Origin: Candidatus Syntrophosphaera sp. | GTDB taxonomy: Bacteria; Cloacimonadota; Cloacimonadia; Cloacimonadales; Cloacimonadaceae | Assembly (NCBI GenBank): GCA_019429425.1 | Contig: JAHYIU010000004.1 | Span: 1-59,869, forward strand | Length of the DNA: 59,869 nt | Direction: 5' to 3' | Part shown: positions 1 through 59,869 of the stretch, piece by piece | Numbering within the stretch: position 1 is the stretch's first letter | How the letters are laid out: the number at the start of each line of letters is the position of its first letter | Notes under the pieces: generated by a model | Databases searched by the model: none | Told to the model about the DNA's origin: nothing | The model's input: only the letters and a program-made list of their open reading frames with translations | Program-made: the position numbers and the translations under genes

Positions 1-2148
1 TCACTGCTGACCACGGTAGCAGGATTGAGTTACACGGATAACTCGGTTGTCAATGGCACCACCTATGCCTATTATCTGAAAGCTGTGTATACCGGCGGAG
101 AGTCCGATCCCACGGCAACGGTTTATGCCACTCCCAATCCGGTCACCTCAGTCATTCTGGGGAACGGTACATTGTTTACCGGATCTTTGGAAGGCAGCCC
201 CATAAACATCTGGTATCGCAGCCTGCACGGCCAGTCTGTCTACACGGCTGCAGAATTGAACTCGGCAGGAGTTGTTGGCCCAACCGAATTCACCGAATTG
301 GGATTTTATGTCAATACCCCGCCCAATCTGGCTTTACCCAGTTTCACCGTGCGCATGAAGCATACTACAGCCACAAACGTAGCAAGCTGGCAGACTGCCA
401 CTGGCATGGTAACTGTTTATAGCTCAAATTCATACATGCCTGTTGCTGGTGGCTACGACATGCTTACTCTGGATACTCCTTTCTTGTGGAACGGGATCGA
501 CAACATCGTGATTGATACAGCTTTCGACAGAGTTTCCGCCTATTCCCAATCTGGCACTGTCCAATACACATCAGTAACATCAGGCTATCGCTATGTTCGC
601 GATGATTACAGCGACCAGACCAATGTATTTTCTGGAGGTAGTATTTCAAGTTACCGTCCGAACGTCCAACTCACATTTTTAGTGGAAGAACCCTCTGCCC
701 CTGAGATCGTTGTTTCCCACACCAGTATGGATTTTGGAGCGCTCGCGGCAGGCAGCATCAGTGTGCTTCCTTTCGCCATCCAAAATATTGGAGATGCGGC
801 CCTAACCGGGACGATCACCACACCCGCGGGTTATTCCATTGCTGAAGAGTCCCGCTCGGCCCAGATCACCAGATCAACCCTCAGAACTGCAGGAACGGAT
901 CGGAATACGATCAACTTCACGATTGGTGCCGGATCTGAAGCGGTGTTCAATCTCACCCTCGCTCCCACTGCAGTGGGCAGTTACAATGGTAACGTTGTGA
1001 TCAACAGCAACGACGCGGACGAGCCCACCGTCAACATATACGTGACTGGAAGCGCTTTCATCCCCCCCACGATATCGATTGACAACGGCACTTTAACGAC
1101 AGTTCTTACCATTGGCGAAACTGGCACGGACAGCTTCACGATCAGCAATGTGGGCAGCCAGGATCTCACCTACACTCTGCAGGAATCCCCGGCTGTGGAT
1201 TGGTTCAGCGCTGCGCCCCTGTCCGGGACTATTATCGGCAACGCATCGCAATTGGCCACGGGTTCTTTCTCCGCGGATGGCATGGTTCCCGGTATCTATG
1301 AAACCTCTCTGCTGCTTGATTCCAATGATCCCGAAACTCCGCAGTTGATTGTCGGGGTGGAGATACAGGTAGTAAACACGATTCCCGCCATCGCATTGCC
1401 GGATTCATTTGAATTCGACATGAACGGCAGCCTGCTTGTTGACTTCACTCCCTATGTGGATGATGTTGACGCTCAGGCCCTGATCCTGGATTATAGCGGA
1501 AACAACAATGTCCTGGTCTCCATTGACGGCATGACGGTCACCTTCACTGCCATGTCTGGCTGGTATGGGACAGAGGAACTCAGCTTCTCGGTTTATGATG
1601 GTTATGACTATGCTTACGACACAGTGGCGGTCACGGTCAACTTCGTCAACACGGCCCCCACGATCGTACTTCCGGACTCATTTGAATTCGACATGAACGG
1701 CAGCCTGCTTGTTGACTTCACTCCCTATGTGGATGATGTTGACGCTCAGGCCCTGATCCTGGATTATAGCGGAAACACCAATGTCCTGGTCTCAATTGAC
1801 GGCATGGCGGTCACCTTCACTGCCATGTCTGGCTGGTACGGAACCGAGGAGATTGTATTTTCGGTTTATGACGGCTATGCCTATTCCTATGATTCTGTTT
1901 TGGTTACGGTCAATCTGGACTATTTGGGCACGCCGCTGATCAGCCAGATCGACAGGTCTGCCTATGGAGTAACGATCTTTTGGGAGCCCGTTGCCAATGC
2001 CACTGAATATTATGTCTATAGAGCGTTTGAGCCTTTTGGAGACTACTTGTTCCTCGCCACAACCAATCAGACCAGTTTTGAGGATGCCGAAGACCATAGC
2101 ATGGCCTTCTACAAGGTGATAGCCGTCAATAATCCGCCGCTCAAATAA
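1..2148 (+). CDS. Large exported FnIII/Ig-like modular protein, C-terminal part (partial)
   Basis: The frame is open from base 1, so the N-terminus lies outside the window and about 715 residues are visible. In order one sees the end of an FnIII repeat, a 170-residue beta-rich domain (GNGT start, about nt 160-690), an ASPM-SPD-2-Hydin-like domain (about 700-1060), a BACON-like domain with the WFSA motif (about 1070-1370), two almost identical Ig/cadherin-like repeats, and a final FnIII-like module ending in NNPPLK. The same order of modules closes the next gene, so the two are tandem paralogs. No enzyme domain is visible in this part. The role is probably cell-surface or secreted; nothing points to a specific substrate. 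A strong terminator follows. Confidence 0.8.
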   Translation, partial: SLLTTVAGLSYTDNSVVNGTTYAYYLKAVYTGGESDPTATVYATPNPVTSVILGNGTLFTGSLEGSPINIWYRSLHGQSVYTAAELNSAGVVGPTEFTELGFYVNTPPNLALPSFTVRMKHTTATNVASWQTATGMVTVYSSNSYMPVAGGYDMLTLDTPFLWNGIDNIVIDTAFDRVSAYSQSGTVQYTSVTSGYRYVRDDYSDQTNVFSGGSISSYRPNVQLTFLVEEPSAPEIVVSHTSMDFGALAAGSISVLPFAIQNIGDAALTGTITTPAGYSIAEESRSAQITRSTLRTAGTDRNTINFTIGAGSEAVFNLTLAPTAVGSYNGNVVINSNDADEPTVNIYVTGSAFIPPTISIDNGTLTTVLTIGETGTDSFTISNVGSQDLTYTLQESPAVDWFSAAPLSGTIIGNASQLATGSFSADGMVPGIYETSLLLDSNDPETPQLIVGVEIQVVNTIPAIALPDSFEFDMNGSLLVDFTPYVDDVDAQALILDYSGNNNVLVSIDGMTVTFTAMSGWYGTEELSFSVYDGYDYAYDTVAVTVNFVNTAPTIVLPDSFEFDMNGSLLVDFTPYVDDVDAQALILDYSGNTNVLVSIDGMAVTFTAMSGWYGTEEIVFSVYDGYAYSYDSVLVTVNLDYLGTPLISQIDRSAYGVTIFWEPVANATEYYVYRAFEPFGDYLFLATTNQTSFEDAEDHSMAFYKVIAVNNPPLK
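1408..1863 (+). repeat. In-frame tandem duplication of an Ig-like module (273-bp period)
   Basis: The segments beginning at 1408 and 1681 are offset by exactly 273 bp (91 codons). They are identical at DNA level for nearly the first 100 bases and differ at only a few positions over the next 80. Near identity including third codon positions suggests a recent duplication or gene conversion. The paralog at 2344-9225 has only one such module. Confidence 0.9.
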
Positions 2149-2177
2149 ACTTGATCCCAAAACAAAAGAATTGCCGA

Positions 2178-2229
2178 GCCTGGTTTCGAGCCTCTTGCCA
2201 TAAGCAAGGCTGTTGAAACCAGGCTTTTT
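2178..2229 (+). terminator. Rho-independent terminator
   Basis: A 10-bp perfect stem (GCCTGGTTTC with GAAACCAGGC) contains a nested inner hairpin around GCAAG/CTTGC and is followed directly by five T residues. It lies 30 bases after the stop of the first gene. Confidence 0.85.
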
Positions 2230-2343
2230 CCTGTCCTGATATTTTTCCCTCACGCCCAAGATCAAAAAAAATCACGTTTTGCACCGCTGCTTGCTTCATT
2301 TGGCATTCAGCAAATATTTTCAATCTACAATTGAGGTTCTCGT

Positions 2344-5300
2344 ATGAAAAAAGTCAATCCAATATGGCTGACCATAGCCATGCTCGCATTGATTCCCCTG
2401 TCCCTGTTTTCCCAAACACTGCAGGCGGAATCCGCCTTCAGCATCACCAGAAGTTCCGGCGACGGAATCCAGATCAGGTTCGATCTGCCCCAGTGGAAGC
2501 TGGAAAGAGTTGAGCGCGGAGGCGAAACCCTGCACAAGGTAAGCGTCGCCGGCGCTCAGTATATTTTCATCGATGAAGAGGAAACCCTGCCCGTTTTTGC
2601 CACCATGGTCGCGATCCCCTACAGTGGCGGCGTTTCTCTCAATCTGCTGGGCAGCGAGTCGCAATCCAGCGACCAGGTCAGGCTGGATTTCGACGCGGCT
2701 CTCACTGCCGAAAGAAACAACGGCAGGTACGCATCAGAGCTGTACCCAGCGGACCAGGTCCTCATCTCCGAACCTCAGGTACTGCGCGATTTCCGGGTGG
2801 TGAGCCTCAACATCTATCCCTTCCAATACGATCAGGCCAGCAGGCAGCTCATAGTCCGCCAGAACGTGGATATCAGGATCGATTTTAATAGCAGCCCTTC
2901 GCTCAACGAGATCGCTCCCCCGCAAAGCTATTCCAGCGCTTTTGAGAGGATCTACCGCGGCCTGATCCTCAATTACGACCAAATGACGGACCGCACCCTA
3001 ACTTACAGCAGCCCCCGCATGCTGGTCATCTACGGCAACTACAGCGATACGGCCTATCTCAACAAGGTAAATGAATATGTGAATTGGAAGAGGCAGAAGG
3101 GTTTCATTGTCAATTCCGTAAGCACCGCCACGGCCGGGACCACCTACACCGCCATCAAGACATATATCCAGAATCAATACAACAATCTGGCCACCCGGCC
3201 GGATTACATTGTCCTGATCGGTGACGTCACCGGCAGCATGGCTGTCCCTACCTACAACAGTTATATAGATTATTATTACACCTGGCTGGCCGGCGGGGAC
3301 AACTTGGGCGACGTGATCATCGGCCGCATTTCAGTGGAAACCACAGAGCAGATGATCAATTACATGGCCAAGATCAGCTCGTTTGAGCAGCAATTGAATC
3401 CCGATACCGCCAGTTGGCTGAACAAAATGGTCCTGGTGGGAGATTCAGCCTCTTCAGGGATATCGACCATTTACACCAATGAATACATTTACGACACGTC
3501 CCTGCATGTAAACCCGGATTACACCTATACCAAGGTCTACGGTTCCAGCCCCAGTTCGGCCACGATCAACGCGGCGATCAACCAGGGCGTGGCCTTTTAC
3601 AACTATCGTGGCTACATCGGCATGAGCGGCTGGCCTTCCACCATGAGCTCCATGAACAACGCCTACAGGTTGTTTCACGCAGTGTTCATAACTTGCAGCA
3701 CTGGCACTTTCGGAAGTGGAACCAGCACGACCGAAGCAGTGGTGAGATACGGTTCCGCAGCCACCCTGGGCGGAGCGGTCACAGCTATAGGCATGGCTAC
3801 TTCGAGCACCCACACACCGATGAACAATTGCCTGGATGTGGGCATCTTCCACGGCATCTATCCTCTCGGAATGAGGGACATGGGCGAAGCAATGCTCTAC
3901 GGAAAACTGTATCTCAATGCTGTTTACGGAGTGAGCAATGCGACCCAGGCCTACAACTTTGCCGGATATTGCAACATCATGGGCGATCCCAGCGCCGCCG
4001 TCTACGTCGGAATGCCCTCCAGTTTCAGCATCGAAGCTCCGGACATCCTGGCTGCGGGCACCGCAAACATGGGGGTTACTGTGAGGAACTCCATCAATCA
4101 GCCCGTGGAAGGTGTTTCCGTTTCCCTGACCAACACTTCCGGATTGCAGGTCCTGGCTTTCACCAACGCGGATGGTTTCGCGATGCTGGAATTACCTGGC
4201 ACGCTCTCCGGAAGCTTGAACCTCACCGTGAATAAAGATGGCTTCATTCCGGCTTCCCAGACGATAAGCATCAACACGGTTGGCGGAGTGGTCTATGACG
4301 ACATGGCCGTCGATGACGACCAGGACGGTTCCTCCGTCGGCAACTCAGACGGCTATGCCAATCCAGGTGAAACGATCGAGCTCTACGTTAGCCTGAAAAA
4401 CACGACTACCTCAAACGTACTGCTGACCGCAGACGTGACCTGCAACGACCCCTATGTGGGCCTCATCAGTTTCAACCGGATCGAATATGACGACATCGCC
4501 CCCGGAGATACCGGCTTGAACCTCAACGCCATTGTCTTTACCATCGATCCCAGTTGTCCCGACCAGCATCAGATAGTCTTGGAAATGTCTGTTGAAAGCA
4601 CTGCGGGAGATTGGACGGTTTATGTGCCTGTCGTGGTAAACAGCGGAAAACTGGAAATTCAAAGCTACTCGTTCGTCGGTTCCACGGGTAATCACATTTT
4701 CCCCGGAGACCAGTTTGAAATGACCTTCAGCCTCACCAATACAGGCTCGGCAGACCTGCCTGGAGTGTATGGAATCCTTAGTTCGCATGACATGTTCTTT
4801 ACGGTGCCGGACACCCTGGGTTTCTTCAACAGCATCTCCCAGGGATCTTCCGCTACCAACAGCACAGACACATTCACCGTGTTTGCCCGCAGCACCTGCG
4901 TTGACGGGATGGTTATTCCTCTTTCCCTGCGCGTGTACAACGCCGACGGCTACGAAGAGATCCTGAGCCTCACTGTCACGATTGGCCAGACCACCGTCAC
5001 CGACCCTTTGGGGCAGGACGCCTATGGTTATTTCATCTTTGACGAAGGCGACACCGCCTACGACCAATGCCCGGTTTACGATTGGATCGGCATCGCCCCG
5101 GCCGAGGGAGGTTCCGGGACCATTCTGAATCTGACCGATCCCGGAGTTTCTCACGACGAGGGTGACCAGGTGGGCGCGGTATCGATCCAGACCGTCACAT
5201 TGCCTTTTCCCTTCACTTTTTACGGGGTTACTTACTCCCAGGCCTCCATATCTTCAAATGGTTTCATCGCCTTTGGCTCCACCACGGATTCGGACTGGCG

Positions 5301-8300
5301 CAATTGGCGCTTGCCGGATGCCGGTGGCCCCAGCCCCATGATCGCCGTATTCTGGGATGACCTCCAGATCGGCGCTGGAAGCGGCGTCTATACCTATTAC
5401 AACCCCACCCTCCACTATTACATTGTGCAGTGGAACAACATGGTCTCCGGTTATGACGGCAGCTTGGAGACTTTCCAGGCGATCCTCTACGATCCTGTGT
5501 TTTACCCCACCCACACCGGCGACGGCCAGATCAAGCTGCAGTACAAGATCTTCAACAATGTGGACCTGGGCGCCGGAGACTCCTATCCCCATGGAAACTT
5601 CTGCACGATAGGCATCGAAGACCACACCGAGACTGTCGGCCTGGAATACACCTTCAATAACTCATATCCCACCGCCGCAGCGCCTTTGAGCCATGAATCG
5701 GCGCTATTCATCACCACCCGGTCTCTGATCCCTGATTATCCCTATATCGCGATCGAACAGGTCACTGTCGTCGATCCCAACGCCAACCAGCATCTGGAGC
5801 CCGGTGAGTCTGCCGAGCTGTCCATCCGGCTGGGCAACCGCGGGCTGGTGGATGCCTCCGGCGTGGCCGCGGTCCTCAGCACCAGCGACCCCTATGTCAC
5901 AATTACGTCCGCCAGCGCGGTTTACGGATTCATCGCCGCCCAGGGCAATGCCTACCCCCAAACCAACTTCGCGGTCACAGTAGCGCCAAACTGCCCAGCC
6001 AACCACTCAATCATCTTCACCCTGAACATCACTGGAGATGACGGCAACTGGAATTACAATTTCCCTCTCCTGGTATATGTCGCGGAACTGGCTTTCAGCG
6101 ACCTCATGGTGTATGACTCCAGCGGCAACCAAAACGGTATCCTCGATCCCGGCGAAACTGCCAACCTCACCATCCGCTTGAACAATATCGGCCAGATACC
6201 CTCCCTGGCGGGAACCGCCACCCTGACCTGTTCAACCCCCGGAATCACCATCAACACCGGTTCCGACACCTTCCCAGCCCTCGCCGCGGGAGACTTTGAA
6301 GTCCTCAGCTTCAACATTACCGCCTCAGCCGGCATGACCAACGGAACCCTCGTCCATCTGAACTTCACCGCGGTCGCGGGACCGGTCACTGTTTCTACCA
6401 CGGAGAACTTGGAAGTCGGGGCCCCTCTGGAAGTGATCATCGGCACCGGGACCAACAACCAGACCTATCCTCTGGACAGGTATTACAACTACTCCGCCCA
6501 CGAAGCGATTTACCTGACCTCGGAGATCGGCATGGCCGGCACATTGAAAGCCATGGCAATCTACAAGGGCTCTGGCACGGACATGAACCCCATCGATGCC
6601 GTATCCATCTATATGAAAAACACCACCGCCTCGACCCTCACTTCTGGGGATTACAGCACGGCCGGATACACATTGGTCTATAGCGGATCCTATCCCAATA
6701 ATGCGGCCTCAGGCTGGATGGAAGTGGAGTTGAATCCGATGTTCGTTTATGACGGGATATCCAATCTCGCCATCTTGATGGTGAAAGGCTATCAACAGTG
6801 GATAAGCTATTACCCCCGCTGGAATTACACCACCACTCCAACCAACCGGGCCCGCGCCAACCGCAGCGATTATTCCGCCCCCACCAACCTTTCAGCCAGT
6901 AATCTGCTACCCAATCTCCGGCTCAAGGTCTTCCCGGATTATGACATGCTCCTGCCGCCACAGGACCTGGCCGCCACGGCAAGCCACCAATCAGTGCTTC
7001 TGACTTGGTCGGCCCCGGCTTCAGGGGTTCCCTCCAGCTATAAAATATTCCGCAATTCTTCGCTGCTTACGACGGTCACCTCACTTTCCTACACCGACTT
7101 GGCCGTAACCAATGGCACCACTTACAGTTATTACCTGAAAGCTGTATATCCTGAGGGTGAATCTGATCCCAGCGAAACTGTGACCGCCACTCCGAACATG
7201 TATCCGCCCACGAACCTGACCGCGGTGGGGGGCTATGCCCTCGTCAACCTGAACTGGAATGCCGCCGCGGGGCGTGAGGAAGAGCTTTTTGCCCGCTCAG
7301 CAGAAAGGGCTGTCAGCGGTTACAGGATCTACCGGAACGGAACTCCCATCACCACGGTCACCGGGACCTCATACCAGGATACCGGCCTGACCAACGGAGT
7401 TACCTATTCCTATTACGTGACCACACTATACACCAATCCCGCCGGTGAATCCGGCCCCTCAAACACAGCCACGGCCACGCCCAGCCTGATCACCTATGTG
7501 GTGCTGGGTTCTGGCACCAATGTGAACACCACTTCCCAAAACGCGCCGATCAACATTTCCGACCGCAGTGTGCACGGCCAACTGGTATACACCGCGGCGG
7601 AACTGAATGCCGCGGGAATCACGGGCCCGGCCCTGCTTACCCAGATGGGATTCAATGTTGTGGCGTCCCCGGCCATGAACATACCGAATTTCCTGGTCCG
7701 CCTGAAACATACAACGGCCAATGATGCATCGATCTGGCACTCCGCGGATGCTCTGGAAACCGTCTATGCCAATACTTCCTACATGCCCACCGCCGGCGGC
7801 TATGACATGCTGTCTTTCACCACACCCTTCATTTGGAACGGAACGGACAACATCCTGGTCGATACCGCCTTTGGCACCCTGCCAGTGTCTGACTACTCGG
7901 GAACCCAGCAATACACGACCATGAACGCGGGCTACAGATTCGCCTGGAGCGAGGAATCGGACCAGACAAACGTCTTTTCCGGCGGCGTATTGGTCAACCG
8001 GCGCTACAACATCCGCCTGGGCTTTCAGCCGATCAGCACCGGCCCGCACATCACGGTCAACCCCACCTCCATAATCTTTGGCGCTGTTGAGGTTGGAACC
8101 ACTGCCGTGCAGCAGTTCACGATCCAGAATACCGGCGATGAACCCCTCACCGGCAATATCACCACCCCAACTGGCTACAGCGTTGCCTTGGCAGCCAGGG
8201 ATGCGGAATCTCGCCTCGGAACAGCCCCGGCCGGCAAATCCCAGCGCAACACCCTCGCCTATAATGTAGCGGCCGGCGCCACCAGCACCTTCAACCTCAC

Positions 8301-9225
8301 CTTCGCCCCCACCGCCGTGGCGATCTATCTTGGCAATCTGGCCATCACCAGCAACGACAGCAACAACCCCAGTGTGAGCATCCCGGTGAGCGGAAGCGGC
8401 ATCATTCCCCCGGCCATCTCATTGAATACCGACTCCTTGGCCAGCGTTCTGGACTACGGCGGGGAAAGCACGGACAGCTTCGTTATCAGCAATACCGGCG
8501 GCCAGACCCTCAGCTTCTCGATCACGGAATCGCCCTCGGTGGTTTGGTTTAGCGCCAATCCAACCTCAGGAAACATAGCTCCCGGCGGCAGCCAAACCGT
8601 TACGGGCTCTTTTTCCGCGTCAGGAATGTCTCCTGGAACTTATCACACCACCCTGCTGATCAATTCCAATGATCCCTACGATCCGGAAGTGGAGGTCGAG
8701 GTTGACCTGAATGTGAATAACAGCCTGCCCACCATCGTCCTGCCGGATGAATTCAGCTTCGATGAAGGCGGGACCCTGATCGTGGATTTCGATCCCTACG
8801 TGAACGACCTGAACAATCAGGCCCTTGTCCTCTCCTGTAGCGGCAATACGAACGTCTTGGTGGACATCAACAACCTCATCGTCACCTTCAGCGCCACGCC
8901 CGGCTGGAGCGGAACGGAAACGCTCACTTTCACCGTCAGCGACGGCATTGACGAAGCTTCGGACACAGTGATCGTCACCGTGATCCCCACCACCATTCCG
9001 GTTCCGGAGATAACGGGCATCACGAGTTCCGCAACAGGAGTAACAATCCAATGGAGCAGCGTGACAGGCGCCACCGAATACCACATCTACCGGTCAGCCG
9101 ATCCCTACGGCACCTTTGTCTACTTGGATTCCACCACCCTGACCTCTTACGAGGACACCCAGGTTTCCGGAAAAGCCTTCTACAGGGTGGTTGCGGTAAG
9201 CAATCCGCCCGTCCGGAAGAACTGA
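2344..9225 (+). CDS. Giant C25 (gingipain-like) exported protein, 2293 aa, catalytic His apparently lost
   Basis: A signal peptide (about residues 1-25) is followed by a gingipain-type pro-region and a C25 peptidase-like domain (about 225-560). Next come an Ig-like domain (about 560-645), CARDB-like domains, a beta domain with SSNGFIAFG (about 880-1120), two more CARDB-like domains, a GTGT beta domain (about 1370-1530), FnIII repeats (from about 1538), a second GSGT domain, a Hydin-like domain (about 1900), a BACON-like domain (about 2035), an Ig-like module (about 2129) and a terminal FnIII (about 2218). The nucleophile-type Cys is present (ITCSTG, Cys451). Where gingipains carry the GHG histidine, the sequence is NYRGYIG with Tyr424, so proteolysis is doubtful. 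There is no FlgD-type tail. The last 700 residues parallel the preceding gene. Family placement is firm; activity is uncertain. Confidence 0.85.
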   Translation: MKKVNPIWLTIAMLALIPLSLFSQTLQAESAFSITRSSGDGIQIRFDLPQWKLERVERGGETLHKVSVAGAQYIFIDEEETLPVFATMVAIPYSGGVSLNLLGSESQSSDQVRLDFDAALTAERNNGRYASELYPADQVLISEPQVLRDFRVVSLNIYPFQYDQASRQLIVRQNVDIRIDFNSSPSLNEIAPPQSYSSAFERIYRGLILNYDQMTDRTLTYSSPRMLVIYGNYSDTAYLNKVNEYVNWKRQKGFIVNSVSTATAGTTYTAIKTYIQNQYNNLATRPDYIVLIGDVTGSMAVPTYNSYIDYYYTWLAGGDNLGDVIIGRISVETTEQMINYMAKISSFEQQLNPDTASWLNKMVLVGDSASSGISTIYTNEYIYDTSLHVNPDYTYTKVYGSSPSSATINAAINQGVAFYNYRGYIGMSGWPSTMSSMNNAYRLFHAVFITCSTGTFGSGTSTTEAVVRYGSAATLGGAVTAIGMATSSTHTPMNNCLDVGIFHGIYPLGMRDMGEAMLYGKLYLNAVYGVSNATQAYNFAGYCNIMGDPSAAVYVGMPSSFSIEAPDILAAGTANMGVTVRNSINQPVEGVSVSLTNTSGLQVLAFTNADGFAMLELPGTLSGSLNLTVNKDGFIPASQTISINTVGGVVYDDMAVDDDQDGSSVGNSDGYANPGETIELYVSLKNTTTSNVLLTADVTCNDPYVGLISFNRIEYDDIAPGDTGLNLNAIVFTIDPSCPDQHQIVLEMSVESTAGDWTVYVPVVVNSGKLEIQSYSFVGSTGNHIFPGDQFEMTFSLTNTGSADLPGVYGILSSHDMFFTVPDTLGFFNSISQGSSATNSTDTFTVFARSTCVDGMVIPLSLRVYNADGYEEILSLTVTIGQTTVTDPLGQDAYGYFIFDEGDTAYDQCPVYDWIGIAPAEGGSGTILNLTDPGVSHDEGDQVGAVSIQTVTLPFPFTFYGVTYSQASISSNGFIAFGSTTDSDWRNWRLPDAGGPSPMIAVFWDDLQIGAGSGVYTYYNPTLHYYIVQWNNMVSGYDGSLETFQAILYDPVFYPTHTGDGQIKLQYKIFNNVDLGAGDSYPHGNFCTIGIEDHTETVGLEYTFNNSYPTAAAPLSHESALFITTRSLIPDYPYIAIEQVTVVDPNANQHLEPGESAELSIRLGNRGLVDASGVAAVLSTSDPYVTITSASAVYGFIAAQGNAYPQTNFAVTVAPNCPANHSIIFTLNITGDDGNWNYNFPLLVYVAELAFSDLMVYDSSGNQNGILDPGETANLTIRLNNIGQIPSLAGTATLTCSTPGITINTGSDTFPALAAGDFEVLSFNITASAGMTNGTLVHLNFTAVAGPVTVSTTENLEVGAPLEVIIGTGTNNQTYPLDRYYNYSAHEAIYLTSEIGMAGTLKAMAIYKGSGTDMNPIDAVSIYMKNTTASTLTSGDYSTAGYTLVYSGSYPNNAASGWMEVELNPMFVYDGISNLAILMVKGYQQWISYYPRWNYTTTPTNRARANRSDYSAPTNLSASNLLPNLRLKVFPDYDMLLPPQDLAATASHQSVLLTWSAPASGVPSSYKIFRNSSLLTTVTSLSYTDLAVTNGTTYSYYLKAVYPEGESDPSETVTATPNMYPPTNLTAVGGYALVNLNWNAAAGREEELFARSAERAVSGYRIYRNGTPITTVTGTSYQDTGLTNGVTYSYYVTTLYTNPAGESGPSNTATATPSLITYVVLGSGTNVNTTSQNAPINISDRSVHGQLVYTAAELNAAGITGPALLTQMGFNVVASPAMNIPNFLVRLKHTTANDASIWHSADALETVYANTSYMPTAGGYDMLSFTTPFIWNGTDNILVDTAFGTLPVSDYSGTQQYTTMNAGYRFAWSEESDQTNVFSGGVLVNRRYNIRLGFQPISTGPHITVNPTSIIFGAVEVGTTAVQQFTIQNTGDEPLTGNITTPTGYSVALAARDAESRLGTAPAGKSQRNTLAYNVAAGATSTFNLTFAPTAVAIYLGNLAITSNDSNNPSVSIPVSGSGIIPPAISLNTDSLASVLDYGGESTDSFVISNTGGQTLSFSITESPSVVWFSANPTSGNIAPGGSQTVTGSFSASGMSPGTYHTTLLINSNDPYDPEVEVEVDLNVNNSLPTIVLPDEFSFDEGGTLIVDFDPYVNDLNNQALVLSCSGNTNVLVDINNLIVTFSATPGWSGTETLTFTVSDGIDEASDTVIVTVIPTTIPVPEITGITSSATGVTIQWSSVTGATEYHIYRSADPYGTFVYLDSTTLTSYEDTQVSGKAFYRVVAVSNPPVRKN

Positions 9226-9248
9226 TAACTTAAAGCCCCTTGGGCATG

Positions 9249-9301
9249 ACCGGCCCCGTCCCACCCGTGCTTTGGCATGAGGAAGGCGGGGCCGGTTTTT
9301 T
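9249..9301 (+). terminator. Rho-independent terminator
   Basis: A GC-rich stem (CCGGCCCCG with CGGGGCCGG) with a long loop is followed by six T residues, 25 bases after the stop of the giant C25 gene. Confidence 0.8.
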
Positions 9302-9325
9302 CCTCATTCTCCAATGTTCACCGCC

Positions 9326-9408
9326 CTCCTTATCATTACGGTGTCAATACGGACTCATTACGGACTTTGTCCGTAATGAGTCCGTATTGACACCGTATTG
9401 ATAAGGGG
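9326..9408. repeat. Dispersed long palindrome, copy 1
   Basis: About 40-bp arms meet at a GGAC-TTT-GTCC centre (position 9367). Each arm holds three 11-bp-spaced copies of TCAWTACGG. There is one mismatch in the outermost unit. It lies between the convergent 3' ends of the C25 gene and the pyridoxamine kinase gene and is flanked on the right by AGCCAT. The rest of the 9302-9628 gap holds only the short repeat pair listed next. Confidence 0.9.
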
Positions 9409-9485
9409 AGCCATAGGGGATGGAAACCGGCGGGAAAATAGCTTGAAAGCTGGCCAGTAAAGGAAAAATAAACGTTTCGGGATAA

Positions 9486-9600
9486 GATCTATCGCGGCCT
9501 CCGGGACTCAATAATCTTTTCGGCTCTCTTTCCACTTCCAATACGTGGGGCTGACGCGCCCAACGCTATGATCTGTCGCCCCTCCGGGGCTCATATCTTT
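9486..9600. repeat. Two degenerate copies of a ~31-bp direct repeat
   Basis: The segments 9486-9519 and 9570-9600 share the pattern GATCTRTCGC, then CCTCCGGGRCTCA, then ATCTTT, with a period of 84 bases. No reading frame or hairpin explains it. Confidence 0.5.
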
Positions 9601-9628
9601 ATCATGACCACCTTAAACGGTTGTTCCC

Positions 9629-10483
9629 TCAGATCCTGTAATAGATCTCCAAATCCAAATCCAACACCTGCTCCAGTTCGATGCCTTCCCTCCAGTCGTG
9701 GCCCAGGGAGGGCTCCAACCCTGTCGCCAGGGACATGATCTCCACCGCAGCGCGGATCGAATCGGTCAGCTCATAACCGTTGACAACTCCGGCCAGAACG
9801 AAGGCGGCAAAACAATCTCCGGCTCCCGGATAGGTTCCGCCGCGGATGATGTAGGGATAGCTTTTCAGGGTCCCGTCGCCGGAATTGAAATAGCGCACCT
9901 CCAAACGTCCGGGATCATCTCCCGGCACAGATGTGACGACTATCTGCCTGGGCCCCAGGGCGCTTATCCTGCGGCACCAATCCAGGAAGGTCGCATCATC
10001 GAAACCGGCTGAGGGGTCTGCCCCCGCCAGCCAGGCCGCTTCGGAATAATTCGGGGTGATCAGGTCCGCCTTGCCCACCAGTTCGCGCATGGCGCGAACA
10101 ATGCCCGCGTCAAAGCAGGAATACAGCTTTCCGCCATCTCCCATAACCGGGTCCACCAGCACGAAAGTGCCCTCATCCCGGAGTTGGTCGATGATCCCGG
10201 CGATCCGGCCGGCCTGCCGCGCCGAGGAGAGAAAGCCGCTGTGGATGGCGCTGAAGCGCAGGCCCAGGTCCTTCCAGTGGCCTGCGAGCCGCTCCAGATG
10301 GGGATCCATGTCCACCCAATGGGCGTCCGGATAATCCGTGTTGGCGGAAAGGATCGCCGTGGGCAGGACGCAAACCCTGATCCCAAGACGGTACATGATG
10401 GGGATCTCCGCCAGCAGCGAGGTGTGGCCGAATCCGCTCAGGTCCTGGATCGCCAGGATCCTTTTACAGCTGTTGTTTATCAT
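9629..10483 (-). CDS. Pyridoxamine/pyridoxal kinase (PdxK/PdxY type)
   Basis: This is a ribokinase-fold kinase expected to phosphorylate pyridoxal, pyridoxamine or pyridoxine in the B6 salvage pathway in the cytosol. The N-terminus AIQDLSGFGHTSL and the PTAILS segment match the pyridoxamine kinase subfamily of Clostridia and Bacteroidetes. The GAGDCF motif carries the catalytic Asp (Asp223). I start at the ATG at 10483 (284 aa, usual family length) rather than the upstream TTG at 10543, whose 20 extra residues do not fit the family. It stands alone, divergent from the next gene and convergent with the C25 gene. Confidence 0.85.
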   Translation of the reverse strand: MINNSCKRILAIQDLSGFGHTSLLAEIPIMYRLGIRVCVLPTAILSANTDYPDAHWVDMDPHLERLAGHWKDLGLRFSAIHSGFLSSARQAGRIAGIIDQLRDEGTFVLVDPVMGDGGKLYSCFDAGIVRAMRELVGKADLITPNYSEAAWLAGADPSAGFDDATFLDWCRRISALGPRQIVVTSVPGDDPGRLEVRYFNSGDGTLKSYPYIIRGGTYPGAGDCFAAFVLAGVVNGYELTDSIRAAVEIMSLATGLEPSLGHDWREGIELEQVLDLDLEIYYRI

Positions 10484-10611
10484 CTCTTCAAACCTGTGGA
10501 TGTCTGTTTTAAGCAATATGGGGCTGAGGCCGCTTTTGGTCAAGCACTATTTCGCCCGGAAAGGCAGATGTAAAACCGTGGGCTTGGTGGACGGCGCCTT
10601 GCTCTTTGTCC

Positions 10612-10639
10612 TTGACAGCAATATGGTTGCTTTTAGCAT
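10612..10639 (+). promoter_or_regulatory. Possible sigma70-type promoter
   Basis: TTGACA (10612-10617), a 16-base spacer and TAGCAT (10634-10639) lie 38 bases before the start of the next gene, with AGGAGG at 10659-10664. The -10 element matches the consensus at four of six positions. Confidence 0.4.
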
Positions 10640-10676
10640 TGTAAAAAATCAGATCTTCAGGAGGATCATCCGGCCT

Positions 10677-13349
10677 ATGATGAAGCAAACGCTTGCCCTG
10701 CTTATGGTTATGGCGCCGCTGCTGCTGAGCGCCTGGGCGAACTACACTACTCTGTCCACTCCCGATTTTGAGGTCTATTTCCGCAAGGGCTGGGAAACCG
10801 AGGCCAAGAACATCCTCCAGGCCCTGGAATTCAGCCGCCCCTACGTGGAAAGCCTGACCGGGCACAGGCCCGCCAGGGTTCCCGTCGTCCTTTCCGACAT
10901 GGGGATCATGGTCAACGGCTATGCCAACCCGGTGGGCGCCAAAATGGGCCTCTTCGCCTATCCCCCATCCTCGGGCGAACTCGCTCTGGGAGAGGATTGG
11001 TGGCAGTTCGTGGGGGTGCATGAATACATCCACATGGCCCAGATGACCCGCACTTCCGGAGAGCCGGCTTTGCTGCGCGCCCTGTTCGGCAACATCCTCT
11101 ATCCCAATCTCTACCAGCCGATGTGGATGACTGAGGGGATCACTGTTTACGGGGAATCACAGCTCTCGGAATACACGGGCAGACTGAATTCCGGGACCTA
11201 TCCGGCCATCATCAATGCCCTGGCCCGCGAAGGCAGGCTCCCCTCACCCGGAAAGGCTTGTTATTACAGCCATAGCGACCCCCTGGGCAACTATTACGTC
11301 TATGGCTCCAGCTTCCATCAATATCTGTCCGATACCTACGGCGAGGATAAATTTGCCGTCCTCTATGGCGAAACCTCGGCTTCCCTCACCTCCTATCTGA
11401 ACCCTCTCTCCTCCTCGCTTTCACTGGATAGGTCCTACAAAACCGCCTTTGGTAAAAGCGTCAGCGAACTCTGGTCCGACTGGCAGGCTCAAACCATCGA
11501 CAGATCAACCCCCCTGCCCAAACAGAAGCTCACCGAAGACGGCTGGACCAAGAAAGGCCTCACCCATCACAACGGCGCGCTTTACTACATCCAGCGCAAG
11601 ACCGCCAAGACCGGCCCCTCCAGTGGCTTTTCCAGCTACCGGCTGATGCGGTTAAACGGCCTCAGCGCCAAGGCCAGCGCAGAAGTCGTCATTGAACAAG
11701 GCTCGGATTTCACCGCCGGCTACCAGATCTCCGGAAACAAGCTCTATTACAGCCGCTCTGAGTTCAAACCAGGCTATGCCAACAACGATTTCGACGGCCT
11801 GGGAATCATCACCGAGGTCTGGGTTCAGGACCTGTCCAGAGGAAACCGGAAAAAGCTCTTTGCCGGGCCGATCCGGGCTTTTTGCCACCTGGGGGGAAAC
11901 CGTTTCCTGGTGGCCGAGGATGATGAGACCCACCAAAACACCAAGCTTTATGAGATCTCGGGATCCGCGCCCAGAAAGACTTTGCGCGGCACCCTGGACC
12001 ACCTGGTCGGCACGATCCACGCCAGCCAGGGCCGGATCTTCGTCACCGCGCGCAGGTTCTGGCAAAACAACAGCATCTATGAACTCAACCTGAACACTCT
12101 GGCCCTCACCCCTCTGGTCAACACAGCCAGTTTGGAAACAGTCTCCTGGGTCGGGGGCAACGATCTGGCCTTCAACGCTGTCTATGACGGAAAGAACGGG
12201 GCCTATATCTACAAGCTGGACAGCGGGGAGATCCAGAGGCTGGCTGGTTTTTCCGAGATCAAGGACGCGGTCGAGGTCCGCGGCAAGACCTATTTCCTCT
12301 CCATCAATGCCCAGGGCTACGACGTCTATCAGGATCCACTCAAGCTCCAGAGTTTTTCCCTTCCTCAGGCCAAAACCGCTGGCCCCTCCTACACCCGGCT
12401 CAGCGCCAGCAGCAGCCGGGTGTTGAACAAATACCCCATCCAAGCCGGTTCCTACGCCAAAAACATCGGCCACATGCTCTGGCCGCGGCTGTACCGCTTT
12501 CCCTATATCGACGCCACGGACAAGAACGGGGACGGAGAACTTGACGAGCTGATCGTGGGCGTCCAGATGGCTGGCACGGACGTGGTCGGCGATTTCCCGA
12601 TGTGGTACGCGACGGTGCTGTATGACGTGAAAAATGAAGACTGGGGCTTCAATCTGGGCCTGGAGAACAACTTCTTCAGCCCGGTCAAGCACACGCTGGA
12701 ATACTCCGACCTGGATGGAAAGTCCCTCAAATCCGTACAATACGTTCCCCTGCTGCGCAGGCAGAATTACGGGCTAACGGAAGCTAGGGCTGGTTTTGGC
12801 TTCACGGCTTCGGAGAATATGGCCCGCCAGGTTTGGGATCCCTTCGTGGGGCTGAACTTCGCCGCCCGGGGAGCCCGGCTCCAGACCAAAAACTCCCTGC
12901 TGATCGAGACAGATAAAGACCGCCTGGGCTGGCAGGGCCTGGCCAACCTGCGCTGGAAAGCCCCGCTCTCCACGGAATTCCGCCACAGCGTGTTTGCCGC
13001 CCATGATCCCAAGGCGGACCCGGATGAGGTTTTTGCCCCAATGCGCGGCTACGAAAGCGATTGGAACCAGACCAGAGGCGTGCAGCTCAGCAATTCCTGG
13101 TATGCCCCCATCCTCAAGATCCGCGATGGGATCTGGAACCCCAACATCTACATCGAGGATGTAAACCTCGGCCTCTTCTACGACCATGCCTTCCCCGGAG
13201 ACAAGGTTGACAGCAACGTCCGCTATTCCTACGGCGCCGAGCTGATCGCCGAATTTTCGCTCTTGTACAATTTCTCCCTCAACCTCGGCGTGCGTTACAG
13301 CCAAAACAAGGAAGGCGAAGAGCTCGTGGCGCTGATCCTGGGATTGTGA
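10677..13349 (+). CDS. Exported peptidase-MA-like metalloprotease with propeller and C-terminal barrel-like region
   Basis: The 890-residue protein has a signal peptide (MMKQTLALLMVMAPLLLSAWA). A gluzincin-like zinc site follows: HEYIH at residues 115-119 and a third ligand candidate Glu153 in WMTEG. After that come TolB/PD40-like beta-propeller segments (about 300-600). The last 250 residues are rich in alternating beta strands with aromatic ends, as in an outer-membrane barrel. The architecture resembles the protein at 19710-22736, although the sequences are far apart. It probably sits in the outer membrane with the protease and propeller in the periplasm or at the surface. The start is the first of two ATGs; the ribosome site AGGAGG is 12 bases upstream, slightly far. 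Substrate unknown. Confidence 0.75.
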   Translation: MMKQTLALLMVMAPLLLSAWANYTTLSTPDFEVYFRKGWETEAKNILQALEFSRPYVESLTGHRPARVPVVLSDMGIMVNGYANPVGAKMGLFAYPPSSGELALGEDWWQFVGVHEYIHMAQMTRTSGEPALLRALFGNILYPNLYQPMWMTEGITVYGESQLSEYTGRLNSGTYPAIINALAREGRLPSPGKACYYSHSDPLGNYYVYGSSFHQYLSDTYGEDKFAVLYGETSASLTSYLNPLSSSLSLDRSYKTAFGKSVSELWSDWQAQTIDRSTPLPKQKLTEDGWTKKGLTHHNGALYYIQRKTAKTGPSSGFSSYRLMRLNGLSAKASAEVVIEQGSDFTAGYQISGNKLYYSRSEFKPGYANNDFDGLGIITEVWVQDLSRGNRKKLFAGPIRAFCHLGGNRFLVAEDDETHQNTKLYEISGSAPRKTLRGTLDHLVGTIHASQGRIFVTARRFWQNNSIYELNLNTLALTPLVNTASLETVSWVGGNDLAFNAVYDGKNGAYIYKLDSGEIQRLAGFSEIKDAVEVRGKTYFLSINAQGYDVYQDPLKLQSFSLPQAKTAGPSYTRLSASSSRVLNKYPIQAGSYAKNIGHMLWPRLYRFPYIDATDKNGDGELDELIVGVQMAGTDVVGDFPMWYATVLYDVKNEDWGFNLGLENNFFSPVKHTLEYSDLDGKSLKSVQYVPLLRRQNYGLTEARAGFGFTASENMARQVWDPFVGLNFAARGARLQTKNSLLIETDKDRLGWQGLANLRWKAPLSTEFRHSVFAAHDPKADPDEVFAPMRGYESDWNQTRGVQLSNSWYAPILKIRDGIWNPNIYIEDVNLGLFYDHAFPGDKVDSNVRYSYGAELIAEFSLLYNFSLNLGVRYSQNKEGEELVALILGL

Positions 13350-13449
13350 AGCCTTGCCCGGATTGGAATGCAGAACTTATCCTTGACACAAAAACGCCCT
13401 GCCAAGACTTGGCCTAAATATCACAAATACCTGAGTCATGGAGGATAAC

Positions 13450-13830
13450 ATGCTGGTTCCCGATAACTTATACTACACTGAAAGCCATGAATGGGTGCGC
13501 GTGGCGGATGACCTCGCCACTGTCGGCATCACGGATTTTGCCCAGCACGAACTGGGAGAGATCGTTTTTCTGGAGCTGCCTGAGGTGGGCGCAAAGGTTT
13601 CCGCCAACGAGCCCTGCGGCACCATCGAAGCAGTCAAATCCGCAGAAGACCTGAACAGCCCCGTCAGCGGCAAGGTCGAAGAAAAAAACCTCGAAGCTGA
13701 GGAAAGCCCCGATCTGATCAACAAATCCCCCTATGAAGAGGGCTGGCTCTACAAGGTGCGCCTCAGCAACCCCGACGAACTGGAAAACCTGCTCAGCCCC
13801 TTGGAATACGGCAAACTGACCGAATCCTAA
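13450..13830 (+). CDS. gcvH: Glycine cleavage system H protein
   Basis: This is the lipoyl carrier protein that shuttles the aminomethyl intermediate between the P and T proteins of the glycine cleavage complex. The lipoylation site is Lys63 in the motif EAVKSAED, at the usual position, and the 126-residue length is normal. The ATG at 13450 is chosen over that at 13438 because GGAGG sits five bases before it and overlaps the upstream ATG. No P, T or L protein genes are in the window, so the protein may instead serve lipoate transfer or act with distant gcv genes. It opens a five-gene run with gmk, the acidic protein, UDG and the phosphoesterase. Confidence 0.95.
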   Translation: MLVPDNLYYTESHEWVRVADDLATVGITDFAQHELGEIVFLELPEVGAKVSANEPCGTIEAVKSAEDLNSPVSGKVEEKNLEAEESPDLINKSPYEEGWLYKVRLSNPDELENLLSPLEYGKLTES

Positions 13831-13840
13831 GCGATCCGCG

Positions 13841-14458
13841 GTGATAGCCAAAAACAAAAACTTCCTCATCATCCTTTCGGCCCCGTCCGGAGGAGGCAAG
13901 AGCACCATTCTCAACCAGGTCCTCAAGGCCGCGGAAGACATCGACTATTCGGTTTCCTACACCACCCGCGCGCCCCGGGGCAAGGAAGAGAACGGCAGGC
14001 ACTACCATTTTGTGGATGAGGGCGAGTTTTTGCAGCGCCGCGAAGCCGGCGATTTTCTGGAAACCGCCCAGGTTTTCGGCCGCTGGTACGGAACCTCCAT
14101 CAGCTTCATCCAGAGTCGCCTGGAGGCAGGCCACCACGTGATCATGGACATCGACGTCCAGGGCGCGGCCCAGATCAGCGCCACAGCCATACCCTATGTG
14201 AAGATATTCATCATTCCGCCCTCCATGGAGGTTCTGCGCGACCGTCTGGTCAAGCGCGAGACCGATTCCGCGGAGGAGATCCAAAAGCGGCTGACCATCG
14301 CCCGTGACGAGCTGAAATACATCCCTGCCTACGATTACCTGGTTGTCAATGACGGCCTGGCCACCGCCGTGCAGGATGTGCTGGCCATCGTGAGAGCGGA
14401 GGAAAACCGCGTCAGCCGTTATCTGGAGCCCGTCCAGGGCTTCCTGAACCAGGAGTAG
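13841..14458 (+). CDS. gmk: Guanylate kinase
   Basis: It phosphorylates GMP to GDP with ATP. The P-loop APSGGGKST lies at residues 14-22, followed by the GMP-binding segment SYTTRAPRGKEENG and the family motif MDIDVQGA. At 205 residues it has the usual length. The start is GTG at 13841, ten bases after the gcvH stop, and the small acidic protein follows three bases after its stop. The gmk position next to an rpoZ-like gene is common in bacteria. Confidence 0.95.
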   Translation: MIAKNKNFLIILSAPSGGGKSTILNQVLKAAEDIDYSVSYTTRAPRGKEENGRHYHFVDEGEFLQRREAGDFLETAQVFGRWYGTSISFIQSRLEAGHHVIMDIDVQGAAQISATAIPYVKIFIIPPSMEVLRDRLVKRETDSAEEIQKRLTIARDELKYIPAYDYLVVNDGLATAVQDVLAIVRAEENRVSRYLEPVQGFLNQE

Positions 14459-14461
14459 ACA

Positions 14462-14854
14462 ATGATCAACGAAAAGATCGAAAGCTTTCTCGAGAAGACT
14501 GATATGAACTACCTCTTCTGCCTGCTTTCCAAGCTTGAGGCCCAGCGTATCAGCCAGCTTCCCACCTATGTCAAACAGCGCCTGCCGGAAAAGATCGCCG
14601 TCATCTCGATCAACCACGTGGCCGAAAACGAGGTCCCGGACTACTTTGCCGAGATCGAAGAGGCAAACATCGCCATGGCCCAGGCCAATTCTCCTTTCCC
14701 GGATGATGATTCCGAACTGGGCGAGGAAACCATCGACGACTCCAAGGACCACATCGAAGAGCTCGTGCACGAAAATCTGGACAGCTATCCGGATGACGAC
14801 GACGAGGAAGAACTCGACCTCGGCGACGACGAGGTTGACGAAGACGAAGACTGA
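14462..14854 (+). CDS. Small protein with acidic tail, possible RNA polymerase omega-like
   Basis: The protein has 130 residues. The N-terminal 60 include NYLFCLLSKLEAQRISQL, which resembles the helix of RpoZ that contains the A-x-R-A-R-Q-hydrophobic pattern. The last 55 residues are dominated by Asp and Glu. Its position directly after gmk is where rpoZ sits in many genomes. The sequence match is weak, and the acidic tail is much longer than usual for omega, so this is an inference from context plus a short motif. Otherwise it is a hypothetical protein. Confidence 0.4.
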   Translation: MINEKIESFLEKTDMNYLFCLLSKLEAQRISQLPTYVKQRLPEKIAVISINHVAENEVPDYFAEIEEANIAMAQANSPFPDDDSELGEETIDDSKDHIEELVHENLDSYPDDDDEEELDLGDDEVDEDED

Positions 14855-14865
14855 TCCGGGGTAAT

Positions 14866-15507
14866 ATGACCCGCCGCGCGCTGCAGCAGCATCTGGAGCT
14901 GCTTCAAAACTTTGGCATCCGGGAGATCTTCAAAAGCCAAAGCCCCAAAGCCGGGATCCTCGATCAGCTCAGCGCCCAATACGCGGGCTGCCAAAAGTGC
15001 GGCCTGCATGAAGGGCGGATCAAGCTGGTCTACGGAGATGGCAATCCGGAAGCCATCGCCATGCTCATCGGCGAAGGGCCGGGAGAGCAGGAAAACCTCA
15101 CTGGCAGGCCATTTGTGGGGCCAGCCGGTAAACTGCTCACCGATATGCTCAAGGCCATCAACCTCACCCGCGAAGACGTCTATATCTGCAACATCGTCAA
15201 ATGCCGCCCTCCCAACAACCGCAATCCGGAAAGCTCAGAACGCGAGGCCTGCCTGCCCTATCTGCTGGAACAGATCCAGATCATCCAGCCCCGGCTCATC
15301 CTCATGCTGGGCCTCGTGGCCGCCCAAACCCTCCTGCAAAGCAACCTGAGCATGCAGAGGCTGCGCGAGACAACCCATCTTTTCCAGGGCATCAAGACCT
15401 ACGTTTCCTACCACCCCGCCGCCCTGCTCAGAAACCCCCACTGGAAACGCCCCGCCTGGGAGGACCTCAAGCTCTTCAGCGCGGATTACCAAAGCCTCAC
15501 GCAATGA
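14866..15507 (+). CDS. Type 4 (Fe-S) uracil-DNA glycosylase
   Basis: It removes uracil from DNA to begin base-excision repair. Family-4 features are clear: GEGPGEQE (residues 69-76), RPFVGPAG, and the HPAALLRNP block with His183. Four cysteines are placed for a [4Fe-4S] cluster (Cys42, Cys45, Cys113, Cys129; an additional Cys108 is nearby). Length is 213 residues. The start follows the acidic-protein stop by 11 bases. The stop overlaps the ATG of the next gene (ATGA), indicating translational coupling. Confidence 0.92.
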   Translation: MTRRALQQHLELLQNFGIREIFKSQSPKAGILDQLSAQYAGCQKCGLHEGRIKLVYGDGNPEAIAMLIGEGPGEQENLTGRPFVGPAGKLLTDMLKAINLTREDVYICNIVKCRPPNNRNPESSEREACLPYLLEQIQIIQPRLILMLGLVAAQTLLQSNLSMQRLRETTHLFQGIKTYVSYHPAALLRNPHWKRPAWEDLKLFSADYQSLTQ

Positions 15508-16337
15508 AGATTTTCCTCATAAAACCCTCAATCCGCGACGCTCGCCGGAAGCTCCTCCTGCTCCTGGCGCTGTTCTTCTTTTCCTGGCTGTGTCCCAGTC
15601 TCAGCGCCGACATCGCCGTTTACGGAGACACCCAGACCAACGCCAAAGTCCATGCCCGGATCGTCAGCTCCGTCCTGGGGCACGAACCCGAGGTCGTTTT
15701 CCATCTGGGCGATCTGACCTCCCGGGGCTCCCAACAGAGGCACTACGACGCTTTCTTCGCCATCGAGGATCCTCTGGTCCATATTTGCCCGCTGTGGCCG
15801 GCCCGGGGCAACCACGACCGCTCCCGGGACCTTTTCCTGGACAATTTTCCCGCCCTGGACGGCAAAACCTGGTACACGGTCGAACACGACAGCCTGCTGT
15901 TCATCATCCTGGACAGCAACTTGGACCTCAAACCCCGCTCAGATCAGTACAACTGGCTGCGCCAGACCCTTGAAGCCGGACCCCCGCTGCCCCGCATCGT
16001 GCTGCTCCATTATCCTGTCTTCAGCAGCGGATACAAACCCGGCGAAGCTGAACTGGACCTCTTCCTGCCGGCCCTGTTCGAGTCTTACGGCGTGGTGGCT
16101 GTCTTTTCCGGACACCACCACAACTACGAGCGCCTGGAGCATGCCGGGATCACCTATGTCATTTCCGGCGGTGCGGGCGGCAATTTGCTCACCAAGCATA
16201 AACTAATTCAACAGAGCAGGATGCTTCGTGTCGATCACCACTATATGATCCTTTCCAGAGACGGAAGCTCCCTCAACTGCGCGGCCTACGGCCTGGATGG
16301 CCAGGTCTTCGAAACTTTCGCCATCCCTCTACCCTAA
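15504..16337 (+). CDS. Exported calcineurin-like metallophosphoesterase
   Basis: The 277-residue protein has an N-terminal hydrophobic segment (residues 16-35) that looks like a signal peptide or anchor. It carries the full two-metal phosphoesterase motif set: Asp42 (YGDTQ), HLGD (67-70), GNHD (102-105), His169 in LLHYPV, and GHHHN (203-207). Hydrolysis of a phosphomono- or diester outside the cytoplasm is likely; the substrate cannot be read from the sequence. The ATG overlaps the stop of the UDG gene. It is the last gene of the run and is followed by palindrome copy 2. Confidence 0.88.
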   Translation: MKIFLIKPSIRDARRKLLLLLALFFFSWLCPSLSADIAVYGDTQTNAKVHARIVSSVLGHEPEVVFHLGDLTSRGSQQRHYDAFFAIEDPLVHICPLWPARGNHDRSRDLFLDNFPALDGKTWYTVEHDSLLFIILDSNLDLKPRSDQYNWLRQTLEAGPPLPRIVLLHYPVFSSGYKPGEAELDLFLPALFESYGVVAVFSGHHHNYERLEHAGITYVISGGAGGNLLTKHKLIQQSRMLRVDHHYMILSRDGSSLNCAAYGLDGQVFETFAIPLP

Positions 16338-16410
16338 AGCCTTCTACACTTCATAATCCTCTGGCTTATATACGTTTATCCCTTATTATTGCCCTGGAGT
16401 CCTATACCTG

Positions 16411-16499
16411 GCTCCCCTTATCAATACGGTGTCAATACGGACTCAATACGGACAAAGTCCGTATTGAGTCCGTATTGACACCGTATTGATAAGGGGGGC
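16411..16499. repeat. Dispersed long palindrome, copy 2 (reverse orientation)
   Basis: This is the most perfect copy: arms of 44 bp with only one G-T pair, around a three-base AAA centre (16454-16456). Its orientation is opposite to the other copies, as the centre and the AGCC flank show. It lies between convergent genes. Each arm has three units of the 11-bp word. Confidence 0.95.
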
Positions 16500-16513
16500 G
16501 GTATGGTTATTAC

Positions 16514-16545
16514 AAAAAAGGAACGCCGGGGTTAGCCGGCGTTCC
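16514..16545 (-). terminator. Rho-independent terminator for the outer-membrane protein gene
   Basis: Read on the minus strand, a 10-bp perfect stem (GGAACGCCGG with CCGGCGTTCC) and six-base loop are followed by six T residues. It lies 25 bases after the stop of the 16570-17328 gene. Confidence 0.9.
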
Positions 16546-16569
16546 GATGAATTGAGACTCTGAGTGGGC

Positions 16570-17328
16570 TTAGAACCTGATCCTGGTGCCGATCGCGGCA
16601 TAGTTCACATTGGCAAAGGTGTAGACCTCGTCGATGTCCGATCCTCCTTCGAGGAAGCGATAGCCCAGATAGAGCCCGTAGCGGTCGTTAAAATCGTAAT
16701 TGAAAGCCAGCAAAACGTCTTCCGCGCGGCCGAAGGGTGAAGCCAGTGCTTCGCCTTTGAGGATCACGGAAAGCTCGTTGGTGAAGTCGTAGCCGAACTC
16801 AAAGCCGATCAGGGGCACGAAGCCGAGGTCGGTCTTTTCCGCGTAGCCATCCTCGTTTTCCAGCGAGATCACGGCGTCGCGGACCTTGCCGGAGAGGCCT
16901 ATGGCACGGATGCCGATGTTCTGGTTTTTGAAGCGGTAGAGATATTGAAGCCTGAAGCTGTTGAAGCGGTAGACGGCATCGATCTTTTTCCCGGCGGTGA
17001 AGGTCTCGCCCATGAATTCGACGTTGTAATCCAGGGTGCCGGTGGGCCGGATGGTGAGCGGAGCGGCCAGCAGTGAGACCTGGTGGCGGGGGGTGATCTT
17101 GTAATGCAGGTTGGCGCGGCCATACATCACGGTTTTGGAGCTCAGGTCGTCGGTGAAGGAAAACATGGTGCTGTTATCTTCTGGGGCGTTGGGGATGCGC
17201 AGGTCGTTGTAGCCGGAGAAGGCGGCCCCGGTTTCCAGGTCCAGGCTGAACTTCGATCCAATCTGGGCCTGCCCGAAAGCCAGGCTCGCGATGGCAAGCA
17301 GGATAATTGCAAGCAGTGTATATTTCAT
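16570..17328 (-). CDS. Small outer-membrane beta-barrel protein
   Basis: The 252-residue protein has a clear signal peptide (cleavage after LAFGQA). It then shows alternating amphipathic beta strands and a C-terminal strand ending in phenylalanine (GTRIRF), the usual signature of BAM-inserted barrels. Pattern and length suggest an 8- to 10-strand barrel of the OmpW/OmpA-like kind, but no specific family is recognised. It is a single gene with its own terminator, divergent from the 17531 operon across a 200-base gap. Confidence 0.75.
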   Translation of the reverse strand: MKYTLLAIILLAIASLAFGQAQIGSKFSLDLETGAAFSGYNDLRIPNAPEDNSTMFSFTDDLSSKTVMYGRANLHYKITPRHQVSLLAAPLTIRPTGTLDYNVEFMGETFTAGKKIDAVYRFNSFRLQYLYRFKNQNIGIRAIGLSGKVRDAVISLENEDGYAEKTDLGFVPLIGFEFGYDFTNELSVILKGEALASPFGRAEDVLLAFNYDFNDRYGLYLGYRFLEGGSDIDEVYTFANVNYAAIGTRIRF

Positions 17329-17530
17329 TTGTTGACTCCACTATGTTGTTTTTGGGGACAATTTAATCCCGCCTCCGGAAAAAGCAAATTAATCCGGTCG
17401 TGCCTGGCTGGTCTGATGAAAATTAGCTTGACATCAAAAGGCGGTTCGGAGGTTTATGGCTTGTTAGATTCCCAAAATGGCGGAATCCCGCCTGGATGGG
17501 AATTTGAACGACAGACAAAGGATGGAATTG

Positions 17531-18787
17531 ATGATCCGGACCAAGTATCTGCTCCTGCTGCTCGCGGTCCTGCTGAGCGCCCTGCTGAGCGGCGAAATGC
17601 TGATCCCGATGGACGCCACGCAGAGCAACCATCTGAAGGCGTACGGGGTGGCCTTTCAAGCGCTGAAGGAGCAATACGTGGTGAAATGGCTGCTCAACTA
17701 CCGGGGCGGGAGCTTCCTGATGCCGGAATCCGGCAGCCTGGCAGCCCTCTGCAACATCCGCGGAGTGCGCTTCGAGCTGGTTTCCTCAGGCCAGGTGGCC
17801 GCGATCCTGGAAGAGATCCAAAGCTCGAACATGGAGGCGGTGGTCCTGGAAAAAGAGCCCAAGATCGCCATCTACATACCCCCCAATGCTTTGCCTTGGG
17901 ACGACGCCGTGACCCTGGCCCTGGAATATGCTGAGATCGACTATGACCGCTTTTGGGACGACGAGGTCCTGGAGGGCAAGCTGGCCGATTATGACTGGCT
18001 GCATCTGCATCACGAGGATTTCACCGGCCAGTTTGGCAAGTTTTACGGCGCCTACCGTCACACACCCTGGTATCAAAACGACGTGCGCGTGAACGAAGCG
18101 ATGGCCGCCAAGCACGGCTACGCCAAGGTTTGGCAGCTTAAGCACGCCGTGGCCCAAAAGATCCGGGAGTTTGTGGAAAACGGCGGCTTCATGTTTGCCA
18201 TGTGCGCTGCCACAGACACTTACGACATCGCGATGGCGGCTTACGGGGTGGACATCGTGGACGGCCTGATCGACGGCGACGGGATCGACCCGCAATACAA
18301 GAGCAAGCTGGATTTCAGCCGCTGCTTCGCCTTTGAGGGTTTCACGCTCAAGACCAATCCTTTTGAATATGAGTTTTCCGATATCGACGCCAGCGACTAT
18401 TCGCGGCTGCGGGGCCCTGAAGCCGATTATTTCCAGCTTTTTGACTTCTCCGCCAAATACGATCCCGTGCCCACGATGCTCACCCAATGCCACGTCAACG
18501 TCATCAACGGCTTTCTGGGCCAGACGACCTCCTTTTTCAAGGACAAGGTGAAAAAGAGCGTGATCATCCTCGCCGAAGTGCCGGGCCAGAACGAGGTCAA
18601 ATATCTGCACGGCAACATCGGCAAAGGCACTTTCACCTTCTACGGCGGGCACGATCCTGAGGATTACCAGCACAAGGTGGGCGATCCGGAAACCATCCTG
18701 GACCTGCATAAAAACTCCCCCGGATACAGGCTGATCCTGAACAACATCCTCTTTCCCGCCGCCGAGAAGAAACAGCTCAAAACCTGA
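17531..18787 (+). CDS. Exported protein of the family labelled 'asparagine synthetase B' in Bacteroidota
   Basis: The 418-residue protein has a signal peptide (MIRTKYLLLLLAVLLSALLSG). The LIPMD..QxNHLKAYG and WLLNYRGGSF segments match my memory of an exported family in Bacteroidota often named asparagine synthetase B. I see no N-terminal Cys nucleophile and no ATP pyrophosphatase loop of real AsnB, so the name is probably wrong. The fold may be glutamine-amidotransferase-like (FVENGGFMFAMCAAT). I chose the ATG at 17531 because AAAGGA lies eight bases upstream and the signal peptide starts there. It is followed by mlaD-type and barrel genes, suggesting an envelope role. The true function is unknown. 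Confidence 0.7.
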   Translation: MIRTKYLLLLLAVLLSALLSGEMLIPMDATQSNHLKAYGVAFQALKEQYVVKWLLNYRGGSFLMPESGSLAALCNIRGVRFELVSSGQVAAILEEIQSSNMEAVVLEKEPKIAIYIPPNALPWDDAVTLALEYAEIDYDRFWDDEVLEGKLADYDWLHLHHEDFTGQFGKFYGAYRHTPWYQNDVRVNEAMAAKHGYAKVWQLKHAVAQKIREFVENGGFMFAMCAATDTYDIAMAAYGVDIVDGLIDGDGIDPQYKSKLDFSRCFAFEGFTLKTNPFEYEFSDIDASDYSRLRGPEADYFQLFDFSAKYDPVPTMLTQCHVNVINGFLGQTTSFFKDKVKKSVIILAEVPGQNEVKYLHGNIGKGTFTFYGGHDPEDYQHKVGDPETILDLHKNSPGYRLILNNILFPAAEKKQLKT

Positions 18788-18797
18788 GGAGCGTTTA

Positions 18798-19700
18798 GTG
18801 AAAAGATTTTACAGCAATATGTACAAGACCCAGGTCAAGGTGGGCATCTTCACGGTTGTGGTGCTTGCAGTCCTGGTGCTGGGCTATCTTTGGCTGAGCA
18901 GCAGGATCTCCACCACCGCGCAGAGAGAACTGAAGATCAGCTTTGAGGACGTGACGGGTCTGGAGATCGGCGACAAGGTGAATTTCCGGGGCATGGAGAT
19001 CGGCCGGGTCAAAAAGATACAATCCCGGGCCGAGGACATCCTTCTGACCGCCAGCATCGACAGCGCCATCCGGCTCAAGGAAGGCGCGCGCTTCTATATC
19101 AGCGACAGCAGCCTGATGGGCGGCCGGGTGTTGAACATAGCACAGGGGCAGGGTGAGGGAATGATCGACCTGGACCTGGTCCAAAGCGGCGAATCCCCCG
19201 CAGGGTTGATGAGCATCGTGAGCAAGGCCGCCACCACCATCGACGACATCAACGCCGTGCTCAGGGACCTGCGCAAGGATGGCGGCTTGATCGACAAATC
19301 CTCGGTCTTGCTGGACAACGCCGACAGTGCCGCGCGTTCGGTCGACGCGCTGGCCTTGGACGTGAAAAGCGAGATCAGGGCAACCTTGGACCGGGTCGAA
19401 GAGCTGACGGGGCAACTAAATCAGATAGTGGCCGCCAATAGGGACAAGGTCAATTCAGTCCTGGATTCTGCGCCGGAGGCCATGCTGAAGGCCTCCGCCA
19501 CCCTGGACAGCCTGCGCAGCGTATCAAACCGGCTGGGAACGGCCCTGGAAACCCTCAACAGCGGAACCGGCACGGCTTCCCGGCTGATGAACGAAGACGA
19601 ACTCTACGTCAGGCTCCTGGATTCTGTGGCTGAGCTGGACACGCTGGTCAAAGAGATCAGGGCGAATCCCAAGAAGTATCTCAAGATCAGTGTCTTTTAA
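18798..19700 (+). CDS. MlaD/MCE-domain lipid-transport protein
   Basis: The 300-residue protein has a short cytoplasmic N-terminus, one membrane helix (about residues 14-33) and an MCE domain (about 42-118: FEDVTGLEIGDKV, FRGMEIGRV, and a SSLMGGRVL strand). A long predicted helical tail with heptad character follows. MCE proteins form hexameric rings that carry phospholipids between inner and outer membranes. The GTG start has TGAGGAG six bases upstream. The MlaE permease and MlaF ATPase partners are not in the window. Neighbours are an exported protein and a barrel-bearing protein that might supply the periplasmic or outer-membrane end. Confidence 0.88.
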   Translation: MKRFYSNMYKTQVKVGIFTVVVLAVLVLGYLWLSSRISTTAQRELKISFEDVTGLEIGDKVNFRGMEIGRVKKIQSRAEDILLTASIDSAIRLKEGARFYISDSSLMGGRVLNIAQGQGEGMIDLDLVQSGESPAGLMSIVSKAATTIDDINAVLRDLRKDGGLIDKSSVLLDNADSAARSVDALALDVKSEIRATLDRVEELTGQLNQIVAANRDKVNSVLDSAPEAMLKASATLDSLRSVSNRLGTALETLNSGTGTASRLMNEDELYVRLLDSVAELDTLVKEIRANPKKYLKISVF

Positions 19701-19709
19701 GGAACTTTC

Positions 19710-22700
19710 ATGAAGATCAGGTTTCTCCTCATCATCCTGCTGCTGGCCCTGACGGGTTACGCCCAAGCCTACAATTTCGGCCAAAACAAGGTCAACGCCA
19801 GGCCCAGCGAATGGTCCATGCTCCAGACCATGCATTTCGACATCCATTTCCCCCGGGGCGAGGACGAGTTTGGCAAGCTGGCGGCCCTGATGGCGGAGGA
19901 GACGTACTACGCCCTGCGCGACGACCTGACCTTTCCGGCCCAGTCACGGATCCCGATCATATTCTACGGCAACAAGACCGAATTTCAGAATACAAACATC
20001 ATCTATCCGCTCCTCTCGGAAGGGGTCGGCGGCTTCACTGAAAGCCTGCGCAACCGGGTCGTGATCCCCTTTGACGGCAGCTATGCCAATCTGGAAAAAC
20101 TGCTGGTCCACGAATTGACCCACGCCTATATCAACGCCCTGGACAAAAATCCCTCCGGGTCTTTGTACACATTGCGCCCTGTTTCCTTTCCCTTCTGGTT
20201 TTCCGAGGGCCTGCCGGAATTCCTTTCCCTGGGCGGCGAGGACGACTACAATAACATGTTCATCCTGGACATGGTGGTCAACGACAAGCTACCCAAGCTG
20301 GAAAACCTTGGAGGATACTACGCCTATCGCCTCGGAGAAAGCTTCCTGACCTACATCGCCAACACCTACGGGCGCGAAAAGGTCTCCGAATACTTCTTTG
20401 CCCTGCGGTCGCTGAAGATACTGGACAACGCAACCAAAAAGGTCTTTGGCATGGAATTTGAGGATCTGGAATCTCGCTGGCGCTACCAACTGAAACGGGA
20501 CTACTTTCCCCTCATCAACAGCCACGCGATCCCCGGCGAGAACATGGAACAGAGGACCGACAGCGAAAAGGACGGCTCCTACTTCAACTTCGTGCCGCGC
20601 TTTTCCCCCAATGGCGACCGCTACGTCTATTACAGCAGCGCGGGCGCCCGCTACAGCATCTGGATGGCCGGATTCCACGGACTTTCCCAGCCAAAACGCA
20701 TACTCATGGGCGAAGCGACCGGACGGGTCGAGGAATTCTACTATTTCCGCTCCAATCTGAGCTGGTTTCCCGATAACCGCAGAATCGCCTTTGCCGCCAA
20801 AACTGCCAACGGCGACCGCATCCACATCCTCGACGTTGATCGGGAGAAGATCGTGCAAACGCTCGATCTAAAGGATTTTGACGCCATCTATGAGCTCGAT
20901 GTCGCTCCGGATGGCAAGAGCATCGTCTTCGCCGGACAAAAAAGCATGCAGTGCGATCTCTATCTCTACGGCCTGGAGAGTGGGGTTCTGACGCAACTCA
21001 CGGATGACCTTTACAACGAGGCCCAGCCGCGTTTCGCTCCAGACGGCACAAGCATCGTCTTCTCCTCGGAACGCAGCCAGAACCGGGATAGCGAGCGCAA
21101 GGGGTTTTTCGCCCACCTCCATAGCGACATCTTCAGCCTGGAACTGGCCAGCGGCCTCATGCGCCAGCACACTTTCGAACACCAGGATTGCGGCTTTCCA
21201 ATGCTCGACAGCGCCGGCAACCTGCTCTACTACATCACATCCGAGGAAGGCGTGAGCAATCTTTACGCCCTGGACCAAAGCGGCGGCGGCAAGACAAAGG
21301 TCACCAATTTCCTCTCCGGGGTCTATTCCGCGGACCTTTCTCCCGACGGCAGGAACTTCCTCCTCTCGAACTACTTTGACCAGGCCTGGAACATCTATTT
21401 CACCCCCGGGCCCAGGGACAGCCTGATTTTCGCCGAGTATCCCGAAGCCATTGTCCATGAGTCTGAGGGCGATCTGATGGACAACGTGGACCTGAGCCAA
21501 CTGCATTATTTCGGCAAGCGGGAAAGACAAATCCCACGCCGGATCAATCCCGCCACTCAATACGACCTGCGGCGTCCGCTATTTGGGGACGCGCCCTCCT
21601 TTGAATTCACCCGGGAGGATTCTCTCCATTTGACCCGGGACTTCAGCTTTGACGAGCGTCCCACCACGATCGAGACCATCCCGACCGTCAAACCCTACAA
21701 GACCAAATTCGCTCTGGACAGCCTCTGGGGCGGCCTGGCCTATTCATCCTATGTGGGCACGATCGGCTATGTGGAACTGAGCCTGAGCGACATGATGGGC
21801 AACCACGGCATCGGCATCAACGCCGGAGTGGCCGGCAAACTGGAGGACTCCAACCTCCTGCTCACCTATTTGTATTTGAAGCAGAGGATGGACTATGGCG
21901 TGGGCTTGTTCAACCTCAACCAGGAATTCTACTTCCGCCGTTACCAACCGGGGCTCGATGACTACTATCGCTATCGGGAAAGGCAGACTGGGCTTTACTT
22001 ACTGACCCGCTATCCCTTCAGCCGCTTTCTCCGCCTGGAGCTGGACCATATGCTCTATCAGCGGGGCCAGTACCTGTCAGAATGGAATTGGGCAACCCCA
22101 AGCATCGGCAGTTGGGGTCCGGAAAAAAAGGAACAGGACATAGTCTACACGCCCGGCCTAACCCTGGTGCATGACAATTCCCTGTATGGCTCAACCGGGC
22201 CGCTGCTGGGCTGGCGCGCCCTCTACAACCTGAGCACCACCCTGGCCGACGGAAATGTCGAGTATGTGACCAATTACCTGGATTGGCGCAGCTACACCCT
22301 GTTCAGCAAGCGCTATGCCGTCGCGCTGCGCACCATCGCGGGCATCAGCCTGGGTGACGATCCCCAGCGCTTCAACCTTTATGGATACAACGGGGTGCGG
22401 GCCTATGAGGGCGACCTGAGCGGCGAAAAGAAAGCCGTGGCCAGCGCTGAACTGCGTTTTCCCTTCTTTGAATACATCAGCATGGCCTTCCCCGTGCCTT
22501 TGACAATTCCCAACATCAGGGGCAGCCTGTTTACCGACATTGGGACGGTGTTTGACGATTTTGACCGCTTCCGGGGCGTCCGCAACGGCAAACTGGAAGA
22601 CCTTTACATGAGCTATGGCTTCGGTCCCAGGCTGAATCTGGGCTACGTGATCCTGCGCTTCGACATTGCCTGGCTCACCGACCTGGCCTCCAGCTCCAAA

Positions 22701-22736
22701 CCCACCTATTACCTCAGCTTGAGCGAAGATTTTTAG
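19710..22736 (+). CDS. Peptidase-MA-like / PD40 propeller / outer-membrane barrel fusion protein
   Basis: The 1008-residue protein has a signal peptide (cleavage near YAQA). A zinc protease-like domain follows, with HELTH at residues 134-138 and Glu166 in FSEGLPEF. Six PD40/TolB-like propeller blades (about 290-560; motifs such as FSPNGDRYVYYS and APDGKSIVF) come next, then a BamA/surface-antigen-like barrel from about residue 680 to the end. This single chain would place a metalloprotease and a propeller in the periplasm on an outer-membrane barrel. It sits ten bases after the MCE gene, so a joint envelope role is plausible. It is a remote architectural relative of the protein at 10677-13349. 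Catalytic activity is inferred from motifs only. Confidence 0.8.
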   Translation: MKIRFLLIILLLALTGYAQAYNFGQNKVNARPSEWSMLQTMHFDIHFPRGEDEFGKLAALMAEETYYALRDDLTFPAQSRIPIIFYGNKTEFQNTNIIYPLLSEGVGGFTESLRNRVVIPFDGSYANLEKLLVHELTHAYINALDKNPSGSLYTLRPVSFPFWFSEGLPEFLSLGGEDDYNNMFILDMVVNDKLPKLENLGGYYAYRLGESFLTYIANTYGREKVSEYFFALRSLKILDNATKKVFGMEFEDLESRWRYQLKRDYFPLINSHAIPGENMEQRTDSEKDGSYFNFVPRFSPNGDRYVYYSSAGARYSIWMAGFHGLSQPKRILMGEATGRVEEFYYFRSNLSWFPDNRRIAFAAKTANGDRIHILDVDREKIVQTLDLKDFDAIYELDVAPDGKSIVFAGQKSMQCDLYLYGLESGVLTQLTDDLYNEAQPRFAPDGTSIVFSSERSQNRDSERKGFFAHLHSDIFSLELASGLMRQHTFEHQDCGFPMLDSAGNLLYYITSEEGVSNLYALDQSGGGKTKVTNFLSGVYSADLSPDGRNFLLSNYFDQAWNIYFTPGPRDSLIFAEYPEAIVHESEGDLMDNVDLSQLHYFGKRERQIPRRINPATQYDLRRPLFGDAPSFEFTREDSLHLTRDFSFDERPTTIETIPTVKPYKTKFALDSLWGGLAYSSYVGTIGYVELSLSDMMGNHGIGINAGVAGKLEDSNLLLTYLYLKQRMDYGVGLFNLNQEFYFRRYQPGLDDYYRYRERQTGLYLLTRYPFSRFLRLELDHMLYQRGQYLSEWNWATPSIGSWGPEKKEQDIVYTPGLTLVHDNSLYGSTGPLLGWRALYNLSTTLADGNVEYVTNYLDWRSYTLFSKRYAVALRTIAGISLGDDPQRFNLYGYNGVRAYEGDLSGEKKAVASAELRFPFFEYISMAFPVPLTIPNIRGSLFTDIGTVFDDFDRFRGVRNGKLEDLYMSYGFGPRLNLGYVILRFDIAWLTDLASSSKPTYYLSLSEDF

Positions 22737-22767
22737 CAAATGAGATAGATACAAGGAGATAAGAAAC

Positions 22768-24246
22768 ATGAAGATCGACTTGCTGCGCAAGCCAACCGAA
22801 CACATGGACACCGTGATCGTCATGCACGGTGACAAAGGGGATTTTCACAGCGTTGAAAGCCTCCCCGAATATATAAAGAACGCCATAGCGGTGGTCGTCA
22901 AACAGGACGATTACGCCTTTGATTACGACTCCGTCAAAAACTTCTCCATCATTCACCAGAAACACCGCTGCAACATCATCCTCTGCGGGGTGGGCAACAC
23001 TCACGAACTGGATGGGGAAAAGCTGCGCCATCTGTTTGCCCGGGTAATCCGGAGCGCGATGAAACTGGGGTCCAAAGAGGTTTTTCTCTTCCCCGGCTTC
23101 ACCAATCCCGTGGGCGAGGTGAATTTCGGCCACATTCTGGCCGAGGCCGCCCTGCTCGTGGATTATAAGTTCGACAAGTATCTCAGCGCGGATAAGAATC
23201 AAGGCCTGCAGTCCCTGCATCTGGCTCTGAACGTCAAATCCACGCGCCATGTCAACCGCGGGATTTTGGAAGGCAGGATCTATGCAGAAGCCACCAATCT
23301 GGCCCGTGACCTGGTGAACGAGCCCGCCAACGTGATCTATCCCGAAACGCTGGCCGATGCAGCCAAAAAAGCCGCTTTGCAATACGGCTTCTCCATCGAG
23401 GTTTTCGGCCAGGACAAACTGAAGCGGATCAAGATGGAAGCCTTGATCGCGGTTGCCAAAGGCTCAAAGCACGAACCCCGCCTGATCCTGATGTCCTATC
23501 ACGGCAATCCAGAACCCAAGGCCAAAACCATCGGCCTCATCGGCAAAGGACTCACCTACGATAGCGGCGGCTACTGCATCAAAACGCCTCAAGGCATGGT
23601 CAACATGAAGAACGACATGGCCGGCGCGGCCGCTGTGATCGGGACCATGGCCGCCATATCGACCCTCAAGCTCCGGGTGAACGTGCTGGGCGTGATCGCG
23701 GCTTGCGAAAACATGATCTCCGGCGAAGCCTACCGGGCCGGAGACATCATCCGCAGCATGGCCGGCAAAACCATCGAGGTCATCAACACCGACGCCGAGG
23801 GCCGACTGACCCTGATCGACGCCATCCATTATGCCATCAACCGCGGCCACGTGAACAAAGTGATCGACATCGCCACCCTCACCGGAGCGGCCGTCGGGGC
23901 CTTGGGTAACCAGATCACAACCGTGCTCACCAATAACGATTCCCTGCTGGAAAAGCTGCAACTCGCATCAGAATTGACCGGAGAGAGGATCTGGCAACTC
24001 CCTGCCCACGAAGGCTACAAGGAACTGCTCAAATCCGAGATCGCCGACCTGAAGAACACCGGGGGTCCCTTTGCCGGAGCGATCACGGCGGGCCTGTTCC
24101 TGCAGGAATTTGTGGAAGGCAAGCCCTGGCTCCATCTGGATATCGCCGGAACCGCTCTGAAAGACAAGGAAAGCGGGATTAACGCCTATGGCGCGACCGG
24201 GGTCGGCGTGCGGTTGCTTACCCAACTCCTGCGCGAAATGGAATAG
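22768..24246 (+). CDS. pepA: Leucyl aminopeptidase (M17)
   Basis: A cytosolic di-metal aminopeptidase that releases N-terminal residues from peptides. The metal and catalytic motifs are intact: GKGLTYDSGG with Lys260, MKNDMAGA, and NTDAEGRL at residues 340-347 containing the signature acidic residues. The length of 492 is normal. AAGGAG precedes the ATG at good distance. It sits between the envelope genes and the zinc transporter; supplying zinc to a metallo-aminopeptidase is a possible but unproven link. Confidence 0.95.
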   Translation: MKIDLLRKPTEHMDTVIVMHGDKGDFHSVESLPEYIKNAIAVVVKQDDYAFDYDSVKNFSIIHQKHRCNIILCGVGNTHELDGEKLRHLFARVIRSAMKLGSKEVFLFPGFTNPVGEVNFGHILAEAALLVDYKFDKYLSADKNQGLQSLHLALNVKSTRHVNRGILEGRIYAEATNLARDLVNEPANVIYPETLADAAKKAALQYGFSIEVFGQDKLKRIKMEALIAVAKGSKHEPRLILMSYHGNPEPKAKTIGLIGKGLTYDSGGYCIKTPQGMVNMKNDMAGAAAVIGTMAAISTLKLRVNVLGVIAACENMISGEAYRAGDIIRSMAGKTIEVINTDAEGRLTLIDAIHYAINRGHVNKVIDIATLTGAAVGALGNQITTVLTNNDSLLEKLQLASELTGERIWQLPAHEGYKELLKSEIADLKNTGGPFAGAITAGLFLQEFVEGKPWLHLDIAGTALKDKESGINAYGATGVGVRLLTQLLREME

Positions 24247-24250
24247 CCAG

Positions 24251-25114
24251 ATGCACCGCTTGATAATAGTGATACTTGTTCTGGGGCTGCTGCTGTCCCT
24301 ATTTGCCTGCGGAAAGAAAGCTGGCGAGGACAAAAAGCTGATCGTGGTCTCGATCCATCCCTACGAGTTGCTCGTCAGGCAGATCGTGGGCCAGGATATC
24401 AGGGTGCAAACCCTCATCCCGGCAAACGCTTCGCCTCATACTTTCAGTCCCAAGCCCAGGGAACTCAAAGAGCTACAGTCAGCCGAACTGGTGCTGGTTA
24501 ACGGGTATGGCCTGGAAACCAATCTGCGCCAGGCTTTGGAATCGGTCGAGGACAAGCTCCTGCGGGTGGAGGACATGCTCAGGACCCCGCCCGGGCAAGC
24601 CGATGCTGAGCTGAATCCACACGTCTGGCTTTCCCCGCGCCGACTCCAACAGCTTGTGATCATGCTGAACGACCGTCTGCAAACTGCTTTTCCCGAACAC
24701 AAAGACACCATCGCCAACAACAGCGTTGACATCATCTCCCAGCTTGCCGCCTTGGATGCCCGCATCAGGCAGGAACGCGACACCTTTGCCAAGACGCCCA
24801 TGATTACGTTCCACGATAGCTTTCACCATTTCCAGAACGATTATGACCTCGAGTATCTGGGCAGCGTGCAAAGCTCTCCGGGAAACGAACCTACTCCCAG
24901 GGAACTTTCCCGCATCGGCGACCTGATCCGGGAACACGGCCTCCAAGCCATCTTCGTTGAACCACAGATGGACCGCAAATCCGCGACAGTTCTGGCCGAT
25001 GAATTTGGCCTGGAGATCATCGAGCTCGATCCTTTGGGCTACTCCTTCAAACCCAAAACCATCATGGACGTCATCCTCAACAACTGGGAGGGCATGAAAC
25101 TCAGCTGGCAATGA
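24251..25114 (+). CDS. znuA: Zinc (or manganese) ABC transporter substrate-binding lipoprotein
   Basis: This is a cluster A-I/TroA-type binding protein. The lipobox ends at Cys20 (SLFAC). Metal-ligand candidates are His63 (SPHTF), His124 (NPHVW), His188 (TFHDSF) and an Asp near the C-terminus (ELDPLG). The His-rich loop found in many zinc-specific members is absent, so manganese cannot be excluded. The length of 287 is normal. The ATG at 24251 is four bases after the pepA stop. It forms an operon with the ATPase and permease that follow. Confidence 0.88.
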   Translation: MHRLIIVILVLGLLLSLFACGKKAGEDKKLIVVSIHPYELLVRQIVGQDIRVQTLIPANASPHTFSPKPRELKELQSAELVLVNGYGLETNLRQALESVEDKLLRVEDMLRTPPGQADAELNPHVWLSPRRLQQLVIMLNDRLQTAFPEHKDTIANNSVDIISQLAALDARIRQERDTFAKTPMITFHDSFHHFQNDYDLEYLGSVQSSPGNEPTPRELSRIGDLIREHGLQAIFVEPQMDRKSATVLADEFGLEIIELDPLGYSFKPKTIMDVILNNWEGMKLSWQ

Positions 25115-25126
25115 GGCACAGCAAAG

Positions 25127-25855
25127 ATGATCAGGATCAGTGGCCTTTCCCATTGTATAAACTCAATGCCTGTCCTTGAGGACATCAACCTTGAGCTGAC
25201 CGATGGCGAGTTTGTGGCCATCATCGGTCCCAACGGCGCTGGAAAATCCACCCTGATCAAGCTGATCCTGGGGTTTCTTCCCCTGCAAGGAGGAACGATA
25301 CAGATCGATGGGATCCCCCATCTGGACTGGTTGAAAAAGAATCCGATCGGATACCTGCCCCAACGCGAGGATTTTGACCGTCGGTTTCCGGCCCGGGCTT
25401 TGGACCTCGTTTTAATGGGCCTGGCGGGTGAACTCCCTGTGGGAGCCAGATTCAGGCCCCAGCACCGCAAACGCGCGCTCCAGGCCCTGGAAACCACCCA
25501 AACAGCCTATCTGGCCGGAAAATTCATCGGATGCCTCTCCGGAGGTGAATTGCGGCGTGTTTTCCTGGCCCGCGCTTTGGTCTCAGACAGCAAATACCTG
25601 ATCCTGGACGAACCTGAAGCCTCGGTCGATCTGCCCGGCGTACAAAGCTTCTTCACCTTGCTCAGAGAACTGAACAAGGCCGGAAAGACCATCATCACTA
25701 TCTCCCACGACCTGAACACCCTCACCGATTACTGCAGTTTTCTGGTTTGCCTGAACCGGCGCCTGCACTGCCACAGCCAAACCGAACTGGTAAATGCCGA
25801 GATCATCCACAAAACCTTCGGCCAGGACGTGCGCGTGATCATGAAGGACTATTGA
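25127..25855 (+). CDS. znuC: Zinc/manganese ABC transporter ATP-binding protein
   Basis: The 242-residue ABC ATPase has Walker A GPNGAGKST (residues 34-42), a Q-loop PQRE, the signature LSGGELRR, Walker B YLILDEPEA and the switch His in SHDLNTL. The best fit is the Mn/Zn/Fe uptake subfamily, supported by the neighbouring binding protein and permease. The gap to znuA is 12 bases and to znuB two bases, indicating one transcript. Confidence 0.92.
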   Translation: MIRISGLSHCINSMPVLEDINLELTDGEFVAIIGPNGAGKSTLIKLILGFLPLQGGTIQIDGIPHLDWLKKNPIGYLPQREDFDRRFPARALDLVLMGLAGELPVGARFRPQHRKRALQALETTQTAYLAGKFIGCLSGGELRRVFLARALVSDSKYLILDEPEASVDLPGVQSFFTLLRELNKAGKTIITISHDLNTLTDYCSFLVCLNRRLHCHSQTELVNAEIIHKTFGQDVRVIMKDY

Positions 25856-25857
25856 CG

Positions 25858-26664
25858 ATGCTATACGCTTTTCTGGTCCATGCGCTGCTGGCAGCCGTCC
25901 TGTCTTCGGTATCCCTGGCATTGTTTTCGCCGTTTGTGACCCTGCGCCGCATTTCCTACATGGGCGAAGCGCTTTCCCACATCGCGTTTGCGGGAATCGC
26001 CATAGCCCTGCTGTTCAGCCTGAACCTGCAGCTCACCACCCTGCTCTTCGTGGTCGCCGTCAGCCTGGCCATCTCCTGGCTGGCCCGCAGGCACAAATTG
26101 GAGGAAGCCAATACCATCACCATCTTCCTCAGCGTTTCCATGGCCCTGGGCATCATCCTCATCTCCCTGAAACAGAGCTATAGCTTCGACCTGGCCAGTT
26201 ATCTCTTCGGTAATGTGTTGATGGTCACAATTTCCGACCTCTGGCACCTGGGGATCTTGCTGGTGGTGAATCTGGCCTTCATCTTCCTGCTCTACAAGGA
26301 ACTCTTCTATCTCTCATACAACGCGGAAATGGCGCAGTTTTACAGGCTGCCGGCCAATATGGTCAACCGCCTCTTCATGATCCTGCTGGCTGCCAACATC
26401 GTCATAACCCTGCGCTCCGCGGGGATCATCCTGGTGAGTGCCCAACTGATCCTGCCTGCCGCAACTGCCTTCAATCTGGTGAAAAGGCTGGACCATGCCG
26501 TCCTGGCCAGCGCTCTGATCGCCATTCTGGCCGCTGTTGGTGGATTCGCCCTCTCCTGGTGGCTTAATCTGCCCACCGGCGCCAACATCGTGGTTCTGGA
26601 ATTCCTCTTTTACCTGATCAGCCTCGCACTGAGTAAAACCATTCTGGCCAAGTCCGTGGCTTAG
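25858..26664 (+). CDS. znuB: Zinc/manganese ABC transporter permease
   Basis: The 268-residue polytopic protein has about eight membrane helices and the family segments RRISYMGEALSHIAFAG and SAGIILVSAQLILPAA typical of ABC-3 permeases. The start is the ATG at 25858, two bases after the znuC stop; upstream in-frame sequence is antisense-like overlap with znuC. It ends the run on the plus strand and meets a minus-strand gene 78 bases later. Confidence 0.92.
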   Translation: MLYAFLVHALLAAVLSSVSLALFSPFVTLRRISYMGEALSHIAFAGIAIALLFSLNLQLTTLLFVVAVSLAISWLARRHKLEEANTITIFLSVSMALGIILISLKQSYSFDLASYLFGNVLMVTISDLWHLGILLVVNLAFIFLLYKELFYLSYNAEMAQFYRLPANMVNRLFMILLAANIVITLRSAGIILVSAQLILPAATAFNLVKRLDHAVLASALIAILAAVGGFALSWWLNLPTGANIVVLEFLFYLISLALSKTILAKSVA

Positions 26665-26742
26665 CAAGCCATTGAGCAGCTTGCCGAAGCTGATTCACTG
26701 CTTTCCAGCTGCATTGGCATGCTGCTCTACCATCGGACTGGT

Positions 26743-27621
26743 CTATAGGGGCCTGCCGACGATGAATTTGACCATGAAATCAGGCGCGTAGCTGCTTTTA
26801 GCCTGCCTCAGGCCCTCCAGGCCCATGTCCTGCTCGCGGTTGATCCATTTGTATCTGCCCCGCAAGCGCCTGGCCGTCTCCCAATTGATGATCTGGGCGC
26901 TGCCTTTCATGTCCGGATCGAATTTTTCAAAATGGATGTTCACCATGTCGGTAGTAATCTCGCTGAAGATCGCGTAGGCCGAGATCAGGTTGTGGTGGCA
27001 GATCAAGAGCCCATCCACGGGGATCTGGTCCCAAAGCTCCAGGGTGTTGCAGATGGCCTGGAATTCGGTGTTCAGATAGATCCCCTCCACGTTGCGCTCC
27101 CTTTGCCATTTTTGCGTGAAGCGCCTGATCACATCGAGCTTGGCAGGCGTGATGGGCAGCACGGTGTAATCCGGATAATTTCGCACGAACTGGGAGATCA
27201 GGTTTTTCTTCTTGGCCAGCTTTTTGCCGCTCAGGTTCACCATGCTCTCGACCGCGTAGACATAGTCGTCCCAATCCCGGATATGCTCGATCTGGAAGTA
27301 ATCCCCCAGGTCCGGATTGGTGGTTTCCCAATCCTCCGGGATCAGGATCAGTTCCGCCTCGGGACCGGTACTCCGGTAGATGTCGATCAATTCAAGCAAT
27401 TCGGCTGAGCTTAATCCCGGCCCGACGGGATAAAAGACATAGTCATATTTGGGATTGACCAGGATCAGATGATCGCGCCAGATGGCGTATTGGTTGTTGT
27501 AAATGCGGCCCCAGGTCATCAGATTGCAGATGGAATAATCGCAGGCCTGGCGTGGATGTTTGACCAGATACTCGCGCAGGATGGGAATGTCGGCCGGACC
27601 GAGGGATTTGAGGTTCAGCAT
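26743..27621 (-). CDS. DUF2156 (LPG synthase C-terminal-like) protein
   Basis: The 292-residue protein resembles the double-GNAT-like DUF2156 domain found at the C-terminus of lysyl-phosphatidylglycerol synthases and as a stand-alone protein in Bacteroidetes and Clostridia. Recognisable parts are the early YSICNLMTWG segment, the central LAKKKNLISQF segment and the late FEKFDPDMKGSAQIINWE segment. An acyl- or aminoacyl-transfer role is possible from family knowledge only. I start at the ATG at 27621, ten bases after the stop of the upstream GNAT gene, giving a two-gene operon. Confidence 0.75.
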   Translation of the reverse strand: MLNLKSLGPADIPILREYLVKHPRQACDYSICNLMTWGRIYNNQYAIWRDHLILVNPKYDYVFYPVGPGLSSAELLELIDIYRSTGPEAELILIPEDWETTNPDLGDYFQIEHIRDWDDYVYAVESMVNLSGKKLAKKKNLISQFVRNYPDYTVLPITPAKLDVIRRFTQKWQRERNVEGIYLNTEFQAICNTLELWDQIPVDGLLICHHNLISAYAIFSEITTDMVNIHFEKFDPDMKGSAQIINWETARRLRGRYKWINREQDMGLEGLRQAKSSYAPDFMVKFIVGRPL

Positions 27622-27631
27622 GTCCGACGCG

Positions 27632-28051
27632 TCAGTCCTGTTTGAGCAGGAAGGGCGTGTAACCCTCCATCCGGGCAAAGCCCAGGGATTCGTAAAACCT
27701 TTCGTAGCCAGGCTCGGAGATCAGACCGATCCACTGGATCTGGTCGGCCTTGAGTTTTTCCAGCAACTTGCCAATGATTGCCTTGCCGATACCCCTGCCC
27801 CGGTAATCGCTATGCACAACGACATCCTGGATATAGGCGTCGCTGACCCCGTCGCTGATGGCGCGCCCCATTCCGACGATCTCCTCTTTGTCTTCCGCGA
27901 TCACAAAGCAGTAGGTGTCCGCCATAATCTTTGCGACTGTGGCAAGGTACTCCGGATTCTCGTCGGTCTGCCACCAACCGGGATGCCGGTAGAGAGCCAG
28001 AATGGCTTCCGGATTCGCTTCCTTGACGATGCTTATCTTTATGTCAGGCAT
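27632..28051 (-). CDS. GNAT-family N-acetyltransferase
   Basis: The 139-residue protein has the GNAT acetyl-CoA pocket motif HSDYRGRGIGKAIIG and a C-terminal YERFYESLGF strand-helix pair. The acceptor substrate is not apparent. The ATG at 28051 is preferred over 28075 because AAAGGA is nine bases upstream of it. It is cotranscribed with the DUF2156 protein, itself of GNAT-like fold, so the two may act on related substrates; that is inference. Confidence 0.82.
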   Translation of the reverse strand: MPDIKISIVKEANPEAILALYRHPGWWQTDENPEYLATVAKIMADTYCFVIAEDKEEIVGMGRAISDGVSDAYIQDVVVHSDYRGRGIGKAIIGKLLEKLKADQIQWIGLISEPGYERFYESLGFARMEGYTPFLLKQD

Positions 28052-28169
28052 AGTGTTGATTCCTTTGCGATTCATTCTCTGGCCTGCATGTCCAGCCGCA
28101 ATCTCCGTGTTTTAAGAAACCATGCCAGAATTCCCCCCTTTTTGTCAAGTGCCTTTCCTGCCGGGACGC

Positions 28170-29237
28170 TCAATTCTGCAGGAAGAGGGGCAGGGTGTAT
28201 TTCAGCTTGAGGTTGTGGTCCAGGTCCGAGGCCCCGCTATCCAGATCGACGGAAAAGCTGGCCTGGTAATCCACCCAAAGGCCTTTCTGCAACTGGAAAT
28301 AAAGCCCCAGCGTGCCGGAGCCGAAGTTCTCCGCCAGCCAGCCGTCATGGGAATATTGCAGCTCGAGATAGCTGTTGATGAGCGGGCTCTTCAAAACAAA
28401 GCGCAGAGGCGCGAATACGCTCAGGTGGTTTTCCCCCTCATCCCTGAAATAACGTACCGAAGGGCTGAATATGTATTGCGCGGTGGTGGAGCCCAGCAAA
28501 GAATTGGAGAGTGAAAACCAGTTCTGCCAGGCCTCGAAGCGCGCTTTGCTGGCCAGAGAATCAGGCGAAACGGCCACCACAGCGGTGGAAAATTCGATCC
28601 GGAGCTTGTTCCACTTGTCTTTGTTGTCCTGGATCATTTCCTGCAGCTTGGCATTGATCCCATAATCATCGTCGAACTGGGACATCAGGGCTTCCAGCGC
28701 ATCCGGGTCATCGGCCAGATCTGGGTCCGCGTACAACTCGGCATTCAGGTAGCTCTGCTGGGCGCGGAAATAGTCTTCAAAGAATTGCGGCCAGGCCCGG
28801 TTGAAATTCCCTTTGGGGTCAGCCCGGTCGATAAGCTTCAGGCGCAGGCCCAAAGAGGCTTTCCGGCGCCCGTCATCCAAGCCGGTGGTGGCCAGGGACA
28901 GCCGGGAATTAAAGAATATCGGGCTTCTGTGGTAGTCCTGCAGGGTGATGTCCTTCTTGTAAAGCAGCAACGGCGCGATCTCCAGCGCGAAGGTCTCAGG
29001 AATGATGGTCGTTCCAGAGGCCAGGTCGGATATGCTGACGGACATGCCGTTGTCATCGATCGGAGGCAGGGTGGAGCTGGGTTCCACGCCCAAAACCATA
29101 TAGGCCGGGACCTCGGGCACCCCGTAGATCCGGAACAGCTCTTCCAGCGGGATGTTTTCATAATAGGTGTCAGTCAGAGCTCCCAGGCCAAATGAGATTG
29201 TAATCAAAAGCAGTATGACCGGGAGTCGCCTGATCAT
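28170..29237 (-). CDS. Exported protein of unknown function with beta-barrel-like C-terminus
   Basis: The 355-residue protein has a signal-like segment (MIRRLPVILLLITISFGLGA). The middle part, about residues 165-250, is rich in Asp and Glu and probably helical. The last 110 residues form alternating aromatic beta strands ending in LKLKYTLPLFLQN, which looks like an outer-membrane or barrel-like end, although the protein does not finish with Phe. The family is not recognised. The start ATG overlaps the stop of the upstream gene at 29234 (ATGA), so the two are translationally coupled. Confidence 0.65.
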   Translation of the reverse strand: MIRRLPVILLLITISFGLGALTDTYYENIPLEELFRIYGVPEVPAYMVLGVEPSSTLPPIDDNGMSVSISDLASGTTIIPETFALEIAPLLLYKKDITLQDYHRSPIFFNSRLSLATTGLDDGRRKASLGLRLKLIDRADPKGNFNRAWPQFFEDYFRAQQSYLNAELYADPDLADDPDALEALMSQFDDDYGINAKLQEMIQDNKDKWNKLRIEFSTAVVAVSPDSLASKARFEAWQNWFSLSNSLLGSTTAQYIFSPSVRYFRDEGENHLSVFAPLRFVLKSPLINSYLELQYSHDGWLAENFGSGTLGLYFQLQKGLWVDYQASFSVDLDSGASDLDHNLKLKYTLPLFLQN

Positions 29238-29671
29238 TCCTGGCCTCCGAGCTTGTACCGGATGATGATGTGCTCCATATGCAGCAAGTCGCGCAGGGGT
29301 TTGGCCTTTTCCTGGAAAAAGACCTGCTCCTCCTCCAGAAAAACCTCCAGGGATATCCTGCATTCCTTGATCATGGCATCCACGAAATAGAAGCTGGACC
29401 GCATCTCGATCCTGCCTCCGGCCAGCTCGGAAGGAGGGGTTTGGATGGTTTTGCGGTAGATCATCGGCTCTTCCAGCTTCTTGAAATCGTAGGGGGTCTC
29501 GATCTCCAGGCCAGCACTGCTAAACGCATGCACGGAAAAGGCGCCCTTGACCACACCCATGCTCTGGCGCACGATGAACTTGTATTTCTCTTCAACCAGT
29601 TCAGCAACGCTGTCGCCATCCGTAACCACCGGCTCGGGTTCTGGTTCCAGCAATTCTTCAAACACTCTCAT
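29234..29671 (-). CDS. Hypothetical 145-aa protein coupled to the exported protein
   Basis: It has an acidic N-terminus (EELLEPEPEPV), no signal peptide and no membrane helix. The central part is predicted beta-rich (KFIVRQSMGVVKGAFSVHAFS), and the C-terminus has a charged helix with a FFQEKAKPL segment. A good ribosome site (GGGAGGA) precedes the ATG. It lies 15 bases after the M6 protease gene and overlaps the next gene, so it is the middle of a three-gene operon. I do not recognise the family. Confidence 0.6.
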   Translation of the reverse strand: MRVFEELLEPEPEPVVTDGDSVAELVEEKYKFIVRQSMGVVKGAFSVHAFSSAGLEIETPYDFKKLEEPMIYRKTIQTPPSELAGGRIEMRSSFYFVDAMIKECRISLEVFLEEEQVFFQEKAKPLRDLLHMEHIIIRYKLGGQE

Positions 29672-29686
29672 TGGGTCCTCCCATCT

Positions 29687-32245
29687 TCATTTGACTATCG
29701 CCATCCGGCGATAAAACGTCTCTGCGCCAGCTTTGAGCCGGCACAGATAGATCCCGGCCCCGGCTTCACGGCCGGACCGGTTGCGCCCGTCCCATTCCAA
29801 GCTGTGGCTTCCCGCGGGCAGGTTGGAATCGATCAGTTCTGCCACTTTCTGCCCCCGGAGGTTATAGATGCTGATCCGGACAGGCTGTGCCGATCGAAGC
29901 TCAAAGCTGAGAGTGGTTTTAGCGCTGAATGGATTGGGGTATTGCTTCAAACCGCTGATGGCGGCCGGAACTGTGTCCTCTGGATTGGAAACATAGGGTG
30001 ATTGGAGTTGGACCTCGATAACCGCGGCTCCCACGACGCCGCGGCCCAGCGCGTCGGTCCAGGGCCGGTCCGGTTCCGTAAGCCAGCTGTGGCCGCATAC
30101 ACCGTTGGTATCGAAATGGATGATCTGATACTCAAAGAGGTCCAGGATCACAGCGATCTGCCCGTTCAGGACCACATCGCTGTCCACGTCGAGCTCGAAC
30201 CATTGCCCCAGGTCGCACATCACGTCGCCGATATCCAGCAAGGTCTGGCTGGTTATGGCCCCTTCGGCGAAGCGGTTCACCTTGATATTCACCAGGCCCG
30301 GCACTGCCGGAAAGCCCCAGGGATCGGCGGAAAGCATGAAAGCCACTTTTTTGAGATTGAAATCCTCAGCGCCGAGGTTGAAATCCACCGCCGCCTTGAT
30401 CGGAACGGCGCCCCGGCCAAATTCGGAGTGCACCGGAGCGTCGCTCAACCAGTTGAACCAAGTTGGCTGCTGGGGATCGACCATCCGGACCCGGGCTTGC
30501 CGGACTGAGCTCAAGCCGGAGCCCGTGGTGGCGCGGACCTTGATCTCGTGATGGCCGGGAGTGAGGAAGCCATCCGGAATGTCCAACACATACGGGCTTG
30601 AGTAGAGCAGGCCCAGGATCATCCCGTCCAGGCTGAACTCCACGGACACGATAACATCCCCGGGAGCCGTGATCTCCGCGCTGATCTGATGTTCGCCGGG
30701 AGTGAGGATCTCCCCGTCCGCGGGGCTCAGGTTGCCGATCTGCGGAGGCAGCGGACCTGAACTTTGGCCCAGGATGAAAGAGATGGTCCCGCCGGCCTCT
30801 GAAATGCTGTGGATGTTCACGGGAATGGGATTTCCGGAGCCAAGGAAGCAGTTGGGGTCGCTGAACTGGTTGAATTCCGTGCGGCTGCTGTCCAGGCTGA
30901 AAGCGGCTTGCGCGATCAGGCCGTTGTTCGCTGGCCCGCCTTGGGGACGGAAGACGTATACCTCGTCCGGAGGGCCCTGCGCGTTTCCGTTTTGGGCTTC
31001 ATTGATCCGGTGGATGAGGAGTCCGGAGCCGGGCAGGCCTGCCTCAAAAATGTCGGAATCCTGCTTGCGGTATTCCAGGACCAGGTATTCAGTCCCGGAA
31101 AGCGGTACGCGATAGGCGTTGTTGGTGGCCGAGGTAACCGGACTGAGGGTATGGAAGCCTTCTGAGATGGTGGGTATGGGGCTTATCCAGCCGCCGTAGC
31201 GCGCTTTCATGTGCATGCCCATATGCCCGTTGCCGCTTTCCATGATGTCCCAGCAGCCGGCCGGGGTGAGCCCGTCAAAATTGTAGTGGTAGAGGTCCGG
31301 CGCGCCCACGGAATGGAACATCTCGTGGCAGAGGGTGCGCACGCTGTTCTGGTTTTCCGGCTGGAAGGTGAAATCCCAGACCATCTTGCCGTTGATGTAC
31401 ACATCCTGGGCGTAAAGCGCCCAGCGATGCGCCCAGAGCAGTTCGGCCCAGGCGGTATGGGGCCCGCGGATGATGAAGCAGACGTTGTCCACGAAGCCGT
31501 CGTTGTCCGCGTCGATGTTCAAGCTGGCCGGGACCTGCGAGGATATTGCATTGAGGGCGTTGGCCAGCAGGATGTGTTCTCTGTCCGTGCGCTGGTAATC
31601 CCGATAGCCCTGGGGATTGGTGACGGCGTTGTAGGGCATGTAATATGCCCGCGGATGGCTGTCCGTATAGGAAAGATTGACCTCTGGGGCGCAGACCGGA
31701 TAGTGGTGGGAAACGTAATCCAGCTGGTCGTAGCTCACCTGGTGGAAATAGTTGCGCAGTGAATATTCGTCCGCGCCCACGGAGTTGAATTTGGCGTCGT
31801 ATTCCCCGCGGGAAACCTCAAACTCCGTCTGGTCGCTGAATTTGATATAGACCACGAGGTTGTTGACCGTTCCCAGGTTTGGCCCGCGCGAGCCGCTCCG
31901 GGCATGGGAAGTCATGAAATCCACCTTCGCCTGGTATGCCGCCGGGGAAATGTTGATCCCGGGAACCAGGCCCAGAGCGCGGGGATCATGTGCATCGACC
32001 CGCCAGGCCGAGGGAACCGGTTCTCCGCCAGCCAAAACGGCATAATAGTAGTATCCGTCCGCGGAGCTTTGCATGATGGAAAAACCCTCCGCGTCGTGCA
32101 GCCGGTTGGCAAATTCGTCTCCCGAAGCCAGCAACGCCAGGACGGATCCGTCGGGCTGCTCCACCGCGGTGGGCAGATTTATGAAATTGGCCGCGCAGAG
32201 GAACAACGGCGGCAGGAATAAAAGCGTCATCCAAAATTGTTTCAT
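29687..32245 (-). CDS. M6-type secreted metalloprotease with FlgD-like C-terminal sorting module
   Basis: The 852-residue protein has a signal peptide (residues 1-18) and a propeptide region, then an M6 (immune inhibitor A-like) domain. Its zinc motif HEMFHSVGAPD spans residues 307-317 (His307, Glu308, His311, Asp317). An Ig-like domain with bacterial Ig features (about 505-600) and a linker follow. The end is a FlgD-like module (QYPNPF, the segment RISIYNLRGQKVAELID, and WDGRN followed by SGREAGAGIYLCRL), commonly tied to type IX-like or similar secretion in FCB bacteria. It is likely a secreted or surface protein-degrading enzyme. It is the first gene of the minus-strand operon with the two unknown genes after it. 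Confidence 0.88.
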   Translation of the reverse strand: MKQFWMTLLFLPPLFLCAANFINLPTAVEQPDGSVLALLASGDEFANRLHDAEGFSIMQSSADGYYYYAVLAGGEPVPSAWRVDAHDPRALGLVPGINISPAAYQAKVDFMTSHARSGSRGPNLGTVNNLVVYIKFSDQTEFEVSRGEYDAKFNSVGADEYSLRNYFHQVSYDQLDYVSHHYPVCAPEVNLSYTDSHPRAYYMPYNAVTNPQGYRDYQRTDREHILLANALNAISSQVPASLNIDADNDGFVDNVCFIIRGPHTAWAELLWAHRWALYAQDVYINGKMVWDFTFQPENQNSVRTLCHEMFHSVGAPDLYHYNFDGLTPAGCWDIMESGNGHMGMHMKARYGGWISPIPTISEGFHTLSPVTSATNNAYRVPLSGTEYLVLEYRKQDSDIFEAGLPGSGLLIHRINEAQNGNAQGPPDEVYVFRPQGGPANNGLIAQAAFSLDSSRTEFNQFSDPNCFLGSGNPIPVNIHSISEAGGTISFILGQSSGPLPPQIGNLSPADGEILTPGEHQISAEITAPGDVIVSVEFSLDGMILGLLYSSPYVLDIPDGFLTPGHHEIKVRATTGSGLSSVRQARVRMVDPQQPTWFNWLSDAPVHSEFGRGAVPIKAAVDFNLGAEDFNLKKVAFMLSADPWGFPAVPGLVNIKVNRFAEGAITSQTLLDIGDVMCDLGQWFELDVDSDVVLNGQIAVILDLFEYQIIHFDTNGVCGHSWLTEPDRPWTDALGRGVVGAAVIEVQLQSPYVSNPEDTVPAAISGLKQYPNPFSAKTTLSFELRSAQPVRISIYNLRGQKVAELIDSNLPAGSHSLEWDGRNRSGREAGAGIYLCRLKAGAETFYRRMAIVK

Positions 32246-32295
32246 CTTACCTCACTCAAGCTTGTTCGTGCAATTTTTGCTCCGCTTGGCCGATC

Positions 32296-32622
32296 CTAAA
32301 CCAGGGCCAGCCAAAACATCGCGATGGCCAGGGCCACGATCAGGATCATCACCCAGATCCAGCCTGTCTTCCGGACCTTCCCGCAACTGGGGCAGCGGGT
32401 TGCCCTTTTTTCCACCAGGGATCCGCATCTGCGGCAGATGTCCCAGACCGGGGCCTGCTCCAATGGGGGTTCGGGGCGGTTCTGATCCGGGCCGGGACGG
32501 TTCGGATCCTGACCGGGCCGGGGAATTTCGCGTCGGCTGGATTCCCCTCCCGTGCGGGGAACGCTTTTCAAGATCCTGCTGATGATCATGACCACCACAA
32601 ATATGATTATAAACCTGGACAT
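32296..32622 (-). CDS. Zinc-ribbon protein with two membrane helices
   Basis: The 108-residue protein has an N-terminal membrane helix (residues 3-19), a proline- and charge-rich linker (PRPGQDPNRPGPDQNRPEPP), a four-cysteine zinc ribbon (CRRCG and CPSCG, 13 residues apart) and a second helix at the C-terminus. The ribbon would face the cytoplasm on a membrane hairpin. GGAG lies five bases before the ATG at 32622. Upstream in-frame extension is unlikely. The role is unknown. Confidence 0.65.
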   Translation of the reverse strand: MSRFIIIFVVVMIISRILKSVPRTGGESSRREIPRPGQDPNRPGPDQNRPEPPLEQAPVWDICRRCGSLVEKRATRCPSCGKVRKTGWIWVMILIVALAIAMFWLALV

Positions 32623-32812
32623 CGCTACTCCATATGCTAAAGTTCTTTGCCAAACAATTCTGCCCCTGCCATATCTGTCAATCTTTAAGTGCGCGGGAAC
32701 CATCAGGGCGGCCTCAAGACCCAGCGCAAGCTTGGCCGAACGTGGATAGGCCCAGGGATTTGCGATTTTCATTGACAAAATTCCGGCGCTTTTTGGGATG
32801 GCACAATCACAC

Positions 32813-32890
<78 letters not shown>

Positions 32891-32902
32891 CCCTTGTTTC
32901 CG

Positions 32903-32979
32903 GGGTGATTAGCTCAGCTGGTTAGAGCGCTACGTTCACATCGTAGAGGTCACTGGTTCGAATCCAGTATCACCCACCA
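32903..32979 (+). tRNA. tRNA-Val (CAC)
   Basis: It is nearly identical to the preceding tRNA, with loop TTCACAT giving anticodon CAC, and CCA encoded. The spacer between the two is 12 bases, so they are surely cotranscribed. Confidence 0.95.
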
Positions 32980-33167
32980 CCTCACTCTTCCCTCATAATT
33001 CTGCGCTTCTCTTCCCGCCGTTTGAAGCCTGGATCAGCATCCCGCTCGCCTCATCGACGCATGTAACTCATCATCAGGATATTAGCCCCTTAGCTGATCA
33101 TTTGGCTCACCTTTATGGCTTATAAGGTTGCAGGGCAACTACTTGGCGCATACATACCTTTGTCGCC

Positions 33168-33250
33168 CCCCTTATCAATACGGTGTCAATACGGACTCAT
33201 TACGGACTTTGTCCGTAGTGAGTCCGTAATGATAGCGTAATGATAAAGGG
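33168..33250. repeat. Dispersed long palindrome, copy 3 (degenerate)
   Basis: It has the same centre (GGAC-TTT-GTCC at 33209) and the AGCCAT right flank as copies 1 and 4. The right arm has decayed: its two outer units read CCGTAATGAT and GCGTAATGAT. It lies between the tRNA-Val pair and the DUF6754 operon. Confidence 0.85.
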
Positions 33251-33260
33251 AGCCATGAGA

Positions 33261-33315
33261 GGCAAAAATGCAAATATCACCCAGGCGCGGTTATCCCGCC
33301 GGGGTGATTTTTGCC
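33261..33315 (+). terminator. Hairpin with T-run, probable terminator
   Basis: ATCACCC (33276-33282) pairs with GGGTGAT (33302-33308), with GGCG/CGCC pairing inside, followed by TTTT. A wider pairing GGCAAAAAT with ATTTTTGCC is also possible, so the element could work in both directions. It could end the tRNA-Val transcript. Confidence 0.6.
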
Positions 33316-33418
33316 TGCCGGCGTCAAGCCATACAAAAAAGGGATTGACAATTTAGGGTGTTTTGAGTCGATGCATTCCAGTGGAAAAAATAACTTAAAA
33401 TGGCACAGGAGTAGACGT

Positions 33419-36400
33419 ATGAAGCTATACATACGGCTCTTAAGCTTGATGCTGTTGCTTGGTTTGCTTGCCTTTGGCTGTAGCGGACCGACCGATCAGG
33501 AACAGGACAAGCTTAACAACACAGTCGTGGAAAGCCTCAGGATCGAAGACATTCCCAATGACGGGGGTGACGGTCTGATCGTAAGCTGGAAACCCCTGCC
33601 CAGAGCCCAGCGCATCCAGGAATACCGCATCTACCGCGGCGTCAACCCGGACACGCTGTTCTTTTTGGCCTCGGTGCAGGTGAACGTCAAGACCGGCGTG
33701 GCGTCGGACATGATGTACTATTACGACAGCGGTTACAACACCCTCATCGACATCGATTCCCCGGGCAAGCTCAAGAATGAAAAGGGACAAAAGGGCAGCA
33801 TCCTCTATCGGGCTGTCCCGCGCGATACGGAGCTGGCGGCCAGGCTGGGCGAGAAATTCAGCCTTTATGCCTCCATCCCGGACAAGTATTACTACTACCG
33901 CTCCGAAAAGGCCCGCTCGGCCGATCCGGAAGACGAGACCGTCTACGCGGGCTTGAGATTCAACCAGCAGACCCTGCTGGCCTCATTGAAAAGCGCCGCC
34001 CCGGGCGAAGAGCCCATCCATTATTACTATACCGTGGTGCCGGTAAACGAGCGCAACCAGTATCTGGGCATCGCGGAACCCGCGAGCGGCTATCCCATCG
34101 ATGACAGTCCGGAAAGATCGCCCGGCCTATACAGCGCTGCGATCGAGGACACGCGCAACCTGAACTTTGAATGGGACTATCCCCTGAACTTTTCTGATAT
34201 CGCGGCTTACAGCATCTACATGCTGCCGGCAATATCGGATACCCTCTGGAACAACATGAGCGATCCGGAGCGGGAGACAATTCTGGCCAACCGGGGCATC
34301 ATGCTCACGCAAGGCCCCGTCGGCGGAGGAGCTTTGAAGAATTACAGCGTGGTCAGCGAAGCCGACCTGCAGGGCCATCCTGCCGGGCTGAGCTGGGACG
34401 CGGCTGTCAATTCCCGATATGCCATCCGCTTCCAGGATTATGGATCTCCCGCGCCCTCGCCTTTGAGCATTCTGAGCACTCCGGTCCGCAAAACCAGCGC
34501 CGATCTGCCCAAGAAGGAAGATTTCTGGGTGGAAGACAAGGCCATGGACAAGGGCGATCGCATCACAGTGACCTGGGAAGAGCCGATCGTGACCCTGACC
34601 AAAACGACCACTCAGACCAAAAAGGGCACGACCCTGCAGATCAACTACCAGGTGAACAAAACCGATGCCCAAAGGATCGGAAACATCTATTTCGAGTTCT
34701 TTGAGCCCGGACAATCTGAACCTTTTGCCAAGGTCAACGAATTTTACCAGGACAACATCATCAAGGTCAAGATCCCGGAGCAGTATTCATTGCGCGACCG
34801 GGAGACCCTGCCCACGGATAGCTTGATGGTGAAGATCACGATAGCCACCAAGCCTTATACCCTGCATCCCAGAACCGGCCGCCTAAGTTGGGGCAAGTCC
34901 AGGCTGGTGGAGAATTATGAGCTGATCCAGTATCTGAAGCCGGATGCCGGAATGATGGCCTACATGCCCACCCGGGAACTTTTGCTCAATGGGGTTGACG
35001 TTTCCCCGATCCTGAACGCGATCTATCGCAAAAGCTACCGCGGCAGCTCTTTCACTTTGGTCAAAAAGAACACCTCCTACGAAAACAACCTGGATGTGAC
35101 GATCCCCTACATCTCCAGCGTGGGGCAAGTGGTGGCCGGATTCAACTTCGTGAAGGACGGGATGCTCCATTCCTACGTGAACGGCGAGCGCCACTCCCGC
35201 AAGCTGGAACCTGGAGAGAAGATCGGAAACCTGGCCCTGGTATCCTCAGACATCGATTTCACCTATGACAAGGAAAACAAGACCCTGCTCAGCACCAGCA
35301 TCTTCATCGACGAAGCGAAAAAGAAGCTGGACAAGATGAATGAAGACCTGGCCAAAGGCAAGGAGGAGCTGGAAGCAAAGCTGGGCGCCCTAAGCCTGGC
35401 CGCTCCTGGCACGGAAGCCGGTCTGCAGGCCGAGATCGAGGCCCTGCGCGGGGACATCGAAGCCCAGGAGAAAAAGCTCCAGATCCATGCCGACAACGAG
35501 CATTTCGCCCATTCCCTGGAATTCAATTCCAACCGGAACAGAATGCGCTTTGTGACATCCATCCGCGAACCCGAAATCCGCCAGCACACCTACATGGTGG
35601 TGAAAACAAACGGCCGCGGCCTGTTCACGGAATCCGATCCGGACATCCAGGCAGACGGCTCCTACAATTATTACGCGCCGATCTCCAACTGGTTCGACTG
35701 GAACAAGCTGCTCACCCTCTTTGCCGTGCTCATCTTCGGCGGCGCCGTGGTGGTATTCGTAAACCTGGCCAAACGGGGCAAGAACCTGTACATGCGCCCC
35801 ATAGCCGGTTTGCAGGAGATCGACAACGCCATCGGCCGCGCCACGGAAATGGGACGTCCGATGCTATACTGCATGGGCAACGGCGGGCTATCCGACGTGG
35901 CAACGCTGGCCTCCATGGGCATCCTGGGACTGGTGGCCCGCAAAGCGGCGGAATATGACACCAAGCTGATCGTTCCCTGCTACGACTACATCGTGATGCC
36001 CATCGCCCAGGAGATCGTGCGCGAGGCCCATTACGCGGTGGGACGTCCGGACAGCTTCGACAAGAACAACGTTTTCTACCTCACCTCGGTCCAATTCGCC
36101 TATGTGGCGGGTGTGAACGGTATCATGATCCGCGAAAGGATGGCCACCAACTTCTTCATGGGCTATTTCGCCGCCGAGGCATTGCTCATGACGGAGACCG
36201 GAAACGCCGTCGGCGCCGTTCAGATCGCCGGTTCGGACGCCATCACGCAGATCCCGTTCTTCATCACCACCTGCGACTATACCCTGATCGGAGAAGAGCT
36301 CTACGCCGCCTCCGCCTATCTGAACCGAGAACCGATGCTTTTGGGAACCCTGAAGGCACAGGATTACTTCAAGTTCCTGATCCTCGTCCTGGTAATTGTC

Positions 36401-36460
36401 GGGGCGATCTTGGCGACTTTCCAAGTCACCGGCTTAATGCAACTTTTCCCCTTAAAATAG
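33419..36460 (+). CDS. Giant FnIII-containing lipoprotein with C-terminal DUF6754 domain (copy A)
   Basis: The 1013-residue protein starts at ATG 33419, with AGGAG seven bases upstream. A lipobox-like signal ends at Cys21 (LAFGC). FnIII-like modules fill the first half (for example IVSWKPLPRAQRIQEYRIYRG). A coiled coil spans about residues 628-698. A membrane helix (about 763-783) is followed by a DUF6754-type domain with RPIAGLQEIDNAIGRATEMG (from Arg793), AEALLMTETGN (to Asn929) and PFFITTCDYTLIGEE (Cys952), then a last membrane helix (about 985-1005). So a large periplasmic part is tied to a conserved membrane-proximal domain. Function is unknown. It opens a five-gene operon whose last member is its paralog. 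Confidence 0.8.
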   Translation: MKLYIRLLSLMLLLGLLAFGCSGPTDQEQDKLNNTVVESLRIEDIPNDGGDGLIVSWKPLPRAQRIQEYRIYRGVNPDTLFFLASVQVNVKTGVASDMMYYYDSGYNTLIDIDSPGKLKNEKGQKGSILYRAVPRDTELAARLGEKFSLYASIPDKYYYYRSEKARSADPEDETVYAGLRFNQQTLLASLKSAAPGEEPIHYYYTVVPVNERNQYLGIAEPASGYPIDDSPERSPGLYSAAIEDTRNLNFEWDYPLNFSDIAAYSIYMLPAISDTLWNNMSDPERETILANRGIMLTQGPVGGGALKNYSVVSEADLQGHPAGLSWDAAVNSRYAIRFQDYGSPAPSPLSILSTPVRKTSADLPKKEDFWVEDKAMDKGDRITVTWEEPIVTLTKTTTQTKKGTTLQINYQVNKTDAQRIGNIYFEFFEPGQSEPFAKVNEFYQDNIIKVKIPEQYSLRDRETLPTDSLMVKITIATKPYTLHPRTGRLSWGKSRLVENYELIQYLKPDAGMMAYMPTRELLLNGVDVSPILNAIYRKSYRGSSFTLVKKNTSYENNLDVTIPYISSVGQVVAGFNFVKDGMLHSYVNGERHSRKLEPGEKIGNLALVSSDIDFTYDKENKTLLSTSIFIDEAKKKLDKMNEDLAKGKEELEAKLGALSLAAPGTEAGLQAEIEALRGDIEAQEKKLQIHADNEHFAHSLEFNSNRNRMRFVTSIREPEIRQHTYMVVKTNGRGLFTESDPDIQADGSYNYYAPISNWFDWNKLLTLFAVLIFGGAVVVFVNLAKRGKNLYMRPIAGLQEIDNAIGRATEMGRPMLYCMGNGGLSDVATLASMGILGLVARKAAEYDTKLIVPCYDYIVMPIAQEIVREAHYAVGRPDSFDKNNVFYLTSVQFAYVAGVNGIMIRERMATNFFMGYFAAEALLMTETGNAVGAVQIAGSDAITQIPFFITTCDYTLIGEELYAASAYLNREPMLLGTLKAQDYFKFLILVLVIVGAILATFQVTGLMQLFPLK

Positions 36461-36472
36461 AAGAGGTCTTAC

Positions 36473-37099
36473 ATGAAGAAGACAATACCTTTATTAATCG
36501 TGATCGTGGGCGGAGTTATCTGGCTCGGCTGGGTTTTCATTCCCCACAGATACCTGGCAGATGTGTTCTACTATGAATTCTTCGTTCCCTGGATACGTGC
36601 CATGGCGCCTTTCGGAATGCTGCTGGGCGTGATGAGCCTGTCCATGATGCACTATAGCAAGATCAAACGCAGAGCCCCCAAATGGCAATACAGTTTCTTC
36701 TTCTTTGCCGGGTTCATCGCCACCTCGCTGGCGGGATTCATCGGCGGGACGCAGAAAGGCGGGCTCTACATGTGGCTTTTTGAGAACATGCAGATGCCCA
36801 TGAGCGCCACGATGTTTTCCCTGCTCGCTTTCTACATGGCCTCGGCCGCATACAAAGCTTTCCGGGCCAGATCTCCTGAAGCTACGGTGCTGCTCGTCGC
36901 TGCCATTGTAGTTATGCTGGCCCAAGTGCCCCTGGGTGTGAAGATCAGCAGACATCTGCCCACCATTTCGCAGTGGATCCTGGACGTGCCCAACCTGGCT
37001 TCCAAACGCGGGATCATGCTGGGAGTGGGGCTCGGCAGCGTTGCCACCACCCTGAAGATCATGCTGGGAATTGAACGCTCCTACCTGGGAGGTGATTGA
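36473..37099 (+). CDS. Polytopic membrane protein of the DUF6754 operon (gene B)
   Basis: The 208-residue protein has about six predicted membrane helices (near residues 4-24, 43-60, 71-90, 108-128, 135-155 and 182-200), with few charged residues inside them. It lies 12 bases after gene A and one base before gene C. I do not recognise a family. The shape suggests a small channel-like or scaffold subunit; that is inference only. Conserved-looking features are a QKGGLYMW segment before helix 4 and a LASKRGIMLGVGLG segment before the last helix. Confidence 0.7.
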   Translation: MKKTIPLLIVIVGGVIWLGWVFIPHRYLADVFYYEFFVPWIRAMAPFGMLLGVMSLSMMHYSKIKRRAPKWQYSFFFFAGFIATSLAGFIGGTQKGGLYMWLFENMQMPMSATMFSLLAFYMASAAYKAFRARSPEATVLLVAAIVVMLAQVPLGVKISRHLPTISQWILDVPNLASKRGIMLGVGLGSVATTLKIMLGIERSYLGGD

Positions 37100-37100
37100 C

Positions 37101-38291
37101 ATGGCAGAGAGAATGAATTTCTTCGAACGCCTGCAAAGGCTTGACCGCAGATGGATCTACATCGTGGTCGCCCTGGCCATCATCATTCCGTTGCTGATAC
37201 CCTATAATTCGGATAACGTGACCTCCGCCTCCACGGAAAACGTTTATCAGATGATAGATTCCTTTGCCGGAAGGGAAGACAGGGCCATCCTGATGAGCTT
37301 CTATCACGACGCTTCGACAATGCCAGAGCTCTATCCGATGCAGATCGCCATCCTCCGGCACTGCTTCGAGCGCAACGTCAAGGTCTTCCTGCTGTCCTTC
37401 CTTCCCACCGGCGCGCCCATCATCGACATGGCCGTCAACTCCGTGAAAGAGGAATATCCAAACATCAAGTCCGGAACGGACTACTGCAATTTCGGCTATA
37501 TCCCCATCGCGCTGGCCATGCCCACGGTTATCGGCATGGGAGATAACATCTCCACCGCCGTGCCCACCGACGCAGAGGGCAGGAAAACAGAAAACCTGCC
37601 CATCATGAAAGGCATCAACAACTACAACGAGATGAACCTGGTGATCGAATTCTCCGGCTCCATCGCCGGCGGCTACTGGCTCACCTACGCGCGGCCCAAA
37701 TTCGGCACCAACATCGCCGTAGGCGTCACCGCCGTCATGGCAGCCGACCAATACCCCTATCTGCAGACCGGACAGTTCATCGGCATGCTGGCAGGGCTGA
37801 AAGGTGCCGCGGAATACGAGAAACTGGTGGAGGTCTTTGCAGCCTATCGCGCTCCGGGAGACAGACTCTTCACACAGAGTCTGAATGGCGAAAAGATCGT
37901 TCCCGGCAGGGCCTTCAGCAAGGACGTGCTGGTCAAGCCCGAGGTCCAGGACCTGATCAAGATCACCACCCAAACCAAGGCCAGCTTCAGCGAAGCTGAA
38001 TTCAAGGACTTTCTGGCCAAACACTCTCCCGAGGACCAGGCCAGAATGATCGCCGCCCAGACCAGGGAAAATGGCAAGATCGTCATCGATGTGAGCAAGC
38101 TCAATGCGGATGACTTTGAACGTGACGCCTGGGCCGATCTGAACCGCATGACCCGCAACACCCTCTATAAATTCAAGGTCGCCCGCATCGGCATGAACGC
38201 ACAGTCGGTGGCCCATATCATGATCATCGTGTTCATCATCATCGGTAACATCGGCTACTTCATCCAGAAAGCCAGAACGGCCAGGAAATAA
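37101..38291 (+). CDS. Bitopic membrane protein of the DUF6754 operon (gene C)
   Basis: The 396-residue protein has a membrane helix near each end (about residues 16-36 and 368-388) and a mixed alpha/beta domain of some 330 residues between them. GGGAGGTG precedes the ATG at 37101. The segment starting at Ala206 (AVGVTAVMAADQYPYLQTG) followed by LKGAAEYE resembles the spacing of the DUF6754 block AVQIAGSDAITQIPFFITT followed by YAASAYL in genes A and E. The family might therefore share a fold with them. An internal pair of conserved-looking segments is FLLSFLPTGAPIIDM and FGYIPIALAMP. Function is unknown. Confidence 0.7.
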   Translation: MAERMNFFERLQRLDRRWIYIVVALAIIIPLLIPYNSDNVTSASTENVYQMIDSFAGREDRAILMSFYHDASTMPELYPMQIAILRHCFERNVKVFLLSFLPTGAPIIDMAVNSVKEEYPNIKSGTDYCNFGYIPIALAMPTVIGMGDNISTAVPTDAEGRKTENLPIMKGINNYNEMNLVIEFSGSIAGGYWLTYARPKFGTNIAVGVTAVMAADQYPYLQTGQFIGMLAGLKGAAEYEKLVEVFAAYRAPGDRLFTQSLNGEKIVPGRAFSKDVLVKPEVQDLIKITTQTKASFSEAEFKDFLAKHSPEDQARMIAAQTRENGKIVIDVSKLNADDFERDAWADLNRMTRNTLYKFKVARIGMNAQSVAHIMIIVFIIIGNIGYFIQKARTARK

Positions 38292-38302
38292 GGGAGGAAA
38301 CA

Positions 38303-38920
38303 ATGTCATTCGAACTCTTCAGTAATCTCGTGGGTGCCTTCTTCACCCTCTGCATCTTCTCCTTCCTTTACAAGGACAATCCCTTCTATCAGATGTCTGA
38401 ACAGCTTCTGGTGGGTATTTCTTTGGGATATTCGCTGGTGCTGACCTACGAACGCGTGTTCATCCCCTATTTCTACCAGCCGATCTTCCTGCGCCATGAA
38501 TGGATCCTGATCATACCCAGCATCATCGGTATGTTCTACCTGCTGCGTTTCACACGCAAGCTGAGCTGGCTGTCGCGCTATCCCATCGCCTTTTCCATGA
38601 TGGCCGTGGGTGCCTCGGTCGCCCTCGCCATGCACAACATCATCCTGGTGCAGATGCGCCAGGCCATGGTGCCCATCGAAAACGTAAACCTGGCTCTGAT
38701 CTTCCTCGGAACGATCGCCGTGCTGCTCTATTTCTTCTTTTCCAAAGCGCACACTGGGCTTTACGGGAAATTTGTCGATGTGGGCAAATGGTACATGATG
38801 GTGGGCTTCGGAGCTTCCTTCGGACTCACCGTGATGGCGCGTATCTCTTTGCTGATCGGGAGGATCCAGTTCCTGGTCAACGACGTCTTCATCATGCTCA
38901 AACAAGCCATTTTCGGCTAA
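38303..38920 (+). CDS. Polytopic membrane protein of the DUF6754 operon (gene D)
   Basis: The 205-residue protein has six predicted membrane helices (near residues 8-24, 33-52, 66-82, 91-112, 125-146 and 160-185). GGGAGGAA stands just before the ATG, 11 bases after gene C. A hairpin separates it from gene E. No family is recognised. It has the same size and number of helices as gene B, yet I see no clear sequence similarity between them. Confidence 0.7.
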   Translation: MSFELFSNLVGAFFTLCIFSFLYKDNPFYQMSEQLLVGISLGYSLVLTYERVFIPYFYQPIFLRHEWILIIPSIIGMFYLLRFTRKLSWLSRYPIAFSMMAVGASVALAMHNIILVQMRQAMVPIENVNLALIFLGTIAVLLYFFFSKAHTGLYGKFVDVGKWYMMVGFGASFGLTVMARISLLIGRIQFLVNDVFIMLKQAIFG

Positions 38921-38942
38921 GCACACAGATATGGAATCAAGT

Positions 38943-38970
38943 GTGGGGAAACTTGCATGAGTTTCCCCAC
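38943..38970 (+). terminator. Stem-loop between genes D and E, terminator or attenuator
   Basis: An 11-bp perfect stem (GTGGGGAAACT with AGTTTCCCCAC) has a six-base loop TGCATG. A T-run follows only 14 bases later (38985-38988), so it is not a classic terminator. It may give partial termination or processing before the paralog lipoprotein gene. Confidence 0.55.
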
Positions 38971-39026
38971 AGTTCTTTGCGGGTTTTTAAAAAAAAATAT
39001 GAGTTCATGATCCTCAGGATTGACTG

Positions 39027-41897
39027 ATGAATAGATTCTACGCACTCACGGCGCTGCTGCTATTGGTTCTAATGCTCCTGGCCGGCTGCGCCCGCAGGGA
39101 TGTGGGGCAAAGCAGGATCGCTTCCTTCGCGGCCGCCGACATGCCTTTTGACGACGGGACCGGAGTGATGCTGACCTGGAAACCTCTGGACCGCTCCCAA
39201 CGCATTATCCAATACAACATTTATCGCGGACACAGGCCGGACAGCCTGTTTTTCCTGGCCAAAATAGAGATCGATCCCACGGTTGGGGTGGCCAGCGACT
39301 GGCTCAATTTCTACGACAAGGATTATCTCACGCTGATCGAGTTCGAAACAGCTCCAGGAAAGCTGAAACAGGAAAAGCACCAAACCGCCAGCGGCACACT
39401 TTTCAAAGCCGTGCCCCGCGATGCCAAGGTGCTGGGCCAGCTTCTGCCCCATTATGACGTGCTTGGGGACATCAACACCTCCAAGTATTTCAACAGCTCC
39501 AGCCGGGTGGAGATCCAGGGCGGGGAAGGTCCTGAAGTTTACGCGGGATACGAGCTCACCCGCTTCAACAATATCTATGCCAACCCCAAGGCCGGCCACA
39601 CCTATTATTACTGCGTGGTCCCCGTAACCGAGACCGGAGGTTTTCTTCCAGCCACCCAAGTGCTTCCAGCCACGCCAGTAAACAATCGTCCGGATTCCAC
39701 GGCTGTGCTTTACACCACCTACATCAGTGATACAAACGAATTCCGCTTCGAATGGACCCCGCCCCTGGAAAGCAGTGACATTTCAGGCTGGCAGGCCTGG
39801 CTGATGCCCAAAAGCATGCTACCTCAGTTCCGGGCCGATCAGAAAGCCAATGCCTCCGCCCCGGACAGCGTTTTCCACGCCAACTGGCAGAGCGGCTCCA
39901 TACTGCTCCACAGCATGTATCCACCCTACTGGTCCCAGGTCTTCTATGACAAGGTCGACCTCAACACAGCCGGGATCAAGATCCCAAGCCCGGAAGAACT
40001 GCAAAACTACATTCCCGTACTCACTTACGAGGATTATTGGGTTTCTGAGGACGGCTCCAGAGAAGAGGCATTACAGACCGCTTCCCTCGGCGAGCAGCTG
40101 AGTATCCATGCATCCGCCCAGCTTCCCCGCTTGCCGGATTACAGCGTTCTGGACAAGCCCAACGACAAGGGCGACAATATGTTGATCTCTTTCGGCCGCT
40201 CCTTCGCTTTCGTAACCATGGCCAGCTACACGAACAAGGCCAAAACCAGGATGCGCATCAACTATGAGATCTCCGGAAACGGCCATGAGGAGATCGACCG
40301 CCTCAGGTTCGAGTTCTTTGACCGCCAGGGGAACAGCCTGGGCAGGGTGAAGGAAAACTATCCGGACAAAATCATCCACTTCAAGCTGCCCCCCGGCACA
40401 AAGACAGGCGAGGATTTCTCAGTCCGCGTCTATGCCAGGAAGCTGGGAGAAAGGCAGATCAGCTCTGAGTACATCAGCCAGGACATCATCTACGACCCCA
40501 CGGCCTTTCGTTTCAATGGCGGCGACGTCAGCCTCGGAGGCCAGGTCCTCAACAGCTTCTATTACGATATCTTCAGCAAAAACAAGCTGAGCGCCAATTT
40601 CAGCCCCGGAATGCGCATCGGAGCGCTTTCCCGTCTCTATGACCATACCATCCCCTTCCCCGCGACCGAATATCCCGCCATCCTCAAATACGACCCCCAG
40701 ACCGGACTGCTCCTGACCGACCACCATTTCCAAGTGGCCCAGGACAACGAGAACTTCGTAAGCTTCTCGCCCTCTTTTTACAAACAGGATTTTGCCGCCT
40801 ATCTGGATGAACTGCGGGCCGGGATCGCAACCCTGGGCGCGGAAACCGCCACTGGCGACAGCCTTTCCGAAGCTGCCCAAAACCTGAAGGCCAAGCAGGC
40901 GGAACTGGATCTCATCCTTTCCAACCCCGCCTATCAGAAAGCCGCCCAAGCCAATGGAGACCGGGCCTGGCGCAGGGTCCTGAGGCAGGAATTGGACAAA
41001 AATTCCCGCTCCTATGCCTATCAACTGCTCGCGACCAACGGACGCGGCCTCTGGAGCGATGAATCCGACCTGCCTGGAGCCGACGCGGCCGCTTCCCAAG
41101 AGGAGGAATGGCATTATCCCCGTGGAGAGTGGTTCGACAAAACCAAGCTCGCCACCCTGATCGCCTCCATCCTGATGGGCCTGATGGTGGTCTACGCCCT
41201 CACCGTGGCCCGGCGCAAGGACCTGTATATCCGCCCCATCGCGGGTTTGGAGGAGCTCGACAACGCCGTTGGACGCGCCACGGAAATGGGACGTCCCGTG
41301 ATGTTTGTGCCTGGCTGGGGCACTTTGGGCGAGCCCTGCACCATTTCCGCGATGATGATCCTCAACCAGATCGCCAAAAAGACCGCGGCATATGACATCC
41401 GGCTGATCTCTCCCCACGTGGACTACTTCGTGGTGCCGCTGGCCCAGGAAATGGTCCAATCCGCCTACAACGAAATGGGACGCCCGGACGCCTATAACAA
41501 CAACGACATCTTCTTCGTTTCGGACACCCAGTTCGCCTTCTGCGCCGCGGTGAACGGCATCACGGTGCGCGACCGAGTGGCCACGATCTTCTACATGGGC
41601 TATTTCTACGCTGAAGCGCTGCTCATGACCGAAACCGGAAACCAGAGCGGAGCCATCCAGATCGCCGCCTCAGACGCCATCACCCAGATCCCCTTTTTCA
41701 TCACCACTTGCGACTACACCCTCATCGGGGAGGAGTTTTACGCCGCCTCGGCCTATCTTTCCCGCAACATCGAACTGGTGAGCATGCTCAAGGCGCAGGA
41801 CTATTTCAAGATCCTGATCGTGATCTCCGTGCTGGTGGGAACTGTGCTCTCCACCCTGGGCCTGAACACTCTGCTGAACTTCCTGCCTTTCGAATAG
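39027..41897 (+). CDS. Giant FnIII-containing lipoprotein with C-terminal DUF6754 domain (copy E)
   Basis: The 956-residue paralog of gene A has a canonical lipobox (LAGC, Cys21). FnIII-like modules begin with VMLTWKPLDRSQRIIQYNIYRG. A short coiled coil precedes a membrane helix (about residues 711-731). The DUF6754 domain carries RPIAGLEELDNAVGRATEMG (from Arg736), AEALLMTETGN (868-872 for TETGN) and PFFITTCDYTLIGEE (Cys895), and a final membrane helix follows. Similarity to A is strongest in the C-terminal 250 residues and much weaker in the N-terminal half. AGGAT stands seven bases before the ATG. Its product probably forms one complex with A to D. Confidence 0.8.
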   Translation: MNRFYALTALLLLVLMLLAGCARRDVGQSRIASFAAADMPFDDGTGVMLTWKPLDRSQRIIQYNIYRGHRPDSLFFLAKIEIDPTVGVASDWLNFYDKDYLTLIEFETAPGKLKQEKHQTASGTLFKAVPRDAKVLGQLLPHYDVLGDINTSKYFNSSSRVEIQGGEGPEVYAGYELTRFNNIYANPKAGHTYYYCVVPVTETGGFLPATQVLPATPVNNRPDSTAVLYTTYISDTNEFRFEWTPPLESSDISGWQAWLMPKSMLPQFRADQKANASAPDSVFHANWQSGSILLHSMYPPYWSQVFYDKVDLNTAGIKIPSPEELQNYIPVLTYEDYWVSEDGSREEALQTASLGEQLSIHASAQLPRLPDYSVLDKPNDKGDNMLISFGRSFAFVTMASYTNKAKTRMRINYEISGNGHEEIDRLRFEFFDRQGNSLGRVKENYPDKIIHFKLPPGTKTGEDFSVRVYARKLGERQISSEYISQDIIYDPTAFRFNGGDVSLGGQVLNSFYYDIFSKNKLSANFSPGMRIGALSRLYDHTIPFPATEYPAILKYDPQTGLLLTDHHFQVAQDNENFVSFSPSFYKQDFAAYLDELRAGIATLGAETATGDSLSEAAQNLKAKQAELDLILSNPAYQKAAQANGDRAWRRVLRQELDKNSRSYAYQLLATNGRGLWSDESDLPGADAAASQEEEWHYPRGEWFDKTKLATLIASILMGLMVVYALTVARRKDLYIRPIAGLEELDNAVGRATEMGRPVMFVPGWGTLGEPCTISAMMILNQIAKKTAAYDIRLISPHVDYFVVPLAQEMVQSAYNEMGRPDAYNNNDIFFVSDTQFAFCAAVNGITVRDRVATIFYMGYFYAEALLMTETGNQSGAIQIAASDAITQIPFFITTCDYTLIGEEFYAASAYLSRNIELVSMLKAQDYFKILIVISVLVGTVLSTLGLNTLLNFLPFE

Positions 41898-41940
41898 GCG
41901 GAGTTTCCAGGCTTTTCCAGGCGAGACCTGAGGACGTTGC

Positions 41941-44466
41941 TCAGAAGCCTGGCGCTTCCTCCTTTCGGCTGCTGGCCGGCTTGGGGAACAGGTCGATAAG
42001 CCAGGCCTCATCCCTGCGCGGAGTTGAGCTGTTGGCTGCCACTTTGAAAAACCAGGCCGTTTCATCCCAAGTGTAGACGAACATGGTCTGGTCCGTGATC
42101 CAAAAGAGCTCCCAGGGTTCCGGAGCAAAGGGATCTGCCGAGGCATAGATCCGATAGCTGTTGGCTCCCGGAACCTGATTCCAGGATAGAATCAGGTTGC
42201 CGCTGCTGTTGACCTGGATGCTGACCAGAGGGGCTTCCAGGGTCAGCGTACCTGCTCCCACCTGGGCTCCAATGCCCCAAGCCCCCATGTCCAGTGGTTG
42301 GTATTGATCACCAAAGTATTGCAACGACCTGCCGTAATTGTACTCCTCATTTATGCCAAAATTCCCTCCGGGGGCGAGATCGAAAAAGCCCACCAAAAGA
42401 TACTGGTCGTTGACGGAGAGGTTGTAGCTGGAGAGGTCGATGGTGGTAGTTCCCTGCAGATAGACCTGCTGAGAGAAAAGCAGCTGCATGTTCGTCATTT
42501 GGTTGAAGGAATAGATCTTCAGCGTGGCCGGCTCCGGATAAATCACATTGCCGTCCACCGCATGCACAGCCAGGGGAACATCGGTTCCATAGAACGGATT
42601 TTCAAAGTAGTTGGCCGCGCCCCAGGACGCGTATGACTGCAAGTAGTTCGTAACATAGCCGGAATCATATCTCAGCCAGACGGGATCCTCAACCGTGAAG
42701 AACCAGGGTCCCCGCGCCATGATGTTGTTTTGATCGTCACTGGCCTGGATCAAGTACTCCAGGGAAGAATTCAGCGGCTGCGGGGGAATATCGGCGTAAA
42801 AACTGTTGCCGCCGGCATTGGCCATCACAATATCTGTGAATCCGCCTCCATTAACGGAATAGCTAATCCGGGCATCAGCTATGGGGTTGTTGAATTCAGG
42901 ATCATCCTCGATCTCAGCCCAGACACGATACGCGATATCGTCCCGGGGACTGTTGATCAGTGGCAGATGGGTGATCTCGGGAGCCAAAAGATCAGGCGCG
43001 AACACGCTCACATCGTCCAGATACCAGTCGTCCGCGGCGTAGCCTCCATACCTGAAGGCGATATGGATGGTCTGATATTCATAGAGCCAAAGCGTGAAAT
43101 ATTGATTGTTGATCCATTCGTCTGCCACGTATTCCACCGATTCAAACTGCTGATACGGGCCTATTTGCGGATCGGGCGAGCCGGTGGACACCCAGATGCT
43201 GTTGCTTTGGTAATTGGCGGGATTTACGTTCAGGGACCAGAAACTGAGGGCCAGGATGCTGTTACCCATGGAGGGCATGGAGATGGGAGGCGAAACCAGC
43301 CAGCCTCTCTGCCCTCCATCTATCTCGGGGGCCTCATCACTGGCGGCATGGAGTGCTGAAGTGGTTCCGCCCGGAGTATGGTTTTGGGCTGTGCTGGCCT
43401 CCCAGGAAGTTCCAACTCCGTCCATGTCGTAATATGTCCAGCCGGGCGGGGGAAAAACTCCGCCTTCGAAATCCTCGCTCCAGGGAAAGGTATTGATCGC
43501 GGGAAAATACCCTGTCCCCGTCAATTGCACATCCGCCTCCGCGGTCTGGCCGCTGTAGCCGTATTCATAGGTATAGACGGCAAATCCAAACTCCGCCCTG
43601 TAATAGACGGGAGCGAACTGAATCGTGAAACTGACCGATCCCCCCGGCAGGAGCAAAACCGGCGTGGGATCATCGCTGATGCTGAAACCGGTGCCGCTGG
43701 CGTTCAGGCTGAAAACCATGCCCGGACCCGTTCCCTGGTTGCTGAGGGTGAATTGTTGCGTCGCCGCCTGCCCCAGCATCACATTGCCGAAATTCCAGTT
43801 GCTGAGGTTCAAGGTTATGGAGGGCTGCACGGCCAGCCCGATGCTGATCTCGTCCAGATAGAGGTTGCTTCCCGTGCTGGTGCCGTTTCCGCTGTATGCC
43901 TCGAACACCAGGTAGAGCGGAGAACTGAAAGTTTCGGCCCCAAAAAACACTGTGTATTCATACCATTGGTTGGGAACAACCTCTTCCGGGGGCAGAGTGT
44001 AATGCCGGAAAACGTTCAGCAGGATTTCGCCGCCCACGGAAGTGGGTGAATCGTTCAGATACAGCTTGATAAAGTCGTAGTTGTTCGGATACGCGGCATT
44101 CCGGTAGATCCAGAAACTGGCTTGGTAAACCGTGTTTTCCGCCACCGCCAGGGGTGGGGAGATCAGCTCAGCCCGGTTGCCGATCAGCAGTTCGGCGCTG
44201 TTGTATCTGGCCATTCCGGCTCCGCTTTGGGGAAGGCAATCCGGATTTGTACCAGCTGTCTGGCGATCCCAGGTCCCCGGTTCGCCCTGACCCGCGGTAT
44301 GCACATTTGTCCAGCCATCCGGAGGAAATGCCGGTCCATCAAAACCAATCTGATAGGGGAAAACCGTAACCGGATCCCGGGAGAGGTTCACAATTGCGGT
44401 GTGCTCAGACGCGTGGGCAAAGCCGAGCAGCGCTGTCAGAATGAAAATGCAGGCAATGGTTCTCAT
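41941..44466 (-). CDS. Large secreted adhesin-like protein with choice-of-anchor J domains
   Basis: The 841-residue protein has a signal peptide (residues 1-19). A first choice-of-anchor/cleaved-adhesin domain (FDGPAFPPDGWTNV, about 40-210) is followed by a Hydin-like domain (about 215-320), a second such domain (WSEDFEGGVFPPPGWTYYD, about 328-490), an Ig-like region (about 495-610) and a beta domain. A terminal FnIII-like module (WNQVPGANSYRIYASADPF) ends in a basic tail. It has no FlgD tail. AAAGGAGA precedes the ATG. It probably binds a polymer or surface outside the cell. It is a single gene, convergent with the DUF6754 operon across 43 bases. Confidence 0.82.
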   Translation of the reverse strand: MRTIACIFILTALLGFAHASEHTAIVNLSRDPVTVFPYQIGFDGPAFPPDGWTNVHTAGQGEPGTWDRQTAGTNPDCLPQSGAGMARYNSAELLIGNRAELISPPLAVAENTVYQASFWIYRNAAYPNNYDFIKLYLNDSPTSVGGEILLNVFRHYTLPPEEVVPNQWYEYTVFFGAETFSSPLYLVFEAYSGNGTSTGSNLYLDEISIGLAVQPSITLNLSNWNFGNVMLGQAATQQFTLSNQGTGPGMVFSLNASGTGFSISDDPTPVLLLPGGSVSFTIQFAPVYYRAEFGFAVYTYEYGYSGQTAEADVQLTGTGYFPAINTFPWSEDFEGGVFPPPGWTYYDMDGVGTSWEASTAQNHTPGGTTSALHAASDEAPEIDGGQRGWLVSPPISMPSMGNSILALSFWSLNVNPANYQSNSIWVSTGSPDPQIGPYQQFESVEYVADEWINNQYFTLWLYEYQTIHIAFRYGGYAADDWYLDDVSVFAPDLLAPEITHLPLINSPRDDIAYRVWAEIEDDPEFNNPIADARISYSVNGGGFTDIVMANAGGNSFYADIPPQPLNSSLEYLIQASDDQNNIMARGPWFFTVEDPVWLRYDSGYVTNYLQSYASWGAANYFENPFYGTDVPLAVHAVDGNVIYPEPATLKIYSFNQMTNMQLLFSQQVYLQGTTTIDLSSYNLSVNDQYLLVGFFDLAPGGNFGINEEYNYGRSLQYFGDQYQPLDMGAWGIGAQVGAGTLTLEAPLVSIQVNSSGNLILSWNQVPGANSYRIYASADPFAPEPWELFWITDQTMFVYTWDETAWFFKVAANSSTPRRDEAWLIDLFPKPASSRKEEAPGF

Positions 44467-44927
44467 AAGGTGTCTCCTTTGTTTATGGCTTTTGCATCTT
44501 TGTCCCGGCCCGATCTCGCCCGGGGATCCATTCAGCCGGAACTGAACCGGCCTTCACTTCACTGGGTTTTTGCTATATAAACCGGAAACCTGGACCGGCG
44601 GCACCAAGAATACCCTTTTTAAAACAGGGATTCCAGGCTCAGCCTGATCGTTGCTGCCGCTCGTGTTGATGTTCTGAGCAGACAACTATCTTGTCAAGAA
44701 TTATTTCCCTGCAGGATAATCCATCTCCCCCTTGATCAATACGGTGTTATTACGGACTCATTACGGACTTTGTCCGTAATGAGTCCGTAATGACACCGTA
44801 ATGATAAGGGGAGCCATGGGGGTGTGATAAGCCTAAATAATTATCTGGATGGGGATTAACATGGTTGGATGAATATAAATATGGGCAATGTGCCTTATCT
44901 TGCCGCTTGCCATGGAATTGGAATAGG
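44467..44927. other. Intergenic gap upstream of the adhesin-like gene
   Basis: Apart from palindrome copy 4 I see no gene. A TATATA-like word at about 44571-44577 and a minus-strand TTGACA near 44692 could be promoter parts for the adhesin, but their spacing does not form a convincing pair. Confidence 0.5.
44729..44811. repeat. Dispersed long palindrome, copy 4
   Basis: It has the same GGAC-TTT-GTCC centre (44770) and AGCCAT right flank. The middle unit on both arms carries the T variant (ATTACGG/CCGTAAT), whereas copies 1 and 2 carry A (AATACGG/CCGTATT), a compensated change. It lies after the 3' end of the TPR lipoprotein gene. Confidence 0.9.
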
Positions 44928-46664
44928 TTAGGGGAGCTGTTTGAGGGCTTCCTTTGCCTTGGCCGCATGTTCCGGATCGTCTCCGGACTCGACGCATTTT
45001 TCCAGCCAGATCCGGGCGTTGGCGGAATCCCCCAGTTTAAGATAAATGGCGCCGATGTGCCAGGCGATCTCTGCCGGAACGTTCTCCATTTCCTGTGGAA
45101 TGGCGGTGAGATCCAGGGCCAGCTCGTATTCGCCGATCAGATAGTGGTACCAGGCCAGGCTGTCCAGATAGTAGGGGTTTACCGGTTCGACCGCGAGCGC
45201 TCGACGGATCAGGGCCGCGGCCTTTTCCGGGTCGGCGCCCTCGAGGAGCAGCGAATAGCCCAGATCGTTGTTGAACAAGGCATTTTCCGGATATTCTTCC
45301 TGCGCCTCCGCGAGCAGGGACCTGCGCTCCGCCGTCCTGCCCTGGTTGTAATAATACTGGAGGAGAAACTCATAATCCCCCTCGGACAGCCCGTGGCGCT
45401 GTTTCAGCCAGAGCAACAGATCGTGCCGGGCATCCACGAAGCTTTTATTGGTACTGTCCTGCACGGCGCTGGCGATCGCGGTCAGATATCGCGAAGGGGG
45501 GCCGTCTGAGAGCCGCAGCGTGATCTGCCGTTTGAAGGCTTCCAGGGTCGCGTGGTCCGGGGTTCTCCAATCTGCGGCGATGTCTGAGGTCACGGCAAAA
45601 TTGTAATGGGCCAGGATGTCGTCGAAGGAGGATGCTTCAAAGAGCTGATCCATCCAGGGGTCCAGAGCGTAGCTGTCGCCGGCTTTGAGGGATCGGGCGA
45701 TCAGCATGGTGCGAAGGTATTGCTTGTCGCGGTCCGGGGCTTCCAGGCCAGGCAGAAGCCCGCCCAGGGCGTCCAAAACGTCCCCGCGCTGGCTGAGCAT
45801 GGCGGAAAGGCCCAGCATATTGAGCAGATCGAGGTCCCGGGTTGGCAGGATCAAAGGCGCCAGCTGAGCCAGCAGCCCATAGCGGTCCGGGGCGATGCTG
45901 GAATCGGCGAACATCAGCATGTATTCCCTATCCGCCGGGTATTCCAGGCTGGAGAGATAATCCCTGGCCAGGTCCGGGTCATTGGCGCGGACGATGTGGT
46001 CCCGCAGCAACTTGTGCGAATCGTCCGAAGGGGCGATCTCATGGAGCCGGCGCAGGGCCTGGCGTTCCTTGTCCTGGTCGTAAAACATATAGATGCTGGC
46101 CAGCAGATAGAGCGTCTGGGGATCGTTGTGCGCCATTTGCAGCGCTTGGTCCAGATGCCTGAGTTCCGTGTTGTTTTTGTATCTGAGCTCAAAGATGAAG
46201 CGCTGAATGCTGGCCCGGGCGCTGGGGAAGCGGTTTTGTATCTCCTGGATCGTTTTCTGCAGGGCGTCCGCATCGGCTTCCCGCTCAAAGAATTCGAAGC
46301 AGGCGTAGAGGAGTTCCTCATCAAAAGCGAACTCGCGTGAATATTCATCGATCAGGCCGCGCAGTTCTTCAGTTTCGATCCCTCCTGCCTGATGCAGATT
46401 GATCGCGTTGAGCAGGACCTGTTTCTTGAGCCGATGGCTGCGCGGATCGCTGTCCAAGGCCCTGCGGTAGAGGGCGTCCGCGGCTGAATAGTTGTTCTGC
46501 GAGCGCAGATAGGAGGCCACGACGTAGTAGTAGATCGAGCCGTAATTGGGGCGGGAGGGATCAGCTTGGAGTTCCGTTCCGGTTTGGGCTCTGCGGCTCG
46601 CGCAGGCCCCCAGGGCCAGGCAGAGCAGGCAAATGGGGATGATCCTGGGCAAGGCAATGCTCAC
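44928..46664 (-). CDS. TPR-repeat lipoprotein
   Basis: The 578-residue protein has a lipobox at Cys21 (LGAC). TPR-like helical repeats are spread over its length, clearest near residues 45-75 and 450-560 (ALFNNDLGYSLLLEGADPEKA; PYYLDSLAWYHYLIGEYELAL). The start is GTG at 46664, overlapping the TGA of the upstream gene (GTGA). It probably acts as a periplasmic scaffold or in outer-membrane assembly, as TPR lipoproteins often do; the partner is unknown. It is the last gene of the nine-gene operon. Confidence 0.8.
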   Translation of the reverse strand: MSIALPRIIPICLLCLALGACASRRAQTGTELQADPSRPNYGSIYYYVVASYLRSQNNYSAADALYRRALDSDPRSHRLKKQVLLNAINLHQAGGIETEELRGLIDEYSREFAFDEELLYACFEFFEREADADALQKTIQEIQNRFPSARASIQRFIFELRYKNNTELRHLDQALQMAHNDPQTLYLLASIYMFYDQDKERQALRRLHEIAPSDDSHKLLRDHIVRANDPDLARDYLSSLEYPADREYMLMFADSSIAPDRYGLLAQLAPLILPTRDLDLLNMLGLSAMLSQRGDVLDALGGLLPGLEAPDRDKQYLRTMLIARSLKAGDSYALDPWMDQLFEASSFDDILAHYNFAVTSDIAADWRTPDHATLEAFKRQITLRLSDGPPSRYLTAIASAVQDSTNKSFVDARHDLLLWLKQRHGLSEGDYEFLLQYYYNQGRTAERRSLLAEAQEEYPENALFNNDLGYSLLLEGADPEKAAALIRRALAVEPVNPYYLDSLAWYHYLIGEYELALDLTAIPQEMENVPAEIAWHIGAIYLKLGDSANARIWLEKCVESGDDPEHAAKAKEALKQLP

Positions 46665-47728
46665 TTGATTTGCAGGGATTGGGAGATCATGCCCAGTTCC
46701 AGCAGGCTGGGAAGCTTTTCCCCATCAGGAAAATAGACGATGCTGTCCACCACGTAGGCCGTCTGCGAGATTTCATGCCAGAAAGCGTAGGTCTGGAAAG
46801 CGCCGCCGACACCCCCGCCCAGGCTCTTGTTGATCCAATGCCCGTAGATGCGCAGTCCGTCCTGGCCGGCGATCCTGGCCTCTTCAGCCTGGTATTTGTA
46901 GATCTCGTCCCCGTTGTAGTATCTGGCTCCCAGTTCCTGTCGTTTGGCGTACAGCCAGTCCGCGTCGATGGTGTTTTCCGCCATGGCTTGATGGTGGACC
47001 GAGACATACTTGTCCGGAATGCTGCGGCTGGGGGTCGCGGGCTGGTAGATGAAGGAAAGGAAGCCGCCGGCCTTGTCTTCCCTGAAAGGCCGGAAATTCA
47101 CAGGCACCTGGAGGGTGAAAGGCCAGTCCTCAAAAAAACTGGCGGCATAGACGGAAAGCCTGTAGGCTTGGTAGCCGAGGCGCTTTTCATAGCGCTCCCG
47201 GAAATAGCCGAAGATCTGGTCCGCTCGCTGTCGGGCCAGACTTTCCAGGGATGGCGCGTCCGCGGCCAGGAGATAGAGGATGAGCTGGTCGCGCACATGT
47301 TGGTTGTTGATCACAAAGAGCTCCGCCCCGCTTTCCTTTGCCGAATCGATCAGATTGGGGGCCAGGGTCCGGAGCATCTGGGCCGAAACCTCGTCCGCGC
47401 CGTCCAAAGTTCCGCAGAAGACCAGGTTTTTGTAGTTGAGGTAGGTGTCAAACTCCTTGAAATCGATGGAGACGGGATTGAAATAGCGCTCCGGGACCGT
47501 GAGCGTGACCTCGCGGGAGAGCGTGGAATCGAGGATGGAAGCCACCTGCGCCTGATTCCGTGCGCCGGCGAAGATGAAGACATCCCTGTCCTCACCATAG
47601 GCGACCGGCTTGGAGCCGTCGATCAGGTTGTCATACCTTGTATAATGGTTGGCTTCGCCTGAATCCTTGCCGCAAGAGGCCAGGACCAGGAGCAGCGCGG
47701 CTGCCAGCAGAAGGACCGTGAGTTTCAT
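46661..47728 (-). CDS. DUF4837 family lipoprotein
   Basis: The 355-residue protein has a lipobox at Cys19 (LASC). The overall pattern, including GGAFQTYAFWHEISQTAYVV and VYFPDGEKL near the C-terminus, fits DUF4837, a family of FCB-group lipoproteins without known function. It is coupled to the TPR gene downstream (GTGA overlap) and to pgsA upstream (overlap of four bases). The location suggests an envelope role linked to phospholipid synthesis, by inference. Confidence 0.75.
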   Translation of the reverse strand: MKLTVLLLAAALLLVLASCGKDSGEANHYTRYDNLIDGSKPVAYGEDRDVFIFAGARNQAQVASILDSTLSREVTLTVPERYFNPVSIDFKEFDTYLNYKNLVFCGTLDGADEVSAQMLRTLAPNLIDSAKESGAELFVINNQHVRDQLILYLLAADAPSLESLARQRADQIFGYFRERYEKRLGYQAYRLSVYAASFFEDWPFTLQVPVNFRPFREDKAGGFLSFIYQPATPSRSIPDKYVSVHHQAMAENTIDADWLYAKRQELGARYYNGDEIYKYQAEEARIAGQDGLRIYGHWINKSLGGGVGGAFQTYAFWHEISQTAYVVDSIVYFPDGEKLPSLLELGMISQSLQIK

Positions 47729-48291
47729 TTTTCCTCCTTCAAAACAGGTTGTTGGGGCGGCTTGAAATAATTCAGCCCACTATACAAGGTAAGCAGGGCG
47801 ACCAGTCCAAACCAGATGTTTGCCGCGGTTACGCAGTACCGGGGAACAGCCGGAAGCCAGGCCCAGAGGGCGAAAGCAAGGATGATCCCGGTCATTTGCA
47901 GGAAAGTTTTCCACTTGCCCAGAGTGTCCGCCGGCAGGATGATCCCCCTCTTCTTGTATACTTCGCGCAAAACGGTGATCACCACTTCCCGCAGGGCGAT
48001 GGCGATGAAGATGGGCAGAAACAGCCGGTAGGGCTCCAACCAGGTGAGGGCGGCCAGGGCGGAAAGGACCACCAGCTTGTCCGCCAGGGGATCGGCGATC
48101 TTGCCGAAATCGCTGATGACCTTCCATTTGCGGGCCAGCCAGCCATCCAGGAAATCCGTGACCGCGCAGACCGCGAAAACCAGCAAAGCCCAGGCCACGT
48201 GGTTTTGCACTTCCGAAACAAAGATCAGCCAGACGAAAACCGGGATCAGCAGGACCCGCAGGATGGTGAGGGCGTTAGGAATCCAGCGCAT
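47725..48291 (-). CDS. pgsA: CDP-diacylglycerol-glycerol-3-phosphate phosphatidyltransferase
   Basis: This is an integral membrane enzyme of phosphatidylglycerol synthesis that moves phosphatidyl from CDP-diacylglycerol to glycerol-3-phosphate. The CDP-alcohol phosphotransferase signature is complete: Asp46-x2-Asp49-Gly50-x2-Ala53-Arg54-x8-Gly63-x3-Asp67-x3-Asp71. The length of 188 is usual. Its start lies 17 bases inside the end of the upstream gene. Other CDP-alcohol transferases share the motif, but the PNALTILR start and the length favour PgsA. Confidence 0.92.
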   Translation of the reverse strand: MRWIPNALTILRVLLIPVFVWLIFVSEVQNHVAWALLVFAVCAVTDFLDGWLARKWKVISDFGKIADPLADKLVVLSALAALTWLEPYRLFLPIFIAIALREVVITVLREVYKKRGIILPADTLGKWKTFLQMTGIILAFALWAWLPAVPRYCVTAANIWFGLVALLTLYSGLNYFKPPQQPVLKEEK

Positions 48292-49129
48292 CGCTCTTTC
48301 CGGGCACGGTGACGGTTATGGAGGGGCCTGATCCTGAAACTCCCGGCTCGCGCGTGTTGTCCAGCAAAATGGCGATGACGCTGGCTGCCAGGACCGAGAT
48401 GAATTGGACCAGGAAAAAGGTCCAGTCCACAAGGGGCTTCAGCAAACCCAGGGCCGCCAGGGCCAGATAGCCAAGGACATTGACCAGGAAGGGTATCATC
48501 AGCAGCTTTATGGATTGCCACTTCTTCAGCTCGCTTTTGCGGATGGATTCGAGGATGGTGGCCCGCATGTCCCGCGGAGTGAGGGCCTGGGCCAGGAAAA
48601 GATAGAGCCGGGCAAAGAGGAACATCAGGAAAAAGACCAGGGCGGTGAACAGGGTGGAATTGCTCCAGCGCCTGGTCAGGTGGTCGATCTCGGTTTTGAC
48701 GAGGCCCCAGGCGGCAGCCTGGCTGTCGATATCGGCTTCCGGGACCCCGCGTTCCCTGAGCAGTTCCAAAACCTGCTCCCGTGCAGCAAAGGAAGCCCCG
48801 GAGGCTTTGAAAAACAGCGTCATGACGTTGGGAAAGCGGTAATCGCGGAGGGTATTGGGCTCGATGCCCAGTTCGTATTCCCGCAGCAGGGCCTCCGCCG
48901 CTTCGCGCCCTGATTCCTTGGCCAGGGAATCTATCTCCGCCACATTGACGTGCAGCTCGATGGCCAGGCTGTCCATGGCGATGGCGTTGTCCATGTAGAC
49001 GTAGACCGGCAGCCCGGAAAGCTGCTGCAGGCGGAATTGCCGGCTTTCCTGATATTGGTGGTGGATGTATGTCCAGGCCAGCAGAGCGGCCGTGATCAGG
49101 ATCAGGATCACCGTAAAGCGTGAATTCAT
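48275..49129 (-). CDS. Four-helix inner-membrane protein, possibly FtsX-like
   Basis: The 284-residue protein has one N-terminal helix (about residues 6-24), an extracytoplasmic domain of 140 residues, and three helices in the C-terminal half (about 158-180, 210-230, 235-258). This topology and the loop segment KLLMIPFLVNVLGY resemble FtsX, the membrane partner of FtsE that activates amidases through M23-type factors. An M23 protein lies a few genes upstream. The sequence likeness is weak and no ftsE is visible, so the label is tentative. The ATG overlaps the stop of the methyltransferase gene; the end overlaps pgsA. Confidence 0.45.
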   Translation of the reverse strand: MNSRFTVILILITAALLAWTYIHHQYQESRQFRLQQLSGLPVYVYMDNAIAMDSLAIELHVNVAEIDSLAKESGREAAEALLREYELGIEPNTLRDYRFPNVMTLFFKASGASFAAREQVLELLRERGVPEADIDSQAAAWGLVKTEIDHLTRRWSNSTLFTALVFFLMFLFARLYLFLAQALTPRDMRATILESIRKSELKKWQSIKLLMIPFLVNVLGYLALAALGLLKPLVDWTFFLVQFISVLAASVIAILLDNTREPGVSGSGPSITVTVPGKSDALDS

Positions 49130-49734
49130 CTTGCTTGTCCTTTATGCCGGATATGGCAGATAAGATGTCTTTTGAGACCAGCAGCCGGAGAGAGCGAAAT
49201 TATGTCAAGCAAAGTCTTGGCCGCCGCGACCCGGATATCTTCGGCCCGCGAGGCCGGATAAAGCAGCAGCGCGTCGCCTTCCGGGGCCAGGTTGCGCCGC
49301 ACGCAATCCAGAACATCCTGGAGGGCGCATTCCAGTTCAAAGCGGCTGACATTTCTGCTCTGGAGCGGGCTGTACCTGCCGCTGCCTGTTTTTTGCCAGG
49401 GAGGGTTGGAGACGATCAGGCTATAGGGCTCATCAGAGCTGTACTGGCGCAGGTCGGAAAGCAGAAACTGGATCTGCAGGCCAAGGCGTGAAGCATTCTC
49501 GCAAGCCAGAGCGTGAAGTTCGGGCTGGATCTCCAGCGCTTCGATCTCCCATCCGGGACGGGCCAGAGCCAGCATGATGCTCACGATCCCGCAACCGCTC
49601 CCCAGTTCGAGGACCCGCAGTTGTTGCTCGTCCCTGAGGGCCAGGGCGGCTTTGCGCAGGGAGTCGGAGGCATGACTAACCGCTTGCGAGGCAGCGTCCT
49701 GCAGAATGTAAAGCCCCTCCCCATCGAGGTCCAC
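49126..49734 (-). CDS. Class I SAM-dependent methyltransferase, TrmN6/PrmC-like
   Basis: It has a Rossmann methyltransferase core with VLELGSGCGIVSIML (SAM motif I) and the N-x-P-x-aromatic active site VSNPPW, which marks N6-adenine or glutamine methylation. The best fit is tRNA1(Val) A37 N6-methyltransferase (TrmN6/YfiC). The start is uncertain: no in-frame ATG exists near the end of nadA. I give GTG at 49734, 14 bases after the nadA stop (202 aa), with initiation probably by coupling; a CTG at 49752 is an alternative. The stop overlaps the next start (ATGA). Confidence 0.75.
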   Translation of the reverse strand: MDLDGEGLYILQDAASQAVSHASDSLRKAALALRDEQQLRVLELGSGCGIVSIMLALARPGWEIEALEIQPELHALACENASRLGLQIQFLLSDLRQYSSDEPYSLIVSNPPWQKTGSGRYSPLQSRNVSRFELECALQDVLDCVRRNLAPEGDALLLYPASRAEDIRVAAAKTLLDIISLSPAAGLKRHLICHIRHKGQAR

Positions 49735-49748
49735 GCGCCGGGTTTTGA

Positions 49749-50651
49749 TCAGATGGAAAGCTCCAGCATGCGGGTTAGCGAGCGCAGGGCCTTGGTGGCG
49801 ATCTCGGGATCCACCGTCACCTCGTGCTGCTCCTTGTCCAGGGATTCCAAAACATGGTGCAGGGTGGTTTTGCGCATGTTGACACAGCGGGCCAGTGTGT
49901 TCAGGGCCTCCAGCTGTTTGTGGGGATAGATGTGCTTCAGATAGTCCGTGAAAGCCGCTTCGGTGGCGATGATCAGCTTGTCGTGGTCGCTGGCGTATTT
50001 CATCATCCCGCCTGTGGAAAGCACATGGTCCGCTGCTTCCACGATGTCCTCGTCGCACTCCGGATGGGCCAGCAAGGTGAAGCCGGGATGCAGCTCGCGG
50101 ATCTTGAGCAACTGCCTGTGCTGAAAGCCCCATTCGTGCACCGGGCAGTAGCCTTCCCAGACGATGACCTTGCGTCCGCTTTGCCGGCCAGCCCAGGTTC
50201 CCAGGTTCTTGTCCGGAACGAAGAGGATGGTCTGGTCTTTGGGAAAGGATTTGAGGATCCTGACCGCGTTTGAGGAAGTGCAGCAGACGTCGCTTTCGGC
50301 CTTGACCTCGACCGAGGAATTGACATAGCAGACCACCGCGGCGCCTGGATGTTGGGCTTTGAAACCACGCAGCTGCTCCGCCGTGATCATGTCCGCCATG
50401 GGGCAGCCCGCGTCCTCGGCCGGGAGCAGGATCTTCGCCCCGGGATTGAGGATAGAAGCGGTCTCCGCCATGAAGCGCACCCCGCAGAAAACGATCAGCC
50501 GGGCCTTGCTCTGCTGCGCCAGGATCGAGAGCTGCAGTGAATCCCCCCGGAAATCGGCAATGTCCTGGACCGCGATGGCTTGATAGTTGTGGGCCAGGAT
50601 CAGGGCGTTCTTTTCCTGGCGAAGCCTGTTAATCTTGTCTATGAGTGTCAT
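49749..50651 (-). CDS. nadA: Quinolinate synthase A
   Basis: A [4Fe-4S] enzyme that condenses iminoaspartate with dihydroxyacetone phosphate to quinolinate for NAD synthesis. The three cluster cysteines fall at Cys83 (GCPMAD), Cys169 (GYCPVH) and Cys256 (ARCVNM), at the spacing known for the family. The start ATG at 50651 has GGGAGG upstream and gives 300 residues, the usual short form. Longer upstream frames read into dut. nadB and nadC are not in the window. Confidence 0.95.
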   Translation of the reverse strand: MTLIDKINRLRQEKNALILAHNYQAIAVQDIADFRGDSLQLSILAQQSKARLIVFCGVRFMAETASILNPGAKILLPAEDAGCPMADMITAEQLRGFKAQHPGAAVVCYVNSSVEVKAESDVCCTSSNAVRILKSFPKDQTILFVPDKNLGTWAGRQSGRKVIVWEGYCPVHEWGFQHRQLLKIRELHPGFTLLAHPECDEDIVEAADHVLSTGGMMKYASDHDKLIIATEAAFTDYLKHIYPHKQLEALNTLARCVNMRKTTLHHVLESLDKEQHEVTVDPEIATKALRSLTRMLELSI

Positions 50652-50664
50652 GGCAAACCTCCCT

Positions 50665-51099
50665 TCATTCCCCCGTATGCCCAAATCCGCCTTCGGAACG
50701 GCTGCTGTCTTCAAGCTCGGGAGCTTCCTCAAAATCGGCGCAGACCACAGGGCAGATGACGATCTGGGCAACGCGCATGGTGGGCTGGATGATCACGGTC
50801 TCGGCGGAGGCGTTGATCAGGATGACCTTGAGCTCGCCCCGGTAGTCGGAATCGATCGTGCCGGGCGAATTCAGCACCCCCAGTCCCCTGTGCAGGGCCA
50901 GTCCGCTGCGGGGTCGGATCTGCCCTTCATAGCCAGTCGGAATCTCCACCGCGATGCCTGTGGGGATGGCGGCCCTGTCCCCGGGCTCGAGGACCTCGGA
51001 TCTGGCCAGATCGGCGCTCAGGTCCCAACCCACGCTGTGGTCGGTCATCCTCTTGGGCGGAATGGCGGTCGGGGTGAGCAGTTTATAGCGTATCTTCAT
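50665..51099 (-). CDS. dut: dUTP diphosphatase
   Basis: A trimeric dUTPase that hydrolyses dUTP to dUMP and so keeps uracil out of DNA. The five family motifs are present: VGWDLSA, PRSGLA, a GTIDSDYRGE catalytic segment, RVAQIVICP and the C-terminal SEGGFGHTG arm. At 144 residues it has the usual length. The ATG overlaps the stop of the prenyl synthase gene. With the type 4 uracil-DNA glycosylase elsewhere in the window it covers both sides of uracil control. Confidence 0.95.
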   Translation of the reverse strand: MKIRYKLLTPTAIPPKRMTDHSVGWDLSADLARSEVLEPGDRAAIPTGIAVEIPTGYEGQIRPRSGLALHRGLGVLNSPGTIDSDYRGELKVILINASAETVIIQPTMRVAQIVICPVVCADFEEAPELEDSSRSEGGFGHTGE

Positions 51100-51986
51100 G
51101 ATTTGCGGTTAAGCAGGTATTCTGCCACGATATCCAGCAGCAGCGCCTTTTCTCCCAAGGCGGAAATGCTTTCCCGGGCTTGGGCGATCAGCTCCTGGGC
51201 CTTGCGCTTGGATTCCGCGATCCCATACACGGAAGGGTAGGTCGCTTTCTGGACATGGGCGTCCTTGCCGACCGTCTTGCCCATCTCGTCGGGATCGCCT
51301 TCGATGTCCAGCAGGTCGTCTACGATCTGGAAAGCCAGACCCACCTTGGCCCCGTAATCCTCCACCAGCTTGAGTTCCTCAGCAGGAGCATCGCCGGCGA
51401 GGGCGCCAAAGCGCAGGCACAGCTTGATCAGCCTGGCGGTCTTGTTCTCGTGGATATAATCGATCGTTTTCCTGTCGACTTTTTTGCCTTCGGATTCGAT
51501 GTCCACCATCTGGCCGGCTATCAGGCCCCGGATCCCGCACTGCTCGGCCATTTCCCGGATGAATTGCAGGCGCAGCTCAGCCTTGATTTCGGCATGGGTG
51601 ATGAGCTCAAAGGCGCTGATCAGAAGGGCGTCGCCGGCCAGCAGGGCCTCGCCTTCGCCAAAGAGGGCGTGGCAGGATTTCTTGCCGCGGCGGTATTCGT
51701 CGTTGTCGATATCCGGCATGTCGTCGTGGATCAGGGAAAAGGTGTGCAGCATCTCGATCGCGGCGGCCACGGGCGTGATCGCCTCCACATTGTCCTTGTA
51801 CATCTGATAGGCGATCATGGTGAGATAGGGCCGCAGCCTTTTCCCTCCGGCGAAAACGCTGTAGCGCAGAGCTTTGTGGATGTTTTTCGGATATTCGTCC
51901 TTGCGGGGGAGGTAGCGGTCGAGAATGATGTTGACCAGCTCCTGCTTCTCTTTCATGTCCTTTTTGAGGCGCACTTTTCTATCCAT
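51096..51986 (-). CDS. ispA: Polyprenyl (farnesyl/geranylgeranyl) diphosphate synthase
   Basis: A trans-isoprenyl diphosphate synthase of 296 residues with both Asp-rich motifs: DDMPDIDND (Asp88, Asp89, Asp92) and DDLLDIEGD, plus the GGKRLRP substrate site. The residue pair Thr82-Phe83 before the first Asp motif and the DDxxD form fit short-chain products, farnesyl or geranylgeranyl. The ATG at 51986 overlaps the xseB stop; an alternative start at 51956 would leave out ten residues. The xseB-ispA pairing is widespread in bacteria. Confidence 0.92.
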   Translation of the reverse strand: MDRKVRLKKDMKEKQELVNIILDRYLPRKDEYPKNIHKALRYSVFAGGKRLRPYLTMIAYQMYKDNVEAITPVAAAIEMLHTFSLIHDDMPDIDNDEYRRGKKSCHALFGEGEALLAGDALLISAFELITHAEIKAELRLQFIREMAEQCGIRGLIAGQMVDIESEGKKVDRKTIDYIHENKTARLIKLCLRFGALAGDAPAEELKLVEDYGAKVGLAFQIVDDLLDIEGDPDEMGKTVGKDAHVQKATYPSVYGIAESKRKAQELIAQARESISALGEKALLLDIVAEYLLNRKS

Positions 51987-52218
51987 TTTCGCCCTCGTTT
52001 TCCTCGGCCTGCTTGATCCGGGCGTTGAGCATCCTGATCTTGGTTTCCGCCCCCTCCAGGTTTTTCTGGCAAAGGTGCAGATAGCCGATCCCTTCTTCAT
52101 AGAGGGCGATCATTTCATCCAGGCTAAGTTGTTCCCTGGTCATCTTTTCCACAACTCCTTCCAGGGCCTGGATGGCCTTTTCAAAGCTGAGCAATTCGCT
52201 TTCCCGAGCTTCGTTCAT
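51979..52218 (-). CDS. xseB: Exodeoxyribonuclease VII small subunit
   Basis: The 79-residue helical protein has SFEKAIQALEGVVEKM and SLDEMIALYEEGIGYLHLC, matching XseB, which binds the large subunit XseA to form the single-strand DNA exonuclease. xseA is not nearby. It is the first gene after a good promoter at 52254-52282, with GGGAGAA a few bases before the ATG. Confidence 0.92.
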   Translation of the reverse strand: MNEARESELLSFEKAIQALEGVVEKMTREQLSLDEMIALYEEGIGYLHLCQKNLEGAETKIRMLNARIKQAEENEGENG

Positions 52219-52253
52219 ACTTGTTCTCCCAAAGTTATGACGTAATTCTAACC

Positions 52254-52282
52254 TTTATAAATTAGCAGATAAATCTTGTCAA
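52254..52282 (-). promoter_or_regulatory. Sigma70-type promoter for the xseB-ispA-dut-nadA operon
   Basis: Read on the minus strand: TTGACA (52282-52277), a 17-base spacer, then TATAAA (52259-52254). It lies in the 67-base gap between thiN and xseB, 36 bases before the xseB ATG. The -35 is perfect and the -10 matches five of six. Confidence 0.8.
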
Positions 52283-52285
52283 TCC

Positions 52286-52930
52286 TTATTTCGCCAGAAT
52301 CGCCAGAACCTGTCCGGAAATCAGCTTTATCCGCGCTTCCGGAGCGATGATCCGGTTGCTGAGCCCGCGGGTCTGGTCTTCAGCCATGGCCAGGTCTTGC
52401 AGGGAATAATCCAGCCCCTCAGAATCCCGGAACAATGCCTTGCCCCTCCAGGCGAAAAGCGAGATGACGCAGCCCTGACAGCCCTCCAGCGAAGTGTTCT
52501 CCTCCAGCCAGAAAAGGCGCTGCCGTTCTGATTCGATGCTGGCCTCCACCCCTCTCTGCCGCGCCAGGGATAGGTTTTGCACCAGAGCCAGGGCATGGTC
52601 GAATCGTCCCTCCAGGTCGTTGCAGATCACGATCTCTCCCGCTTCCTGCTCCAGGCACCAGAGAATGGCAAGTTCCGTGTCGCTCTCGTTCTTGCGGCTC
52701 GGATAGGCCAGTTGGCAGGTGCGTGAATACCTCTTCAGCAGAGCCGGGGAAACGGAATCCATGTCCCCGATGATCAGAGAGGGCTTGAGCCCCAACCGGT
52801 CCACGCGCTCCAAACCGCCATCCACTGCCACCAACAGGTCCGCGCCAGGGTCGATGGACGCGTAGCTGGAAAAGATCTCCTCCGGGCTGCGGGCCGTGAA
52901 CAGCCAGGCTTTTTTTCGCGATATCCTCAT
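52286..52930 (-). CDS. thiN: Thiamine pyrophosphokinase
   Basis: The 214-residue enzyme transfers diphosphate from ATP to thiamine. Motifs are AVDGG (residues 35-39), IIGDMDSV (residues 53-60), KNESDTELA, and EGRFDHALA, where most relatives have GGRxDH. The start ATG at 52930 overlaps the end of the M23 peptidase gene by four bases, so these two form an operon ahead of the xseB promoter. Confidence 0.9.
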   Translation of the reverse strand: MRISRKKAWLFTARSPEEIFSSYASIDPGADLLVAVDGGLERVDRLGLKPSLIIGDMDSVSPALLKRYSRTCQLAYPSRKNESDTELAILWCLEQEAGEIVICNDLEGRFDHALALVQNLSLARQRGVEASIESERQRLFWLEENTSLEGCQGCVISLFAWRGKALFRDSEGLDYSLQDLAMAEDQTRGLSNRIIAPEARIKLISGQVLAILAK

Positions 52931-53859
52931 CTGGCGGCGTAGGTGTTGGTGTCGATGCGGTTCAAATAGACCGTGGGATTGAGCTGCCTGCCGTTGCGGG
53001 AGACCGCGTAGTGCAGGTGTGGACCAGTCGAAAGCCCCGTGTTGCCCATCAGGCCGATGATCTGGCCCTTGCAGACCAAATCCCCGGGGCGCACCTTGAA
53101 GCTGTAGAGATGCCCGTAGAGGGTCTGATAGCCGTCGGTATGCTCAATGGTGATCATCTTGCCATAGCCGTTGACATTCTGCGCTCGGGAGACGATCCCA
53201 TCCGCCGTGGCGTAGATCGGAGTGCCGACCCTGTTGGCGATGTCCAGTCCGTAGTGATACTCGAATTCCAGGGTGATGGGATGGTAGCGGTGTCCCCAGC
53301 CGTCAGTGAGCTGGCCAAAAGTGGGATGGATCGCCGGAATACCGTCGCCATGGGTGTCGAACTCCTCCGGCAGTATGAAGGAAAGGCCCACGTCGCTTGA
53401 TCCGAATTCCACCTGCTGCTTCAGGGTCGCCAGCTTCAGCTCGATCGAATCAAGCTTCCTGCCCAGGCCGGGATTGACCTGCAGCCGGTTCGGAGCCAGG
53501 GGGTCCTGCTTTCCGAAATGGGGATAGGCGGTGGCCGCCTCTTTTCTATACACGCCCAGCGTGTCCAGCCGGACGTTGATGGAATCGAGCTCCGTCTCAT
53601 AGAGGTCCAGCTTTTCGCGCAAATAGTCGTTTTCAGTCTCCAGCCTCCGCAGCCGGGAGCTAAGCTCGGAGTTCTGCCCCTGAAAGGCGAAAAAGCCCAA
53701 AAGCGCCAGCCCCAGAACCAAGAGCAGAACGAGCAGAATCAGGACCCAGGGGCGAAAAGCCACGCTGTGCTTGATCCCCATGTTGTCCAGGATCAGCTTG
53801 ATCCGCCGGTCCGGATAGGTCTCCGGCTCCAGCTCTGGCAAGAATCGTTCTTCTTTCAT
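52927..53859 (-). CDS. Membrane-anchored M23 (LytM) metallopeptidase
   Basis: The 310-residue protein has a cytoplasmic N-terminal 35 residues, one membrane helix (about 38-60), a coiled coil (about 62-100) and a C-terminal M23 domain. Zinc motifs are HYGLD (His202, Asp206) and HLHY (His281, His283), with GYGKMITIEHTDG between them, so the active site seems intact. It should cut peptide cross-links in peptidoglycan or regulate amidases. The possible FtsX-like protein in the next operon would be a natural partner. It is the first gene of a two-gene operon with thiN, downstream of the tRNA cluster. Confidence 0.88.
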   Translation of the reverse strand: MKEERFLPELEPETYPDRRIKLILDNMGIKHSVAFRPWVLILLVLLLVLGLALLGFFAFQGQNSELSSRLRRLETENDYLREKLDLYETELDSINVRLDTLGVYRKEAATAYPHFGKQDPLAPNRLQVNPGLGRKLDSIELKLATLKQQVEFGSSDVGLSFILPEEFDTHGDGIPAIHPTFGQLTDGWGHRYHPITLEFEYHYGLDIANRVGTPIYATADGIVSRAQNVNGYGKMITIEHTDGYQTLYGHLYSFKVRPGDLVCKGQIIGLMGNTGLSTGPHLHYAVSRNGRQLNPTVYLNRIDTNTYAAR

Positions 53860-53968
53860 CTAAGGCGCTTGGTTCCCATCTTTATTGTAATGTTTAAGGT
53901 TTTTTATGCAAAAAACAGCCCAGTTGGAGGAATATTAATGGTGATTGATCCTGGCTTGAGGCTGAAAG

Positions 53969-54044
53969 TGGCATCCCGTAGGGGAATCGAACCCCTGTTG
54001 CGTGACTGAGAATCACGAGTCCTAGGCCACTAGACGAACGGGAC
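53969..54044 (-). tRNA. tRNA-Glu (CTC)
   Basis: Acceptor GTCCCGT with ACGGGAT, anticodon stem CGTGA/TCACG around TTCTCAG (anticodon CTC), T-arm AGGGG/CCCCT, encoded CCA. It is the last of three tRNAs in transcription order. Confidence 0.93.
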
Positions 54045-54071
54045 ACGCTATAATTGGCTCCGGGCAACAAT

Positions 54072-54146
54072 TGGCGACCCCTAGGGGAATCGAACCCCTC
54101 TTACAAGAATGAAAATCTTGTGTCCTAACCGATAGACGAAGGGGTC
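54072..54146 (-). tRNA. tRNA-Glu (TTC)
   Basis: Acceptor GACCCCT with AGGGGTC, anticodon stem CAAGA/TCTTG around TTTTCAT (anticodon TTC), T-arm GAGGGG region, encoded CCA. It lies 27 bases from the next tRNA. Confidence 0.95.
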
Positions 54147-54152
54147 GCAATA

Positions 54153-54227
54153 TGGTGATCCAGGTTGGACTCGAACCAACGACTCTCTGCTTAAAAGGCA
54201 GATACTCTACCACTGAGTTACTGGACC
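54153..54227 (-). tRNA. tRNA-Lys (TTT)
   Basis: Acceptor GGTCCAG with CTGGATC, anticodon stem TCTGC/GCAGA around CTTTTAA (anticodon TTT), T-arm GTTGG/CCAAC, encoded CCA. It is first of the cluster, six bases upstream of tRNA-Glu(TTC). A TTGACA lies on the minus strand at 54278-54273. Confidence 0.95.
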
Positions 54228-54305
54228 AAATTTTCCCGAAGTTTTTTTCCAAAGATTTTGCGGCCCTTCTCCTGTCAAGCGATTTTTCCCTGCAACGATT
54301 CCCTG

Positions 54306-54782
54306 ATGAGCTATTTCACCAGGATCTACGACGGCTACTTCTACAAATTCTGCATCATCATCACCGTCTTCGACGCCTGGGACCGGCTCAAATTCGCCAT
54401 TCCCAAAGGAAGCGTCGACAGCGTCATGGCCGAACTGGAAGTCAGCGCCGAAACCACCCGCCAGGCCCTCTACCTCTGCGATTTCTACTTCGCCAACACC
54501 ATCCCCTTCCTGGAGATCGTGGATGAACAGGACAAACTCGCCGGGGAACGCAAACTGGTGGAGATCCTGATCCAGAAATACAACGGAAAAGCCCGGCACA
54601 CGGACCTGATGAACATGTCCCACATGCGCAAGCGGGAATTCCGCGATGCCATCGAGTCCCTGCTGGAACGCGAGGCCATAAGCGTGGAAACGTCGTTGTC
54701 CAGGAATAACAAACCGGCCAAACTATACGTACTGGATCAGGAGATCCTGAACTCATGGCAACAACCAGGCGGGGAAACCTGA
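54306..54782 (+). pseudogene. Truncated DUF3987/primase-helicase C-terminal fragment
   Basis: The 158 residues from ATG 54306 resemble only the C-terminus of DUF3987-type proteins of mobile elements. KFCIIITVFD and VSAETTRQALYLCDFYF correspond to the helical region after the ATPase core. The part from LAGERKLVEILIQKYNG onward looks like a winged helix (MRKREFRDAIESLLEREAISVE). The ATPase and primase portions that should precede it are missing, and tRNA-Lys begins less than 80 bases upstream. I read it as the remnant of an integrated element. A real short protein is possible, since the frame is intact and a good terminator follows. Confidence 0.55.
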
Positions 54783-54799
54783 TAACCCTGGCAATGGAT

Positions 54800-54828
54800 G
54801 GGGCAGGCAGCGATGTCTGCCCCTTTTT
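54800..54828 (+). terminator. Rho-independent terminator
   Basis: A seven-bp stem GGGGCAG/CTGCCCC, extendable inside, is followed by five T residues. It lies 17 bases after the stop of the DUF3987-like fragment. Confidence 0.85.
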
Positions 54829-54832
54829 GAAG

Positions 54833-55239
54833 GAAGAAAACCACAGGGGAAAAACATTGGAATTTGTTTCCGAGTAATTGGTGCTCAACAACTTAACTGA
54901 AGAAAACCACAAAAAACAGCCCTCTGTATATATAAGAATTGCTTGGGGTGTTTCAATGCTAAAAATAACTTCTTGCATCCTCTCCGGGAGCCTGGTCTAG
55001 TCTATGCCGGGCTTTGCTTTGAGGGGGGACTGTATGCCGCTCCCAGTGCTTGTAATATCTATAATAAATATAATAAAAAATAAAACTATATAATATATAT
55101 ACTGTATATACCTATATACTATAGGTATATGCGTCTATTTACCAACTCTCTCTCGCTCAATTCTTTTTACAGATACAGAGACCTGTTTTTTGTGGTTTTC
55201 TTCGCCTAATCCCTTGTGGGACAACAAGTCGGAAACAAA
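54833..55239. repeat. Inverted and direct repeats around a very AT-rich core
   Basis: GAAGAAAACCACA occurs at 54833 and 54899 (direct) and inverted at 55191-55203. The copies at 54899-54919 and 55183-55203 are perfect 21-bp inverted repeats. An outer 11-bp pair (54863-54873 and 55229-55239) extends the symmetry. The core (about 55040-55135) is almost only A and T and holds ATATACCTAT/ATAGGTATAT. No gene is visible. Confidence 0.7.
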
Positions 55240-55290
55240 TAACTATTATTTCAGCCTGTTGTTTTCTCCCATTCTTTCATCCCCGCCCCC

Positions 55291-55405
55291 TCTTTATCCG
55301 TCAATCCGTTCCATCCGTTCAATCCGTATAAAATCTCTTTTAAAATCTGCGAGATCTGCGTGCCCCTCTTTATCCGTCAATCCGTTCCATCCGTTCAATC
55401 CGTAT
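55291..55405. repeat. 39-bp direct repeat of short words
   Basis: An identical 39-base segment built from TCCGTCAATCCGTTCCATCC-like words occurs at 55291-55329 and 55367-55405 (period 76). A degenerate third copy is at 56051-56089. Reading frames through it give only low-complexity Ile-Arg-Ser or Pro-Phe-His strings, so it is non-coding. Confidence 0.75.
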
Positions 55406-55656
55406 GAAAATCCCCTTTATATCTGTGCAATCTGTGAAATCTGTGTGAGGCCTCTTTTTCTGCGTTGATCCGCGCTTTTTATCTGCGAAAATCCGCGTGA
55501 AACTCTTTATCCCCAAACGTAACCCACTATATATAGAGGGGAATGTCCCCGTTTTCAGAACCGCTCACCACTCACTGACCACACGCTCACTAAACGCTGA
55601 ACCAGCGGTTACTCAGGCAGTGGTGAATTGGTGGCGGGCGAACCAGCGAATAGAGT

Positions 55657-56042
55657 GAAACAAAGGGTAAAAGGGAAAAAGGGCAAAAGGGAAGCTGCGC
55701 CGGTGTTACACCCTTCCACGTTTTCACGTTTTCACGTTAATGGCTCCGTCCTTTCGTGAAATTTGTGTAATTCGTGTAATTCGTGGAAACAAAGGGAAAA
55801 AGGGAAAAAGGGAAAAAGGGAAAAAGGGAAGCTGCGCCGGTGTTACACCCTTCCACGCTTTCACGTTTTCACGTTAATGGCTCCGTCCCTTCGTGTAATT
55901 CGTGTAATTCGTGTAATTCGTGGAAACAAAGGGAAAAAGGGAAAAAGGGCAAAAGGGAAGCTGCGCCGGTGTTACACCCTTCCACGCTTTCACGTTTTCA
56001 CGTTAATGGCTCCGTCCTTTCGTGAAATTCGTGTAATTCGTG
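55657..56042. repeat. Three tandem copies of a ~120-137-bp non-coding repeat
   Basis: Units begin with GAAACAAAGGG at 55657, 55786 and 55923. Each contains a variable number of GGGAAAAA words, a GCTGCGCCGGTGTTACACCC segment, CACGTTTTCACGTTAATGGC and GTGTAATTCGTG words. Length variation comes mostly from the GGGAAAAA run. The tract continues to about 56160 without a gene. Confidence 0.85.
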
Positions 56043-56161
56043 GACACTGGTCTTCATCCGTCCATCCCTTCCATCCGTTCAATCCGTATGAAATGGTCTT
56101 TTAAATCCGCGTGATCTGCGAGATCCGTGTGAGTTAAACAGGGCAATGGGAAAAGGCGGAG

Positions 56162-56602
56162 TCACTTTCCCCAGAGTTGGTTTCCGTAGAGGCGCCATTG
56201 CCCTTGGTCGTAGAGGAAAAACGACGTGTCGCCGTGGGTTTCCGGTTCGGAATAGCTGAGGGGCGGAGCGGAGGAGGCTTCGAAGGTCATGAGCATGTGC
56301 ACGGTGGCCAGGTCGCCGTTAAGATCCACCCGGGAGACCTCGCAGGAGAGGAGATCGTATTGGGCCAGGCGGTCGAGCCAAAGCAGGCGCAACTGATAGT
56401 CATACATTCCGTTGTGGAGATAATCCGGGTGCACGTGCTCCATGATGCCGTCGATCTCGTTCCAGTTGAAATCCCGGGAGATGTCGTAGATGATGTCGCG
56501 GATCCGGGTTTCGTCCTCGTCTGTGCTGTTGTGGCCGCAGGAAAGAAGGGCCAGGGCCAGGGCCAGGGCCAGGAACAGCAGGAGGAGGAGGGCCGGTTTC
56601 AT
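56162..56602 (-). CDS. Small lipoprotein, NTF2/SnoaL-like
   Basis: The 146-residue protein has a lipobox at Cys22 (LLSC). A domain of about 115 residues follows, with an early helix pair (IRDIIYDISRDFNWNEIDGIMEHVHPDY) and later strands (LATVHMLMTFEA; TSFFLYDQGQWRLYGNQ) that resembles the NTF2-like fold. Its signal peptide is encoded by four copies of a six-base repeat. The start overlaps the stop of the rRNA methyltransferase gene. It is the last gene of the minus-strand operon that runs from the right edge. Function unknown. Confidence 0.7.
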   Translation of the reverse strand: MKPALLLLLFLALALALALLSCGHNSTDEDETRIRDIIYDISRDFNWNEIDGIMEHVHPDYLHNGMYDYQLRLLWLDRLAQYDLLSCEVSRVDLNGDLATVHMLMTFEASSAPPLSYSEPETHGDTSFFLYDQGQWRLYGNQLWGK

Positions 56603-57981
56603 TGTCTAAGTGGGTCCGAAGGTGCAAGCTCGAGCACGGCAAGGGTTTCCACGTGCCAGGTTTGGGGAAACATATCGAAGGGCTGGATCGCGGCCAGGCG
56701 GTAATTTCCCTCCCCGAGCAGGATCTTCAGGTCCCGGTGGAGGGTGATGGGCGAACAGCTCAGATAGAGGATTTTGGGGATCTGGGCGGCGCAGATCGCT
56801 TTCAGGGCCTGGGTTTGGACCCCGCCGCGGGGTGGATCGAGGATGATGGCCTCCGGTTTCCGGGCAGTTTCAGGATTCACCGGCTGGAGCAGGGCGGGCA
56901 GGGCGTCCTCGGTTTTGGCGCGGAGGAATCCGGCATTGGTGATCCCGTTGGCGCGGATGTTTTCCTCTCCATCGGCGACGGCGGCGGGATTTTCCTCGAT
57001 GCAGAGGATCTTGCGGACCTTTCCGGCCAGGGAGAGGCCCAGAGCACCGATCCCGGCAAAGGCGTCAAAAACCGCATCGTCCGGACCGAGCAGGCCCTTC
57101 AGATGCTGGATGATAAGTTCCGCCGTGGCGCCATTGACCTGCCAGAAACTGCGGTAATGGATGCGGAATTTGAGGCCCGCCAGTTCGTCATGGAGAAATG
57201 GCTCGCCGAAAAGGACCTTTTCCTCCGGACCGAGGATGACGTTTCCCCGCTCGCGGTTGATGTTCTGGACGATCCCGCAGATCTGGGGAAATTCCTCGGA
57301 AAGCTGTTTGGCCAGAAGCCGCGTGAAAGGCAGCTTGCCGGAGCGGGTGACCAGGATGAGCAGGACCCGGCTGAGGTCGCGCGAGGCGCGGAAACCGATG
57401 TGGCACAGGGTGCCGGAGTGGGTCTTTTCAGCATAGGCGGAAACCCCTGTCTTGGTCAGGATCTCCAGGCAGCGGAGGGCGATCTGGTCAAAGAGCGGCG
57501 GATGAAGCTGGCATGTTTCATGCCTGACGATCTGATGGGACCAGCGGGCGTAGATCCCGCAATAAAGGCCATCCGCGTCCCCACCCACGGGCAGAAAGGC
57601 CTTGTTCCTGTACTGGACGGGCCGGGGCGAACCGAGCGTTTCCGGGATGGTGAGTCCCGGGGCCAGAGGCTGGAGCAGTTCGCGCACCAGTTCTGTCTTG
57701 TAGCGCAGTTGGGTGGGATAATCCAAGTTGAGCCAGTCGCAGCCGCCGCAGGGGATCTCGGCCGCGAATGAGGCGCAGGGAGAGGAAATGACCCCCTCAC
57801 CGCGGGCAAGATACTTCGAGACCCGGGCAAAGGCCACATCCTTGCGTTCGCGCAGGAGAGAGGCCTCGATCTCGTCCCCGGGAAAGGCGTAGGGCACAAA
57901 AACAGCCTTGCCTTCGGCGAAGCCAAGGCCTTGGCCGCCCAGAGCGAGTTTTTCGATCTTCAGCCGGAAATTTTTGTTCAC
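56599..57981 (-). CDS. rlmD: 23S rRNA (uracil-5-)-methyltransferase, RlmD/RumA family
   Basis: The 460-residue protein has a TRAM domain (about 1-58) and a cysteine set for an Fe-S cluster (SPCASFAAEIPCGGCDW and HETC). The central domain precedes a SAM-binding methyltransferase core (SFWQVN; VFDAFAGIGALGLSL; ILDPPRGGV). The catalytic nucleophile is Cys409 in YLSCSP. It methylates uracil C5 in 23S rRNA; RlmC- or TrmA-like specificity cannot be excluded. It overlaps htpX upstream and the lipoprotein downstream by four bases each. Confidence 0.9.
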   Translation of the reverse strand: MNKNFRLKIEKLALGGQGLGFAEGKAVFVPYAFPGDEIEASLLRERKDVAFARVSKYLARGEGVISSPCASFAAEIPCGGCDWLNLDYPTQLRYKTELVRELLQPLAPGLTIPETLGSPRPVQYRNKAFLPVGGDADGLYCGIYARWSHQIVRHETCQLHPPLFDQIALRCLEILTKTGVSAYAEKTHSGTLCHIGFRASRDLSRVLLILVTRSGKLPFTRLLAKQLSEEFPQICGIVQNINRERGNVILGPEEKVLFGEPFLHDELAGLKFRIHYRSFWQVNGATAELIIQHLKGLLGPDDAVFDAFAGIGALGLSLAGKVRKILCIEENPAAVADGEENIRANGITNAGFLRAKTEDALPALLQPVNPETARKPEAIILDPPRGGVQTQALKAICAAQIPKILYLSCSPITLHRDLKILLGEGNYRLAAIQPFDMFPQTWHVETLAVLELAPSDPLRQ

Positions 57982-58862
57982 ACCATCAATTTCCGCAGCC
58001 GCTCGATCCGCTTTTGCACTGGCGGATGCGTGGCAAAGAGGGATAAGGCCTGCCTGCTGTTGATCTTGGCGATCGAATAGGCGTCCTTCCTTTTTTGGGG
58101 CACGTGTCCGGCGCTGATCTTTTCCAGGGCCGTGATCATGTGGCCGGGGCTGGTGAGCCTGGCAGAACCTGCGTCCGCCACGAATTCGCGATGGCGGGAA
58201 TGAGCGGCCAGGGCGACATTGGCAAAGATCATCAGGATATTCTGGATGAGCATGGCGATCATGAAGTGGCTGGCGTTGTTCATCCCGCTGCTGCGGTTGG
58301 AGCTGTCATTGCCGCCTCTGCGGCCGCTCAACACGGCGGCGATGATGTTGGCCAGGAAGAGGACAAAAGTGTTGATCGTGCCCATCAGCAGGGTGGTGGT
58401 GACCATATCGCCCTCGGTGATGTGGGTCATTTCATGGCCAGCGACGGCCGCCAGTTCGTCCTCATCCAAGTTTTGCATGATGGCGCTGGAAAAGGCGATG
58501 AGCGACTTGTTCTTGGAAGCGCCGGTGGCGAAGGCGTTGTTGTCCGGGGATTGGTAGATCCCGAATTCCGGCATCTTGATCCTTTTGTGGGCGGACATTT
58601 TCTCCAGGGTGTCATAGAGATACAAAGCCTTTCCGGAGGCGGTTTCCCGGGTGAGGGGCTTGATCTTGTAGGCAGATTTGGCCATCGCCTTGCTGGCAAA
58701 GAGCGAGATCATCGCGCCGGCAAAGCCGAAGATGGCGCAATAAACAAGCAGTGAGAGCCAGTCTGAGCGTTGGAGCCCCAGGAACTGCATGATCGCCCCC
58801 AGGACGGCCAGAACCAGGATGTTGACGGTTAGGAAGAGCCCCCAGCGTTTGATAAGTGCCAT
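57978..58862 (-). CDS. htpX: Membrane protease HtpX
   Basis: An M48 zinc protease of the inner membrane, 294 residues, which degrades damaged membrane proteins together with FtsH in other bacteria. It has two N-terminal helices, the zinc motif GHEMTHI (His143, Glu144, His147), two further hydrophobic segments, and the third-ligand region SRHREFVADAGSARL. The C-terminal SLFATHPPVQKRIERL is typical of the family. It lies nine bases after the FlgD-tailed gene on the same strand. Confidence 0.95.
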   Translation of the reverse strand: MALIKRWGLFLTVNILVLAVLGAIMQFLGLQRSDWLSLLVYCAIFGFAGAMISLFASKAMAKSAYKIKPLTRETASGKALYLYDTLEKMSAHKRIKMPEFGIYQSPDNNAFATGASKNKSLIAFSSAIMQNLDEDELAAVAGHEMTHITEGDMVTTTLLMGTINTFVLFLANIIAAVLSGRRGGNDSSNRSSGMNNASHFMIAMLIQNILMIFANVALAAHSRHREFVADAGSARLTSPGHMITALEKISAGHVPQKRKDAYSIAKINSRQALSLFATHPPVQKRIERLRKLMV

Positions 58863-58871
58863 TCATTCCTC

Positions 58872-59869
58872 CTATTTGAGCATGAGCATTTTTTTGGTGT
58901 TTGAATAGCTTCCGCTGGTCAGGCGGTAAGAGTAGATCCCGCTTCCAGCCTCGTTTCCGGCGTTATCCCGGCCGTCCCAATGGAGGGTTTGTGTTCCCGC
59001 AGGCAGTGAACCGTCCAGCAGGACTCGGACCAGTTGGCCTTTCAGGTTGAAAATGTCAATCCTAACCGGGCCTGCTTCCTTGAGAGAGAAAACTATGCTG
59101 GTACTGGGATTGAAGGGGTTGGGGTAGTTGCCGAGCAAGGCGGTTTGGAGCGCCGGAGCGCCGGGGTCGTCGACAGATGTGGGAAAGACGTATTCGGCGG
59201 TGTTGACCTGCGAAGCGTAGGACCCGAGATAGGCGATGGCCTTGACGGTGGTGGTTTCGGAAATGGTTATGGGAGACGAATAGAGGGTTGAATCCAGGTC
59301 CGGTTCGCTTCCGTCAAGAGTGTAGCGGATCTCAGCGCCGGGCGTCGCGCAGGTGATGATGAGGTCGAAAGGCTCGTTGTAACTCCCGCTGGGATGGCTG
59401 AAAACGGGGGCTTCGATGTCCGTGGCGGGATCGCTGAAATCCGCCAGGAATCTCGGTGAGATCTGCATCCCGTCGTTGTATTGGCCAACCAGGCAGATCA
59501 GGTTGACAGCGCTGGCCGGGATCGGGGTATCGCTGTATTCGGCGTTGGGAAAGGTCCTCAGGGTCAGGGTCGCGGTCGGGTCGGTGGCGTTGATGTTCGT
59601 GGCCGTAGCCGGGAAATTGACCAGGGTGGCGTCGATGGTCACATCCAGCACCTTGATCAGCTTGGCCTGGTCGGCTGGGATGAGGCTGGCCAGGGTGCGC
59701 AACTCCGGAATGACCACGTTATCCGAGGATGTGGCGGGCCCGGGATCCATGACGGGGGTGAATTGGATCAGGTTGGCATAGTCGCCCAGGGTCCCCACGA
59801 TGCCCGTGATCCCGTCATTCAGGGAATACTGGGTCGTGATGACGCCGCTGGGGTCGTCCATCACGATGG
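58872..59869 (-). CDS. Exported protein with chitobiase-type and FlgD-like C-terminal domains (partial)
   Basis: The frame stays open to the right edge, so the 5' end is missing and about 332 residues are seen. After a beta-rich region comes a chitobiase/hexosaminidase C-terminal-like domain (PVFSHPSGSYNEPFDLIITC; EIRYTLDGSEPD; TTTVKAIAY). The final FlgD-like module (NYPNPFNPSTS; DIFNLKGQLVRVLLDG; WDGRDNAGNEAGSGIYSYRL) is the sorting type also seen in the M6 protease. The earlier segment with DVTIDATLVNFPATATNIN may belong to an OB-like or nuclease-associated domain, which I cannot name. It is probably secreted to the cell surface or medium. Confidence 0.8.
   Translation of the reverse strand, partial: IVMDDPSGVITTQYSLNDGITGIVGTLGDYANLIQFTPVMDPGPATSSDNVVIPELRTLASLIPADQAKLIKVLDVTIDATLVNFPATATNINATDPTATLTLRTFPNAEYSDTPIPASAVNLICLVGQYNDGMQISPRFLADFSDPATDIEAPVFSHPSGSYNEPFDLIITCATPGAEIRYTLDGSEPDLDSTLYSSPITISETTTVKAIAYLGSYASQVNTAEYVFPTSVDDPGAPALQTALLGNYPNPFNPSTSIVFSLKEAGPVRIDIFNLKGQLVRVLLDGSLPAGTQTLHWDGRDNAGNEAGSGIYSYRLTSGSYSNTKKMLMLK

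Follow-up and report, generated by a model that had tools for sequence, protein, structure and literature searches.

The conserved unit in this stretch of DNA is a four-gene membrane module, in which a DUF6754 gene is followed by the genes B, C and D, and not a set of five genes with giant lipoproteins as the initial annotation had it. The stretch as a whole (the window) comprises 59,869 nucleotides of a Candidatus Syntrophosphaera contig (JAHYIU010000004.1). The genes in question and their features are:

33419-36460, + strand: A, 1013 aa; signal peptide with lipobox (Cys21), probable FnIII-like arm, coiled coil, transmembrane (TM) helix, DUF6754 domain predicted to be cytoplasmic, TM helix
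35684..36448, + strand: DUF6754 domain of A plus its two flanking TM helices (PF20539, 390 bits)
36473-37099, + strand: B, 208 aa, six TM helices, N- and C-terminus predicted inside
37101-38291, + strand: C, 396 aa, TM helix, predicted periplasmic alpha/beta domain, TM helix
38303-38920, + strand: D, 205 aa, six to seven TM helices, N-terminus predicted outside
38942..38971, + strand: hairpin of 12-13 bp between D and E, a possible terminator or attenuator
39027-41897, + strand: E, 956 aa, with lipobox; second long DUF6754 protein, an additional copy restricted to the window's family
41121..41879, + strand: DUF6754 domain of E plus its two flanking TM helices (PF20539, 368 bits)

The coordinates of the open reading frames agree with the earlier description of five consecutive genes, with gaps of 12 (A-B), 1 (B-C), 11 (C-D) and 106 bases (D-E). 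All five are real genes, since homologues of each are found in the same order in many genomes. That A and E carry DUF6754 is also correct: residues 756-1010 of A match PF20539 at model positions 3-257 (390 bits, E = 5.5e-117), and residues 699-951 of E at positions 2-255 (368 bits, E = 2.6e-110). Two other genes in the window deserve mention. A metalloprotease of the M6 type with Big_7 and a FlgD_ig/Por_Secre_tail sorting domain is encoded 5' of the operon on the opposite strand (29687-32245, -). Further away, a 1008-aa protein (19710-22736, +) combines a peptidase MA domain with WD40-like PD40 repeats and an Omp85-type barrel, and an M17 aminopeptidase follows it.

The order of the four genes is almost invariant. 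B, C and D follow the DUF6754 gene on the same strand in 72 of 73 loci in Cloacimonadota and in 51 of 55 loci outside the phylum, counting loci with at least 2.6 kb of sequence 3' of the DUF6754 gene and leaving out, inside the phylum, the 22 terminal copies of the E type. On contig C6, the source genome (2.38 Mb in 134 contigs) holds another, third gene with DUF6754. Its product is short (381 aa, 403 bits) and, like A and E, scores above the 27-bit gathering threshold of PF20539 across the whole domain. Homologues of B, C and D follow this gene in the same order as in the window. Hence, the repeated unit is DUF6754-B-C-D without E. Complete quartets also occur in tandem, two or three per genome, at loci L115, L119, L122, L124, L127 and L130 outside the phylum. 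Copies of the E type lie 3' of D only at loci of the window's family type. Because a hairpin separates D from E in the window and hairpins of other sequence do so in some relatives, E looks like a separately controlled addition. The idea that all five genes form one complex thus survives for B, C and D as a unit with DUF6754, but the core consists of four genes. A lipoprotein-like gene without Pfam match lies directly 5' of the short DUF6754 gene (L004:8066-8917, -) and is kept in L141 and L142.

The distribution of the genes points in the same direction. DUF6754 is present in 122 of 125 Cloacimonadota genomes and in 69 of 262 genomes of other lineages; related genomes are not independent samples, but these outside carriers fall under 54 family labels. 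The initial annotation had named, as evidence against itself, the case that B, C and D occur mostly without DUF6754, and we found the opposite. Among the 262 outside genomes, 67 carry both DUF6754 and C, two carry DUF6754 only (G325 and G341), two carry C only (G217 and G355) and 191 carry neither. For B and D we used a subset of 80 genomes, made up of 39 genomes with DUF6754 (the source genome included), 40 that have neither DUF6754 nor C, and G217, which has only C. D was found in 40 of 40 genomes that hold C and B in 39 of 39 genomes that hold DUF6754; neither B nor D was found in any of the 40 that lack both DUF6754 and C. In G217, B is divergent and falls below the threshold of the B search, but is weakly visible elsewhere in the analysis. 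The outer-membrane marker Omp85 was rejected as a discriminator, as it is nearly equally present in tested genomes with (38 of 39, source genome included) and without DUF6754 (37 of 41).

The four subunits also vary together. In 12 genomes with at least two quartets, the pairwise distances of the six subunit pairs correlate at 0.56-0.75 within quartets; swapping partners inside genomes lowers this to means of 0.34-0.43. None of 500 shuffles reached the observed correlation for five of the six pairs, and two of 500 did for B-D. Since quartet subunits correlate above swapped partners, their covariation fits a dedicated complex, although duplication of whole operons alone could yield part of the correlation.

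Giant lipoproteins are not the defining trait of the system. Both A and E do have the lipobox that had been reported, at the end of their signal peptides (LAFGC and LLAGC, respectively). Among relatives, a simple pattern test finds it in 8 of 81 proteins of the A type and 6 of 31 of the E type, in none of the 9 short proteins of the phylum and in 2 of 57 from outside it. Nine outside DUF6754 proteins have fewer than 100 residues N-terminal of the domain, and minimal forms consist of little beyond TM-DUF6754-TM (L200 and L207). The lipobox is therefore rare and the fibronectin-like arm optional. The FnIII modules described for A and E are themselves only partly borne out: Pfam's fn3 is below threshold in E (E = 0.025), whereas the profile of the A/E N-terminus matches FnIII-containing chains (titin, E = 5e-4; PTPR-delta, E = 0.007-0.03). 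In two outside homologues fn3 is again below threshold, one of them at E = 1.8e-4. Together, the profile matches and this last homologue make an FnIII-like fold of the arm likely.

A place of DUF6754 in a periplasmic array is not supported; the domain is predicted to face the cytoplasm. This prediction is based on the positive-inside rule, applied to 228 sequences: K/R comes to 1.2 before the first helix of DUF6754 proteins and to 4.4 after it. About 10 charged residues of the domain, among them those of the GRATE and LIGEE motifs, are identical in at least 97% of sequences, which suggests a binding or active site. In the AlphaFold2 model of the DUF6754 domain of A, two helices flank an alpha/beta fold, and one stretch is uncertain (mean pLDDT 75.6). 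A fold search of the PDB with this model returned nothing at E <= 1e-3 and only generic Rossmann/Usp-like folds.

B, C and D are indeed outside the families of Pfam and NCBIfam, as had been noted. Their predicted helices differ in part from the first description. B has six helices (N-in) as stated, D has six to seven (N-out), and the positive-inside analysis gives the two proteins opposite topologies. C was called bitopic; both prediction and the AlphaFold2 model place one TM helix at each end, with a large domain in between that is predicted to face the periplasm. The model shows an alpha/beta domain between the two helices (mean pLDDT 84), and its search against PDB folds likewise gave nothing at E <= 1e-3 beyond generic Rossmann/Usp-like hits. 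PDB sequence searches with the profiles of DUF6754, C and c0 (a cytosolic protein described below) had no meaningful match. No homology was detected between C and DUF6754 (hhalign probability 4%) or between B and D (0.5%). Some genomes elaborate the subunits: C carries an N-terminal extension of several hundred residues with VPDWLR-type repeats at L195 (G184), and D has several hundred residues inserted between its helices at L198 (G175). A plasmid collection searched with C and c0 gave no match.

The membrane quartet is accompanied by a cytosolic set of three proteins. The first, c1 (600-660 aa), belongs to the MutL/GlmL-type family of ASKHA ATPases, with a full-length match to PF13941 of 429 bits (427 bits for the copy of the source genome). 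Of 33 full-length c1 sequences, 31 have the ASKHA motif P1, 32 have P2 and 31 have the adenosine motif. The second, c0 (377 aa), has weak barrel-sandwich matches (RnfC_N, E = 0.0014, under the cut-off), and the third, c2 (100-150 aa), is a small amphipathic helix protein. Outside the phylum the genes form a single operon, c2-c1-c0-DUF6754-B-C-D, at L117, L164, L165, L178, L179 and similar loci. In the source genome, c2, c1 and c0 lie together on contig C39, outside the window and apart from both quartets. On contig C59 the source genome also has a 973-aa reading frame that fuses c1 with a c0-like region (L162:6065-8983, +), about 3 kb from a methylmalonyl-CoA mutase gene on the opposite strand (PF01642, 440 bits). 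MutL-bearing reading frames of about the length of this fusion are found in G205, G272, G239 and G230. Near c2, a two-helix protein of about 160 aa (c3) recurs at L129, L132, L164, L166, L168, L178, L207, L209 and L210 and is a possible further component. Genes of the glycine cleavage and lipoate-ligase type recur near c2-c1-c0 at L164, L167, L169, L130 and L135.

The cytosolic set follows DUF6754 closely. The c0 profile is found in 64 of 69 outside genomes with DUF6754 and in 0 of the 193 other outside genomes; within Cloacimonadota it has matches in 120 of 125. For MutL, 35 of 38 DUF6754 genomes score above the cut-off, compared to 2 of 41 without DUF6754. A single c0 is present in 27 of the 32 outside genomes that have several DUF6754 genes, as would be expected if several membrane modules shared one soluble set. 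Since c0 is absent from the outside DUF6754 genomes G154, G182, G201, G341 and G379, and MutL, by Pfam, from G131, G182 and G201, the ATPase may be dispensable or replaced in some carriers. Conversely, three genomes of the phylum (G050, G061 and G096, two of them more than 90% complete) have c0 and no DUF6754. The two genomes with C only, G217 and G355, contain a divergent system with no recognizable DUF6754 (L196 and L203), which includes c2, a MutL-like protein of 492 aa that lacks ATPase motifs, a two-helix protein of 265 aa, B, C and D. The MutL-like protein appears to be degenerate. An S41/PDZ protease lies 3' of the set at both loci. In G184, C and D occur with a divergent c1 that has neither the P1 nor the P2 pattern, and Omp85 was not detected.

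What could such a system do? We propose, at a little under even chances, that A to D make up the membrane part of a conserved system of several proteins, an ATP-driven inner-membrane machine that links a cytosolic ATPase to periplasmic domains by a mechanism that we infer. The computed basis of this proposal is the fixed gene order, the co-occurrence, the fusion of c1 with c0, the predicted topology, the conservation of motifs and the presence of several quartets per c0. In such a machine, c1 would hydrolyze ATP and dock, via c0 and c2, on DUF6754 and on those loops of B and D that face the cytoplasm. The subunits of the quartet would touch one another, and a conformational change could run through the membrane core of B and D to the periplasmic domain of C and, where present, to the FnIII arm. 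The output would be mechanical or transport work on the periplasmic side, with a target in the envelope or at the inner membrane that is moved, loaded or remodeled. Several membrane modules would draw on a single ATPase set, as on a shared energizing module. In the source genome, the quartet in the window is long-armed (A, plus the extra copy E) and could reach far into the periplasm, while the quartet on contig C6 is short-armed. The broader claim is more tentative still: that this is an undescribed class of ATP-driven membrane machine, found in tens of bacterial lineages and in almost all Cloacimonadota, in which one ASKHA set (c1-c0-c2) energizes one to six DUF6754-B-C-D modules acting on the periplasm.

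The main rival explanation is that c1 and c0 are a reactivation chaperone. GlmL is thought to reactivate, or load the cofactor of, B12-dependent glutamate mutase. Its relatives are known as accessory proteins of enzymes and not as motors, which counts against a motor. By analogy, the quartet would be a membrane enzyme or carrier prone to inactivation, c1 and c0 would be its ATP-dependent reactivase or cofactor loader, and ATP would be spent on repair instead of work. The full-length membership of c1 in the MutL/GlmL family (429 bits for PF13941) speaks for this explanation, and so does the mutase gene near the c1-c0 fusion of the source genome. DUF6754 and C are alpha/beta domains whose invariant polar residues could be active sites, and a single c0 per genome would suit a shared chaperone. 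Yet no B12, flavin or FeS signature was found in A to D, and a mutase is not adjacent at most c1-c0 loci. Furthermore, c1 is longer than GlmL, and its scores are under the cut-offs of both GlmL models (230 bits against 475 for the equivalog NF040745; 182 bits against 204 for the subfamily TIGR01319). A literature search for GlmL together with ASKHA found nothing. We consider a reactivation chaperone unlikely, but it deserves to be taken seriously.

It is considerably less probable that the system is a passive scaffold of the envelope. The FnIII arm would then tether the outer to the inner membrane, anchored by lipid on one side and by TM helices on the other; the other proteins would lend it stability, and c1 and c0 would be regulatory. 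In favor of a tether, A and E have a lipobox, a coiled coil and TM helices as well as the FnIII-like arm. However, the lipobox is rare, and most genomes have a short arm or none, which weakens the case. In addition, the most conserved domain is the cytoplasmic DUF6754, and the association with an ATPase family is tight. Least probable is a motor that secretes proteins carrying sorting domains of the Por_Secre_tail/FlgD type at the C-terminus: these domains (TIGR04183) are found in 26 of 38 outside genomes with DUF6754 compared to 10 of 41 without, are numerous in these genomes and occur in the protease beside the operon (29687-32245), but 12 of the 38 have none, and G125, G149, G153 and G169 hold 28 to more than 60 of them without the system, so that cargo and DUF6754 dissociate in both directions.

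A core membrane system present in almost all Cloacimonadota genomes and in roughly one in four of the other sampled lineages would be a basic and so far unnoticed part of bacterial cell biology. Its ATPase half matches models named for the accessory protein of glutamate mutase, and both annotation and metabolic reconstruction are probably misled by this. The initial annotation stated that no function had been assigned to DUF6754, and our search of the literature for DUF6754 or PF20539 agrees: it found no mention and no function, with thin coverage of subscription journals and a description under another name being possible. With a defined set of genes, the function of DUF6754 becomes directly testable.

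How does the system compare to known ones? With GlmL/MutL, the accessory protein of adenosylcobalamin glutamate mutase (PF13941 and NF040745), c1 shares the whole ASKHA domain and the ATPase motifs. It differs in length, exceeding the GlmL-sized proteins of G155 and G174 by 100-200 aa, and in its partners, which are c0 and the membrane quartet; there is no mutase in the system. ECF transporters combine a shared energizing module with several membrane components (PMC7755397). Here, too, one soluble ATPase set goes with several membrane modules per genome, but this is an analogy only, with no sequence relation: c1 is an ASKHA-type and not an ABC-type ATPase, no match to an S- or T-component was found, and B and D have no Pfam match. 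Rnf and Nqr resemble the system in the weak RnfC_N barrel-sandwich match of c0 and in having two six-helix proteins of opposite predicted topology. They are unlike it in that the present system has no conserved cysteines and no flavin or FeS proteins, and B and D are not detectably homologous.

The layout can also be likened to Tol-Pal, TonB/Exb and the type IX motors, which are trans-envelope complexes of the inner membrane with a periplasmic arm. Here, however, B, C and D have no Pfam match and a soluble ATPase takes the place of the proton channel. From type IX secretion the system is further set apart by the sorting-domain cargo, which dissociates from DUF6754 (no cargo in 12 of 38 DUF6754 genomes, and cargo-rich genomes without DUF6754). 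Finally, within the DUF6754 family itself (PF20539), A, E and the short paralogue encoded on contig C6 match over the full length of the domain, with 368-404 bits. What Pfam lists as a domain without function is here placed in an ordered, ATPase-linked system.
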